NCBI RefSeq assembly: GCF_026151205.1
Contig: NC_087082.1
Coordinates: 2,136,001 to 2,200,000, forward strand
Source: Bolinopsis microptera
Lineage: Eukaryota > Ctenophora > Tentaculata > Lobata > Bolinopsidae
Direction of reading: 5' to 3'
Length of the DNA: 64,000 nucleotides
Shown here: piece by piece, positions 1 to 64,000 of the stretch
How positions within the stretch are numbered: the stretch's first letter is position 1
Layout of the letters: every line of letters starts with the position of its first letter
Position numbers and translations under genes: made by a program
Notes under the pieces: model-generated
Told to the model about the DNA's origin: nothing
The model's database searches: none
Seen by the model: the letters and a program-made list of their open reading frames with translations, nothing else

Positions 1-940
1 ACACCATTTAAATGTTCTTTTTGTACCTATAGTTGAGATGTTACAGAATTATTCTGGCCTGGCTAGTGTTTAAGCGGCATATTTTGATTTTAGAATCTTA
101 AATTTAAGTGCCCTAACCTAAAACCAGCCACCACTGGCAAATCACATAGTCGCTATTATGAAAAATATCGACGTCATTTGTCATTGGTATTTCTTATCTT
201 CACAGTGTCTCACTAACATAATTATTGAATCCGCTAAATAGAAACATGGCATTTCTTTACCCTCATTAGAGACAGCTGAAAGACTCTATCTTTTAACTTT
301 ACCTTCGTAACTTTGTCATAGTCACCGTGAAGTGTGAAAGCCATTCAAATTACTTTCACTAAAGTCTAAAGGTGCGCATATCTAGAATGACATTTTACCG
401 ATATTAAGAATACATACATTAATTTTGCACGGACCTTAAAATTACCACCCTACAAATGTTTTATATCGCCCATTATCAAGGATTCAGGCGCCACTTTTAA
501 CCAATCTTCTCATTAATGTACTCTGTCCCATTCCCAATAAAGTCATTACATTCACGAGATGCAGTAATCGCCGAAATAAAAGGTAATCGCCGAAATAAGA
601 GATATCCAATTTACCGCGCCTCCGCTTTTATCCTTTATACCTAATTTTTACCCCAAATTCCGACCGTGTTGCTAATCTTTTGGGGGCAGTATATATATAT
701 ATTTACATTGCTGATATTTACATTGACCGTTTATTAACTTTCGAGCGCCATGAAGGTTAATTTTCTTTTTCCTCTCTTTTATTTTGTGGATCCTTTCGAC
801 AAATTTACATGAAAAATACAAAGCCCCCCTACAATTAATCTCCAAGTTCTAAGCCGATCTTTCCGTTTTTATCTTTATATTTTAATGGGTGTTTTAATTA
901 TAAGGGGTAACAGTTCGCCTCTAACTTACACCACTCTCAG
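1..940. other. Non-coding sequence upstream of the Fos-like exon
   Basis: AT-rich sequence with a short TA run near 690-700. I see no exon I can defend. It presumably holds intron sequence or earlier exons of the Fos-like gene, because the 941 exon begins at a splice acceptor rather than at a start codon. Confidence 0.5.
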
Positions 941-1048
941 TTAACGCCTGAAGAGGAGGAGAAACGCAAAACACGGAGAGAGAAGAACAAACTAGCGGCC
1001 AGCAAGTGCAGAAACAAGAAACGAGAGCAGGTCACAAACGTCAAGAAG
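941..1048 (+). CDS. Fos: Fos-like exon encoding the basic region
   Basis: Acceptor ccactctcag|TTA and donor AAG|GTTTGT bound a 108-bp phase-0 exon. It encodes an acidic PEEEEKR lead-in and the bZIP basic region. Confidence 0.9.
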
Positions 1049-4000
1049 GTTTGTCTCTCAGCGATTTGACCTCTTTTGTCCACTTTGAAGTTTCTTTATT
1101 AGATTTTAAGGGCACTGGTAAAATGAGAAATTTGGGTATTGTTTTTAGTTTACAGTTTTTCATGACACCCAGCCGGGAGACGCAGTTTTACTGGTAACTA
1201 GCTTCAATTTGTCAGCTGAAGTCGCCAGTTATGTTTTGGACGCTATTTGGAGGGGCTTGAAGTATTTAGTTTTATCCAGTCTCAAACTTGGCAAATGTCT
1301 TAGTATGAGGAAAATAAAAACTGTCGACCATTTTATTTTCACGTCTTGCTGTGAAGACTATTACAGCAAGTTTACCAGAAGTCTGAACTTTGGCTCAATT
1401 TCTCATGTAATCCCCTTTGTCCGCCCCTGGGCAAGGTCACAGTTCATCTCATCCTTCCCTTCACAGTACATTTTAACGCTGATTTTTCAACATGGATGAT
1501 TTAAGTTTACGACATCAACTGAAGTTTACGCGGGCGTGCAAAGTCTACGCGTGTCTTCAGATGAATTTCTTTCGAAAGTACAAAGAAAATAGGCCGGATC
1601 AAATTGTCTTTGATGTGGTCATAGTTAAACGTTTGTGAGAAACTAGAAAAAATTCAAAGAAAAAACCCGTTCTCAATGGCTGGTGTAAAATTGAAGTTCG
1701 GAAGTGCGGCCTACAATCGTCTGATCAATTGTTGAGGTCAGAGATATTTACAAAGTGGTCATGTCACCCTTTATGTTACAAGGTTGCTCGTCTTTTAACG
1801 CTAATTTTCTATAGAGGACAAATTATATCTTTGACCATTTTTAACCACAACAAATATAAGACGGAAACTTTTTGTAGAGTTTGTGGTGGTTTTGAAAACT
1901 CAAAGCCACAGGCCGGGTCTAAATTGACCAGCAATGTTTAACTTTGAATGACTTCAGATTGATGGTATAGGAAACAAAAATCATCCATCTATAATAATCA
2001 AGTATTCTCCCGCGACATAGCCATTAAAAACTTTCATGCTGTGAGTTAGTCAAAATTGTTTCAGCTCATGTTTCTATTACTCCTTCACATCTCCCTCTTC
2101 CCCCTCAGTGTCACATCCCACTCCTCCCCCCCCCCCCCCTGATCTCCCACTGCTTCTCATTTCTTAAGTGTCTTTTTCGTCTCACCCTCGTAAGGAATCC
2201 ATGTGATCTAAATGTTTGCAGCCATGAAGACTGTGAGTTTAAACACAGAAATCTCGGTCACTACCCTATCCTCTACCTTGCTCCTCTAGATAACCCAGCC
2301 ACTTTACTGAACCCCTCCTCTCTTCTCTTTTTACAGAAGATGACGTGATCCCTGACACCAAGACACCAGGGTGATGTGTGCTTGTCTGGTGGGTATTTGT
2401 GCTCATGTTGTGTTTGTCTGCTCCCCCCTATAACTTTACCCAGGGTGGTACACCCACTAATTTCCTACTCAGCCCTCGTTTACATCATCAACTTCCCCGC
2501 TAAACTTAGCTTCTTAATAAAAAGTGATGCAACTTCAAGGACAGCTTTGTTGTTCCCTCGTTTTTAACTCCGCCCGACGTTAATGAATTATCGAAGGTGC
2601 AGCCGGGTAACAAAAGTCTGCAGACCTGAAATATAGTCGGAGAATCGCACCGTGACCGGGTCTAGGATCAGCCCTAGACCTGTAAACATTTTACTGGTCC
2701 GGTTTTCAGGGTAGCCGTGGTTTGTGACCCTCTCGGCCTCTCTGTAAACAAAGTTACAATGTCTCCAATCTCCACAATCCCTGTAGTAGCCCTCATGCCT
2801 GTGTCTGAACTGTTCAGGCTGGGTGTCGCGACAACCCACTCAGCCCCAGCTCCATTTATATACCATTTAGTAAGTACGGTAAGGAGGCGGGTCGTACCAG
2901 GACTTCATTAGATATAGTTTTATTCGGAACTGTATGTCTCCTCCCTCCACTGTCAGACCAATACTAAGGCATGATGTAATGCTCTGGCAGAAGGAATTAT
3001 ATAATCAACTTTAATGTACTCCTCCTCACCTATTACAAAGCCCGCCCTGCCCATTTTAATACGATTATCTGATGGTTTTAATCAGGTGGTGTTAATGTTG
3101 GGGATGGTCAAGTTTTAGGGTGTTATTGTTGTTGTGATGACCATATATATCAAGCGTGGAGCTGAGGATGATTTAAGATGTTTTATCATGTATCTTGTAT
3201 TGTGTCACTATGACAGAGTCAGTTTAACAAAACAGAGACTGAAAATAGACTGTCCCAAATTAAATTGGACACCTTATTTAACAACAACTTTAGAGACAGC
3301 TGTCAAACTCACCTTACATCATAAGTACCCGACCTCTAACCCCTCTAAACTCACCTTACATCATAAGTACCCGACCTCTAACCCCGGCCTCTAACCCGAC
3401 CTCTAACCCGACCTCTAACCCCTCTATTACCCGACCTCTAACCCGACCTCTAACCCGACCTCTAACCCCTCTATTACCCGACCTCTAACCCGACCTCTAA
3501 CCCGACCTCTAACCCCTCTATTACCCGACCTCTAACCCGACCTCTAACCCGACCTCTAACCCCTCTATTACAGGAGTATGATATAGTGACCCAGCATAAC
3601 AGTCACATGGAACGAGAGATAGAGAAACTAAAACAGGAGCGTATCAAACTGGAGCAAACGTTGAAGCAGCACCAATGTTCTATGGGGGGCTCTAGATCCG
3701 GGGGATCATCCACCCAGGGGGTCCTCGGGGGGTTCGGACTGCAAAACAACAAGGGAAACGGTGACAGGAATGACAGGAATGACAGGAATAGGGACGGGGA
3801 TAATGTAAGGCGCTTCTTCTGTACGTACCAGCTGAGTTCACTGCTTATTTATTTTATTTTTTTATTTGTTTAATTGTTTAATTGTTTTGTTTAATTGTTT
3901 ATTTATGTTATGTGCTGGAATTTTTTTAATTGTACCTCATTTCGAAAAGCACACTTTGCTGCAGGCTTTAAAAGGCAACGTATTTACCGCCCATAATCAA

Positions 4001-4251
4001 ACGTAATCCGTTAGTTTCTTTGCGGAAATTTCGTTGCTCTTGTCAGGAGGTATCCTTTTTTCCGGTTTACAAGTTAGTAATCCTGATGAAATAATGGCTA
4101 AGTAAATTACCTGTAGTACTCAACCCTACTATGTAATGTAGCAGCAGTGTTTCAGCTGATAACTAACACGCTTACTTTACAGGAAATCAACTCAGCAAAG
4201 AAGATCAAGCTACGAGTTGATGAAGATGTTAGGTTAAATTTACAATTTTGA
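941..4251 (+). CDS. Fos: Fos-like AP-1 bZIP transcription factor, 3' part (exons 941-1048, 3574-3804, 4183-4251)
   Basis: Nuclear transcription factor of the Fos/ATF3/JDP2 group; family members dimerise with Jun and bind TRE/CRE sites. Three exons join in phase 0. The first starts [10 protein letters not shown] and carries the basic region [18 protein letters not shown], with the N..AA..CR DNA-contact pattern. The second gives the zipper ([20 protein letters not shown]) and a Gly/Ser/Asn-rich stretch. The third adds about 22 residues to a TGA at 4249-4251. PEEEEKR before the basic region, and a first exon of exactly 108 bp (36 codons), recall vertebrate c-fos exon 3 as I remember it, so Fos is favoured over ATF3. 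The N-terminal exons and start codon were not found and may lie upstream of the window. The C-terminal region is short and low in complexity. Confidence 0.88.
1049..3307. other. Fos-like intron, non-repeat part
   Basis: No convincing exon. It contains a C-run at 2126-2140. Short open frames here have no coding character. Confidence 0.5.
3308..3573. repeat. Minisatellite forming the 3' splice region of the Fos zipper exon
   Basis: 12-bp units of the CCGACCTCTAAC type are organised in 46-bp higher-order units, each ending CCCTCTATTA, with three clean higher-order copies. A related ~42-bp unit (CTCACCTTACATCATAAG...) occurs twice at the left end. The last unit reads CCCTCTATTACAG and supplies the pyrimidine tract and AG of the exon at 3574. 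Confidence 0.9.
3574..3804 (+). CDS. Fos: Fos-like exon encoding the leucine zipper
   Basis: Starts GAG TAT GAT after ctattacag and ends GAT AAT before GTAAGG. It encodes the heptad-patterned zipper, then a tail with RND repeats. The acceptor is formed by the last unit of the minisatellite just upstream. Confidence 0.87.
4183..4251 (+). CDS. Fos: Fos-like terminal coding exon
   Basis: After acceptor cttactttacag the frame continues [10 protein letters not shown] to QF and TGA. Phase 0 matches the previous exon. It is a short exon with no recognised motif, so support rests on splice sites and frame. Confidence 0.7.
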   Translation, partial: EINSAKKIKLRVDEDVRLNLQF

Positions 4252-5835
4252 CGGACGCCACGTAACCAATTAAACTTTTATTAGTACCAGTTGAGCTAAT
4301 TATGTTTAATTATGCTAATAATTAAGTTTAATGCGTTACGTTATATTTGTTACCCTAGGATTTAATGATATTTATGTTTCCAGTGTATTGCCCATTAATT
4401 TGGTGAAATACGTTGTTTTCGTCGTAAAAATGTCGATTTTTTACACTTTTTAGTTTTAAAGTCATAGCGACGCTTCGTTATGTTATCATCATATTCAGAT
4501 TTCATCCACATTAGGTTAACTACTCTTTTTAAATTTTTATTTGGGAATGGGAACCTATCAGTTATATTTCTCTTAGGATTATATTCATCATCGAACCACC
4601 TTTTTTTCATCTCCAATATTATGTTGGTATCTATATGCTGGCTTTTCTGAATTTTGCTAGGTTTTATCCAAAGGGGTGCAACGGCCAACGACATACACGT
4701 TTTTCTTTAACTTAGCCTTGCGGAAGTTTGTTAAAATTCTAAAAATTTATCGAATATTATCCGATGCAAGTCCAAAGTTCTTATGTTTGATGTCGTTGCA
4801 GCCCTTGTCGTATGTAATTTATGTAGCCTAACTATGCTTGTTAAAACTTTTTGAATTTTTCACAAAATTTTAGCCAACCCTTTACAATTACAGTGCATTG
4901 ATTTGTGACTGTGATCGTGTTAGATTTGTGGTTTCCGAGCCGCAATTTGTTTTAAGATAATTGGAGCTGCATGATGAATTTATCGTTAGAAGGATAAGAT
5001 TAGTTCTTTGAACGTGTGATGGCATCCACTTACCCTTATTACAAATATTATGTTACTGTTATCTACCTTATTGAGATGTAATATGTTGGAGTATTCAGTT
5101 TATCGACTATGTTAGTTTTTGAGGATGAAAAAAATTCAGATTTTTAAACTACTTAACCACTTAACTTACTTAACTATAAGAAAAAAGACACGACTACTTA
5201 AATTTCATTAGCTTGAAGATTAATAAAAAGTATAATATGTTGCGATAATAGTTGTTATAAGTTAAAGTTTGTTGAGGCAGTTATGATTATTCAATAGTGC
5301 TCGATGTGATATTCTTTCACGAGACTATCCGTAAAATGTGCGGTCCCCAAATAAGTCGTTAATAACAATACATGTACTTTCACCACTGGTTCAGCGAGTT
5401 CAGAGCTTTTTTTCTGGAAAATTATTTCTATTTGTAATAAAAGTACGTTATTTATATCTTATTTCATATTTACTTGATAACATTTCGTAACGCTTCATTT
5501 AGATACCAATATCTGTGTTTTATTTGGTTCACACTGTAAAGTGCTGCCTTCTAACCGGAAAACTCCAATTTTAAACCAGTACAAAAGTTAAAAACACAGA
5601 AACTTTCGGTTGTTGCAAAATATTCTCCTTGTAAAAACAAAAATAACTTTCTCCCGACAAAATACCGGTGGAAATTATTTCGTAGGCCTTAAAATGACTC
5701 TCCACTTCCAGATCCATTCTTACCCAGGAAATCTTACTGGCTGGCCATGTTACAAGAGGTGATAATTTTTCAATAGCATATTTGTCATCGCATATTTGTC
5801 GTCGCGCGTGACATAAAGGTCGTTGCTCGCACGCG
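4252..5835. other. AT-rich intergenic sequence
   Basis: Sequence downstream of the Fos-like stop, including the likely 3' UTR. A lysine-rich minus-strand frame at 4395-4694 starts with ATG but has no recognisable motif or exon context. Nothing else was identified. Confidence 0.4.
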
Positions 5836-5940
5836 TTTTACTTACTGGGCCGCGCTCAGCCTTACTGTCATTCCTGATTCCGCCGAATCTCTATTCGTTA
5901 ATGAACATGATAGCCTGAGGTCCCCAGGTAAGCGTTTTAC

Positions 5941-6040
5941 TTGATTGACGATGTCAATCCTTCACATCTCGCCGATCTGCATAAGTGGTTGCGAGAAGCA
6001 TTATTGGATGCGCGCGCGACCCAGTAGTGCATCGCGCTAC
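5941..6040 (-). mobile_element. Short hairpin-ended insertion, family 1, copy 1
   Basis: A 100-bp GC-rich insert flanked by a perfect 11-bp direct repeat AAGCGTTTTAC (5930-5940 and 6041-6051). On the minus strand it starts GTAGCGCGATGC. It ends with a 7-bp stem GATTGAC / GTCAATC around loop ATC, followed by AA. Three further copies lie at 39880, 40301 and 40604. Confidence 0.85.
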
Positions 6041-6377
6041 AAGCGTTTTACAATCTGAATTCAGCCAGAGAGTCATGACAACCACATTAATTTGCAAAGT
6101 TATAAAGCTGCGAGCTTTTAAATTCGGCCCAAAATCATACTTTTCGGGATAACTCAAAATCTTCAATATAATATCCCTAGGCCTAATTTTCCTCCTCGGG
6201 AGGAAACATTATTTTTATGAGGCGAGCATTTTGCAAAAAACTGGAAGTCTCGGCCATCTCTTTTACTTTCTGCTTTCGAAGTTGAGCCCCAGCCAGTAAG
6301 GTTTTCTGGCCGTACCCTTAAATTGGACATAACCCACCAGCTGAAGTAACTCTGATACATCGGATTAGAACCTGTTT

Positions 6378-6473
6378 AACGGGTGATACTCGTAAAATAT
6401 CTGTTCCATATATTGGAACAGGACCGTCCACGAGTCCAACTCGGCGTGCGTCCTGGTAGGTTGTAAACCTACA
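6378..6473 (+). mobile_element. Short hairpin-ended insertion, family 2, long copy
   Basis: Starts AACGGGTGATACTCG and ends with stem GTAGGTT / AACCTAC around loop GTA, plus a final A. An internal TGTTCC...GGAACA hairpin is present only in this copy. Flanks AGAACCTGTTT and GGAACCTGTAA agree at 8 of 11 bases, like an old target duplication. Confidence 0.7.
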
Positions 6474-6557
6474 GGAACCTGTAAGTGTAAGACTGGCCTC
6501 CAACTCGCCATTTTTGAGATTCAAACAATTAATCGAGGATGTTTAAAGTAAAAGGTT

Positions 6558-6623
6558 AACGGGTGATACTCGCAAAATATCTGTTCCAACTCGGCGCGCG
6601 TCCTGGTAGGTTGTAAACCTACA
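6558..6623 (+). mobile_element. Short hairpin-ended insertion, family 2, short copy
   Basis: Same 5' start (AACGGGTGATACTCG) and 3' hairpin as the 6378 copy, but about 66 bp long. No clear target duplication. Its right flank (ACAAAATACCGG...) matches sequence near 5657, so one side may be rearranged. Confidence 0.65.
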
Positions 6624-6744
6624 ACAAAATACCGGTGGAAATTATTTCGTAGGCCCTAAAAAGACTCCTCCAGATCCAGTCCACAGTCTTAACGTAAAAG
6701 TTAAAATGGACATAACTCACTAACTGAATTCAATTATTGTCATA

Positions 6745-6860
6745 CGTTTCATCTAACCATGTGCTTTCGCGCCACTTCTGACTTCGGGCGCGCTTGTTTC
6801 ACAAGTCAGGCCGTGAGGTGGGCGCGCGCTACTGCAAGCGCACGGGCTCTGGATAGAACA
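6745..6860 (+). repeat. GC-rich dispersed repeat, family 4
   Basis: The sequence from CTAACCATGTGCTTTCGCGC to GCGCTACTGCAAGCGC recurs at about 37727-37802, and part of it is inverted near 40485-40515. It contains a CTTGT / ACAAG stem with loop TTC. Confidence 0.65.
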
Positions 6861-6917
6861 AGTCATGCATACGTTGTATGACCCGCCGCGCACGAGTGCG
6901 CGGCTCCCCAGCTGTTA

Positions 6918-7107
6918 AACGGATGATACTCGTAAAATATTTGTTCCAACTCGGCGCGCGTCCTGGTAGGTTGTTGTCATACGTTGTATGACCCGCCGCG
7001 CACGAAGTGCGCGGCTCCCCCTGTATCGTCAGAACGATAAAGGGTGTTTATATAGTGAAACGACCGTGGGGGTCGCAACGTGATACAAGTAGGTTGTAAA
7101 CCTACAA
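6918..7107 (+). mobile_element. Family 2 hairpin element, itself split by a family 3 element
   Basis: Begins AACGGATGATACTCG. It is interrupted inside its terminal hairpin at 6974/7089 and finishes with AAACCTACA. Outer flanks CCCAGCTGTTA and CCCGGCTGTAA agree at 9 of 11 bases. Confidence 0.75.
6975..7088 (+). mobile_element. Family 3 hairpin element nested in family 2
   Basis: A 114-bp insert flanked by a duplicated GTAGGTTGT (6966-6974 and 7089-7097; 9 of 11 if extended). It holds four stems in a row: GTCATAC/GTATGAC loop GTT, GCCGCGCAC/GTGCGCGGC loop GAA, TATCGT/ACGATA loop CAGA, and CGACC/GGTCG loop GTGGG. Confidence 0.75.
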
Positions 7108-7267
7108 CCCGGCTGTAATATCGTAGAAACGCTACAGCATACTGTATAGATTCAGATGGTTGAATTGTGGTCGAGGCATGTGAACACTACACACTAGTGA
7201 CTAGTACTGAATCAATACTTCATAACACCTCTGATCGGTAAATCTGTTGTCATTATCAAAGTACTGG

Positions 7268-7755
7268 AGTGGCGGGCTTTTACTAAATCGCTCGCCCAAA
7301 AATTTCCCGTGACTTTGGTTTTTTTGGTTTTGCAGCCGTACAAAACGGTTTTACATTACCTGAGGACCCCAGGCTATTATGTTCATTAATATAGAATAAA
7401 GATTTGGCGGAATGACAGGCTGAGCGCGGCCCAGTAAGGTTTTACATAAACCCTAATCCCAACCCTAACCCTAACCATAACCCCAAAGCTATCCATAATC
7501 TTAACCACAACCCTAGCCCTAACCCGAGCCCTAAATAATCGAATTCACGTTTTACTAGCCTGTCACGTGACCAAAACGGTTTTTTGCCCATAACTCTCCA
7601 GGGAAGCATTTTAACCCTACGTCAGGGGGGGGGGGGTGGTGATTCGGAATCAGCGTCCAAAAATACACCGATCTAGATCACTTTCATGCTTAAAGGGCCT
7701 TTTCACAAGAATTTTCTTAAAAGTTGGGCGAGCGATTTAGTAGGAGCGGGAGTGG
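7268..7755. repeat. Inverted repeat pair, ~490 bp apart
   Basis: Arms at about 7268-7303 and 7716-7755 share TACTAAATCGCTCGCCCAA in opposite orientation. The interior carries the telomere-like stretch and a G-run at 7625-7637. Confidence 0.65.
7448..7536. repeat. Degenerate interstitial telomere-like repeat (CCCTAA)n
   Basis: Irregular CCTAACCC / CCATAACC units on the plus strand, i.e. TTAGGG on the other strand. They are too degenerate and too internal to be a chromosome end. Confidence 0.7.
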
Positions 7756-7759
7756 CTTG

Positions 7760-9420
7760 GAGCATTAATATTGGTACTTTAAATTAGTCCCGGTGAGAAG
7801 GTGTAGCGGGATTTTCCGAACATGGGGAGATGAATCCAAGCGAACTGATACAGAGAATCACTCCCCCGATCCTTCCAAAGAGAATTTGTGGTGCCGTGGT
7901 GATATTCAAAAACTTGCCGGATCAAATGAATATCCGGTAGAATATCATATGAAAACTTGTTCCATCCCTACTGAATGCAAACTGTATTTTAACAATTGTA
8001 TTGTTAAACCTCAATCTACCATTAGTATGATCAATATATTATCAGAATTCACGTTAAATATTATGAATACATGAATAGTCAAATATAAATCAATTATTTA
8101 AAAAAATTAAAATAAAATAATCTAACGAATCATATACTTTTCATGGCTCGTGAGTTCTAAACAACCTTCTTTACAGATAATCATTAATCATTGCATCGTT
8201 AAAACTCACTCATTGTTTATAAACTCACTCATTCATTCAAATCACAATCCATGACAGATCATGACAATATCTGTGTGTCAGCCTATTTTATATACTGTTA
8301 TCTAACGACATCCCCCCTTAGGTTATTCTATGTAACACAGTTCATTGTAAGTTGTTCCTCATTCACTTACAAGAACCTCACACGTGTATGAACAGAAATT
8401 ATTAATCATAATAGCGGCACTGCTCGTGATGCTAGGCTTGGTCCTCTACCCTCTGCTAGAATATTGGTATTATTTTTATTTTTACTATTTCTTTTTCAAT
8501 CTAATTTGCATAATCGAAATTGTTCAATGATTTTGACTTTTTTAATAACTGTAACATATGACTTTACATAAATTTCTTTTAATACCAGCAAAGTCATAAT
8601 TCTCCTCTTTATTCACAGCATCATAGGATTGGCGTGTAAGCACTGCAAGCGTAGGACGAGGCGCAGGGAGGCACAGCCACAGGCCGAGGCTGTTTACAAC
8701 AAGGGTCCTGGAAGTAGTATAGAGAAGGAAGCTTAACGCCGTTAGTTTTATCAACGTCTGGTGGAATGGGTGGTGAAGCTGAATGACTAGTAAAGAAGTT
8801 GGCTAGTAAGATGGAATACCTCACAGGGCAGAGTTACTCAGATGCTTTGGGATACATTGGGCTACATTAGGAAGCGCCTTCGTTTCGAAATCTTAAGAAC
8901 GACAGTAATTTCTCTCCGGGGAGACAGAGGGGCGAGAAAGAACTTTGCCAATATAGACAGTTTAGATTTGAACTTGGAGCCGCAAGGCCAAGGGTGATTT
9001 TCAAAATATTGAGTTTTTGAAGGGTTATTTTTATATAGGGTCATTGTGACATTATGTGTATACTGTTTGATACAATTTATTATTTAATAAAAAATAAAGT
9101 TAAGTCTTCTGGTGATAAATTTGGATCAGACGTGTTTTAAGTTTTAAATAGGTAATTCAGCCACTAAAATGTTACGCAGCTGACTATGAATGTTTCTAAA
9201 CACTATCCATTTGATATGGAGATATTGGTATCTCAGATCACGTGTACATCGTTCCTTTTTTTATGACACAGTAATTTATTGACACTCACAGCTATAATTT
9301 TAATCATTGAATCAGTATTTTTATCTGTGCTCTGCGTAATGCATCACATGAATCAGTTTTTAATCTATTAACTTATTACACATTTGTGCTCTGGCCTCTG
9401 CTTTAGCATCATACATTTAG
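7760..9420. other. Non-coding sequence
   Basis: AT-rich. Short open frames at 7793 and 8542-8824 lack coding character. Nothing identified. Confidence 0.4.
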
Positions 9421-9963
9421 GCACATGTATTCAGCTACCCTGGTGCCACAGCCAATGCAATCAATGAACGGTTTCAATCAGATGTAAGAAAAGACACTCT
9501 TAATACCAATAATGTGAAAAGCATTGTACTTATGTGTGGTACAAATGACGTGGACTCTATCCTGAACAGCCCTCGCAACATGAGGACTAAACTTCTGTGC
9601 CCTGATAGTTTTTCTGGTGATGCTAGAGCTCTTGACTTTACAAACAATTGTATTGAAAAACTTGTACTTTTCCTTCACAAGTGGGCACCTGGAGCTGATA
9701 TTAAAATTGTTAACTTATTACCTCGAGAGAGTTTCTCCAGAAACAAGGTTATAACTGATATCAATGAGTGTATATCAAATCTGCAAAGAAAATACACCTA
9801 TGTAAAACTGCTCTCAACCGAGACAAATCGTTTCTTGTTTAGTGATAAGAAAGGCTTTAGAAAATCGTCATTTTTTAGTAGTTATGGAGAGGATAATGTC
9901 CATCTCAATGATTATGGCATAGTTAAATTAGCAAGGCACTTGAAGTATCATGCACACCATTAG
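9421..9963 (+). CDS. LINE ORF1, SGNH/GDSL esterase-like domain (5' incomplete)
   Basis: The frame opens at 9421 (HVFSYPGATANAINERF) and ends at a TAG at 9961-9963; the first in-frame ATG is further in. It shows SGNH block features: YPGAT, then IVLMCGTND (block III, GTND) and DNVHLNDYG near the C-terminus, holding the Asp/His of the catalytic block. The GDS serine block that should precede YPGAT is absent, so the enzyme is incomplete here. The sequence just before 9421 (catacatttag) resembles a splice acceptor, so an upstream exon or a 5' truncation are both possible. It lies 156 bp upstream of ORF2. Confidence 0.75.
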   Translation, partial: AHVFSYPGATANAINERFQSDVRKDTLNTNNVKSIVLMCGTNDVDSILNSPRNMRTKLLCPDSFSGDARALDFTNNCIEKLVLFLHKWAPGADIKIVNLLPRESFSRNKVITDINECISNLQRKYTYVKLLSTETNRFLFSDKKGFRKSSFFSSYGEDNVHLNDYGIVKLARHLKYHAHH

Positions 9964-10119
9964 AATACTGCTGAATACTGACATAACACTCCTACCATCA
10001 GTTTTATTTTTACAGTACGACATCCAGACAAATACAACCTGCTTTTATTCTGTTTTTTTAGTTTAAACACAACTTTACAACTTTTATTCATTCCATTGTG
10101 AATTAATAAGATTCACAAG

Positions 10120-13100
10120 ATGACAAATTTTAATAATGCAGCTGATAGGTTTCACAACCTCTGCATTGGTCATTGTAACATTCAAGGAGGGCTTCTCAAT
10201 TTAGCTAAAAGTAATGAACTTTCCCAACTTATTAGAGATCATAAATTAGACATACTTTCCCTAAATGAGATGAATCTTAATGATACTATTGACACAGACA
10301 CCATAAATATTCCTTCCTCCTTCAACCTTATGCGATGCGACAGGCCAAACAGTTCTAGGGGTGGTTGTGGCTTAATGATAAACAAAAAACTAGCTTACAC
10401 AGAATTAGTTATGGATAGTAAGCTTGATAACATTGAAGCATTATGGGTGAAGCTTAAGAATAGCAAGATCAATGTTTGCTGCTTCTATCGCTCTGGAAAT
10501 TATTGCAGTGTTGATAACTTTATTGAATACATTCATTTTTGCATGAAAAAATTGAATGGGAAAAAGGTTATCTGGATTGGGGATATAAACATTGACCAGA
10601 ATAATATCTCATCCACCCAGTACAAAAAATTAGATATGACCTTGAGATGTTACAATCTAGTTCAAACCATTCAAGGGATAACTAGAGTTGCTAAACGTGG
10701 AGACAATGTTACCCAGACTACTATTGATGTAATATTCACTAACTGTTATGCAGATTTTGTCCAATCTTCTGTTCTTGATGAACGTATTGGAGATCATCAA
10801 GCTATTATGTGTGAGATAGATTGTAAAGTACCTATAGCTCCTAAATTTGAGAAGGTTGAAATTAGAAATCATTGTAAACGTAATGTTAAACAATTCTTAG
10901 ACTATCTAGACACCTGTTCTGATTACAGTCCACTATTGGAAAGTACAGATGTTGAAGCTATCACAGCTGGCCTTTGTCATCATATTGAACAGGCATATGC
11001 AACCTTCTTCCCTTGCAAGACCATAGAAAGGCATGAAAAGTTCATACATAAACCTTCTACTGAACTTTTATATGCCATTAATCATACACATTTTCTTCTA
11101 AAGAAATTCCGTAAAAAGAAGGATAAGAGAGACAATGGAAATTGCAATAAATGTGGTACATGTAGCAAATGTATAAAGTGTAATGAGGCCTGGGATTGCT
11201 ACAAGATTCAGAGAAATATTAGAAATACATTAGCTAAAACCTGCAAAAAGGCTAATGTAATCGATGATCTACAAGTTAAAAGTGCCAAGAATGATCTTAA
11301 AGGGATATGGAAAACTATCAAACTGGCATCAAATATGACCCCTGGTACAACTAATTGTCAAACTATCAATGAGAATGATCCTGAGCTATTTAACTTTCAT
11401 TTTGCAAATGTTGGATCAAGATTACAAAATCAGGCCCCCAATATTGAAAGAGTTAGTTTTACTGATTTTTTACCTCCTAGAACTTCTAATATCTCATTTG
11501 ATAGATTCCAAGAAATAAATGAAACTGATATCCTAATGTATGTCGAAACGCTCAAGAATGACAAGGCCTCATATGACAATGTGCCTCTATTTTTACTTAA
11601 GCAAGCTGTACCACACATAGTTGAGCCACTGACCCACATTGTCAATCTGAGCCTTAATACAGGTGTTGTACCAACCCTTTGTAAAAAAGCTAGAGTAACT
11701 CCCATCCATAATTATAAGGCAGGAATGAAAGATGATCCTAATAATTACAGGCCAATATCCATCCTTCCACTTGTAGGAAAACTTATAGAATACTTTGTCG
11801 GCAAGCAACTCACTGATTACATGGAAGAGAACAAACTTTTCATCCGGCATCAATATGGCTTTCGGAAAAATCACTCCACAACTTATCTGATGTACGATCT
11901 GATGGACGAAATATATATGAGTAAATCTAAGTCTTATAAACCAGGAATCATCTTTCTTGATCTTAAGAAGGCCTTTGACACAGTGAATCATGAAATATTG
12001 CTTCAAAAATTGGCATATTATGGAATTGGTGGCATTGCTTTAACCTGGTTTAAGAACTTCTTATCTTGTAGATATCAATGCACTAGGATCAATGGCAATC
12101 TAAGCTCATTTTTAGAAGTTCTGAGTGGTGTACCACAAGGAAGCATCATTGGGCCTATATTATTTAGTATCTTCATAAATGACATCATTTATGCCTGTAA
12201 CCTATCTAAGCCCTTTCTATTTGCAGATGATGGTGCACTATTCTTTGATCAAACCTGCAGAAGCACATTTATAAACATGAAAATAGAACTTATGACAATC
12301 TTTAAATGGCTCAGTGTTAATAAATTATCACTCAATGAAAAGAAGACTGAATTCCTATTGTTTGATTCTGTTGACCAACATGATGAAATAACCATTGATT
12401 GTAATGAGGTAACTTTCACAATCAAGGAGTGCAAAGAGACAAAATATCTTGGCCTCATTCTAGATAGTAAATTAAACTTCAAAAGCCATGTAGATTATAT
12501 TATTAGGAAGGTCATGAAGAGAATTGGTGCCATGTATAGAAGTAAAGCACTGCTACCCATTAAATATAGGAAAATGTTTGCCAATGCACTCATGTTGCCA
12601 CAATTCGATTATTTAGACACGATCTATTGTAGAGCTGGCAAGACAAAACTTGCTGAACTTGACACTCTGTACAAAAAGGTAGCCAAAATAGCTCTCAACG
12701 TTCCAAAAACAGAGAGCAGCCTTAATGTTTATAGAGACATGAAATGGTTACCACTCCATCTTAGACGACAACTCCATCTGTCAAATTATATGTTTAGAAT
12801 CATCCATGACAATTGTCCTACAAACTTTATGAACAAATTTAGTTACATATCAGGAGGTAGTAGGAGCGGCGAAAGCTGCAACCTTTATGTCAATAGATCA
12901 ACATCACATAAAAACTTTCAATACTTGGGGGCAAAATGTTGGAATAATGTTCCAACAGATCTACGAAATCTGCCCGATGTTAAAAGCTTTAGTGATTCGT
13001 ATAAGAAACAGCTACTATCATCTATTACAACAGATCATCCAAGGCACGCAGCACTACGCCCTAAAACACCTACCACCCACAGAAGCAAGATCCGTAGTTC

Positions 13101-14244
13101 CTGGAGAGAGAAAACTAACTCCACCAGAGGGCAACTACCAACTCACGGAAATCCCGTAGAAGCCCTCCCATCTCCATTCCAAAAGCCCTGGGAGAATTCA
13201 GAAGAACAGAGGAAAAGGAACTGGAAAGTGTTCACAGCACTACCAGAGACTCCTATGCTAGTACCCAAATCCCATCCAGCTGTGCCTAACAACCAACACC
13301 CTTTCTCCACACGACCAAGAGACACTTTCTGGGACACAAGCGATTCAGCTAACGAAAGCTCTGCCAAAAGACTGACCGCCCAAAGTGCTATCAGAATGAT
13401 TGACAAGTACGACATATGTACTACCATCTATACTGACGGATCATGTAAAGGTGGAACAAAGGAAGGTGGAGCAGCAGCAGTTATCACCACAGGGTCAGCA
13501 GCTAACCCCGTTATACTGGAGACCATAAAAAAGAAGGGAAATAAGTTCACCTGCTCCTATGGTGAGGAGAAAACTGCACTTACGGAAGCCCTGAAATGGA
13601 TGACAGAGAACCAGAAGTATGATGACACCATCATATGCTCTGATAGCCAGGCATTACTGACTAGCATCGATAGCCTGAACCCAGACACACAGGATATCAG
13701 GAAAACTCTGGAATCACTCCATGGGACAACGTACCTGCACTGGATTCCCGGCCACTCCAACATTCCTGGGAACGAATACGCTGACAAAGCAGCAAAGGAA
13801 GCAGCACAACTCCCGGACCTGGGCCAAGGACAGTCTACAATCTCATACGGAGTTGCCAGAGCAGTAGCAAAGGCTCACATCAAGGATAGCGACCCCCAAC
13901 ACCACCTGGTCTCCCAGACTTACAAGGGATACAACAGAAAAAGAGCGGACAGTAAAATAGAGAGCAGGAAAGACGGAGCGCTGCTAGCACAACTCAGAGC
14001 AGGCCATTGCCTTCACCTGTCCCACTACAAAAATAGGATCGACTCTACAAAGAGTGCAACTTGTCCCCGTTGCGGAGAAGAAGAAGAAACGGTACCACAC
14101 TGGATTCGGTGCCCTGTAACGATCAGGACGAGAGAAGAAATCTTCGGAAAATCTGACTTAAACTTGGACATACTAACCACCAACCCGATAGAAATCCTGG
14201 CGTTTGCTAAGAAGACCTTGCTTGAGGGACCCTTAGACGCCTAG
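10120..14244 (+). CDS. LINE ORF2: AP endonuclease, reverse transcriptase, RNase H
   Basis: An uninterrupted 1374-residue polyprotein. Residues ~10-230 form an APE-type endonuclease (GHCNIQGG, LNEMN, IWIGDINID, GDHQAI). Residues ~420-800 form a reverse transcriptase with NNYRPISILP, HQYGFRKNHST, LDLKKAFDTV, SGVPQGSIIGP and FADDGA. Residues ~1100-1240 form RNase H (TIYTDGSCKGG, SDSQALL, HWIPGHSNIPGNEYAD). A C-terminal CPRCGEEEETVPHWIRCP zinc-finger-like motif follows. It nicks target DNA and primes reverse transcription of its own RNA. The frame has no breaks, so the copy is young. Base composition rises in GC from about 13030, where the RNase H part begins. Confidence 0.95.
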   Translation: MTNFNNAADRFHNLCIGHCNIQGGLLNLAKSNELSQLIRDHKLDILSLNEMNLNDTIDTDTINIPSSFNLMRCDRPNSSRGGCGLMINKKLAYTELVMDSKLDNIEALWVKLKNSKINVCCFYRSGNYCSVDNFIEYIHFCMKKLNGKKVIWIGDINIDQNNISSTQYKKLDMTLRCYNLVQTIQGITRVAKRGDNVTQTTIDVIFTNCYADFVQSSVLDERIGDHQAIMCEIDCKVPIAPKFEKVEIRNHCKRNVKQFLDYLDTCSDYSPLLESTDVEAITAGLCHHIEQAYATFFPCKTIERHEKFIHKPSTELLYAINHTHFLLKKFRKKKDKRDNGNCNKCGTCSKCIKCNEAWDCYKIQRNIRNTLAKTCKKANVIDDLQVKSAKNDLKGIWKTIKLASNMTPGTTNCQTINENDPELFNFHFANVGSRLQNQAPNIERVSFTDFLPPRTSNISFDRFQEINETDILMYVETLKNDKASYDNVPLFLLKQAVPHIVEPLTHIVNLSLNTGVVPTLCKKARVTPIHNYKAGMKDDPNNYRPISILPLVGKLIEYFVGKQLTDYMEENKLFIRHQYGFRKNHSTTYLMYDLMDEIYMSKSKSYKPGIIFLDLKKAFDTVNHEILLQKLAYYGIGGIALTWFKNFLSCRYQCTRINGNLSSFLEVLSGVPQGSIIGPILFSIFINDIIYACNLSKPFLFADDGALFFDQTCRSTFINMKIELMTIFKWLSVNKLSLNEKKTEFLLFDSVDQHDEITIDCNEVTFTIKECKETKYLGLILDSKLNFKSHVDYIIRKVMKRIGAMYRSKALLPIKYRKMFANALMLPQFDYLDTIYCRAGKTKLAELDTLYKKVAKIALNVPKTESSLNVYRDMKWLPLHLRRQLHLSNYMFRIIHDNCPTNFMNKFSYISGGSRSGESCNLYVNRSTSHKNFQYLGAKCWNNVPTDLRNLPDVKSFSDSYKKQLLSSITTDHPRHAALRPKTPTTHRSKIRSSWREKTNSTRGQLPTHGNPVEALPSPFQKPWENSEEQRKRNWKVFTALPETPMLVPKSHPAVPNNQHPFSTRPRDTFWDTSDSANESSAKRLTAQSAIRMIDKYDICTTIYTDGSCKGGTKEGGAAAVITTGSAANPVILETIKKKGNKFTCSYGEEKTALTEALKWMTENQKYDDTIICSDSQALLTSIDSLNPDTQDIRKTLESLHGTTYLHWIPGHSNIPGNEYADKAAKEAAQLPDLGQGQSTISYGVARAVAKAHIKDSDPQHHLVSQTYKGYNRKRADSKIESRKDGALLAQLRAGHCLHLSHYKNRIDSTKSATCPRCGEEEETVPHWIRCPVTIRTREEIFGKSDLNLDILTTNPIEILAFAKKTLLEGPLDA

Positions 14245-17757
<3,513 letters not shown>

Positions 17758-19110
17758 ATCATCTCTTTTTGATTAATTTCAGGGTCCTTGACAAAGTCAA
17801 AATGTTGAACTGATAACTTCATTAATAAGAAGGTAATTTCAACGACTTCGAAATTTTACCTTTGAAAACATTTCTTGTGTTTAGATAAGCATATCTGTCG
17901 ATCACCAACTGAAAATACCACTTTTTACTCATTCAAGTTTCCATTAAATTCATGTATAATGCCATCTAACTGTCGTGGGAAAGCAGAATCTAATCGAAAT
18001 CACGAATGAGCAAAATTCTCACCTTTCGCACGTCCAAACTTTGAGTGGACGTTGCGTGCGCATCCAATATTGAATCACCGTAAATTTTTGCATATTGGTT
18101 TTTTATTTATAGTTTGATAAGCATGCGAAGTTTCGAAAGATTTCAATAAGAAATTACATTACAACGGGACTCCAAAGTAATTTCAATGATTTTAGCAATT
18201 TTCCACCAATTTGGGCGTGTCCCCACGTGTGCAACTTTTTGATTTTCAACTTTTAAGGTTATTTAACGGGCGTATTGACAAGGTAATATGTGAAGATTAG
18301 TTGTATTTGTTCCGTTTTTATACTGTTGTGTAATCAAGTTGGTTCTACCAAAGTTTTTTAGAACAACAACAGGAATGTACCCTTTTACGTATTATAATCG
18401 TTTTTGGCTTGCATATTTGTTGTCGAGTCACATCTCACCCAAATTCCATCTACAATAACAACCATGGATACAGCAGCCTGAATTCAACTGACAATTTATA
18501 ATGAATACGGTTCCCAATGTTGTGAAGATATTTAAGATGTCGGTTGCGTAGGAAAAATGGCAGCAGACTGAAGAGGTAGTTTTAATTTTTAGTTTAGCAT
18601 AGAATAAGTTTGTTATTACCGTTTGAGTATATTATTTTGCCTCCTTATACTGGGTATCTTGAAATGTTGATTTATCGCTTTTGGTGTTTGTAAGTAGTAC
18701 TTATTGGGTTGTATTCCAATATAAGGCCCCTATGAGGGTCTATTTGACTGGGATGGTATTCGAAGAGACTAAAAAAATACTGAGCAGCAAGCCCAGTTTA
18801 GTTTGCACTGTATTTAAATTCTCGTTTTAAAATTCTTTCGACTAGTTATGCTTTAAATTCCAATGAAACGGAAAAAGTTTTCAATGAAACGAAAAGTATT
18901 ATTTTACAGTTTTCCTTTAATCATAGATAAAATAGAGCTTTAAACCACGAAATTGTTAGCTAGAAGTAAAACTTGAGGAAATTTTTTGGTGATTGTTCTA
19001 ATTATTTAAAAACTTATTTTGGTTGTTAGTTTTTTAATTATGGTAAGTGGTTGATTTAGTGGAGTCAAGGTGCAGGTTCTCTATTTTCTTTAGATAAATT
19101 TTCTACTTAC
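17758..19110. other. Non-coding, possible ADH intron
   Basis: AT-rich with no ADH-like exon and no other feature identified. Confidence 0.4.
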
Positions 19111-19112
19111 AG

Positions 19113-19240
19113 TAGGCATTGCTGAGTGGCCAGGAATGAGGGACCAAAACGCTTGGGGCTTATAATGGGCCCATTTACCAAACCACTTCAGACATGGACA
19201 GGGATGTCATTTATGCTTAATTCGTCTGAAAAATGACCAT
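19113..19240 (+). repeat. Dispersed repeat, copy 1
   Basis: The sequence from TAGGCATTGCTGAGTGG to about ATACTGCACTT recurs at 27741-27880 with clear similarity. A linked segment starting TTTTGCACC.AGAGAAA follows at 19412 and again at 28670. Confidence 0.7.
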
Positions 19241-19619
19241 ACTGCACTTTTAAACATTCTATAAAAATCTTTCTAAAAATAGTATAAAAATGAATAAACA
19301 CTAAACACACAAAATAAAAATGTTTATAATCTTATTATAATAAATTTCTATAGAACTTTGAAATTTTCTATAAAACTAAAAAAACCTATTATTTATATTT
19401 ATAATATTTAATTTTTGCACCCAGAGAAAGAATTGTGTCACAGAGGTAGTTTCGGATATTATGTTCATGACAAAGGTATGGGGCTGCTGCAAGTTATATT
19501 TTGCTTAGATATTACCGCTTTTTCTAGCTTAAGTAATTTGGGCAAGGTCACTTTTATAAAGTTTTTGAATTGTGTCGAACGGCTGTTTATAGCTAAGTTT
19601 CCAGTCATTTGGTTCTCCT

Positions 19620-22500
19620 TTACCCTCTTTGAGTGTGAGTGATGGGAATTTTTATGGATGATTTGAGGTGATTGGGCTCTAAACAGGTGAATTTTGTTTG
19701 CTGAGATTTTGTCGTACTGTATTCCTTATTGTCCTGCTCTGTATATGTAGCTGTCTGATGGTTTGTGTGAGGAATTGTGTCTCTTTGCCAAGTCTCTGCC
19801 AGCTGGTTCAATAGAGGGAGTATAGTGATAAAAGGGGTTCTTAATATTTTTCAAAGGACTTGTAGATGTCATTAATACATTGGTTGAAGTACTGATTTAT
19901 GCAACAATTCATGATTCATGAGTGTTGAATGAGGGGTTGTGTTGCTCCTTTTTTGTAGAATTCCTTGCCCAGGATTTTGTACTCCCCGTAGGGTCTGCAT
20001 CGTGCACTAGTTGTAAATTTATCCAAGTATGCTTCTTTATATCCAAACATTATGCGGGCACACTTTTTGTGCTTTGTACAGAGGTTCAAGTTTTTTGTAG
20101 ATGCCCTTCCCCAATGTTATACCATATGCAAGATAGCTTTCATACAGTGGTGTGATTATAGATCTTTTCTGGAGTGATGGGGAATGTTATCTTTTAATTC
20201 TATTTAGCATGCCACTGAAGCTGGCTAGTTTTTTTGCTATTTGCCTTCTATGTTGCGTGCCAGAGTTTAGGTCTTCATCGATTTGTTACACCTATGAATT
20301 TAGTGTCATGTACTCTCCTCCATGGGGTTTGCCATTGATATTGATTTCTTGATCAGAGGGTGTATCTTATCTTTGTTGGATCGAGGGAGTGTTGAGAATT
20401 CAAGGTAAAACATGCTCTTGCCAGTGTTTATGTGAGTTTAGTGGCAAGATGTAGCCGGGTTGTACGGAATTTTAGGACTTCATTGGCTTTTTTGTTATGC
20501 TTGTTTTTACTTTTTGCAGCGGACGAAGGATATTTGTGTCATCAGAAATAGAACAAATTAGATTCTTTTCAGAGTTTGTAAAGATCGTTTATGTAAATTA
20601 TGAACAGAAGGGGGGTGGGGGCGGGGGCCCTAAGAAGCTCCCTTGGGGCACTCCAAAAAGACATGTTAGAGTATCAGATATTTCATTGAGCACACCTACA
20701 TATTGTTTACGGTCGGAAGATAACTTTCCAGGAGTTTGTTGTGCCGTTCCTCTGATCCGTAGGTGTTTAATTTTTTGAGAAGTATTGAGTGATTATCGTA
20801 TTCAAATGCTTTACTTAGGTCGATAAAAGCTTCCTAAAACATGATTACGGCTTTGGTAACTGCTGAATGTGGTGAATAGAGTAGTTGAGTTGCATGTGAT
20901 GCTTTGGAATGACCCCTTTCGGACCCATAATGGCTATCGTGCAGTATTCCCTGACTCGAGAGAAAACCACTAAAGCCGTGAGTAGATACAACTTTCAAAA
21001 AATTTTACCGAAAATTGGGAGAGGAGTGGTAATTGGACGATAATTTTGTAAAGTGTTCTTCGTTATCTTTTTTGTAGATGGGTGCTTTATTTTACCTATT
21101 CTTAAGGATGGCGGGAAAGCATCTGATGACATAAGGTTGTTTGTTGTATTGTATGAGAAAGCACTGGGTGAGAATGTGTGAGGCCTTTTTAATAACAACT
21201 AATGGGGGAAATCTCTAGCTTTGCCATTTGTAGCTCGAAATGATCTGAGATATTTCACTCTCAGTGCAGTCTGTTAAGTTAAATCCGGATTTTGGTGTTT
21301 AGTTTTTGGTTAAAAATTCAAACAAATGAAGGATGTGGCTCAATTTTCATTCACATCAACTTGTTCATTCAATTTCGTTGCTATTTGTGGCAAAGTAGCT
21401 CATAAATTTTGTTGGCTATGAGTCTACGTTCTGTGATGCATACTCCGTCGACACAGAAATTGAGCTTTATGGTTTTTTTTGCATTTTCCTCTTAATTCAG
21501 GATAACTTCCCAAGTCTTTTTGCTGTCTCCTTCGATCATATCTTAGTACAGTAATATTTCTTTTTTTGACTTTTTATACCTTTTAGACATCGACGTTTGT
21601 TTGAAAATTTTGTGTGGAGATCAATATTTCATATGGGATCCTTTTGTGTTTTAAAACAATAAAAAAATTTCTTTTGAATTTTTTCGAGGCTATCCAGTCA
21701 TCTTACAGCTCCTATTTTAGTTGTTATAGCTTCTGAAATTCCATCTGTCATCCAAGGATTGTTAATTGGATTTCTTTTGGAGACTTTGGGTTTATAGTTT
21801 GCAGTTAGAGTCAATTGTATGATGTGAAGTTGTTAACGAAGGTTTAAGTTGGTACTGTTTGCCATGATTCTTCTTTTGGATTCAAGGGTCTGTAATTAAA
21901 GTAGCAACATTTTTCTTGGAGAAGCTGTAGTGTTGGAGTAGCGTTTTGTCTCTGAAGATGTACGTTCTTAGGCATGCAAAGGTTGTACATGGTATGATTG
22001 GTTTGTGGTGGGAATTCATTTCATCAATTACCCAGACATCGTGACGAGTTTCAATGTCGGTTTGGTGAGTATATTGTCTATGCAGGAATGTTGGGAATGT
22101 TTGTGGAGTGAGTGGTAATGAGATGAGCGGAAAAAGAATCCCAATGTAAGAAACAATTTTCAAAGTTTTGAGTTGTGGGATTTGTTCTCTTTAGAAGGTC
22201 AAAGTTGTAGTCTCCCAAAATTATAGATTTTATGTCTTTGGGGAAAGAGTGGACTTCAGGGTGTAGTCAATCATTGAGGAAAACTCTTCCTCCCGCAGTC
22301 CCCTTTGGGGTGATCATAAACCACCCAACATTATTTTTCAGTCCCTTATTAGACAGTAAACAAAGAGTGATTTCAAGGTTTTTTTTATGATTTTTTTTGT
22401 ACTGATTAAAGCTTGTCCGTTTATGGTGGTTGCATTGAGGAACAGGATATATAAACAGGGACACCTGTTCCTTTTGTTTCTATTTGGAATTTTATCATTT
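19620..22500 (-). pseudogene. Heavily decayed LINE (EN-RT), minus strand
   Basis: Reading the minus strand across frames gives LINE landmarks in the right order. ILGDYNFDLL (endonuclease-like) lies near 22200-22240. NYRPITTPLPIFGKIF lies near 20995-21045. GVPQGSFLGP lies near 20630-20660 next to a G-run. An (A)DDTNIL-like motif lies near 20530. Many stops and shifts mean it cannot function. Outer limits are approximate. Confidence 0.75.
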
Positions 22501-24340
22501 ATAGACATGCGAGTAGTGAGTAGATGCTTTAATTTGTAAGATCACCTTTGTTTTGATTAACATTTGTTTCAGCAAGTGCAATAGCTGAGTGTAGGTAAGT
22601 TTTTTGCTTGCTAATTTCTCAGAAAAGGAGTCAAAGGTGGATAGATTTCCATCTATATTGTAGAAACATTGTGCTAAAATCAGAGTTATTAGGGACCTTT
22701 TCAGGGTACTGATTAAAGTTTTTGTATGTAACCTCTTTCAGGTTTCCAAAATTGTGGATGCTTGGTTAATACCGTCAAAAGACTCCTAGAAGTCTTCTGA
22801 AGTAGAAACTTATCATCAGGACATCTTTGTTAAGTCCTATGAGTTCCTTAAAGGGATTGGTTAGATCATGACACTAATATGATGCCAGTTGGTGCATAAG
22901 TGTCCAGAGCCTCCTTGGCTAAATTTTGAAGTTTTTTGAAGCTTAATTTGTGTAAGATTTGGGCGGACTATTTTTGACATTCCAAGTATCCTTGACAAAT
23001 AAGGACGTTTTTGTTGCAGCAGTGCATATTTCTCGTTTGATTGATGGACGTCATTTATCTATAACAGGGTTTGGTGGGCCACCTTGAGTGCGGTTGAATA
23101 TACCTACTGCTTGATAATTTAGTTTACCTAGATTTAAATTGAAAGATGCAGCGTTTTAATAGGACAAACAAGGGGGTGCTGGTGCCTTTTTATTTTGGAA
23201 GGGGGATTTATGGAAGTTCATCTCCAACATCAGTATCTTGCAAGATATAATCTAAAAGATTTGTTTCGCTTGTATAGGAACTTGATAAAACCTTCAACTA
23301 GGTTATCTTTAGGTCACACTGGGCATAATTCTTAAGCAATAATCTATTAAACATACAAATTCTACGGTTTTGTCGTGGTGGATTTTGTGGGAAGTATGGC
23401 ATATGAATATATATTTATTGCTTATAAAGTATTTGACCTTTTGGTCGTTTTAATTTTGTTTTATGGTCATTAGTGCCCACCTTTAGCACAAACATTACGG
23501 TATGATGTGAATTGATAGTGGGTCTAGTGAGTCTAATTGTAGGTGCCCAAGATCTGAGGCAAGGGGTCGATTCACCAAGTTTACCTTTGCCGCTTCGTAA
23601 TGTTATCGGCCCAAGTTAGAATCTCCTATGAGAATATGTGATATACTGTTTTAGCAGTTTTAGTACTAGATCATTTTAACAGTATTTTACCGTAGTATTT
23701 TAGGGCATTTATTAGTGTACGTACATTTAGTTACGCAGGGTAGTGCAAGAGAGTTTTAGGGAGGGAAACAGAAAGTTTATTTTTTAACATCTCTGTGTTG
23801 GTTATCAAAGAGTTTCAGTTTGACAACTCTGTTTTGGCTATAGGTGGATAGTTTATAGATATTGTTAGGGCAGCAGAGAGTTTTAGGGAAACAATAAAAG
23901 TTTATTTTTAACATCTTGTTTCGGTTATCAGAGAGTTTCAATTTACACCTCTGTTGTGCTATAGGAAGGATAGTTTGGGAATTGTTTAGGGATTGCTATT
24001 TTTTAAATACGAGTGGGAGATGTGTTTATACTATCTAAGGTTTATTTAAGTGGGGGCATGTTGGATGGCAGGACAATTTTTTGTTTGTTACAGCAGACGT
24101 TTACAGCTAATGTTTACAGTTAAAGAAAACTAGGGCTATTCGAATTATTTTGACGTGGTATTTGAAGGGAACACTGAGGAATTGGGAATTACATTCTTAC
24201 GGTTTATTCAAATTGAAGTATTTTCCCTCTTGTCACCTTGCTGAACAAAATTAAGGAAAAAAGAGCTTTTATCAATGGAGCCTGATTTGATTCTCATTTG
24301 TAAATATCCCCTCGAAAGGTGAACTGAGCATAGATGGACT
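22500..24340. other. Repeat-derived non-coding sequence
   Basis: A degenerate ~100-bp direct duplication (AGAGTTTTAGGGA...TTTATTTTTAACATC) occupies about 23748-23845 and 23876-23965. No coding evidence. Confidence 0.45.
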
Positions 24341-26240
24341 TGTGGCAGTGTCAAGGGAAGGAAAAGGTTGCAAGCAGCGGCTGAAAGCGAAGAAAGAGTT
24401 GAGAAATATCAAGCTGAAACGAGGGGAGAAAATCGTTCCGCACTGGAAGAGCTCAAAGTGCAGGAGAAAAAGAATTAATAAAAGAGGTGTTCGAAGTGGG
24501 CGATTCGGATTTGGAGGAAAACGAGAGCGAGGAATGATCAGACGCGGATAAGGGAAATTTTGAATGCAAAATTATTCCCGAGCAGCTAAAATGAAGAGGT
24601 TTGAAAAAGGAGAAGATTTTTCCATGTTTTGTGAGGAGAAGAGATTTCTCTATACGTGAGAATAACCAGATTGATGAGTCCATTACCTGAATGAGCATTT
24701 GCTCCAAAGGGTGGACGGGACGATAAAACCTATTCGGTTATTGAGGGCAGTCAAGCTGAGTGATAGGGAGATAAAAAAGATCCTGAGCTTTTTTGTGCGC
24801 CTCTACAAGCAGCCTTCTATGGCAACGGAAGCTTTCAGCACTTAAAATCATATGTCTATACACGAAACTGCTTAACTGTCGTCCACACAACGCTTATCTG
24901 CCTTGATGTCAACATCAATAATTCTCATCCCTCCCCTCTAAAAGTGTGATCTACCAGGCGTCTGAGTACAGTATCACTTCCGGTCATCTATAGTAGTCTT
25001 CGTGCTTTGGCGCTCTACCGTTTTCGATGAGGGCCAGCGAAGTCGCCGAATTGTATCTAGACCCCCTTACTTGGATGTAACCAGTGGCGGAAGACAATTG
25101 TCTTTTGGCTCTTTTTTACGAGGAGGTAAGGAGCAAAATTATGGATGCAGCAGCTCCAATTGTTTAGGACAGCTCCGTGCCTTATGTGTGAGCATTTGAG
25201 GATACGTGAATTCTCCTGGCATACCCAGAGAACCACTCTCTTTAGAAGGCGTTGAGAATGATGATGAATGAGAACGATAGAGATATTCCCGTTTCTTCGA
25301 TTATGAAAAAAAACGGCATTTTCTCCATTCCCCGACGAGCCAACCGTCACGACCCTCATTTTGAGGCATCATATATCGGGAGGAGCCAAAAAAGAAAGCT
25401 AACTTTATCAGAGACCTACGGGGGATGGCAGCAGATCGAGATCTTGGTTCGGTTGGGTGTAAAATAGGACAATTGCCAAGGAGATAGCAGAAACTCGTCA
25501 AGACCCAGGACCAGTGCACGATAGAGAGCGAGACGGGTGGCGGATTACAAGACAACGTGCTGGAATTGTAACAAGCCGGACTGTCGAGCTAACTGCTGGG
25601 CGAAAGAAAGATCCGGAGGAGAATTCAAACCGACAGTACAAGGAAATACATGTACATTAAAAGAGATCCATGGGGACACACTACCCCCACCATCCGCAAT
25701 ATCCCCCCCCCCCACCCCTCCCCCCCCCCCCACGTTATGGGCCATGTCTAATCTCCGATTATCCCACGTCCATTCTTCCGTACTGAGAGGGAAACTATAT
25801 AAGCTTCCAGACTAACAGTATTACTCGGGGCCATAATGCCCTCTCCATGCACATATGTGGGGCCCTCCTTTCCTGTAATCTCTATCTGCCTAAGCAGAGG
25901 CTACGGAAACAATGATGCAGGCCCCCCCCCCTACCAACTCGTATATATCCCCCCCCCTCTCCCCCCCCTTACACCCTCCACGGTAATTTTCACCCAGACC
26001 GGCCCAACACGGGTGTTTTCCTGACATTCTTTAAAACTAGAAAGTGGTGTTGTACAGGCGTCCGGGTTGGATCCATACAATTGTATCGCAAATCAGGGCG
26101 TATTCAGAGGGGAATGCTCTAGAGTTACAAACACAGTGGCCCGATATAATAGTAAGGAGGATTGTGGCCAGGACATTGCAGTCAAAAAATATGTACTTAG
26201 CAGATACCGGTGCATGCGTTAGTTTAGTGTATTCGGTTAA
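24340..26240 (+). pseudogene. Degenerate gag/protease relic of a retrotransposon
   Basis: Frames shift repeatedly. A Glu/Lys-rich coiled-coil stretch (~24360-24540) is followed by a cysteine cluster CWNCNKPDCRANCWAK (~25555-25605) like a damaged zinc knuckle. A retropepsin-type active-site motif, YLADTGACVSLV, follows at ~26190-26230. The order gag, knuckle, protease fits an LTR-type element such as Ty3/gypsy. No reverse transcriptase or LTR was found, so the class is uncertain. C-runs at 25706-25730 and 25921-25968 interrupt it. Confidence 0.55.
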
Positions 26241-26759
26241 TTGACCGTTTAATTATTGACGCTATCCACATAGGACCTTCCCGATAAGAGTTGCGGGGCC
26301 TTGCTAATAAACTCATTCCATGAGAGGGGAGATCCCCGAGTAGGTTTAGTTACGAAGGTCAAAATTGCTCGGGACAACGGTCACGCACAAATTTGTGGCA
26401 CTGTGATGTTAATTTCGGAGGATTTCTTACAGGAAACGAACCTACTAAGGAAGGCTTGAAGGCACGATATATCTCCCGGAAAAATTTTTAACAAACTACT
26501 TACGGCCAGGAAACAGTTCATCGATAGAACGATTATGTTGGTAAATCGTTCTTTGTAGTCTCGGTCAAATGTAGCAGTTTCCGTCACGGTACCTGCTAAT
26601 TCGTAGTGTATCTGGGACGGGAAGTTCTATCTTAGAGGAAGTATGGGGTCTTAACTTTGAAGGTGTTGTCTGCGGTAGTCGCAACTTGTTAGAATCGACT
26701 GGAAGTTGCAGTGGAAAATGCAATTGCATGTTCTTGCAACTACAGATACCATTGAGATG

Positions 26760-26993
26760 TTTATTTTTTTATCTAGACCACTTATTTTACTTCGTGTATT
26801 CCAACAGCCACATTGTTACACTAAGTGCAACCATCCAATTACAGGAAGCCGAAGCTCATTTTGGCCAGCAGTGGACGGTTAAGGTAGTGTGTACCATCTT
26901 TTCTTGTCCGAGGACTTGAGCTTTGCTGCATTGTGCTTAGCTATCACTATTTAACCTCTCACCCGATTTCTCGAGGTATTCGGTGAGTAGACC
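26760..26993 (-). mobile_element. SINE body, copy A (5' truncated)
   Basis: Reverse complement of the 29780-30020 copy: CCGAATAC.TCGAGAAATCGGGTG... through AACAATGTGGCTGTTGGAAT to an A-rich tail. It lacks the tRNA-like head present in copy B. Confidence 0.75.
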
Positions 26994-27039
26994 GGGGGGG
27001 CTGCTGATAGACCTTCATAAATCCCCGGCTGTGCTCCCG

Positions 27040-27185
27040 GCAAATGCATGGTTTTTGGCCGGGGCCGGGGTTACATTTTTTGGCCGGGGCCGGGGTTTAC
27101 CCCCGGCGAATTGCCAAATTTTGGCCGGGGCCGGGAAGGGCCGGGGGTTGTGATTTTGGCCGGGGCCGGGGCCCCGGTCGACCAC
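27040..27185. repeat. GGCCGGGGCC-type minisatellite
   Basis: Imperfect repeats of TTTGGCCGGGGCCGGGG separated by T-rich linkers. Extremely GC-rich against an AT-rich background. Confidence 0.85.
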
Positions 27186-27377
27186 TGCCAGTGACCATTG
27201 AGTGAGGACAGTGTGAGTGACACAAGTCACCATTGAGGTACTGGAAACTAAATATCCGGAGAAATCTATGGTGACAAAAACAACTTATTGTCAGAACAAA
27301 TAAATTGAAAATCCGTTGACCAAAACACATTACAGTACAAAATGTAGAAATATAATGCAAATATAAGTCGAATGTCA

Positions 27378-27575
27378 CTAGTCAATCAAAACAGTTTCTT
27401 TAGTAAGAACAGTCATGGTAGTGGTTTGTAGTATTTTGTCTGATCCGTCCGAAGGTGTATCAAGTCGTTTTTGTAGTCTGTCCATGAGTGATGATTTCAA
27501 CATGCATGTGCAGAGTAACACCATCACGAATACTACCACACAGATTGCTACTACAATTGCTTCAGGAGTTTCCAT
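27378..27575 (-). CDS. Small single-pass membrane protein or terminal exon (unrecognised)
   Basis: ATG at 27575 gives 65 residues: METPEAIVVAICVVVFVMVL is a clear hydrophobic segment, followed by CTCMLKSSLMDRLQKRL and a Ser/Thr-rich tail ending TKETVLID. The sequence before the ATG (cctttag) could be an acceptor, so this may be the last exon of a longer type I membrane protein. The hydrophobic run and amphipathic tail look more ordered than chance, but I recognise no family. Confidence 0.4.
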   Translation of the reverse strand: METPEAIVVAICVVVFVMVLLCTCMLKSSLMDRLQKRLDTPSDGSDKILQTTTMTVLTKETVLID

Positions 27576-27740
27576 CACACTAAAGGACAAACTTTATATA
27601 ATAAGTTCTCAGTGAAACAATAAGTTTTATTTTATATTCCTTTAATCATATTATTATATAAATTATTATTATATTGGTTGATATTAGTGAGACGGGGTAA
27701 GTTTATCTATGATCTTAGAAAAATGTATATACTTTATAGT

Positions 27741-27880
27741 AGGCAATGATGAGTGGCAGGAATGAGGGGCCAAAACGTTTGGGGCTAACAATGGCCCATA
27801 TACAAACCACTTCAGGCATGGCAATGATATCATGTATGCTCAATTTGTCTGAAACTGACCCTAGTACTGCACTTCTCTTA
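27741..27880 (+). repeat. Dispersed repeat, copy 2
   Basis: Second copy of the 19113-19240 repeat (GGCA..GATGAGTGGCAGGAATGAGG...). Its companion segment lies at about 28668-28800. Confidence 0.7.
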
Positions 27881-28239
27881 AAAATTCATTATATTCCGAA
27901 CAAAACAAAAAAGTTCATACAGTACGAGACATCACCTTTCCGCCGCATCACCTTCATATTCTGCACTCGACATTTGCACTCCACTTCAACACAATCACAT
28001 CGTCGACTACACAATCACACAATGATATCATCAAGCATCTTTATTTTTCACATTTCACTTTGTTGTTGTTTTCCTGCTAGGGTTTGCATGCTTTTCTCGC
28101 TCTTTTTGGTAGCTTCTATCTTGATCGATTTGCACTCGCCTCTGGCTTTAGCTCAGTGACACCACGACATTTTGGTAATGGTTTTCTCTCACATTTGGAT
28201 TACGGAATTTGGATTTATTTTAGCAACGCCGATTTATAG

Positions 28240-28337
28240 ATCTATCTTTGTAAACCTTGTAAACCTTGTAAACCTTGTATAAACCTTGTAAACCTTAAAG
28301 AAAAGTACAGGGGGGGGGGGGGGGGGAGGGGGGGGGG
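28240..28337. repeat. Short CTTGTAAAC tandem repeat followed by a long G-run
   Basis: Five copies of TTGTAAACC at 28247-28292, then a run of G interrupted by a single A (28309-28337). G-runs like this elsewhere in the window are element termini. Confidence 0.75.
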
Positions 28338-29039
28338 TCGTGTCATGGTGTCACATAATCACCCAGTAAATTTTTTTATCGATATACACAAAATGCTTGT
28401 GTCATTTCTAATCCGTTTTGCCTCAACTACCGTCTCTAAAGAAATTAGGCGTCCAGTATGTTCAGAGAGAACAATAAAGTTTTAAAATTTTAAAATTTTG
28501 GCGATGGAATCCTCAAATAAGTAGGTACAGTACAGCCATCTGCAAAGCAACAACTCTCAAATATAAAACACGGTGGAGGTATAAGACCCAACGTTCGCAC
28601 ACTGACTTTTGGCCCCCCTGTATATAATATACTTTTCTAGAAAATTCGAATAAAACTACATTATTCATTTTGCACCTAGAGAAAAATGTGATCCCAGGCA
28701 TCTTTAACATTATGTTTTATAACGTGATATGCCGGTATACGTATGGGTCTGCTGCAAGTTATTTTTAGTTTTACTGAGATACTACAGCTTTTGCAAGCTT
28801 TAGTAATCTAGTCTTTTTGACCGTACGTTTTGGAGTGGAATTTAAAATTATGTCTTTAAAAAATTTGGTTGCCAAATTGTTAAAAATGCAAATTTCCTTT
28901 AAAAAATATACATTTCAATATAACATGCACCCCCATGACAGGACCCTAACGTCCCTCTGATGTTCAATAAGAAAAGTCGAATAAGTAGGCACTAGAGTGA
29001 TATCTTAAATTTTCTTGATTTAAAAAAAAGGTATCCAGA

Positions 29040-29545
29040 AAATCCATCATTCCTACATCCTCCCGGTGTAGTAAATTTAAAGTAACCGTAGTTACAAGCT
29101 GCCACGTCTCCTGTCCCTACATTAGTACTAAATAAGAATATCGTCAAACTTATTTGTTCGAATCTTTTGAACGTTTTAAACGGTTTTTACCATTTCTTGC
29201 ATCTTTTTTAAAGGTTCGTTCTCACTGTACGCACAGTTTTTGTTTCACAATAGCCTCTAAAGCTTTAAATAAGATATATCTCTATGACTCTATTTCCTTC
29301 GTAGTATATTATAGTACTAAATGGGAATCTCAAGTATTGTAACGAATCTTTTGAACTTTTCTCCCATCCTTAAATGCTTTAAAAGCTTGGTGCTCACCGC
29401 TCACGCCAAGCTTTTGTCCCCCTAAGTCTTTAAATACCAAGACAAATAGTATATATAATATTCAGACGACACCTCCAAAAGTCTCTATTTCTTTCGTAGG
29501 GTACCCTACTAACAGTGTCCCGATCTGATTTGCTGCAAAATACAA
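29040..29545 (+). repeat. Dispersed repeat family, copy 1
   Basis: Shares GAATCTTTTGAAC, CACCGCTCACGCCAAGCTTT and CAGACGACACCTCCAAAAGT with 37440-37710, 40190-40300 and 43870-44248. It contains a near-perfect GAAGCCGGTTGTATTTT palindrome at ~29540-29575. No coding. Confidence 0.75.
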
Positions 29546-29689
29546 CCGGCTTTCAAGAAGCCGGTTGTATTTTAGTCAGAAAAGGAAGTAAGTCAACATT
29601 TTTCTCAGAAAAGGAAGGAAGTATAAGCTATAAGCAGTATAAAAAATCAGCTTAATTAATTGGCATAAAAATGGTTGATTCTAAAAATA

Positions 29690-30020
29690 ACGGCCAGGTT
29701 GCAAATCGTGAGGTTGCGAGTTCGAATCCCACTGTCTGCCTGGTCATGGGGTGAGCTTTGTCAGCTAATGATCCTGAGTGATCTATGCAGCCCCTGGTCT
29801 ACTCAGCCGAATACTCGAGAAATCGGGTGTGAGGGTTAAATGAGGAGCTGCACATTGCAGCAAAGTCTCGGGGGAAGAAAGTATGGTAATTGGTACACAC
29901 TACCCTAACCGTCACTGGCCAAATAAATCCTTCGGCTTTCTGTAATTGGCTGGTTGCACTTGTGTAACAATGTGGCTGTTGGAATACACCGAAGTAAAAT
30001 AAGTGTCTTGATAAAAAAAG
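29690..30020 (+). mobile_element. tRNA-derived SINE, copy B
   Basis: A Pol III B-box match, GAGTTCGAATCCC, lies at 29718-29730, then a ~250-bp body shared with copy A and an A-rich tail near 30010. The A box is weak (around GGCCAGGTTGC). Body and tail fit a tRNA-headed SINE rather than a functional tRNA. Confidence 0.8.
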
Positions 30021-32040
30021 CTTCAATTTTTATGACAAATAAAATTTGACTATTTATTGATAACTCAACGACCAACGTGTTTAATTTTGATCTTAGGCAA
30101 AAACTAATCGGAGGAAAAAAAAAGTCGTAATATCTCGAAAACTAATCGGGGAAAAAAGTCGTAATATCTCGAAATGGCGATGATGTGACTTACTTCCTTT
30201 GCTGAGAAAACGGCAGTAATACAGGTGACCAAACTAACATATAGCTACGAAAAGTTGTAGTTATAATACCATATTTATATTACACTACTACGGTTTCATT
30301 TTATTATTTGTATTTGACAGCCCCAACGTTGATGTGGCCCTTACTATGTGTTGGTTCAGCCGAATTAATTATTATACAATCAAGTTTATTTTTCTTGTTA
30401 ATTAGTTATTTGTCATTCAGCCACACATTAAGCAACTTATATTGCAGTACCATAATTGTATCAATTAGTATATGTAACGCTGACTTCTATAATATATTAT
30501 ATATACGTATATATATAATAATTAATTGAATTAAAAATATAAAAATTGCGTTACCCTCTAGAAGGTTATTTATGAGCATCAGTAATGTCGATACTGTGAA
30601 TTACTTTTTATTGCAACATAGTCTCCATTTAGAACTAGAAACAGAATTAGGATCACTACTAAACTTAGTATCCAAACTAGTCAGTCTCAGCTTGATAATT
30701 CATGGTTATTTGATCGATTATTATTAGAAATAGAATTAAATTTCACAGCAATACAATAAGAATACAAATAATTTAATGTCACAGTTTTCTGTTAAAGATT
30801 TTATAATTACAAATAACTCAATGAAACTAGAAATTCCATGAAACAAGAAATTTGATTTTAGCAAATTTTACAGAATCAGCTAATTTATAACAATGAAAAT
30901 ATAATGCTCATTTGGTGTATGACTTTCTGTCCTTGACTGCTAATTAGGTTGTAAACGGACAGGCAACTAACGGAGCAAGGATTGTGCGGGCCTGAAAGCT
31001 TTTGCACACACCGAAACATTAGTCCAGATGAGTTATTGGAGACAAGGCTTTTACTTGGAGACAAGGCTCTTACTTGGAGACAAGGCTCTTACTTGGACCA
31101 GATACAAATTGTTGAGAAATAAAATGTTGTTAGTTGTTACTAGGAATTGTAGTCTTGTTGTGACAGAAACTCTACACTATATTATAATGCTTAAATTTAT
31201 GTTGTGTATATGGACACGTTCATTGAAGTTTGAGGATATTGGTAAATATTAGTGACCTTACTGAATGGCACGATGATGTAAAATGTGTCACACTATGAAA
31301 CTATATAAACCCTCTAACCCTAAGATAATCGTTTCATCCTCTAGATAAACTTTGTCGCATAACGATATCTTTATCAGACGATAAGATATCGCTTAAATGC
31401 GGCCGGCAGTGAGTTGTAAACTTTGTCACACTATAAAAACGTGACGGAGTTTATATGGACCCCTTGTTGCCGTGTTTGACCAAATTTTCGAATTTCCAAT
31501 TCATAGAATAGCTGTATATGACTATTATCTACATATTTAGCGACTTTTTTCCTTAAATGGTAGCACCATGTAAACTCCGTCACACATTTAAGAAATTTAT
31601 ATGAGGGATGTTTATGACATCCTGACAAGAAATGCCGAATAGTCTAGCATTATTTTGTGAGCTGAATGTGTTTGGAATTGTTCACATATTTCATTGTTAT
31701 AGGCAAATACAAATACAGAAGGCAGAAATAGGTAAATTTAGTCACATAAATTTGTATGATATCTCAACATGTGTGAAATTGAGTAAATATTAGTATACCA
31801 ACTTAAACACCCTATATTACGTACTATGAATCAATTAACAATATTTCAACCATACGCCGGTCATATAAATTATTATATGGCAGTGATATGTTAACATTGG
31901 ATAAATTTCAACACCTGAACAGGGTAAAAATTTGTAAATTTCGTCACAAAAAAATATTACAACTTTATTTGCTCCGTGTTGGCAAAATAACTAATTTATC
32001 GACATAGTGATGGTGATAAAGTGACATTATATACTAATTG

Positions 32041-33060
32041 AGGTATGATTCTTCAAAATAGGGGCAAGAAATGTAAATTTCGTCACATCAGCCATTGCAT
32101 TAGTTAGATAGATTTTCTTTCATATCAACTGCCCTTATTATAGTTGGAATGGATTTATACAGGAAATATAGAAACCCATGCCCATTTTTCATCACATTGA
32201 CATTATACTGTTGGGGCAGGAAAAGTAAATTTCGTCACATTTCGGTAAATTAGTGATATTAAACTCAGCATTGTTCAACTCGAGTTCTGATTTGCTGAAA
32301 AATAACCTACCAATAATTCCTGGAAGAATATTGAATTCTAATCGGGGTATGGTTCTTCAAAATAGGGTCAAGAAATGTAAATTTCGTCACATACGTCATT
32401 GTAAAATTTAGATACATTTTCTTTCACATCAACAGTCCTAATTATAGTTTGAAATGAATAATTCAGAGATGAAGGAAATATAGAAACCCATGCCCATTTT
32501 TCATCACATTGAAATTATACTTTTGGGGCAGAAAAAGTGAATTTCGTCACATTTCGGTAACTTAGTATAATTAAACTCAGAATTGTCAAACTTGAGTTAT
32601 GATGATCTGCTGAATAATAACCTACTAATAATTCATGGAAGAATATTGAATTCTAATCGCGATATGGTTCTTCAAAATAGGGTCAAGAAATGTAAATTTT
32701 GTCACATACGTCATTAATGTAAAATTTAGATACACTTTCTTTCACATCAACAGTCCTAATTATAGTTTGAAATGATTAATTCAGAGATAAGGAAATATAG
32801 AAACCCATGCCCATTTTTCATCACATTGAAATTATACTGTTGGGGCAGGAAAAGTAAATTTCGTCACATCTCGGTAACTTAGTAAAATTAAACTCAGAAT
32901 TGTTAAACTTGAGTTCTGATTTGCTGAATAATAACCTACTAATAATTCCTGGAAGAATATTGAATTCTAATCGAGGCATCTTTCTTCAAAATAGGGTCAA
33001 GAAATGTAAATTTCGTCACATCAGCCATTGCATTAGTTAGATAGATTTTTTTTTCATATC
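32041..33060. repeat. ~310-bp tandem repeat, about 3 copies
   Basis: Anchor TCTTCAAAATAGGG.CAAG recurs at 32050, 32354, 32669 and 32983, spacing 304-315 bp. Each unit contains GTAAATTTCGTCACA-like motifs and CCCATGCCCATTTTTCATC. Confidence 0.9.
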
Positions 33061-33094
33061 AACTGCCCTTATTATTATTGTGACAATTTTTACA

Positions 33095-34300
33095 TCAACT
33101 GCCCTTAACTTGAATCAGCTCTATCCGTGCATCGTCCTTATATACAGTTTTCCCGCCTTCCAAACCAAAATCAGATATAAATGATTTCGGCAATTCACCC
33201 AGAATTTTAAATTCCATATAATGTGACAGAATTTACATCATTTCCCAATAAGTGCATGTATTTGCTAACTTTTCAAAACAACATATTTTAGGGCTATGAT
33301 TGGTAGAAGAACCATCAAATAATGAGTTGAAAGGGTTTTGAGGACACCTCACAGTAGAAAAGAGGTATCGTATTCTGAGTGTGACAAAGTTTACGAAATA
33401 TTGCCTTAAAACCGTTCGATCCCTGCCCTTTAGCCAAATGTTGTATCATAATTGTAAATTGTTAGAATGACCTAATCTACTATATTTTAAACCAAAAAAT
33501 GCTAATTGGGCAGCTATGGTTAACACAGTCACAAAAATGTGACATTTTTTACATTATAGTGCCTAAAAACAATAAATTGTATTTCTGAGCCGTGTATATG
33601 GAAGTATGGGTCACGTGGCTAATGTCCAGAACTTCTGAACACGCTATATTTTTTGGTTTACCAATATCCTTAAACTTCAACATGAACGTGTCCATTTACG
33701 ATTTCGTATCATTTTGTGACGATGTTTACATCAACTGCCCTATACTTCAATCAACTGTATCCGTGTATCGTCCTCATATATAGAGTTTTCCCGCCTTCCA
33801 AACCAAAATCAGATATAAATGATTTCGGAAATTCACCCAGAATTTCAAATTCCATATAATGTGACAGAATTTACATCATTTCCCAATAGCCAAGTGCATG
33901 TATTTGTTAACTTTTCAAAACAACATATTTCATGGCTATGATTGGCAGAAGAACTATCAAATAATGAGTTGAAAGGGTTTTGAGGACACCTCACAGTAGA
34001 AAAGAGGTCTCGTATTCTGAGTGTGACAAAGTTTACGAAATGTTGCCTTAAAGCCGTTCGATCACTGCCCTTTAGGCCTACATTGTATCATAATTGTTAG
34101 ATTGACCTAATCTACTATATTTTAGACCAAAAAATGCTAATTGGGCAGCTATGGTAAACAATGTCACAAAAATGTGACATTCTTTACATAATAGTGCCTA
34201 AAAGCAATACATTTTATTTTTGAGCAGTGCATATGGGAGTATGGGTCACGTGGCTAATGTTCAGAACTTATGAACACGCTAGATTAATATATGTTAAAAT
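33095..34300. repeat. ~640-bp tandem duplication
   Basis: TCCCGCCTTCCAAACCAAAA at 33151 and 33789 marks two copies. Motifs of the TGTGACAAAGTTTAC type lie here in the opposite orientation to those left of 33060. Confidence 0.88.
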
Positions 34301-35244
34301 TAAACCACTATCGTCAAAAACGCTGTTTTAGAAATTTACCAATTTCCTCAAACTTCAATGAACGTGTCCATATCAAGAAAATAAAATGCCACTTGAAGGG
34401 GAACATTATCTATTGGTGGGCTGGCGAAAAATTATGGGCTTTGCATTAATGGTTATAATAGTTTATTTGAATATTCTAAACTTTACAATGCTAATTAAAT
34501 ATTTCATTATACCTTAAGAACGACAAATTTAGTCTACCATAAATTTAGTCAAATGTTTGACTAAAATTGTTGTAAACCAAATTTCATGTGACTTAATTAT
34601 TTGACGACTAATTTTGAAGTTGACCAAAATTTTAATGGAGCATATATGAATTAAATTTTTTTGAGCTTACATTCTTTATCATATAATGTTTATGATAAAC
34701 AGTTAAATATCGCTAACTGTACACATAACAGGTCCCTACTGCGTGTAATAAGAAATTGTATGCTATGATATGTAACTAATGTATGTAACATTGGCTCCCC
34801 GTTGGAATGTTCCCAGATCGAGAATATTCCTCCTTACCAAAATACGCGTGTATGGTGTAAGTTACAGGATCACGAGGTTGATAATTTGTCCATGTGACCG
34901 TTTGGCGCGCGGTGTGCAAATTTCTGATATATGTGTTCCGTTGTCTGTACTTAGTTCACTATTTAAAGTATGACTTTATATGCGAAATTGAAAAAAAAAT
35001 AGCTTAATAATGGAAAAATCAAATAAATGAAATGGAAAATGGTCTCGAAAAGTCAAAAAATTAAACTAAAATTGTTGTAGACTAAAAATTTGCGAAATTT
35101 GTGCCTAAAATTGTGGTAACCAAAATTATAGTAACCAAATTTATAATTGTGACCCAAATTTGTTGGCCCTAAGGTACTTCAGTCTCATTCTGAATTTCAA
35201 AAATACAAAGATACAAAAATATGTAGATTTATTTTATTTACAAT

Positions 35245-35368
35245 TTTCTCACACATACTTTACTCACAAGACAAGACTTGGAAAACACTAGCCTAAGGGA
35301 ATTTAGTTGAGCTGTGTGTGGCTACTGTTTTCCAAGTCTTGTCCTGTGAGTAAAGTATGTGTGAGAAA
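35245..35368. repeat. Long hairpin, ~49-bp arms
   Basis: TTTCTCACACATACTTTACT opens the left arm, and its complement closes at 35368. There are about three mismatches and a ~27-nt spacer. Weaker complementarity extends outwards to ~35170 and ~35440. Confidence 0.9.
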
Positions 35369-35991
35369 GTTTTAATAAAATGAATGTATATTTTTGAATT
35401 TTTAAGATTTAATTTGAGAATGAAGTATAAAGACATTTTTAATTAGCACTGTAGAGTTTAAGATATTTATAGCTTATTATAACCATTGATACAAAGGCCA
35501 TAATCTCTCGCCAACTCTCCAATATCCACCTTGAAGCTGCATCTTATATCCTTGAACTACACAATATAAACTAAAGCATGTTATAGTGTAGACTTTTTGT
35601 CACAACAAGACTGCAACCTATAGTAAAAACTATGAACTGAACCCCTAATGTCTGCTAACAATTTTTCTTCTAGTCCTAATGTGAGCCTTGTCTCTAAAAA
35701 CTTAAATGAACTAGCGTTTCGGTGTGTGCAAAAGCTTCCAGGCACACGCATTCCTTGCCCCGTTAATTACCTGTCCTTCCAAAACCAAACAAGCAGTCAA
35801 GGACAAAAAGTCATACACCAAATGGGCATTATATGTTATGAATTGTTTTAACATCTTTTTTTTCTGTAAAAATGTGCTAAAATTAAATTTCTTGTTTCAT
35901 TGAAATTCTTTTACGGTCCAATCAAGCAGAGCATGATTATGTTGATTAGTTAATAGCGCACGTTTTGGTTAATAACTGCATTCAGGAGGAA

Positions 35992-37233
35992 ATGTTCTAT
36001 ACGGTAATTGTTGTGATGATTCTAATAAAGTCTGGGCAATTAGAAGAGCCCCAAAACAGACACCCAAAGCACAATGAAGCTGGAGCCTCCAGATCCGGCA
36101 ATTCTAAGAACCTGACAACAAATTCGGATCACTGTTACGAGTTCTACACGGCTGACGTATCTCTCAAATTATCGTTTGGTGAGGTGATCACAAATGTCTC
36201 TGCTGAAAGTGTGACTGCTTGCAAGATGTACTGTTGGTATCACAAAACCTGCTGCTCATTTACTTTTGACTCAACAACATCAAGTTGCAGCATTCACAAC
36301 AGCTTTCCCCTTCATGATTCGTCATCTCAAGTAAATCATTCATCTTTTGATGTTCTAGGAAACATGGACTGCTTGATGAATTTTGAGGAAAGTCCTTCAG
36401 TGCCGTGCAGGACAATCAAAAGCGCAACAACAACAAATAAGGATTCAAAGGGAGTTTTGATGAAAAACATTGACAATAGACAGTGTTTAGGATTTGGAAA
36501 GTCGATGGAGTTAAACTGGAAAGGTTGTACATCAGCTATCTCATGGCTATTTGAGAAAAAAGAAAGTGGAAATGAGACCAGATTTAAAATCCTCCAAGCA
36601 GATTCTCTGAGGTATTGTGTGGAAGCACAATTTAAAAACACCAAATCAATCGCTTCTTTAACTCTCTGTCAAGAAGATAATGTGAATCAGCTCTTTGAAA
36701 TCATCAGAGGAACAATATTCCAGTTATCTAGCGTGTTAGATCCCATTGATTCAGAAAACAACAACAATTGCTTCTTCTCAATAACAAGTCTGGATAGGTA
36801 CGTCTACCCTGGGACCTCAAATATCCGCTTAAGCAACCTGAGACTTCTGTTCCCTGAAGAGCACCTTGCCTTGTGTCGAAGAAATAAGTTCAAGGTTGCT
36901 AATGGAAACGTTGAAGGTAAACTACCACTATACTTACCGGGCAGCAACATCTCAGTCAGATGCAAACCTGGGTACGGCTTCAAAGAGTTTGACTTCCGAT
37001 CTACTTTGAATATCACGTGCCAAAATGAAAAGACACATGGTTTGAAGTGTGTGGAACCCGATGCAAAGCCAGGAGAGACGATTCGGTTGAAAACGATATT
37101 GGTTTGTGGTAATTTCGGTCAAGCTGTGATTATCATGCTCTTGGTTGTCTTGGTTATTGTGTTGGTAAAAAAGATATATACATTGAAGGCTGAACACAGC
37201 TCTGATGTGGAAATGAATAAAGACCAAATATGA
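35992..37233 (+). CDS. PAN/Apple - ricin B-like - Sushi type I membrane protein, copy 1
   Basis: Intronless, 413 residues from the ATG at 35992. MFYTVIVVMILIKSG is a short signal sequence. Residues ~48-130 have the cysteine pattern of a PAN/Apple domain (CKMYCWYHKTCCSFTFDS). Residues ~150-245 look like a ricin-type trefoil (CLGFGKSMELNWKGC, LCQEDNVNQLFEI). Residues ~295-360 form a Sushi/CCP module (NGNVEGKLPLYLPGSNISVR, then C..GYGF...C). A membrane helix (VIIMLLVVLVIVLV) and a ~25-residue tail follow. A surface receptor or lectin is implied, but ligand and function are unknown. The paralogue at 45645 is very similar. A 5.15-kb insertion ends 21 bp before the ATG, so its promoter may be altered. 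Confidence 0.85.
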   Translation: MFYTVIVVMILIKSGQLEEPQNRHPKHNEAGASRSGNSKNLTTNSDHCYEFYTADVSLKLSFGEVITNVSAESVTACKMYCWYHKTCCSFTFDSTTSSCSIHNSFPLHDSSSQVNHSSFDVLGNMDCLMNFEESPSVPCRTIKSATTTNKDSKGVLMKNIDNRQCLGFGKSMELNWKGCTSAISWLFEKKESGNETRFKILQADSLRYCVEAQFKNTKSIASLTLCQEDNVNQLFEIIRGTIFQLSSVLDPIDSENNNNCFFSITSLDRYVYPGTSNIRLSNLRLLFPEEHLALCRRNKFKVANGNVEGKLPLYLPGSNISVRCKPGYGFKEFDFRSTLNITCQNEKTHGLKCVEPDAKPGETIRLKTILVCGNFGQAVIIMLLVVLVIVLVKKIYTLKAEHSSDVEMNKDQI

Positions 37234-37439
37234 AGGCTTTATTAAGTTGAACACAAACATTCTATTATATAACATTCTATTATATAACAATTATATAACA
37301 ATTTTAAGAATGCTCTGAATCCCAAAAGCTTTTGGAAGATCCGTATTGACAGTGTTATGAGCTAAATAGGAACAATTGGCTGAATTATCATAATTTTTGT
37401 CAGATTTAATTGTAGTTTCAGCTGTCACGTGTGCTCCTC

Positions 37440-37710
37440 AGCCTCCATATTAGTACTAAATAGGAATCTCAAGTATTGTAAAGAATCTTTTGAACTATTC
37501 CACCATCCTTAAATGTTTTAAAAGCTTGGTCAATGGTGCTCACCACAAACGCCCAGCTTTTAATGGGTGATACTCGTAAAATATCGACGAGTCCAACTCG
37601 GCGCGCGTCCTGGTAGGTTGTAAATCTACACCCCAGCTTTTGTTCCACTACAATAGTCTTCTCGCTCTAAATCTTTAAATACTGATAAATAGGTGATATC
37701 TATTCAGACG
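37440..37710 (+). repeat. Dispersed repeat family, copy 2, with a family 2 insertion
   Basis: Same family as 29040-29545. The GCCAAGCTTTTG target seen intact at ~29410 and ~44080 is split here by the 37562-37630 element. Confidence 0.75.
37562..37630 (+). mobile_element. Short hairpin-ended insertion, family 2, with target duplication
   Basis: A 69-bp insert (AATGGGTGATACTCG... to ...TAAATCTACA) flanked by GCCCAGCTTTT (37551-37561) and CCCCAGCTTTT (37631-37641). The terminal stem GTAGGTT / AATCTAC keeps pairing through a G-T wobble. Uninterrupted relatives of the site occur twice in the window. Confidence 0.88.
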
Positions 37711-37726
37711 ACACCTTTTCACCTAA

Positions 37727-37830
37727 CCATGTGCTTTCGCGCCACTGTGCATGGGCGCACTTGTTTCACAAGTCAAGAGGCTGGCGCGCGCTACTGCAAG
37801 CGCAAAGTAAAGTAAAGTAAAGTAAAAATT
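37727..37830 (+). repeat. GC-rich dispersed repeat family 4 copy plus AAGTA microsatellite
   Basis: CTAACCATGTGCTTTCGCGC to CTACTGCAAGCGCA matches 6753-6850. A short (AAGTA)n run follows at 37804-37826. Confidence 0.7.
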
Positions 37831-37965
37831 ATGACATAACATCATCACTAATGTCTACAAAGTATCATCACACTACATGGAAAAATAACTATTTCTCCAT
37901 CAAATTTAAAGGTAATAATTTATCAAATATTAATCATGAATAAAAACAACATTACAAAATTTAAT

Positions 37966-40170
37966 TTATTCATACCTCCCAGTGGAGTAAAGATTTATAA
38001 AACGTTTCTTTGCTACATAAGGATGGAACCACAGATAATCATTGTGTTTTTCCTTATTACTGATATAACTGGTACCTTCAATTCTTGTTAAAACTTCTTT
38101 CGAAACATTCCAAAAATGAAAGTCATTTACAATACATTTAGAAATCATATTCTTTTTAAAACTTTCCAATCCAATTTTAAAACTCAAAACTGTCAAGCAG
38201 TTCTTCACCTCCGAAGGGAGTTTGTTCCAATAAGGAACAACCCGCTCTGGAAGAAAAGAACACTGAAGATTCTTGACCTTTGTCACACTCTTACTACATC
38301 TATTGGATGAAACCAGATTAAGACCTGATCTGCTTGGTCTGAACAAGTCTGAACCATAATCAGTCAAGCCATTAATAACCTTAAAAGCTTCAATAAGGTC
38401 CCCACGTATTCGCCGCTCTGCCAGCGTTGTCAAATTAAGGATTTCCAGTCTACGGCTGTAAGGAAGAGTACCCACCTCATCAATCAGACGGGTAAACCGC
38501 CTCTGGACGCTCTCCAGCTCCAAAACAGTCCCCCAACTTCCATGAGCCGCAACTGGATTCCACAATTGGACACAATACTCTAGATGAGGTCTTATCAAAG
38601 CTTTATAGATGGCTATCATTACACATTTTTCTCTAATTATCAAATTCCTTACAATCCAGCAAATCATACGATTTGCCTTGGAAATACATGCTTTTATCTC
38701 TTCATTCCAAAGCAGGGAACTATGGGTAATAACCCCCAAATCTTTTTCCTGATCAGATACTTCAAGTTCTACGCCATTTACTAAATAATTTAGGTTAGGG
38801 TTGCTATTAAGATTAATATGAACAACTTTACATTTAGCAGGATTAAACTTCAAAAGCCAAATACTCTCCCAGACTTCCAGTTCTACAACACTGCTGTGGT
38901 TAGCTGCATTACCAATCAACTTGAGGTCATCTGCAAATAATTCAATCTTATTCTTGACCATATCAGGTAAATCATTAATATAAAGAATATATATATAAAG
39001 AATATATAATATAAGGAATAAATAGCAAAGGACCCAATACTGACCCCTGGGGAACACCAGATAACACGTGTTTCACCTCAGACCATTGTCCTTCTACACA
39101 AACCCTCATGGTTCTGTCTGTAAGAAAATCTTGAATAACATCTAAAACTTTTCCTTTGACCCCAAACCCCTCCAATTTAGATAAAAGCCTAAAGTGGGGG
39201 ACAGTGTCAAAGGCCTTACTAAAATCAAAATACAGTAGATCAACAGGATCACCTTCATCTGAAATATCAAGAATATTATCAAATGTCTCTAAAAGATTAG
39301 ATAAGCAAGATTTGCCCTTAACAAATCCATGCTGATGCTTTGATATTCGTTCTTCTAAAAAATCCAATAAATGTGCCCTCACCAACTTTTCGTACACTTT
39401 GCACAAAATACAAGTTAAGGAAACTGGTCTATAGTTTAAGGGATCTGATTTAACACCCTTTTTAAACAATGCTACAACGGATGCTGACTTCCACACTTCA
39501 GGAAGAGATCCCGTTTCTGAACACATTTTAAATAATTTAGTGACTGCTTCTACAAAGTTGTCATCATAAGCTAACAATTTTAATAACTTTGGATGAACAC
39601 CATCCGGACCTGAACTCTTAAAATATTAAGCTTTAAAAGTTGCTTCTTAATATCAGCACTGCTAACTTGCAAATCACTAATAACATCTTTATCATAATCC
39701 AAAGTGTCATTTTTAGGAAGAGGGCCAGGTGGCTCACACACAAACACTGAGCTGAAGGCACTTGCAAGTACTTCAGCAGACTCAGCAGAACTATCTGTGC
39801 GTGTACCATCTCCTCTATCCAAGGAAACCACACTTGATTTTACTTGCCTTTTGTTACGTAAATATGAGTAAAAAGACTTGTAGCGCGATGCATTACTGTG
39901 CCGCGCCGCGCACTCAATGAGGCTTCTCACAGCGACTACTGTGCCGCGCCGAGCTGCCATGAATTGACATCGTCAATTAATAAAAAGACTTACTATTCTG
40001 CTTTAAATTAGATGTAATCTTCTTTTTATAGTTAACTTTAGCTTTAACTTCAGCCACTTCAAAAATATGTTGCTTGCTATTAACATAACTAAAATTGATT
40101 ACAGATGGATTTCTATCAAACCCAGCCCATGCTTTGTCCTTATTCTTCCTCATTCTCTTAAGTGAAGTTG
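37966..40170 (-). pseudogene. CR1-like LINE reverse transcriptase, disrupted
   Basis: On the minus strand: SGPDGVHPKLLK-type start (in two frames near 39590), LNYRPVSLTCILCKVYEKLV, HQHGFVKGKSC, FDFSKAFDTV, SGVPQGSVLGPLLF, then INDLPDMVKN and LFADDLKLIG, and a long C-terminal domain to a stop at 37966. Three lesions are visible: a 1-nt frame change near 39590-39620, an AT-rich TATATAAAG microsatellite expansion between PLLF and YINDLP (~38975-39030), and a 101-bp insertion at 39880-39980. It is 5' truncated near 40170; no endonuclease was seen. The mostly open frames suggest it died recently. Confidence 0.88.
39880..39980 (+). mobile_element. Short hairpin-ended insertion, family 1, copy 2
   Basis: A 101-bp insert flanked by a perfect 11-bp repeat TAAAAAGACTT (39869-39879, 39981-39991). 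It starts GTAGCGCGATGC and ends in stem AATTGAC / GTCAATT, loop ATC, then AA. It sits in the coding frame of the minus-strand LINE. Dropping the insert and one repeat restores the LINE frame (KSF then YSYLRNKRQ). Confidence 0.92.
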
Positions 40171-40189
40171 CAAGGGCTCTGGATAGAGC

Positions 40190-40470
40190 AAGACACCTCC
40201 AAAAGTATATTATATATCTATTTTCTGTGTAGTGTCCACTACTAACAGTGTCATGATCTAATTTGCTCCATATGCATCCTTCACAGCATCTTTTGTAGTT
40301 GGAGGACTTCGCCGCTTCGACGCGCCGCGCAAACTAGCATTTTTGCTTCGCATCGTTGCTCTGCTTCACCGAGCAACGATCTGGAAGGGTTGACATCGTC
40401 AGTCAACTTTTGTAGTCTCTTATATTATAAATATGTATTCATAAATCGCCAGGTTGCAGGTATAAAATTG
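40190..40470 (+). repeat. Dispersed repeat family, copy 3
   Basis: GACACCTCCAAAAGT... through CATCCTTCACAGCATCTTTT and then ATATTATAAATATG matches 44120-44248, interrupted by the 40301-40406 insert. Confidence 0.75.
40301..40406 (+). mobile_element. Short hairpin-ended insertion, family 1, copy 4, with visible empty site
   Basis: A 106-bp insert between CTTTTGTAGTT (40290-40300) and CTTTTGTAGTC (40407-40417). The related repeat at 44224-44248 has one CTTTTGTAGTT and no insert. The 3' end is TTGACATCGTCAGTCAA, whose stem pairs through two G-T wobbles. The 5' half (GGAGGACTTCGCCGC) differs from the other copies. Confidence 0.88.
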
Positions 40471-40603
40471 CTCTAACCAGAGTCCTCTCGCTTGCAGTAG
40501 CGCGCGAAACAAGCGCGTCACGCAGTACGCGTATACACATCACACATGGCTATGTGAAGGTATAAAATGAAACTTTATTTATTTGATTACTATGCGCTGG
40601 GTT

Positions 40604-40716
40604 GTAGCGCGATGCGTTACTGTGCCGCGCCGCGCACTCAATGAGGCTTCTCTCTAGATCGGCGAGATGCGCTACTGTGCCGCGCCGAGCTGAGATGAAT
40701 TGACATCGTCAATTAA
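40604..40716 (+). mobile_element. Short hairpin-ended insertion, family 1, copy 3
   Basis: A 113-bp insert flanked by TGCGCTGGGTT (40593-40603) and TGCGCTGGGCT (40717-40727). Same ends as the 39880 copy. An internal ~25-bp unit around GATGCGCTACTGTGCCGCGC is duplicated. Confidence 0.9.
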
Positions 40717-40729
40717 TGCGCTGGGCTGA

Positions 40730-41550
40730 TTAATGTTAACTTTTAGTCTGTCCCTGTTGCGCACTATTTTTATAACTATAAATATATATAACTATAAACT
40801 ATAATAAGCTTATCTCTACTATAATTCAGAGAATTGTTTTTGTTGTATGTATGTACGACCGCCCACGTGCAAATTAGATGAAAAATAGGAATTTAGGTAA
40901 CAACCAAAAGTTTCCATAGCAACGGTGTTTTAATGCACACATGCACGTGCAAAGATTGTTTTAACGTCATTTTGATCGGTTTTGTGGTAATTACGTTTTT
41001 TCAAAGAATACTACTAGCTTCGTCCCTGTTACCACGGGCTTTCTTCGTCCCTGTTACCACGGGCTTAAAAAGATCATGCATGGGACAATTTTGAAAAACT
41101 TAACTGAGGTACTAGCAAAACTGTGCGTTTTGCTTTAGAAATTGCTTTATCTTGACGGATGTAACTTTTCTAAATTTCTTCGAAGTAGCGCGCGCCGGGC
41201 CAGACCATTAACAATGGTCAATATTTAATAGCATTAAAAAACTTTGTAAAATGGGGATGACCATATTAAAGTATATTTAGTACTTAGGGTGATACTAGTA
41301 GAATATTTGTTTCAAATATTCAAGCATCAAGACCGTCGACGAATCCAATTACTAATTACATGTTATTTGGCACGCCAATCAAGCTGTTATGTGTGCGGCG
41401 CTCTTTTGATCGCGAGCCTCTTTTGCTACACGTTGTAATGAGCAAGCCTCTCTCGTGCACTTTGACTTAACGGGTGATGTTCGTAAAATATTTTCGGCGT
41501 GCATTCCGGTTTATTACAAATGACCCAGCTCTAGCAAGGGCCTTCGATGT
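40730..41550. other. Non-coding, repeat fragments
   Basis: A 23-bp direct duplication (CTTCGTCCCTGTTACCACGG...) at ~41018-41064, and a diverged family 2 fragment (AACGGGTGATGTTCG) at ~41469-41516. No gene. Confidence 0.5.
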
Positions 41551-41584
41551 CTTACTGGGCGGCGCTCCGCCTGTCATTCCGCCT

Positions 41585-41978
41585 AAGGCGCACGTTATAT
41601 CTCCGCCAAAAGCACATCCAATTTGATATGTATGAAATATGTCTATAAATTCCTTGATTATGCACTAAGTTGGCGTTCTCCGACCAAAATTGAACGGGGA
41701 ATCGTTTAAGATCACTTTCGAGGCACCTCGACAAAGCTTCTCACGCTATTATATATATTCACTATTGTGCTGTTTATGGAGAAATACGTCTATAGCGGTT
41801 TTGAGTTTGTTATTCTCTTTCAAAAGTATTCCAAGTGATTTGTATACGTGCATATATTAACTCTGAATTGTGAATACATTGCAAAATAATTTATGTCGAT
41901 TCATGAAGTTTGAAAGAAGTTACAGCAATGCGCGCAATTTGGGGAGTGTGCTTTTGGCGGAGATATAAACTTCGCCTT
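41585..41978. mobile_element. MITE inserted in the 5.8-kb-type repeat
   Basis: A 394-bp element with TIRs AAGGCG...TTATATCTCCGCCAAAAGCA and its complement at 41950-41978. It is flanked by CCGCCT at 41579-41584 and 41979-41984. Removing it restores the outer repeat CATTCCGCC-AATCTCTATT seen at 5869-5895. Duplication length is 6 or 8 bp, because CCGCCTAA also repeats ambiguously. Confidence 0.85.
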
Positions 41979-42944
41979 CCGCCTAATCTCTATTAGTGTT
42001 TGTGAACATGATAGCCTGAGGTCCCCAGGTACGTAACCGATGTCAAGTTAGAGGCTAGTGAGTTTGGCTATCAATCTGAGAAAATTTGTGAAAGATCCAT
42101 TCTTTGGCCTGGAGAACCATACCTACTATGGATTATTAGAAGGACTATTAATAAACATATTTTCTGTAATTTGTGGATCACCTGGTGTAATATTGTGTAA
42201 ACATTTTACATTAAATACTGTAATACGTAGTGCAAGTTGAGTGCACTTAATGAACCTTTCAACTTCCATATTTGTTACAAATCGCAAATGTCCTTTAAAA
42301 AATATACATATTAAATATAACATAATTTATACTCATAGAATAATTTATTTATATTGTTCAAGATTGCAGAGGGGTGAGCTAAAGCCAGGATTGACAATGA
42401 TTTATTCTGAAATGAAATATAATCATAAAACAGTCAAATGTTGAAGAGCGAGTGCTCATCATCCCCCGAAATTCCGACGTTTATCACTTAATAAATAAAT
42501 ACATCTCGTGGACAAGTATTAAAATAAATAACAGCCATCTGAAAATTTTGTGAAAATTATTTTAATTCAAATATCATTTTCACGTAAATATATATTTATC
42601 ATTATTTTATATTTTATATAAATCAAATAATTTAATATAACATTCAGTATGTCATAATATGATAATCTGTGGCGTCATCAGCAATCAGTCGCGGCACAAA
42701 GTGGCCCATTCAATAACTTAGTTCTCAAGCCACCAGTCTCAATCTATAATATCTAAACAAGTTAATGTTTTCGGGAATAAAAATTCTCTGTGATCACCAA
42801 AGAGTATGATAATAATAAACTCAACGGTTCAAACTTTCATAACTCAGAGAGTATTAATGAAGAGGAAAGATATCTTGCTTTTACACGATTCACACAGATG
42901 ATCTGTGTGACAGATCTGCCATGATAATACATCTTATACTTCTG

Positions 42945-43112
42945 TCAGACACGGGCACGATCACATATGTCAGTTGTAGGAATCTCGGCGTAACCAGGAC
43001 GACGTGGTGCCGCGCGCAGTACGTTGTCTTGGTTACGAGGCTGATCAGGAGCAATACCACGTGTCAACATATCTTCCATCAGCACCTCCTCGTACGTGGG
43101 GATATCTTGATC
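42945..43112 (-). CDS. AMN: AMN terminal exon, cytoplasmic tail
   Basis: Acceptor CAACCCCAG, stop TGA at 42945-42947. Encodes DIPTYEEVLMEDML...GYAEIPTTD. The 64-bp exon 43277-43214 precedes it. Confidence 0.78.
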   Translation of the reverse strand, partial: DQDIPTYEEVLMEDMLTRGIAPDQPRNQDNVLRAAPRRPGYAEIPTTDICDRARV

Positions 43113-46100
43113 CTGGGGTTGGTTGGTTTAGTGAATACTGAGCAGTGATTGGTTGCTGTAGATAAAAGATTATGATAAATTATGAATAGGTGCAAAAATT
43201 AAAAAATACAAACCATGGCAGGAACGCAAGGCTTGAATCTCCTATCAAGGGCCCGAGGCAGCACTCCGTGATCCAGTCTGAAGAATAATTAACATATAAC
43301 ATTAAAGTTGAACTAAAACCCACAAAAAGAAAACGTAGTTTCACCAACTGAGCTAGAAGTAGAACCCACAAAAATAAAATGTCGTACCTGACATGAGGCT
43401 GGTTGTTGGTGTTTTCTCTGTAGCGACGTGAACACTTGAAGAGGAGGACAACTATGATAATGAGGAGAACGAAGGAGACACTGAGGACAACGTACAAAAC
43501 CCAGCTTTGTATACCAGCTATCAGGGGGTAATTGTCAGGGGTAAATATCAGGGTTAATTATCAACTTGAACTCTGTGATTCACGCAAAAAAGCACTTTAG
43601 TAACCCCCTAAACAACAAATTACCTGACGGTGCCTGAGGTGATCCGATAGCTTCAGTACGATCAGGATGAAATTGCAGGTGACTTTGAACGATGAACAAT
43701 TCAGAAGCGCGTACTATGTCGTAATCAACTATGTAGTTGCGGATTTTAGATGCTATCTTAGAGCTCTCGTACCCAGCACCTTCTATTCCGTCTGAAAGTT
43801 TACTGAACTGAGTAGGGGCCGGGTGGGGGGGGGGGGGGGGGGGGTAGAATAGGTACGCACACTATTTTCTTCAGAAAAGCTATCTTCTCAACATCCTCCC
43901 AATATGATAAGTTTAAAGTAACTATAGCAACAAGCTGTCACGTCTCCACCTCAGCCCCCATTCCCCATATTAGTACTAAATATGAATCTATTGTATTAAG
44001 TACTAAGTATTGTAACGAATCTTTTGAACTTTTCTCCCATCTTTAAATGTTTTAAAAGCTTGGTGCTCACCGCTCACGCCAAGCTTTTGTCCCCCTAAGT
44101 ATTTAAATACTGAAAAATAAGTATATATTCAGACGACACCTCCAAAAGTCTATATTTCTTTCGTAGGGTGCCCAACTAACAATGTCATGATCTGATTTGC
44201 TGCATGTGCATCCTTCACAGCATCTTTTGTAGTTTATATTATAAATATGGGGTCGTTTACATATTACGCAATCAATATTTCAGCAATTCCCCCCTCCCCC
44301 CTCCTTAATCAACCGTAACTAAGACCCAACCTCCCCCCCCCCCCCCCCCTTTGACTTTTTCTCTGGAAATCATATTTATTTACGTTTCATGCTACCCTCC
44401 CTAATCATGATAAGCCGAAATCATTGTTATGATATCCGGCCAAGCACCTTTCAAACTACTTACTTTAGCAGCCGGTTGTAGTAGGGGGGTCAATGACATA
44501 GAATGGAGAATTCTATGCCGTTTTAGAATTAAAAAATTGTAAAAACCCAAGTTTTTACAAAATTTCGACCTAGTAAAGCAGGATGATGATTAATCAATCT
44601 ACACTCAACTGTCACGACGTCACGTTACTTTTTAAACCTTCAACAATTTTCCAGCTCGAACACAAGGGTCCCCCTGCCCCTTGTATGTTGTATACATTTT
44701 GTAAAATTTGTAAAAAAATCTGTTTTTCAAATATTTTAAATTTGGTACTACGTTTTGCTTTTCCAAGCTGAAAAAAATACAGTAAAATATTTCCGAAATT
44801 CAAAAGTCTCCGAAATTCATAAGTTTTCATGTTTTCTATCTAGATTTCGGAGTCCCCCCCTCACCCTCGATATACGATCTTGGAGTCGAGGCTCCCCTTT
44901 GTAATTCGATCTCGGAGGGCAGGTCTCCCCTATGCAATGCGAGTTTGGAAGCTGGGAGACTGCCTTTCAATGTACGCATCGAGAATGACTCGGGCCGAAA
45001 ATTTCCTGGAAACTACTTTTATCCACATAACAGTTCATCTCACCCTGATCATTAATTAGTCAAACACATTTTTCAGGACCTAGCCCTCGAGAATTTTTCC
45101 TGAAAATTAATGATTGATATCCGTCCAACCACCTTCTAAACTACTTGCTATAGTCGGATATCCGATTAATCTCTAAATTTTATCACTATCACAGTGAAAT
45201 TGAATTAAAATATTGTCAAATTGAATTTAATTGTTATTATCCTATCCCCCCCCCCCCCCCGTAATCAACCGTAAGCATTTGGAAACCCCCTCCCCCTTCG
45301 GCTGATTACGTAATATTTGAACGACCCCTATGTATCCATAAATTGCCAGGTATAAAGTGCAAGTGCGCGTTGCCATGTAGAATTGTTGTTCATGAGCATC
45401 TGAATCGGTAAATTGCTTTTTATTGCAACATAGTCTCCATTTATAACTATACTAGAAACAGAATTAGGATCACTAGTCACTACTAAACTTAGTAACCAAA
45501 CTGTCAGTCTCTGCTTGATCAGATGGTTATTGATATTAATTTAATGTCATTTAATGTATAGTAATTTAATGTTTAATTTAATTTAAATTAAAGTTTTTTG
45601 TTTAAGATTTGATATTATTACAAATACCTGCAGTTCAGGAGGGAATGTTCTATACGGTAATTGTTGTGATGATTCTAATAAAGTATGGGCAATTAGAAGA
45701 GCCCCAAAACAGACACCCAAAGCACAATGAAGCTGGAGCCTCCAGATCCGGCAATTCTAAGAACCCGACAACAAATTCGGATCACTGTTACGAGTTCTAC
45801 ACGGCTGACGTATCTCGCAAATTATCGTTTGGTGAGGTGATCACAAATGTCTGTGCTGAAAGTGTGACTGCTTGCAAGATGTACTGTTGGTATCACAAAA
45901 CCTGCTGCTCATTTACTTTTGACTCAACAACATCAAATTGCAGCATTTACGACCACTTTCCCCTTCATAATTCATCATCTCAAGGAAATCATTCATCTTT
46001 TGATGTTCAAGGAAACATTGAATGCTTGATGAATTTTGAGGAAAGTCCATCGGTGCCATGCAGGACAATCAAAAGCGCAACAACAACAAATAAGGATTCA

Positions 46101-49100
46101 AAGGGAGTTTTGATGAAGAACGTGAACAGTAGACTGTGCTTGGGGTTTGGGAAATTGATGGAGTTGAACTGGAAAGATTGCACATCAGCTATCCCATGGC
46201 TATTTGAGAAAAGACTAAATGAAAATGGGAATAAGACCAGATTTAAAATTTACCAAGCAAATTCTCTCAACAACTGTTTAGAAGCGGACGTAACACACCA
46301 TTCCAGCAGCAAAGTGGCTTCTTTAGCTCTCTGCCAAGAAGATAATGTGAATCAGCTCTTTGAAATCATCAGAGGAACAATATTCCAGTTATCTAGCGTG
46401 TTAGATCCCATTGATTCAGAAAACAACAACAATTGCTTCTTCTCGATAACAAGTCTGGATAGGTACGTCTACCCTGGGACCTCAAATATCCGCTTAAGCA
46501 ACCTGAGACTTCTGTTCCCTGAGGAGCACCTTGCCTTGTGTCGAAGAAATAAGTTCAAGGTTGCTAATGGAAACGTTGAAGGTAGACTACCACTATACTT
46601 ACCGGGCAGCAACATCTCAGTCAAATGCAAACCAGGGTACGGCTTCAAAGAGTTTTACTTCCAATCTACTTTGAATATCACGTGTCAAAATGAAAAGACA
46701 CATGGTTTGAAGTGTGTTGAACGCGATGCAAAGCCAGGAGAGGCGAGTCCGTTGAAAACGATATTGGTTTGTGGTAACGTCGGTCAAGCTGTGATTATCA
46801 TGCTCTTGCTTGTCTTGGTTATTGTGTTGGCGAAAAAGATAAGTGCATTGAAGGCTGGCCACAGCTCTGATGTGGAAATGAAAAGACAAAATATGAACAC
46901 TTAATAAAGTCCTTGCTGAACAATTAATCTATTATAGAAACGTTATAAATTTCCACCTGGAATATGGAATCTGGACATTTAGCCCCACAAACATTCTACA
47001 CACAAGAATTTAAAGAATGCTCTGAGCCCAGTGTTATGAGCTACATAGGGGGGGGTCCACGTTAAAAAAAGTTAAAAAAGTTAAACTAATTAATGTTAAA
47101 TTTCAAAATTCAGGCTTAGAAAGTTTAACTTTTTTAACATAAATTCAAATTTGGGTTGACATTGCAATGGAGTGAATATTCTAGACTAGTTTACTTTTAG
47201 GTCATGCGTTGGTATTTTTGTTCATTAGTCATTACATGTAGGAATATAGGAATGCCCATGACAAGAGTAAAACAGTCATATAACATAGGTACAACCGATA
47301 AATATTTGATACATTTGATCATTACAATAATAAATTATAATTCATAGAAATATAAACAGCTGATTCATAAATAATTTCAAAAAAACAACAGATTCCATTC
47401 ACAGTGTCAACACTGAAAATAGGGCTATGATAATCTATATCATTAAATCTAGTGTTACTAATCGTAATGAATTAATAACTGAATAAAATTCTAATGATGT
47501 TTCATAAAAGTTATCGCTTAAACAAAGAGTCACTGTGTCACGATATTATATTACAAAATTTAAAATAGTGTCTAATGATATTTCATAAAAGTTATCGCTC
47601 AAACAATGAGTCAATTTGTCACGATATTATATTACAAAGTTAAAAAGAGTCACGTCTAATGATGTTTCAATGTAAAAGTTATCGCTCAAACAATTTGTCA
47701 ATATAATAATAAATAATAATAAAATTTGGTAGCTTAAACACAAACTCTAAGCCCAGTGGATAAACCACAAAACTTATGCTCTATTGTGTGAAACAAAGAT
47801 ACTAGATCAAGATAACTATCAAGGAGTGTATGCATAGGACATAAAAAGTTTTGGAACGAAGATGACATGCTTATGAAGCGAGCTAACAGTCTAATTGCTA
47901 ATAAGTTCAAAAATATCATGACATTAGGTTGCATCCTAAACAGTTTAAGCAAATAACATAAAGTTAAATTGTCAATTAATCGCTCATGCCATAACTTTTC
48001 TTAAACAGGTGAGTTTTTAATAATGTTTTGAACAGATCAACATCAGAACAAGTCTTAATTTCAATTGGTAGTTGGTTCCAGATTTTCGGAGCAACAGTCT
48101 GAAACGCTCTTGGGTGCGATCTTGTAGATCCGACAGGTAGGTGTAAGGAGGAAGTTCTTCTGCTACTCGAACTAACAAATGTTACTAGATCACACAGATA
48201 TGCAGGAGCAACACCATTGACTGCTTTGAAAATCAGTAAACATAACTTAAACTCAATCCTTTCCTTCACCTTGAGCCAATGAAGGGATTTGAGCTTCTCG
48301 TCGACTGAGTCTCTCTTCTTTAATCCAAAAACCAGACGCCATGCTCGGTTCTGAATGTTCTGCAGCTGCGTAATTGAGGCTTGACTACAACCATAGTAAA
48401 GCGCATTGCAGTAGTCAAGCGATGAGATTACAATTGCTTGAGTCAGTGTTCCCATCTGTTTGGTTGTGAGGAATGTTTTCATCTTAGCAAGGTCTCTTAG
48501 TTTCAGAAAACACGATGTTTTAAGTTGCTTGATTTGCTCACCAAAGTTTAGTTGAGAGTCGAGACGAAATAATATATTATATTACAAAATTAAAAAACAG
48601 TGTCAATGAAGTAAAAATTTTACAGGTGTTACTGTAATAACGTAAATAAAAGAACTTGAGGTTCTAATTTGAAGTTATATCATTTAACCTGAACATAAAA
48701 GTCTATCATTAAAATAATTTTCACTATAGTGCAGCCGAGTCCTTATCGTCGTTCATATATTTTAGAACTTCACTTGTAATACGATTAACATCATACGGTT
48801 GAGGAATCTTCATTATATCACGACATACATCATTATTCAGTAATGAAAATATATGTTCCTCAATAATCTCTTCCTCGGACATTCCTGATGTCCCAAGACT
48901 AGGGAGGCTACCTCTTATGGCCAAACAACTGGCTAAAAAAAGCACAAATCCTTCAGTACTGATCCTGAGATCGCTGAACTGTCACTTGAACGCAAGCAGC
49001 TGATGATTGCGAATATGCAGAACAAATTCCCGACCAACAGGAAGCATGTCAAGACCAACATCAACCAGCTGAGACGTAAGATTACAAAGAGACTCAGAGA

Positions 49101-52100
49101 TTTCAACAACCGCAGTGCTGACACACTCGTCGAAGAGGTAAACAACACAGACGACGCCCGGAGATACTTTGGAGCCTCTAAGATACTCGCCAAAGGATAT
49201 GTTAGACCAGCTCTAACCGTCCACAACCCTGCTGGGAATATCGCAGGTACTAATGAGGAGAAAGCGAGGATTATTAAGGAGTACTTTGAAGCTGAGTTCA
49301 ACGACGCTGATGAGCCTACCCTTCCTGCCTTCCTTGACCCCCCATCTAGCCTTAACAGTCCCATCACCGTTGCAGAGATAGAGAGAGCCATCAGTAAACT
49401 CAAGTCTGGTAAAGCAGTGGGTATTGATAAAGTTCCTGGCGAGGTCATGAAAGCCCTGAACAACCCTCTCCTTCATGAAGAGCTGGCTAATGTGTTCAAC
49501 GAGTCTTTCAAGAAAAACATTCACATTGAAGCAATAGGAGCAGGCATCCTCACACCACTGGCTAAGCCTGGTAAAACTCGTGGCCCAATTAAGTCGATAC
49601 GACCATTGCAATTGACCCTGCTGAATGTTTCTAGAAAGATCCTGTCACTGATAGTGCTAAACAGAATAGAGAGAGCTGTGGACAACTTCACCGGACCGTT
49701 CCAAGCTGCCTACAAAGCTGGCAGGAGCTGTGCCGACCTAGTTTGGGCACAGAGCATGCTCATATCTGTAGTAATGAAGAAGGAGTTTGAATGGAACAAA
49801 GTGAGTATCGACATGTCAGCTGCCTTCAATACCATCCGCAGAGGTACAACAATCAGACTACTAGAAGCTGCAGGATGCTCCAGAGACGACCTGAGGCTTG
49901 TACAATACCTCATGGCTAACACCACTCTAGTAGTCAGAGTGTGTTCTACTGACTCAGAGATGTTCTCTTTCAACATAGGAGCCTCCCAAGGAGACAGCAC
50001 AGCTGGTAAATTGTTTACCCTCAATCTAGCTGGAGCTGTAGTGTACATAAGAGCAGTCCTCCCCTCAAGACCCAACCCTCCGATAGCCGATAACCACATG
50101 CCTCTTGAGTCCGGCTATTCAGACGATTTAGAGGAGATTGGTGAAGATATGGAGGAGTTACAGGATATCTTTCAGATCTCCAATAATATTCTCAGTGAAT
50201 GGAGTCTCTTTGTCAATGACACAAAGACAAAGTTTACCAGAGTGTATTTAGAAGAAGTTGGTGCCTGTGACGAGTGGGATAATAGGATAATGAACTAAGA
50301 GGAAAAGAGGAGTGGAGAAACGAGACGCTTCTTGGTACTAAGCTTGGATCAGAGCAGGATGTTACTAATAGAATAAATAAAGCTAACTCTGCCTTCTGGT
50401 CATTTGACAAGCTGTGGTGCCAGGGATCAGAGAGGAGTCAGATAACTGAGAAGAGAAAGATCAAACTCTACGACTCACTAGTAGTATCAGTGCTCCTGTA
50501 CAACTGCTGCTGCTGGGCCGTACCTCAGCATGTTCTAGAGTCTGTAGATGTTCTTCAGAGGAAGCACCTCAAGCGCATCCTACACATATATTGGCCTAGC
50601 TCAATATCTAACAAGGCCCTCTACGCTCGTACCCAGACCAGGCCCCTTTCCGAGAGAGTGGAAAAGGCACGGTGGACAATGCTAGGTCATGTTCTACGCA
50701 GTGACAACGACACACCTGCCTACCAGTCTCTGTTATTTGCTACACTAGGATGTCAAACACTAAAGGGACGAGTGGGTAGACACAGGACTAACTTGTATGA
50801 TATTATTGTGAAAAAGGACCTATTTAAGAGACAAATTTATTTAAAAAATGAAGATGATTTTACCAACTTAGTGAACTTAGCAAGAGATAGAGTAGGATGG
50901 AGGAGTTTATTTACTTTGAGACATATTGAACGAATGAGTCTTCGTAAGCGTAAATAGGCCAGCACTTTGCTGAGTCTCTTTAGGTGCTCTTTTGTTTATA
51001 GATGTTATTATATTATATAACTGGCTAAATGGCTCTTTAGATTATGAGAGCATCTATGTTTTGAAACAGAACTTCGATCTGGTTGTTTCACTTTCACACA
51101 CCCCAATAGGTTCTTTACCTGCTTTAAGACTTCAGGGACTTCATTTTCAATATCTTCCGCGCTATCAATTACATTTAGATATTTCTTTGAATCCTGATTA
51201 TTTTTTATTTCATTCAACGATCTATGCACAAGTTCCTCATCGTCACAACTTTTCAAATTGCTTGGACCTAGTGATCTAGTTAACTCTAGCATTACCGCAA
51301 TGTGGGAAATAAAGGCAAAAGAATACTTCCCTGTCTCATTTGCATGGACATAATTAGTAGACAGCTTTCCTTGTATTTTTGGAATAGATTGAATAGTTTC
51401 CGATGACAAGATTGGTTTCACTCTAGCTATTGGGCATGGCTGATGCACAGTATTCTGCACCACATCATCTGTACTCTTTGTTCCATTCTGACATTCCGGG
51501 GTAGGTAAAATACTCATCATCCGACGACGTCTTTTCTTAGATTTTAGTCTTAATACCCGCTCCATGGATCGCACAATTGATAACGTAGGACACCTGGATT
51601 TTTTTCCTCCGAAAATATTGTATATATTCTGTAGGCAAGCTTCCTCTAAAAAACACCCAAGTCTGAATAAAACCCGTTGAATTGCTTTGGCCTTGATAAT
51701 CTGGCCAGGAACCATGTCGTTACACTTCCACAATTCAATTTCAAAATTCGTCCTGACCGTGCATCTATCTTTAATCGTAATTTCGGCATCGAGCGCCTTT
51801 CTTCCGGATTTCTCCTTACAAAGTTTGTTTTTCGGCGTGGAAGTGCCATCTTCTGTGGCGAATCTTGTAGATGGTTGGTTTAAAACAGTCTCTTTCTTCG
51901 CAATCACAGGCTTATCACCTTTTCCATCGTGTACTGGCAGTCTAATTGTACTCAGAGAACTTGTTGGAGGAGTATTTCTAGAGTTCAATTTGTCCCGATT
52001 TCCCTGCTGATTCTCATTCTTGATTGCAGTTCCACCTTCAATGAGTCGTGTAGACAACTTGTTAAGTGCTGTTTCCTTCTTTGAATTTAACACTTTCTTG

Positions 52101-53736
52101 CTGCTGTTTATCTTATCAACATCAATTGGTCGTCCAATTGTGAATTTAGAATTGTCTACTGTGGGAGTTCTCGTGGTTAAATTATCAGTGTTAGCCCGCA
52201 AATGCTCCTTCTTCTTCAGACCCGTCGATGAAGATTTATCCATAATCGTCAATTTGCTTTGCACCGTCGGTTTCTTAATCTTTGGAATCCTAAAAGTAGG
52301 GACAACTCTCCTCTTGAATGAGTTGCTTGTTATTATCGCAGTAGTGATAACATCAGCAGATGATTCGTCTTCAGAATCATATTGAGTTCTAGGTTTTGAT
52401 GAATCAGCAGCCCTTTTTGAAGTGTTGACAACAACTGATACGTCCTCAGTAGATGGTTCGGGTACAGGGATTACAGCTGGAGGAAGCTCCGGAGTATCAA
52501 TACCTGATGATGTGTCCTCAGTAGATGGTTCGGGTACAGGGATTACAGCTACAGGAACCCTTCAAGCGAATGAGCGACTCTCCTGATGCCTTCGCTAAAT
52601 TGCAACGTAAACATCTGTCGTATGTGAGACTTTCCATAACCCTTCCGCACTTACACCGCCAAGCCATATTCTTTTTTCGTATTATATGAATGATTATATT
52701 AGTAAATTATACAATTATGTGTATATATATATATATAGATACAAGGTGTTTTTTTTGTAGAGTTATCAAATCAGTTACAACTACAGAAAACAATTGCAAG
52801 AGCGAGGTACTACTAGTACTAAAGGTCAACACTCATAATTGAGTTTAATTTGGGTAATTATGTTAAAATTTGAACCGATTAGTCAGCCAAAATCTGATTT
52901 TTAATTTATGTTAAAAAAGTTAAAAAAGTTAAAGTAATTAATGTTAAATTCCAAAATCTCGATCTTAGAATTTAACTTTTTTAACGTGGACCCCCCCCTA
53001 CATAGGCAATAGGGATCGTTCACATATTATGTAATCACTTTTTGAACAATTTGTTACCCCCCTCCCCCCCTCCGTAATCACTTTTACACATTGCTATTGT
53101 GTCAAAATTACACTAGCGTAATCATTTTGAAACCCCCTCCCCCCTCGTCTGATTACGTAATATGTGAACGACCCCATATATAGCAGCAATAGGCTGTATT
53201 ATCGTAGTTTTTACGCTTTTTACTTCATTGCCAACAGACATGCTATTACGAAACAATACATATTAAATAGATCGATTTACGTCTGAAGCGGTTTAATTTT
53301 AACATTTAAAAGTTGTAACGACTTCTTTAAACAGCTTATTATTTTGGTTGCGATTTTTGTTTTAAAATGTTGCAGTTAAGGCTACGTTTTTTATTGGATG
53401 AGTTTCATAGTTTCAAATAAATTCTCATACGAAGAAAATACTGAGAAAAGTATGACCACTTAAAACAGTATATTATATTTATATCAACAATGGTTAACTC
53501 GGAATGTACCTGCGATAGAGTCCGAGACAGTGATTTGAATACTGAGAGTGCTGAGCTCGTACTCTTGTAGGGACACTGTTATTGAGATCTGGTCCTGTAG
53601 GATACAGGGTTACAGGAACAACCACTCAACCAGTCAACTAGTGAGACTGGTATTATTTAACAGTATATTTCATATCGATCATGTTTGCAAAGGATCTATA
53701 TTAATAATCCCAATAAATGTGTGGGTATGTGTGTAT

Positions 53737-53769
<33 letters not shown>

Positions 53770-56700
53770 AATGACTACCAATGGAGACTTTTGGGGACTA
53801 ATGGGGACTAAAAATCGTGGGGACTAGAGGTCAACTCGTTGACGTAATTCACCATTTGTCCCCATAAGTCCCCAGAATTTTTGACAGTTATTTATGGTTT
53901 TCAAGTTAGTTTAATAACCTGAGGTACTCTAACAGCCCTCAAGTAGCTCCCAAGAAGTCAGGAATGTCCAGTGACCATTTATAAATATTCTAGACTTCAG
54001 TCTTGAGAAGTTTACGATCTGGTCTAGAGAAGCCAGATTTTTTGAAATCTAAATGGGGACTAATGGAGACTAATGGGGACTAAAAATCATGGGGAATTGA
54101 CGTAATTCCCCAAGTCCCCAAAAGTAGTCATTACCCCCCCCCCCCCCCCCCCGTGTGTATATGTGTACGTGTGTAATTTCCGAACGGCTTAATCAAGAAA
54201 ACAGTAAGAGTTATTGAACTGGTTTTTTCGGTACAGTTTCGACAACAGTCTGACGAAGCCAAAAAGCAAATTTAAAAAAATCAGCCTTTTGTAAGTGGTT
54301 AAATTAATGGTTTTGTACTCCAAATGTGATACTAAAGTGTCTCACTTTTTCTCCCTTTCTCACACTCTCTCACCATTTACAGGGGGTTACACAGTACACT
54401 AGTATTTTGTCACCAAGTTGAGATTTATATTATTTAACTTACACTAGCGAGCTGATCGTCCTTGAGGAAATTTCCGAGACTCTTCTTGAACTTCTCGAGA
54501 TAAAAGCCAGCAGGGGGCCTGAATCTCACTTCAGCTCCTGAAAACGCAGTTAATTAATGAGCGACTGGTACCGGCCACCCACGACAATATCAACTTGAGT
54601 TTAAAGTTTTATCACACATCTCGAACAGTATTGAAGATATAGAAGGCTTTTTGCATCGTAATTGTCTTATTTAGCTTTGTCAGTTATTCCAGGCGGTAGT
54701 CCAAAGAAAACAAAGCCATGCTATACCCATGCATGCGCGCGCGCAGCGCGCATCGATACTAGCGCCAAGTTCGATTTAACGATACAGGTGCAAGTTGCTA
54801 GTAATAAGCAAAATTGGGCCTTCAGAATGTGACGAAGGAACAATGAACATGGTCTTACCAGCTGCGAGTCTAATAACTCATTATCTATTTATTGAAATGA
54901 CATTGCCTCCACACTCAAAATATTTAGATACATTGATGTTAAACTTAAATTTGATCCTTCGAACAGCTGTTGAGCAATGAAACGCAAACATAATCTTAGC
55001 AAAATGAATATATTTCTTTTATCTTCAGCATTTAATCAGTCACATAATCTCAAATTATTTGTTATATAGTAGTGTTGAAAGTATTAAATGTATTAAATGA
55101 TGTTAAACTAGTTGACTAGTGATAGAAACGTGTGTATTGTTTTAACATTATCTTCTTCAATTAATTACACAAGGGTGAAAGTGTCCCTGAAATGACTTCT
55201 TACCGCAATAGTGGCAGCACATCCCTTTTGATTTTATTGGCTTGACACAGTCTCGTCGCGGGCACTCCGACGAACAATCCAACTGAAATAAAGTTCGACA
55301 TAACATCCCTCCAGAATTTAGCCCTGAGGCGGGAAACATGTCCTGTAATGTAGTGTAAAATGTAAGTCTGAGGCAATCAAGTTACACGCCAGCTCAGAAT
55401 TAAATTACAACTTTTAACAAGGTACAACTCTATTATTATAGGGACTGTTATAACGGTTTATATATACAGCGTGTTATATCGGTTTAAAACCACTCTGGGT
55501 TTTAACAGTAAATACACGACTGGGTAGACAATTTCCCACAAACTCTGTCGCAAACAGTCTTATCTGCACAACAGGAGTCAGCTGAATACCGCCGAATCAG
55601 CTAAATGGGAGTTCACAGCTAAGAAATAGTGTGATGGATAGTGATACCCACCCTCACTGACTGGAGTTCACAGCTAAGAAATAGTGTGATGGATAGTGAT
55701 ACCCACCCTCACTGACTGGAGTTCACAGCTAAGAAATAGTGTGATGGATAGTGATACCCACCCTCACTGACAGGAGTTCACAGCTAAGAAATAGTGTGAT
55801 GGATAGTGATACCCACCCTCACAGACTGGAGTTCACAGCTAAGAAATAGTGTGCCGGATAGTGATACCCACCCTCACTGACTGGAGTTCACAGCTAAGAA
55901 ATAGTGTGATGGATAGTGATACCCACCCTCACTGACTGGAGTTCACAGCTAAGAAATAGTGTGAGGGATAGTGATACCCAGCCTCACAGACTGGAGTTCA
56001 CAGCTAAGAAATAGTGTGCCGGATAGTGATACCCACCCTCACTGACAGGAGTTCACAGCTAAGAAATAGTGTGATGGATAGTGATACCCACCCTCACAGA
56101 CTGGAGTTCACAGCTAAGAAATAGTGTGATGGATAGTGATACCCACCCTCACTGACAGGAGTTCACAGCTAAGAAATAGTGTGAGGGATAGTGATACCCA
56201 CCCTCACAGACTGGAGTTCACAGCTAAGAAATAGTGTGCCAGATAGTGATACCCACCCTCCCAGACTGGAGTTCACAGCTAAGAAATAGTGTGATGGATA
56301 GTGATACCCACCCTCACTGACAGGAGTTCACAGCTAAGAAATAGTGTGATGGATAGTGATACCCACCCTCACTGACAGGAGTTCACAGCTAAGAAATAGT
56401 GTGATGGATAGTGATACCCACCCTCACTGACTGGAGTTCACAGCTAAGAAATAGTGTGAGGGATAGTGATACCCAGCCTCACAGACTGGAGTTCACAGCT
56501 AAGAAATAGTGTGCCGGATAGTGATACCCACCCTCCCAGACTGGAGTTCACAGCTAAGAAATAGTGTGATGGATAGTGATACCCACCCTCACAGACTGGA
56601 GTTCACAGCTAAGAAATAGTGTGATGGATAGTGATACCCACCCTCACTGACAGGAGTTCACAGCTAAGAAATAGTGTGATGGATAGTGATACCCACCCTC

Positions 56701-58174
56701 ACAGACTGGAGTTCACAGCTAAGAAATAGTGTGCCGGATAGTGATACCCACCCTCCCAGACTGGAGTTCACAGCTAAGAAATAGTGTGATGGATAGTGAT
56801 ACCCACCCTCACAGACTGGAGTTCACAGCTAAGAAATAGTGTGATGGATAGTGATACCCACCCTCACAGACTGGAGTTCACAGCTAAGAAATAGTGTGAT
56901 GGATAGTGATACCCACCCTCACTGACAGGAGTTCACAGCTAAGAAATAGTGTGCCGGATAGTGATACCCACCCTCCCAGACTGGAGTTCACAGCTAAGAA
57001 ATAGTGTGATGGATAGTGATACCCACCCTCACAGACTGGAGTTCACAGCTAAGAAATAGTGTGATGGATAGTGATACCCACCCTCACTGACAGGAGTTCA
57101 CAGCTAAGAAATAGTGTGATGGATAGTGATACCCACCCTCACTGACAGGAGTTCACAGCTAAGAAATAGTGTGATGGATAGTGATACCCACCCTCACTGA
57201 CAGGAGTTCACAGCTAAGAAATAGTGTGATGGATAGTGATACCCACCCTCACTGACAGGAGTTCACAGCTAAGAAATAGTGTGATGGATAGTGATACCCA
57301 CCCTCACTGACAGGAGTTCACAGCTAAGAAATAGTGTGATGGATAGTGATACCCACCCTCACTGACAGGAGTTCACAGCTAAGAAATAGTGTGATGGATA
57401 GTGATACCCACCCTCACTGACAGGAGTTCACAGCTAAGAAATAGTGTGATGGATAGTGATACCCACCCTCACTGACAGGAGTTCACAGCTAAGAAATAGT
57501 GTGATGGATAGTGATACCCACCCTCCCAGACTGGAGTTCACAGCTAAGAAATAGTGTGCTGGATAGTGATACCCACCCTCACTGACTGGAGTTCACAGCT
57601 AAGAAATAGTGTGATGGATAGTGATACCCACCCTCACAGACTGATGGATAGTGATACCCACCCTCACAGACTGATGGATAGTGATACCCACCCTCACAGA
57701 CTGATGGATAGTGATACCCACCCTCACAGACTGGTCCGCGTGTGAACGACCGTTTAGCCTGAGGGCTATTGAATATTCTACTAAATAACTCTTAAAGATT
57801 TGCACGGTGATTGTACAATGTACACTATATAATGTGTTAAATATACACTCGCCCCCCTAATGTACCGTGTACAACGTACACTATCGATTAGGGTACACTT
57901 GATTGGCGGCTAAAGTTTTGACTCCAACAATAGTGCATACGATAATGCAACTGATAAGGATTTAATGTACCTGATTACCACAGAGACATCCCTGATGATT
58001 GGTACAGACCGTCCGCCCCGTCACTATCAACTGGGCCAGGTTTATGAACTGCAGTTGTGACCTGCCCGACCCTAGAGCGTAGTCCCTCACATCTTCCGTA
58101 TCGAGATCTTGTTCTCCTATCTTGAGTGATCCAACTTCAACACTCTTGTCTAGTAGCACGTTGAAGGCTATACT
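42945..58174 (-). CDS. AMN: Amnionless-like type I membrane protein, eight exons found (5' end missing)
   Basis: Endocytic receptor subunit; in vertebrates amnionless anchors cubilin at the apical membrane (cubam). Exons on the minus strand: 58174-57971, 55342-55204, 54537-54443, 53594-53510, 43791-43624, 43517-43388, 43277-43214, 43112-42945. Together they are 1053 bp (350 residues plus stop), with every phase matching. Landmarks: CLCGNQ, a cysteine-rich module DCSSECPRRDC...GMCCHYCGA (human has a CCDLCGA equivalent), FYLEKFKKSLGNFL, membrane helix VLYVVLSVSFVLLIIIVVLL, basic CSRRYR, and a ~90-residue tail. The N-terminal exons with signal peptide were not found between 58175 and 59700. I see no FxNPxF endocytosis motif in the tail. 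Two introns are loaded with repeats, a nested antisense gene and transposons. Confidence 0.88.
43388..43517 (-). CDS. AMN: AMN exon, transmembrane segment
   Basis: Acceptor CCCCTGATAG, donor GTCAG|GTACGA. Encodes ~21 hydrophobic residues, then CSRRYRENTNNQ. Confidence 0.85.
43624..43791 (-). CDS. AMN: AMN exon, juxtamembrane ectodomain
   Basis: Acceptor AACTTTCAG, donor CCGTCAG|GTAATT. Encodes GIEGAGYESSKIASKIRNY to LFIVQSHLQFHPDR. Phase 1 to 1, after a 9.7-kb intron. Confidence 0.82.
43870..44248 (+). repeat. Dispersed repeat family, copy 4 (holds the empty site)
   Basis: Matches 29040-29545 and 40190-40470. It has an uninterrupted CTTTTGTAGTT at ~44225-44235 and ends where the 44249 TIR element begins. 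A long G-run lies just upstream at ~43827-43845. Confidence 0.75.
44249..45328. mobile_element. 1.08-kb TIR element, Harbinger-like
   Basis: TIR GGGGTCGTTTACATATTACG and complement CGTAATATTTGAACGACCCC, flanked by TAT/TAT. The related empty site is ATAAATATGTATTCATAAAT at ~40430. A 3-bp duplication suggests PIF/Harbinger. No transposase frame; the interior has C-runs and two C-rich imperfect repeats. Confidence 0.82.
45645..46904 (+). CDS. PAN/Apple - ricin B-like - Sushi type I membrane protein, copy 2
   Basis: 419 residues from the ATG at 45645, intronless. Same order as the 35992 copy: signal sequence MFYTVIVVMILIKYG, PAN-like CKMYCWYHKTCCSFTFDS, ricin-like CLGFGKLMELNWKDC and LCQEDNVNQLFEI, Sushi-like C..GYGF, helix VIIMLLLVLVIVLA, short tail. 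Similarity is very high in the PAN, Sushi and membrane parts. It is lowest in the trefoil centre (RLNENGNKTRFKIYQANSLN), where there are small insertions. The gene lies inside an amnionless intron on the opposite strand. Upstream ~230 bp matches 30580-30815, showing a segmental duplication that included flanking DNA. Confidence 0.85.
   Translation: MFYTVIVVMILIKYGQLEEPQNRHPKHNEAGASRSGNSKNPTTNSDHCYEFYTADVSRKLSFGEVITNVCAESVTACKMYCWYHKTCCSFTFDSTTSNCSIYDHFPLHNSSSQGNHSSFDVQGNIECLMNFEESPSVPCRTIKSATTTNKDSKGVLMKNVNSRLCLGFGKLMELNWKDCTSAIPWLFEKRLNENGNKTRFKIYQANSLNNCLEADVTHHSSSKVASLALCQEDNVNQLFEIIRGTIFQLSSVLDPIDSENNNNCFFSITSLDRYVYPGTSNIRLSNLRLLFPEEHLALCRRNKFKVANGNVEGRLPLYLPGSNISVKCKPGYGFKEFYFQSTLNITCQNEKTHGLKCVERDAKPGEASPLKTILVCGNVGQAVIIMLLLVLVIVLAKKISALKAGHSSDVEMKRQNMNT
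47480..47700. repeat. ~95-bp tandem repeat, about three copies
   Basis: TCTAATGATGTTTCATAAAA, then GTTATCGCTCAAACAA and GTCACGATATTATATTACAA, repeated with small changes. A further fragment lies at ~48568-48600, beyond the LINE piece that appears to have inserted within it. Confidence 0.8.
47700..48565 (-). pseudogene. 5'-truncated LINE: end of reverse transcriptase ORF
   Basis: Coding piece 48482-47976 plus upstream residues from ~48562 (QLNFGEQIKQLK). Motifs VISSLDYCNALYYG, LQNIQNRAWRLVFG and LHWLKVKERIEFKLC are typical of the C-terminal part of CR1/L2-like RT proteins. A 3' UTR and an ATT-rich microsatellite tail follow at ~47702-47722. The retained frame is open to its stop. Confidence 0.85.
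49003..50298 (+). CDS. LINE reverse transcriptase, N-terminal part of ORF
   Basis: RT landmarks: SIRPLQLTLLNVSRKILSL, FQAAYKAGRSCADLVWA, SIDMSAAFNTI, GASQGDSTAGKLF and SGYSDDLEEI. The palm motifs are unusual: DMSAAF in place of D..KAF, SQGDS in place of PQGS and YSDD in place of FADD. This is a different clade from the other LINEs here; I would not name it without a tree. The open frame begins before 49003 at the truncation point. It ends at a TAA after NRIMN caused by a 1-nt frame change; the homologous protein continues in the next frame. Confidence 0.88.
   Translation: MIANMQNKFPTNRKHVKTNINQLRRKITKRLRDFNNRSADTLVEEVNNTDDARRYFGASKILAKGYVRPALTVHNPAGNIAGTNEEKARIIKEYFEAEFNDADEPTLPAFLDPPSSLNSPITVAEIERAISKLKSGKAVGIDKVPGEVMKALNNPLLHEELANVFNESFKKNIHIEAIGAGILTPLAKPGKTRGPIKSIRPLQLTLLNVSRKILSLIVLNRIERAVDNFTGPFQAAYKAGRSCADLVWAQSMLISVVMKKEFEWNKVSIDMSAAFNTIRRGTTIRLLEAAGCSRDDLRLVQYLMANTTLVVRVCSTDSEMFSFNIGASQGDSTAGKLFTLNLAGAVVYIRAVLPSRPNPPIADNHMPLESGYSDDLEEIGEDMEELQDIFQISNNILSEWSLFVNDTKTKFTRVYLEEVGACDEWDNRIMN
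50290..50957 (+). pseudogene. LINE ORF, C-terminal part after a frameshift
   Basis: Continues in a new frame as LRGKEEWRNETLLGTKLGS, SLVVSVLLYNCCCWAVPQ and ARWTMLGHVLRSD, ending at the TAG after LRKRK. One shift near 50285-50296 is the only break seen, so the copy is young. Confidence 0.82.
53012..53175. mobile_element. 164-bp MITE with the same TIRs as the 44249 element
   Basis: Ends GGGATCGTTCACATATTATG and CGTAATATGTGAACGACCCC, flanked by ATA/ATA. It sits just outside the 52997 end of the large transposon. Confidence 0.85.
53510..53594 (-). CDS. AMN: AMN exon, DQISITVSLQEYELSTLSIQ
   Basis: Acceptor ATCCTACAG, donor ATCGCAG|GTACAT. 85 bp, phase 0 to 1. Beta-rich stretch. Confidence 0.8.
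53737..54152. mobile_element. 416-bp element with G-run ends and 8-bp target duplication
   Basis: The left end is a run of about 32 G, then TAATGACTAC; the right end is the complement GTAGTCATTA plus a C-run. Flanked by GTGTGTAT at 53729-53736 and 54153-54160. The interior repeats GGGGACTAATGGGGACTAAA at both ends. Non-coding. Confidence 0.87.
54443..54537 (-). CDS. AMN: AMN exon, GAEVRF...NFLKDDQLAS
   Basis: Acceptor GTTTTCAG, donor GCTAGT|GTAAGT. 95 bp, phase 1 to 0; continues directly from the CCHYCG of the previous exon. Confidence 0.85.
55204..55342 (-). CDS. AMN: AMN exon, cysteine-rich module
   Basis: Acceptor CATTACAG, donor TTGCG|GTAAGA. Encodes GGMLCRTLFQLDCSSEC, then RRDC and GMCCHYC. 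Eight cysteines in von Willebrand C-like order. Confidence 0.88.
55607..57735. repeat. 55-bp minisatellite, ~39 copies, in an AMN intron
   Basis: The unit opens GAGTTCACAGCTAAGAAATA and closes GATACCCACCCTCACTGACW. Variants (TGAT/TGCC/TGAG after AGTG; TGA/AGA/CAGA near the end) recur in ordered blocks, showing higher-order growth. A derived 30-bp unit repeats four times at ~57628-57735. Confidence 0.95.
57971..58174 (-). CDS. AMN: AMN exon, domain before the Cys-rich module
   Basis: 68 codons, phase 0 on both sides. Includes VEVGSLKIG and VCTNHQGCLCGNQ, aligning with the human VRSISALG...CVCGN region. Confidence 0.85.
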
Positions 58175-59714
58175 CTGTAGGGGGTTAGATCGTTCAAATT
58201 TTAATAGTTAAAGTTAAAGTTATTATCTCTATTTCTGGTGGTGACGAACTGCCCAGTTCAAAGTTCACACGAGACAACTTTTACATATTCTTTTGGAGTA
58301 ACCCCGACACAGGTAATCACAAAGTCCAAGTTAAACTACCAATATCTTTTTATGTTGACGAATAATGTACAGTAAAAGTAAATAGTAGTAGTAAGTACCG
58401 GTGGTAATTTACTCAACATGGAAACATTTCCACCATATTTACATTTAAACCTTTACATTCAATTAACATTTTAAACTCCAAAATATTCACATGATATTTA
58501 CATTTAAACCTAAGCAGTATTCAGTATGATATTTACATGACATAGTATAAATGTGCGTGAGAAGTTTCTGAATAATGTGCTCGGTCAGTAAGCAGCACAA
58601 ACATATGCTTGGCAGTCAGATGCTGTCGTGGTGAGCACTTTAAATGATCTTATTTAGATCCTTACGTAATGATCCACACGATCAGAATTAAAATGAGAAT
58701 TAATATAAGATCAAAGGAATTAAGATGAGAATAAAGATCAGCAATGTTTGGAACATAATAACCTGGATCAACTCAGATAAGAAGTAACGACAATAATGAA
58801 AAGTTGTCTTGCAATAATCCAAAGGAAATAGATCAATGAAGGGAACCTGCTAATAGATATTTTAAAGGAAATAGTAGACCTTTACAAATTTTGTGATATT
58901 TGGGATAAATGATGTCCAAAATACCCTTTGTCAAATTATATGCCAAATTTCCATAGGTAACGCTATATATTTAAAATGCTTAACATCTAGGTAAAATGTG
59001 GTAGCTACCCCACATTATAAGAGTTCACATTACATATAGAGGGTGTGGCTGAGAATACCAGATAAGTTTAGAATGACAAAAATGACACACTAACAGTCAA
59101 CACGTTGTAACTTGTATATGGGTGAAATGACGTAGTATTAAACCATGCGTAACTAGAAATATGGGAAATATGTCACCTTACTACAATTACTGAAAAATTT
59201 GATTCGTCTTAACAAGAATTTGCACGATAGATTCCCAGTTCCACAAGTGGGAAATTCCTGTGTATAAATAAATCTTGGGAAAGTTTACAAATTCACAGTT
59301 CGTATTTGAGAAACTGTCAAAACCTCCCCACACGTAACGCATGGTAACGATATGAAGTTCTAGTGATTCCACTTATGCGTACTTTGTGAAGTTCACCAAG
59401 GTCGGTATTATGAACTGAATTTAATTATACAGGTAGGACTAAATGTCACATTACGAAACTAGCGTTCTATAACTTTAAAACCTTAGAGTAGACTGTACAC
59501 TCTAACCTTCCAGTGTAGAGTTAGGGTTAGAGTAAATGTAACTCATGTAAGGGACCCTAACTCTAACACTAACCTACTAATTCTACGTGAAAAGTGTTGT
59601 AATATTAGTTGTAAGTACAATACTGTAGAGGGGGCACTGTACCTTTGTATAAACGATACCAGGAGCCATTCTTTTTGTTTGATGAAGGGTTTGCGTGTGG
59701 AACATAGTTACTTG
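58175..59714. other. AT-rich gap between AMN and the Tudor gene
   Basis: I found neither the N-terminal AMN exons nor further Tudor exons. A short inverted pair built on TTAGGGTTAGAG lies at ~59518-59580. Confidence 0.4.
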
Positions 59715-62700
59715 TCAGTTTCCAGGGTTAACCAGGTCAGCTGTGAAGATGGAGATGTTAGTGGAACAGGGGGATATGGTCTGGATTAGTGATGTACGGT
59801 AAGTATTAGACTAGAAAGTGAAAGGGTTATTTCTGTAAAGCATTGTGAAGTTCTAATCAATTATTTTGTAGGGTCTTATTTGGGGATGCTGGGGTGGATC
59901 AGAAACTTACTGATTATTTCAGACATCTGTTCCATCAAGTTGGGATCTATTCCGTCCAGTTTACATCTAATAGCATACATGGGTTGTTGCATGAACTTCT
60001 TGGTTAGTCCCTGAAATAACCGTACTGGATAATGGTATGCAAGCATAAATAAAGTAACCGAACTTGATTTGAATAAATATCAATACAATGGCTTTTAATA
60101 AATTTCAATACTTGAAGGACTTTATCAAATTTCTTCTCATACAAAAGGTCACTTTATTGTGAATACTGATTATACTGATATCAAATTGCCAAATAAGCGG
60201 CCTTAACCCGTGAAAAAAAGTGACCAAAAGTCGACAGTTTGTTTAAAAAAGTGACCCAAAAGGGCACTTTTTCTGCCCAGATGAGTCATCAAAAGTGACG
60301 GTCACTTTTACCAGAAGGGGGGCCCTATAAGTACCAATAGCCTATACAAAACTTTACCACCTGTATTAGCACAGTTTCAATGACATCAGTGTTACCGTAG
60401 TCCACAAAGAACACCTCGCACCCAGTCCTGGCTACAGACACTATCTTACCCCTGTACCAGGCTTAATAATACTCTTTCTCATGTCGTGACCCAGAAAGTG
60501 CTGCTTAGTAGTTATCAAGATTCAGCACGTCTGACTTCGTGACTAGCAGAGAGACTCTATTCTGGTACGGTTATGTTGATTTCGCAAATTAGCTACTTGT
60601 GCGGCCCTATGAGTGTAGTTCAGTCTTTTGTTTGAATTACTATTCACTAGCGCTATTCCTATAAACATATACAAAGTCACGGGACTAGTTAGAAACAGAG
60701 TCATAGTAACTGAGTCTAGGTGCGGATTGGAGGCAGTGTTAACATCTGACACTCGCAAGGCTATCCGTCTTCGATAATAGTATAGATCACAGAGCACCTC
60801 CTCTATAGGTTGTTGGGAGTCAAGCAGTTGTACGTAAAACTCTTCAGGTCCTTCCACGTGACACGGTGACACCTGATAACAAGGTTTATATTACAATCAG
60901 ACCAGACAGAGAATAATTCATCCAAGCGAGAAGATTCAGCAACAAAATTCACAACCATCGAAAGAAATTGTTACTCACAGAGACTGAGGAACCAATAGCA
61001 ACTTGGTACATCTGGAATGGACTAGTCTTGGCAGCGTTGAGGTCGTCGACAGCTTCACGGACAGTCTGGTCAGTGGAGGAAGCCCACCCTTTCACTACAA
61101 CATAGCGTTCACCAGCTGATCTGCTCCGCTCCTGAGATGAAATGATTATCAGTATCACCAGTTAGGTGGAAATGTTCAATATCAGCAGCTTTGTGGCTTC
61201 TTGCTTTTTAATAGAGTTTTTCCTCCATAAAACGAATGAAATGATGGACTCGATCTTGGTTTGCAAAATTTAAAATGAGCGTCGGGTAATCATACTTGTT
61301 AATTATTACTATGGAATGAGCTCCAAGTTAATCAGTACTAATCAGTAATAAAGTACTAACACATTGCTGTGGAGCATTATCTTCCAGGACCCCCCTCTAT
61401 CTGATCTGAACTCAGCGATAAACTCGTTCTCCGACACCAGCTCTTTAAAGTACGACATGATTCACTGTTCCAATTGTTGGATTTACAGTTGATGGCATCC
61501 AGGGTACATTTCACACCTGCACAAGGAATCATTTATTTGTAATAATAAATTTTATATAAATTCAACTAGTCGCATTGGTTTATAAAAATGAAGTAGAGTC
61601 TTAGCAACAGGTAACATATATCCTGTTAGAAACTCTCAACTCTCAACTAGTAATATACACATCACACAATACCATCCACCTCACCACCTACACATCACCA
61701 TAAGATAAAAACAATTCCAGGACAGTTCACATACCCTGAGCTGGTAGTTTCATGAACTGTTCCCGGAGGAACCTGAGCTGGTCAGGGTCTACAGATCTGA
61801 CCTCCTTGGTGTCCATCATCACCACCTGGCAACCGTGACAGGACGAGGACAGGATGTAACCTCTCTGCCAGGACGTTTCCAGCAGCACCGCACAACTGAG
61901 GAGGCGGAGATACAGTTCTGAGGAACTACTTGAATCAATGTTTTTTGAAATGTCTAAACATTTTTCTGTAAAACTTCCTTATCAAGTATGTGCAAAGTAA
62001 TACTCACGGCGCGTAAGGAAGAATGTGTTCGTCCTCCATGTAATCCTCTTCGTCTCCTCTCTCGTACACCTGCATCATCCGGTCAGTTAGTTCCTCCAGC
62101 TCTTCTCTTTTCGTCAGTATTTGACAAGAGAACTTGCTGGGCGTGTTGGGCTGGTGGACATTCTTAAATCGTATACCTTTTCTTACGACTGAGAGGGTGA
62201 GAAGGTTTGTTCAGAATTTCTATCTGGCTGTAATTGAAGTTGAATATGCGAAGGAGTTCTGATTAATTCCGAATATTGTTGTAGCTATTTCCAACAAGTA
62301 CTGTGGTTTGTCAAACTTCTGATGTTTGAAAGCACCACTGAACCCATACTCACGATAGTTGGTGGTTTGAATCCCGCTCTCACTAATTCAGAATTAGCAG
62401 AACTGCTGGAGGGGGAGGACCCGCGCTCCGTTAGGTCTCGTCCTCTGCTGCGAGTGCCCCGTTCTGACTCATCCCGTCGTCCTTTCTGCTCTATTTCTTT
62501 ACTGCTCTGTCTCGATACTTCGGGTTCCTGAGTAAGATTGATAAAACTTAATTAAGTCTTAACATGATTATTTGGATAGCGCGTATAATGTGGTGACAAA
62601 CGATTTCTATTTTTGTCAAAACAATAGAAATTAAAACCCCGATTTAGTTCGAGGGGCAATAAAAAAGCAAGGGTAAACCGTAAATCAGGGTTTGAGGAAA

Positions 62701-63953
62701 ATCGGGGTTTTACTGTATTCATCTCTAAAATAAAGTTAAGTATCTTACTCTGGAAGAGTGAGCACGTCGACCTCTGTTTGAGGCAGATGATACAGCCTGC
62801 TCAGCTCCTCTCTTCAGCACTCCTCTTCTTTCTAACTCCGCACTGAGGTCACCGTGTTCGTTAGATTAACATTTTGACTTTGAGTTATATTTCAGTAGTT
62901 ACCCTAGCCTTGGTACAAAATACAAGATTCCAACATCCTACGAACGGGCTTAAATGATAACACCTCAATTGTATAAGATAATGCTAAGGTGAAGGAGCCT
63001 GTAGTTTTACCTGACAGGATTTTCGAGGAAGTTAGTGCTACCAGGTTCTACTGAGTACAGTTCCACTTTGTAACGATCTCCAGTTTTGTTCTTTCCTTTG
63101 AACACGGCTACAAAGTCTCCCATCCTGCAAACAAAGATCAGATTGTTATTTATTAAATACCTAGAAGCTTGGGGGAGTCTAAGGGTAAGTCGGGCTCCCA
63201 GCAGAGAATGTGCATGTTTCATACAAGTATCTGATCTAACTATGAAGTTAACTATGAAGTATGTAACATTCAAACAGGACTGTAGCAAGCTTAATAACAA
63301 AGATAAGAACCTGGAGAAGATGAAAGAGATAAGCAACTTATTTGACTTTATTTATTATTTATTATTCAACTTACGCAAGGTAATCCTCGAAAGCTCTGAG
63401 AGACCCCTCACTCCATGTTTCACCCTCAGTAGGAGATACGTTATCAAACTCACATCTAATGTAAGACTCGGGGACCACAGCACATGCCTGAGAGAAATAA
63501 CTGATTATAACGGATTTAGATTGGGAACAAAATCTGCAATGAAAAGGAATGAACCAGATACAAAATGAAATATATCGAAATCATCTAAGATCTTTAAAAA
63601 CCAACAATCTGAAATCTAATAATTTGATGTCTGTTTGCCATCATACATTTAAGAGCACATAAGGTCTAGATATATATAATAAAATATATAATAATCTCTA
63701 TATTCTATATTAATTATTCTACATATTCTATATTATTAAATACCTGAGGCAAATATTTGAGTCCAGCAAGCGGGACTAAGTTGATGTTGCCGTAGTCTAT
63801 GAAGAGCACCTCGGCATCGTTCCGGTCTATGTTAATTATCTTGGCCCGGTAGAACTGTTCCACTCCCACGTCCTCGTAAGGGGCTACACAAGCCATTCCT
63901 GAAGACAGCATTCTGGTATTTCCGAGCAAATTTCCATAATTTATAAATAGCTG
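59715..63953 (-). CDS. Multi-Tudor-domain protein (TDRD family), 3' part
   Basis: Germ-granule scaffold type; Tudor domains bind symmetrically dimethylated arginines of Piwi proteins in the piRNA pathway. Exons found (minus): 63953-63744, 63487-63375, 63124-63011, 62842-62749, 62527-62354, 62188-62008, 61895-61735, 61516-61363, 61131-60979, 60872 to an undefined donor, 60461-60361, 60010-59911, 59740-59715. Domain 1: FYRAKIINIDRNDAEVLFID then YGN. An RG/SR-rich linker follows (GRRDESERGTRSRGRD). Domain 2: NTPSKFSCQILTKREELEEL to SWQRGYILSS. Domain 3: HVEGPEEFYVQLLDSQQPIE, WYRGKIVSV and VFFVDYGN, then MYAIRCKLDGID. The reading breaks once (exon 61516-61363). The 5' part lies beyond the window. 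The short last exon (TDLVNPGN, stop at 59715) ends the third domain early. Confidence 0.85.
59911..60010 (-). CDS. Tudor domain 3, C-terminal exon
   Basis: Acceptor GTTATTTCAG, donor AATCA|GTAAGT. Encodes FMQQPMYAIRCKLDGIDPNL. Confidence 0.82.
60361..60461 (-). CDS. Tudor domain 3, barrel exon
   Basis: Donor ATACAG|GTGGTA. Encodes WYRGKIVSVARTGCEVFFVD then YGN, with the full aromatic-cage pattern. The acceptor ATTATTAAG is weak. Confidence 0.82.
60740..60872 (-). CDS. Tudor domain 3, first exon (3' boundary unresolved)
   Basis: Acceptor TTGTTATCAG at 60873. Encodes VSPCHVEGPEEFYVQLLDSQ to LYYYRRRIALRV. The next exon needs phase 1, and no good phase-1 donor is obvious, so the lower limit is approximate. 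Confidence 0.65.
60979..61131 (-). CDS. Inter-Tudor exon
   Basis: Acceptor CATCTCAG, donor GTCTCT|GTGAGT. 51 codons, ERSRSAGERYVVVKGWASS to YQVAIGSSVS. Confidence 0.82.
61363..61516 (-). pseudogene. Tudor domain 2, exon with a 1-nt frame break
   Basis: The first half reads GVKCTLDAINCKSNNWNSE in the frame set by the previous exon. The second half, YFKELVSENEFIAEFRSDRG, is Tudor-like but in the next frame. Length is 154 bp where phases on both sides require 155. The break is near 61452-61462. Confidence 0.7.
61735..61895 (-). CDS. Tudor domain 2, barrel exon
   Basis: Acceptor CCTCCTCAG, donor GCTCAGG|GTATGT. Encodes WQRGYILSSS and VVMMDTKEVRSVDPDQLRF. It has MMDTKE where FIDYGN is usual, so the methyl-arginine cage is probably lost in this domain. 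Confidence 0.83.
62008..62188 (-). CDS. Tudor domain 2, first half
   Basis: Acceptor CCCTCTCAG, donor GCGCC|GTGAGT. Encodes NTPSKFSCQIL and an acidic YERGDEEDYMEDE stretch. Confidence 0.82.
62354..62842 (-). CDS. Arg/Ser-rich linker exons (62842-62749 and 62527-62354)
   Basis: Phase 2 to 0 and 0 to 0. Contains RGRR, SRGRD and a Ser run. The second exon ends in phase 0 (ACTATC|GTGAGT), but the next recognised exon needs phase 1, so an exon may be missing or a boundary wrong. Confidence 0.65.
63011..63124 (-). CDS. Tudor 1 final exon
   Basis: Acceptor GTTTGCAG, donor GTCAG|GTAAAA. Encodes MGDFVAVFKGKNK and RYKVELYS. Phases 2 and 2. Confidence 0.83.
63375..63487 (-). CDS. Tudor 1 continuation exon
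   Basis: Acceptor CTCTCAG, donor CTTGC|GTAAGT. Encodes PESYIRCEFDNVSP...TWSEG, the linker and start of the SN-like half. Confidence 0.83.
63744..63953 (-). CDS. Tudor domain 1 core exon
   Basis: 210 bp, phase 0, acceptor near ACTTGAAG (CAG 3 bp later is also possible), donor CCTCAG|GTATTT. FYRAKI and FIDYGN are the aromatic-cage strands. Confidence 0.88.
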
Positions 63954-64000
63954 CTTCAAGTAAAAAGTTAAGGGTGAAAACTGAACACTGATCGGAGCTA

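Follow-up and report, generated by a model that had tools for sequence, protein, structure and literature searches.

Inserts in the window

The window, a stretch of 64,000 nucleotides of the ctenophore Bolinopsis microptera, lies on contig C11 of the assembly that was searched (264.65 Mb, 232 contigs). It holds four inserts bounded by direct repeats, W1 on the forward strand and W2, W3 and W4 on the reverse strand (Table 1), and a TTGACATCGTCA / TGACGATGTCAA motif is found at one end of all four. The original prediction, made from the letters of the window, had described four flanked copies of one family, with 11-bp duplications and with neither poly-A nor terminal inverted repeats. The inserts and their direct repeats are present, and the inserts bear no tail, but their ends are corrected here to TT...AA and the coordinates shifted accordingly. 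The hairpin end is likewise common to all four, but W3 differs at its other end and is a relative, not a member of the same family.

The left-arm boundary of W1 is placed by comparison with the long elements of types A and B described below; no long element with CATAAG was found. In W2 the join of the two arms lies near 39936/39937, with a right arm that begins exactly at GTCGCTGTGAG; in W4 it lies near 40652-40655 and reads GATCTA-GA-GAGAAGCC.

Elsewhere in the window, a 1,380-aa open frame (10102-14244) resembles, by eye, a reverse transcriptase of the LINE kind that ends in an RNase H-like tail, and another frame (48937-50298) contains RVT_1, a reverse transcriptase domain. Some 10 kb separate two long frames that resemble each other (35950-37233 and 45606-46904) and look by eye like gene duplicates; the former has a PAN_1 match just under the cut-off.

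Table 1. Positions of the four inserts, their parts and their target duplications in the window
Feature	Position	Strand	Remarks
Left target duplication of W1, 9 bp	5932..5940	.	gcgttttac
W1, short copy, 102 bp	5941..6042	+	
W1 left arm	5941..5985	+	ends ...GATCTGCATAAG; boundary set from A and B long elements
W1 terminal hairpin	5941..5959	+	TT-GATTGAC-GAT-GTCAATC; fold
W1 right arm	5986..6042	+	begins TGGTTG, 2 bases short of TGTGGTTG
Right target duplication of W1, 9 bp	6043..6051	.	
W2 target duplication, 9 bp	39869..39877	.	taaaaagac
W2, short copy, second subfamily, 103 bp	39878..39980	-	
Other W2 target duplication, 9 bp	39981..39989	.	
W3 target duplication, 9 bp	40290..40298	.	cttttgtag
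W3, related element	40299..40406	-	hairpin end shared; other end different (TTGGAGGACTTCG)
Other W3 target duplication, 9 bp	40407..40415	.	
W4 target duplication, 9 bp	40593..40601	.	tgcgctggg
W4, short copy, second subfamily, 115 bp	40602..40716	-	
Other W4 target duplication, 9 bp	40717..40725	.	

Target duplications and target sites

With the element ends at TT...AA, all four duplications in the window are perfect at 9 bp. Among 94 short copies from the genome (97 parsed, minus three with duplicated flanks, and still including the shared-flank pair W1/L001 and the misparse L005, offset 41), 71 are exact at 9 bp, four at 8 bp and none at any greater length, and when right flanks were dealt to other copies as a shuffled control exact 9-bp matches averaged 0.75. 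Tabulation over genome copies thus replaces the predicted 11 bp by a peak at 9 bp with no exact case above it. The longer reading arose because the element's TT/AA ends are often matched by letters next to the duplication: with no ends assumed, the 70 exact sites read as 9 (37 sites), 10 (15), 11 (9) or 12-14 (9).

A spread of duplication lengths of the LINE/SINE kind was looked for, and a fixed 9 bp was found instead. The prediction that the inserts are the product of a mobile element with a fixed duplication, to which the ordinary LINE and SINE classes are a poor fit, is borne out by the 9-bp length and by the missing tail; SINEs and LINEs are rejected on the same two grounds, and Helitrons because they make no target duplication. 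Short, non-coding and flanked by a duplication of fixed length, the copies do resemble MITEs.

Position -12 is T or C in 64 of the 70 exact sites (mirror A or G in 52) and position -13 is G or T in 53 (mirror A or C in 51), while position -11 is A in 43, with the mirror T in only 25. The preference (K-Y...R-M) is largely, not wholly, two-fold symmetric about the 9-mer.

By rule, 12 of the 94 short copies have intact arms but unlike flanks. Inspection by eye removes L005 as a misparse and L007 and L115 as shifted duplications, leaving about nine. A further locus, L074 (C1:18249550-18249970), is a hybrid in which a left arm of the W2/W4 subfamily is joined to a right arm of the main family, and it has no target duplication.

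Element ends

Read from outside, both ends have the form TT, 7-nt stem, GAT loop, 7-nt stem (TTGATTGACGATGTCAATC; TTGTAGCGCGATGCACTAC), the right-end hairpin TTGTAGCGCGATGCACTAC, which occupies the outer 19 nt, having one mismatch or wobble when paired by eye and not appearing in the computed fold. The exactly matching termini amount to 3 bp (TTG/CAA), and the likeness beyond them consists of CGATG and the hairpin symmetry. The ends are not wholly unlike, as the absence of terminal inverted repeats in the prediction would have had it, but have TTG, CGATG and the GAT-loop stems in common, which may be read as a degenerate inverted repeat.

Compensated changes in the left stem had been taken as a sign of selected structure. 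The palindromic end is real: in 12 hand-picked variants 90.5% of cells pair, whereas sliding the partner along leaves at most 37% paired. Shuffles paired as well in 46 of 500 cases, and covariation is weak, with a double-sided change in one of the seven stem pairs, a result reached by 265 of 500 shuffles, and a covariation score reached in 23 of 500. All seven pairs form in W1 and in the second subfamily, but the A and B subfamilies, long copies included, have one pair broken; five of the 12 variants, the commonest among them, break one pair. Since the case rests on one double change, the selected stem was dropped as a main point; the end is palindromic, and there is no strong case for selected base pairing.

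Copy number and subfamilies

A BLAST search with the whole W1 element gave 1,793 first-look candidates, the best 40 of which were scored. The exact core pattern of the main family has 618 matches in the genome, including some double parses, since two of 100 inspected rows are second parses of one place. The exact left-end and right-end patterns have 474 and 575 matches, the pattern of the second subfamily (W2/W4) 179 and the left-junction pattern of the long elements 59; the reversed forms of these five patterns gave no match. Main-family left arms end in ...TCTCGCCGATCTGCATACG (A), ...GATCTACCGAAG (B) or ...GATCTGCTTAAG/GCATAAG (C and W1), and right arms start with TGTGGTTGCGAGAAGC. The exact core of the W3 relative occurs at 12 places: six share a layout, and the other six vary in length in mid-element.

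Long elements and the inner boundary

Neither the parent elements of 8-14 kb nor the hypervariable join in the middle of the short copies had been seen in the prediction. Contig C1 bears at least 64 exact left ends and at least 71 exact right ends among the matches listed, from which 17 left and 20 right ends with no close exact partner were fetched; three of the former and three of the latter enter a common interior exactly at the join. The left end of this interior has 85 first-look candidates and the right end 54, the best 40 of each being scored. All of the best 40 of 54 right ends are 100% identical, and every one of 15 left ends fetched from the best 40 of 85 adjoins an arm.

One B copy, read whole, measures 7,984 bp and its arms 68 and 59 bp; an A copy measures 13,695 bp and its arms 45 and 61 bp. 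All 59 long left junctions are of one of two kinds, each with exactly 7 nt from GATCT to the interior, under a pattern that allowed 4-10 nt. The motif AWWMCAACA stands at offset 10-18 from the boundary at each of the four interior ends compared, two in an A element and two in a B element. As this offset is constant while the arm lengths differ, the boundary seems to be placed by the inner motif and not by distance from the outer end. Target duplications flank the long elements too: they are exact at 9 bp in the long copies L084/L085 and L086/L087 and 8 bp long in L081 and the A copy, and in L088 the flanks agree over the 7 bp available on the left. Subfamilies C (CTTAAG) and D (W2/W4) are represented by scars, with no long parent found by the left-junction pattern.

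Longer B copies of 16.8 and 19.1 kb hold extra inserts, with Pfam matches to HTH_psq and DDE_1 in the former and to RVT_1 in the latter. The 8.8-kb extra stretch of one B copy (L086/L087), with the HTH_psq and DDE_1 matches, was considered as the family transposase and rejected, being missing from the other B copies compared. It has inverted repeats at both ends (88% over 26 bp) and lies at a TA; these features, with its absence from other B copies, give it the look of a nested insert, likely a pogo-type element. Ten frames of the long elements yielded no Pfam match to a family transposase, the P/THAP type included, in a search that short or spliced exons escape. The genome has 88 matches to PF10551 (MULE transposase); eight of them, read as 7.5-kb loci, showed no family ends, and a MULE parent was rejected for these eight.

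Several further features of the long elements may be recorded. L090 and L099 have small duplications at the left inner boundary, with the interior kept, as if breaks there were sometimes resealed. Two B long elements, L088 and L081, contain an internal tandem duplication of ~1.25 kb, 99% identical, and a 537-aa frame (L087:1011-2621, reverse strand) matches a 2OG-Fe(II) oxygenase and, weakly, a GDSL lipase. Hairpins of unrelated sequence adjoin the right inner motif in A (L154:3693-3743) and B (L088:80-130), with folding energies of -10.7 and -7.9 kcal/mol that none and four of 200 shuffles equalled. These inner hairpins perhaps conserve structure rather than sequence, and they are a better candidate for a structure than the terminal stem.

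Joins in the short copies

Comparison with the long elements shows the short copies to be the fixed left arm and the right arm of a long element, joined at the fixed inner boundary. Trimming and filler at the join vary, the filler being mostly 0-13 nt and reaching 18 and 22 nt in two distinct joins. For the main family, 64 distinct join strings occur in 98 listed rows (the first ~100 of the 618 matches, minus two second parses), and removal of point changes in the arms leaves 63 joins, 54 of them seen once. For the second subfamily, around GATCTAGCCAG-...-GTCGCTGTGAG, the first 100 of the 179 matches contain 69 distinct strings, which reduce in the same way to 48 joins, 30 of them seen once. 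The patterns, which contain TCTCGCC and GCGAGAAG, limit the visible trimming to 12 and 7 bases.

The joins respect the inner boundary. On the left, 83 of the 98 main-family rows end at or short of it (three of these being of the CTTAAG/CATAAG types, for which no long element was found) and 15 match one further base, G; no row has more than one interior base when compared with the A and B interiors. The extra G also occurs in the right arm, and a one-base match is expected by chance. On the right, 16 of the 98 rows match 1-4 interior letters, 13 of them just one, which is not far from one-letter chance, and none matches more than four. None of the 100 listed rows of the second subfamily passes recognisably beyond either inferred boundary. 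Joins with gaps of 35-65 nt are rare (25 matches at 23 places, against 618), and ten of them are one insertion carried by a repeat; by eye the gaps contain no interior sequence, and have iterated pieces of the arms instead.

Two refinements did not hold. Short fillers copied from a template were sought in 13 cases, where the mean longest match was 4.5 against 4.0 in shuffled sequence, which is not significant. Of 49 insert-free rows, 36 show 1-2 bases of microhomology, where random trims should give 38%; an excess was nevertheless rejected, since the 18 distinct joins do not exceed expectation. Joins so numerous and so different are what end joining would give.

Probable independent origin of most short copies

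Complex joins occur at more than one fetched locus in three cases, each with shared flanks: the ACCGAAGGTAGAGAAGCGTTGG join is at ten listed loci, eight of which share both flanks and two the right flank only, and L111/L112 and L143/L144 each share one complex join together with their flanks. The shared-flank pairs W1/L001, L019/L020 and L121/L122 have the same simple join in both members. All these are single insertions that were copied within larger repeats. Every shared-flank set examined carries one and the same join, and in none was the long form found in one copy of the repeat and a scar in another. L075 and L134-L142 represent one scar inside a larger repeat at ten listed loci, and two of these repeat copies, L136 and L140, gained further short duplications of the arms. 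Among the matches listed, C2:15665949 and C2:15671644 also carry a common join.

Simple joins recur more widely. The commonest in the main family accounts for nine of 98 listed rows, and the commonest in the second subfamily, GATCTAGC-TGTGAG, for 11 of 100; the latter was found at six fetched loci with differing flanks and nearly one arm haplotype. The join GATTTG-TGG, with an odd base, is at four loci (L114-L117) with different flanks and four arm haplotypes, CATACG-TGG sits on three right-arm alleles, and GATCT-GGTTGC is found on both A and B left arms. For the last two joins, the different arm haplotypes imply repeated origin; GATCTAGC-TGTGAG and GATTTG-TGG may have recurred or bred. As 39 fetched loci were picked by likeness to W1 and another set for matching joins, join frequencies among fetched loci are not those of a random sample. 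Most short copies seem to have been made anew, with independent joins; some simple short forms, few in number, may breed.

Proposed mechanism and its alternatives

The family is one of end-joined transposon arms, most likely excision scars. The specific proposal, which we hold to have about an even chance of being right, is that the short copies are the excision scars of a transposon with a very long staggered cut. Of the two strands, one would be cut by the transposase at the outer terminus (TTG.../...CAA); the cut in its partner would fall 45-68 nt further in, at the inner boundary, which lies 9 nt outside the inverted AWWMCAACA. The element would leave carrying one strand of each arm, the other strand being rebuilt at the new site, and insertion there would make the 9-bp duplication. 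The donor would keep the complementary strand of each arm, fill in, trim a few bases and join the arms, so that a scar of ~100 bp would remain between the original duplication. Through the stagger between outer end and inner boundary, the leaving element and the donor would both keep arms, and the scar, having no inner motif, would not move again. The sharp inner boundary, the constant offset of the inner motif, the arm-flanked interior ends and the shared flanks of the complex joins speak for this proposal, and the P element is a precedent. The copies with unlike flanks and the hybrid L074 support joining at the donor site; occasional joining of one broken site to another would produce both. 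Two recurrent simple joins, GATCTAGC-TGTGAG at its six loci and GATTTG-TGG at its four, count against scars in that they also fit a breeding short form. To our knowledge, a stagger of 45-68 nt far exceeds any known. Also against the proposal are the absence of a family transposase from the ten frames scanned, the single join carried by every shared-flank set examined, the lack of a long parent for subfamilies C and D under the left-junction pattern, and joins that show neither clearly templated fillers nor excess microhomology.

The best surviving alternative, which we regard as unlikely, is abortive gap repair at the donor, a usual proposal for the origin of MITEs: after a cut at the outer ends the arms would be copied from the sister or homologue, synthesis would be blocked just outside the inner motif, and the products would be joined. 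Scars at the donor with the original duplication and varied joins follow from this account as well, and the fixed 9-nt distance to the inner motif could reflect a bound protein that blocks synthesis. Exact stops on both sides are required, however, and more than one interior base on the left was found in none of the 98 listed rows. Part-copied arms should also be common, and the 17 partnerless left arms of C1 gave two candidates, L047, which has no right arm, and L046, which has only the first dozen bases of one.

It is more doubtful still that the short form arose before or during transposition, the interior being lost and the protected arms joined in the transposase complex, and was inserted afterwards as an element of ~100 bp. 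Such an origin would explain why both outer ends are complete, as well as the 9-bp duplication and the varied joins, but the extra cut-and-join step inside the complex has to be supposed, and the roughly one in ten intact-arm copies with unlike flanks, together with L074, are not the direct product of insertion by a transposase. Unlike flanks could also come from later recombination.

An ordinary MITE family, spread from a small number of short masters whose middle is mutable, is disfavoured and quite improbable. High copy number, short size and target duplications are as such a family would have them, and the commonest joins do recur, that of the second subfamily at six loci with different flanks. 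Descent from one or a few short masters is nevertheless not what the joins record, given 63 in 98 and 48 in 100 listed rows after arm point changes were removed, complex joins that had shared flanks wherever they occupied several loci, and some joins that sit on different arm haplotypes. Finally, that the interior is a separate transposon nested in a short element, hopping out to leave footprints, would account for its own inverted motif and sharp ends, but can be rejected as barely credible, since all 15 fetched interior left ends (from the best 40 of 85) are arm-flanked, the inner boundary has no flank duplication (CATACG or ACCGAAG against TGTGG) and no single uninterrupted middle dominates.

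Relation to known systems

The excision-scar reading finds its nearest parallel in the P superfamily. The cut that P transposase makes in the 5' strand lies 17 bp within the element, and 3' extensions of 17 nt are left (PMC7776569, PMC10983969). The former account further describes internal binding sites unequally distant from the two ends, inner inverted repeats, and donor breaks that undergo end joining or homologous repair (PMC7776569). On the excision-scar reading, a long stagger with the non-transferred strand cut inside (17 nt in the P element) would be a point of likeness to the P superfamily and THAP9. The differences are that the arms left behind would measure 45-68 bp in this family, with scars by the hundred; that the P superfamily duplication is 8 bp, whereas the peak here is at 9, with four of 94 short copies at 8; and that the ten long-element frames scanned gave no transposase of the P/THAP type.

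MULEs combine a 9-bp duplication with long elements, borrowed-looking interiors between conserved arms, and internal deletions. The duplication, the interiors and the conserved arms are MULE-like here, but MULEs have long inverted repeats in place of the 3-bp exact termini. MITEs that arise by internal deletion are alike in shortness, abundance, the possession of the ends of a longer element and a fixed duplication. Known MITE families, however, amplify from one or a few short forms; in this family the arms seem to have been joined anew, at a single exact boundary, for most loci. The footprints of Tc1/mariner and Stowaway elements measure 2-3 bases, whereas those here would be of ~100. Excision of both kinds leaves short sequences from the element ends (PMC4561436). 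Among the titles and abstracts searched, no description was found of MITE-like repeats as independently joined excision scars, and the family of end-joined arms is new in degree, perhaps in mechanism.

Implications

Where MITE-like repeats abound, the usual view is of selfish elements that copy themselves; in this animal genome the short form seems to be newly made at most sites, ends being joined at one exact boundary. The wider reading of these data, which falls somewhat short of an even chance, is that a DNA transposon divides its ends between donor and target, so that each jump would leave a scar barcoded by its join and the apparent MITE would never have been mobile. If this is true, the stagger of the transposase is much longer than that of the P element. 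Each scar, barcoded by its join, would then record a single jump along with the end-joining habits of the host, and the hundreds of scars in this genome would form a readable log of past transpositions.
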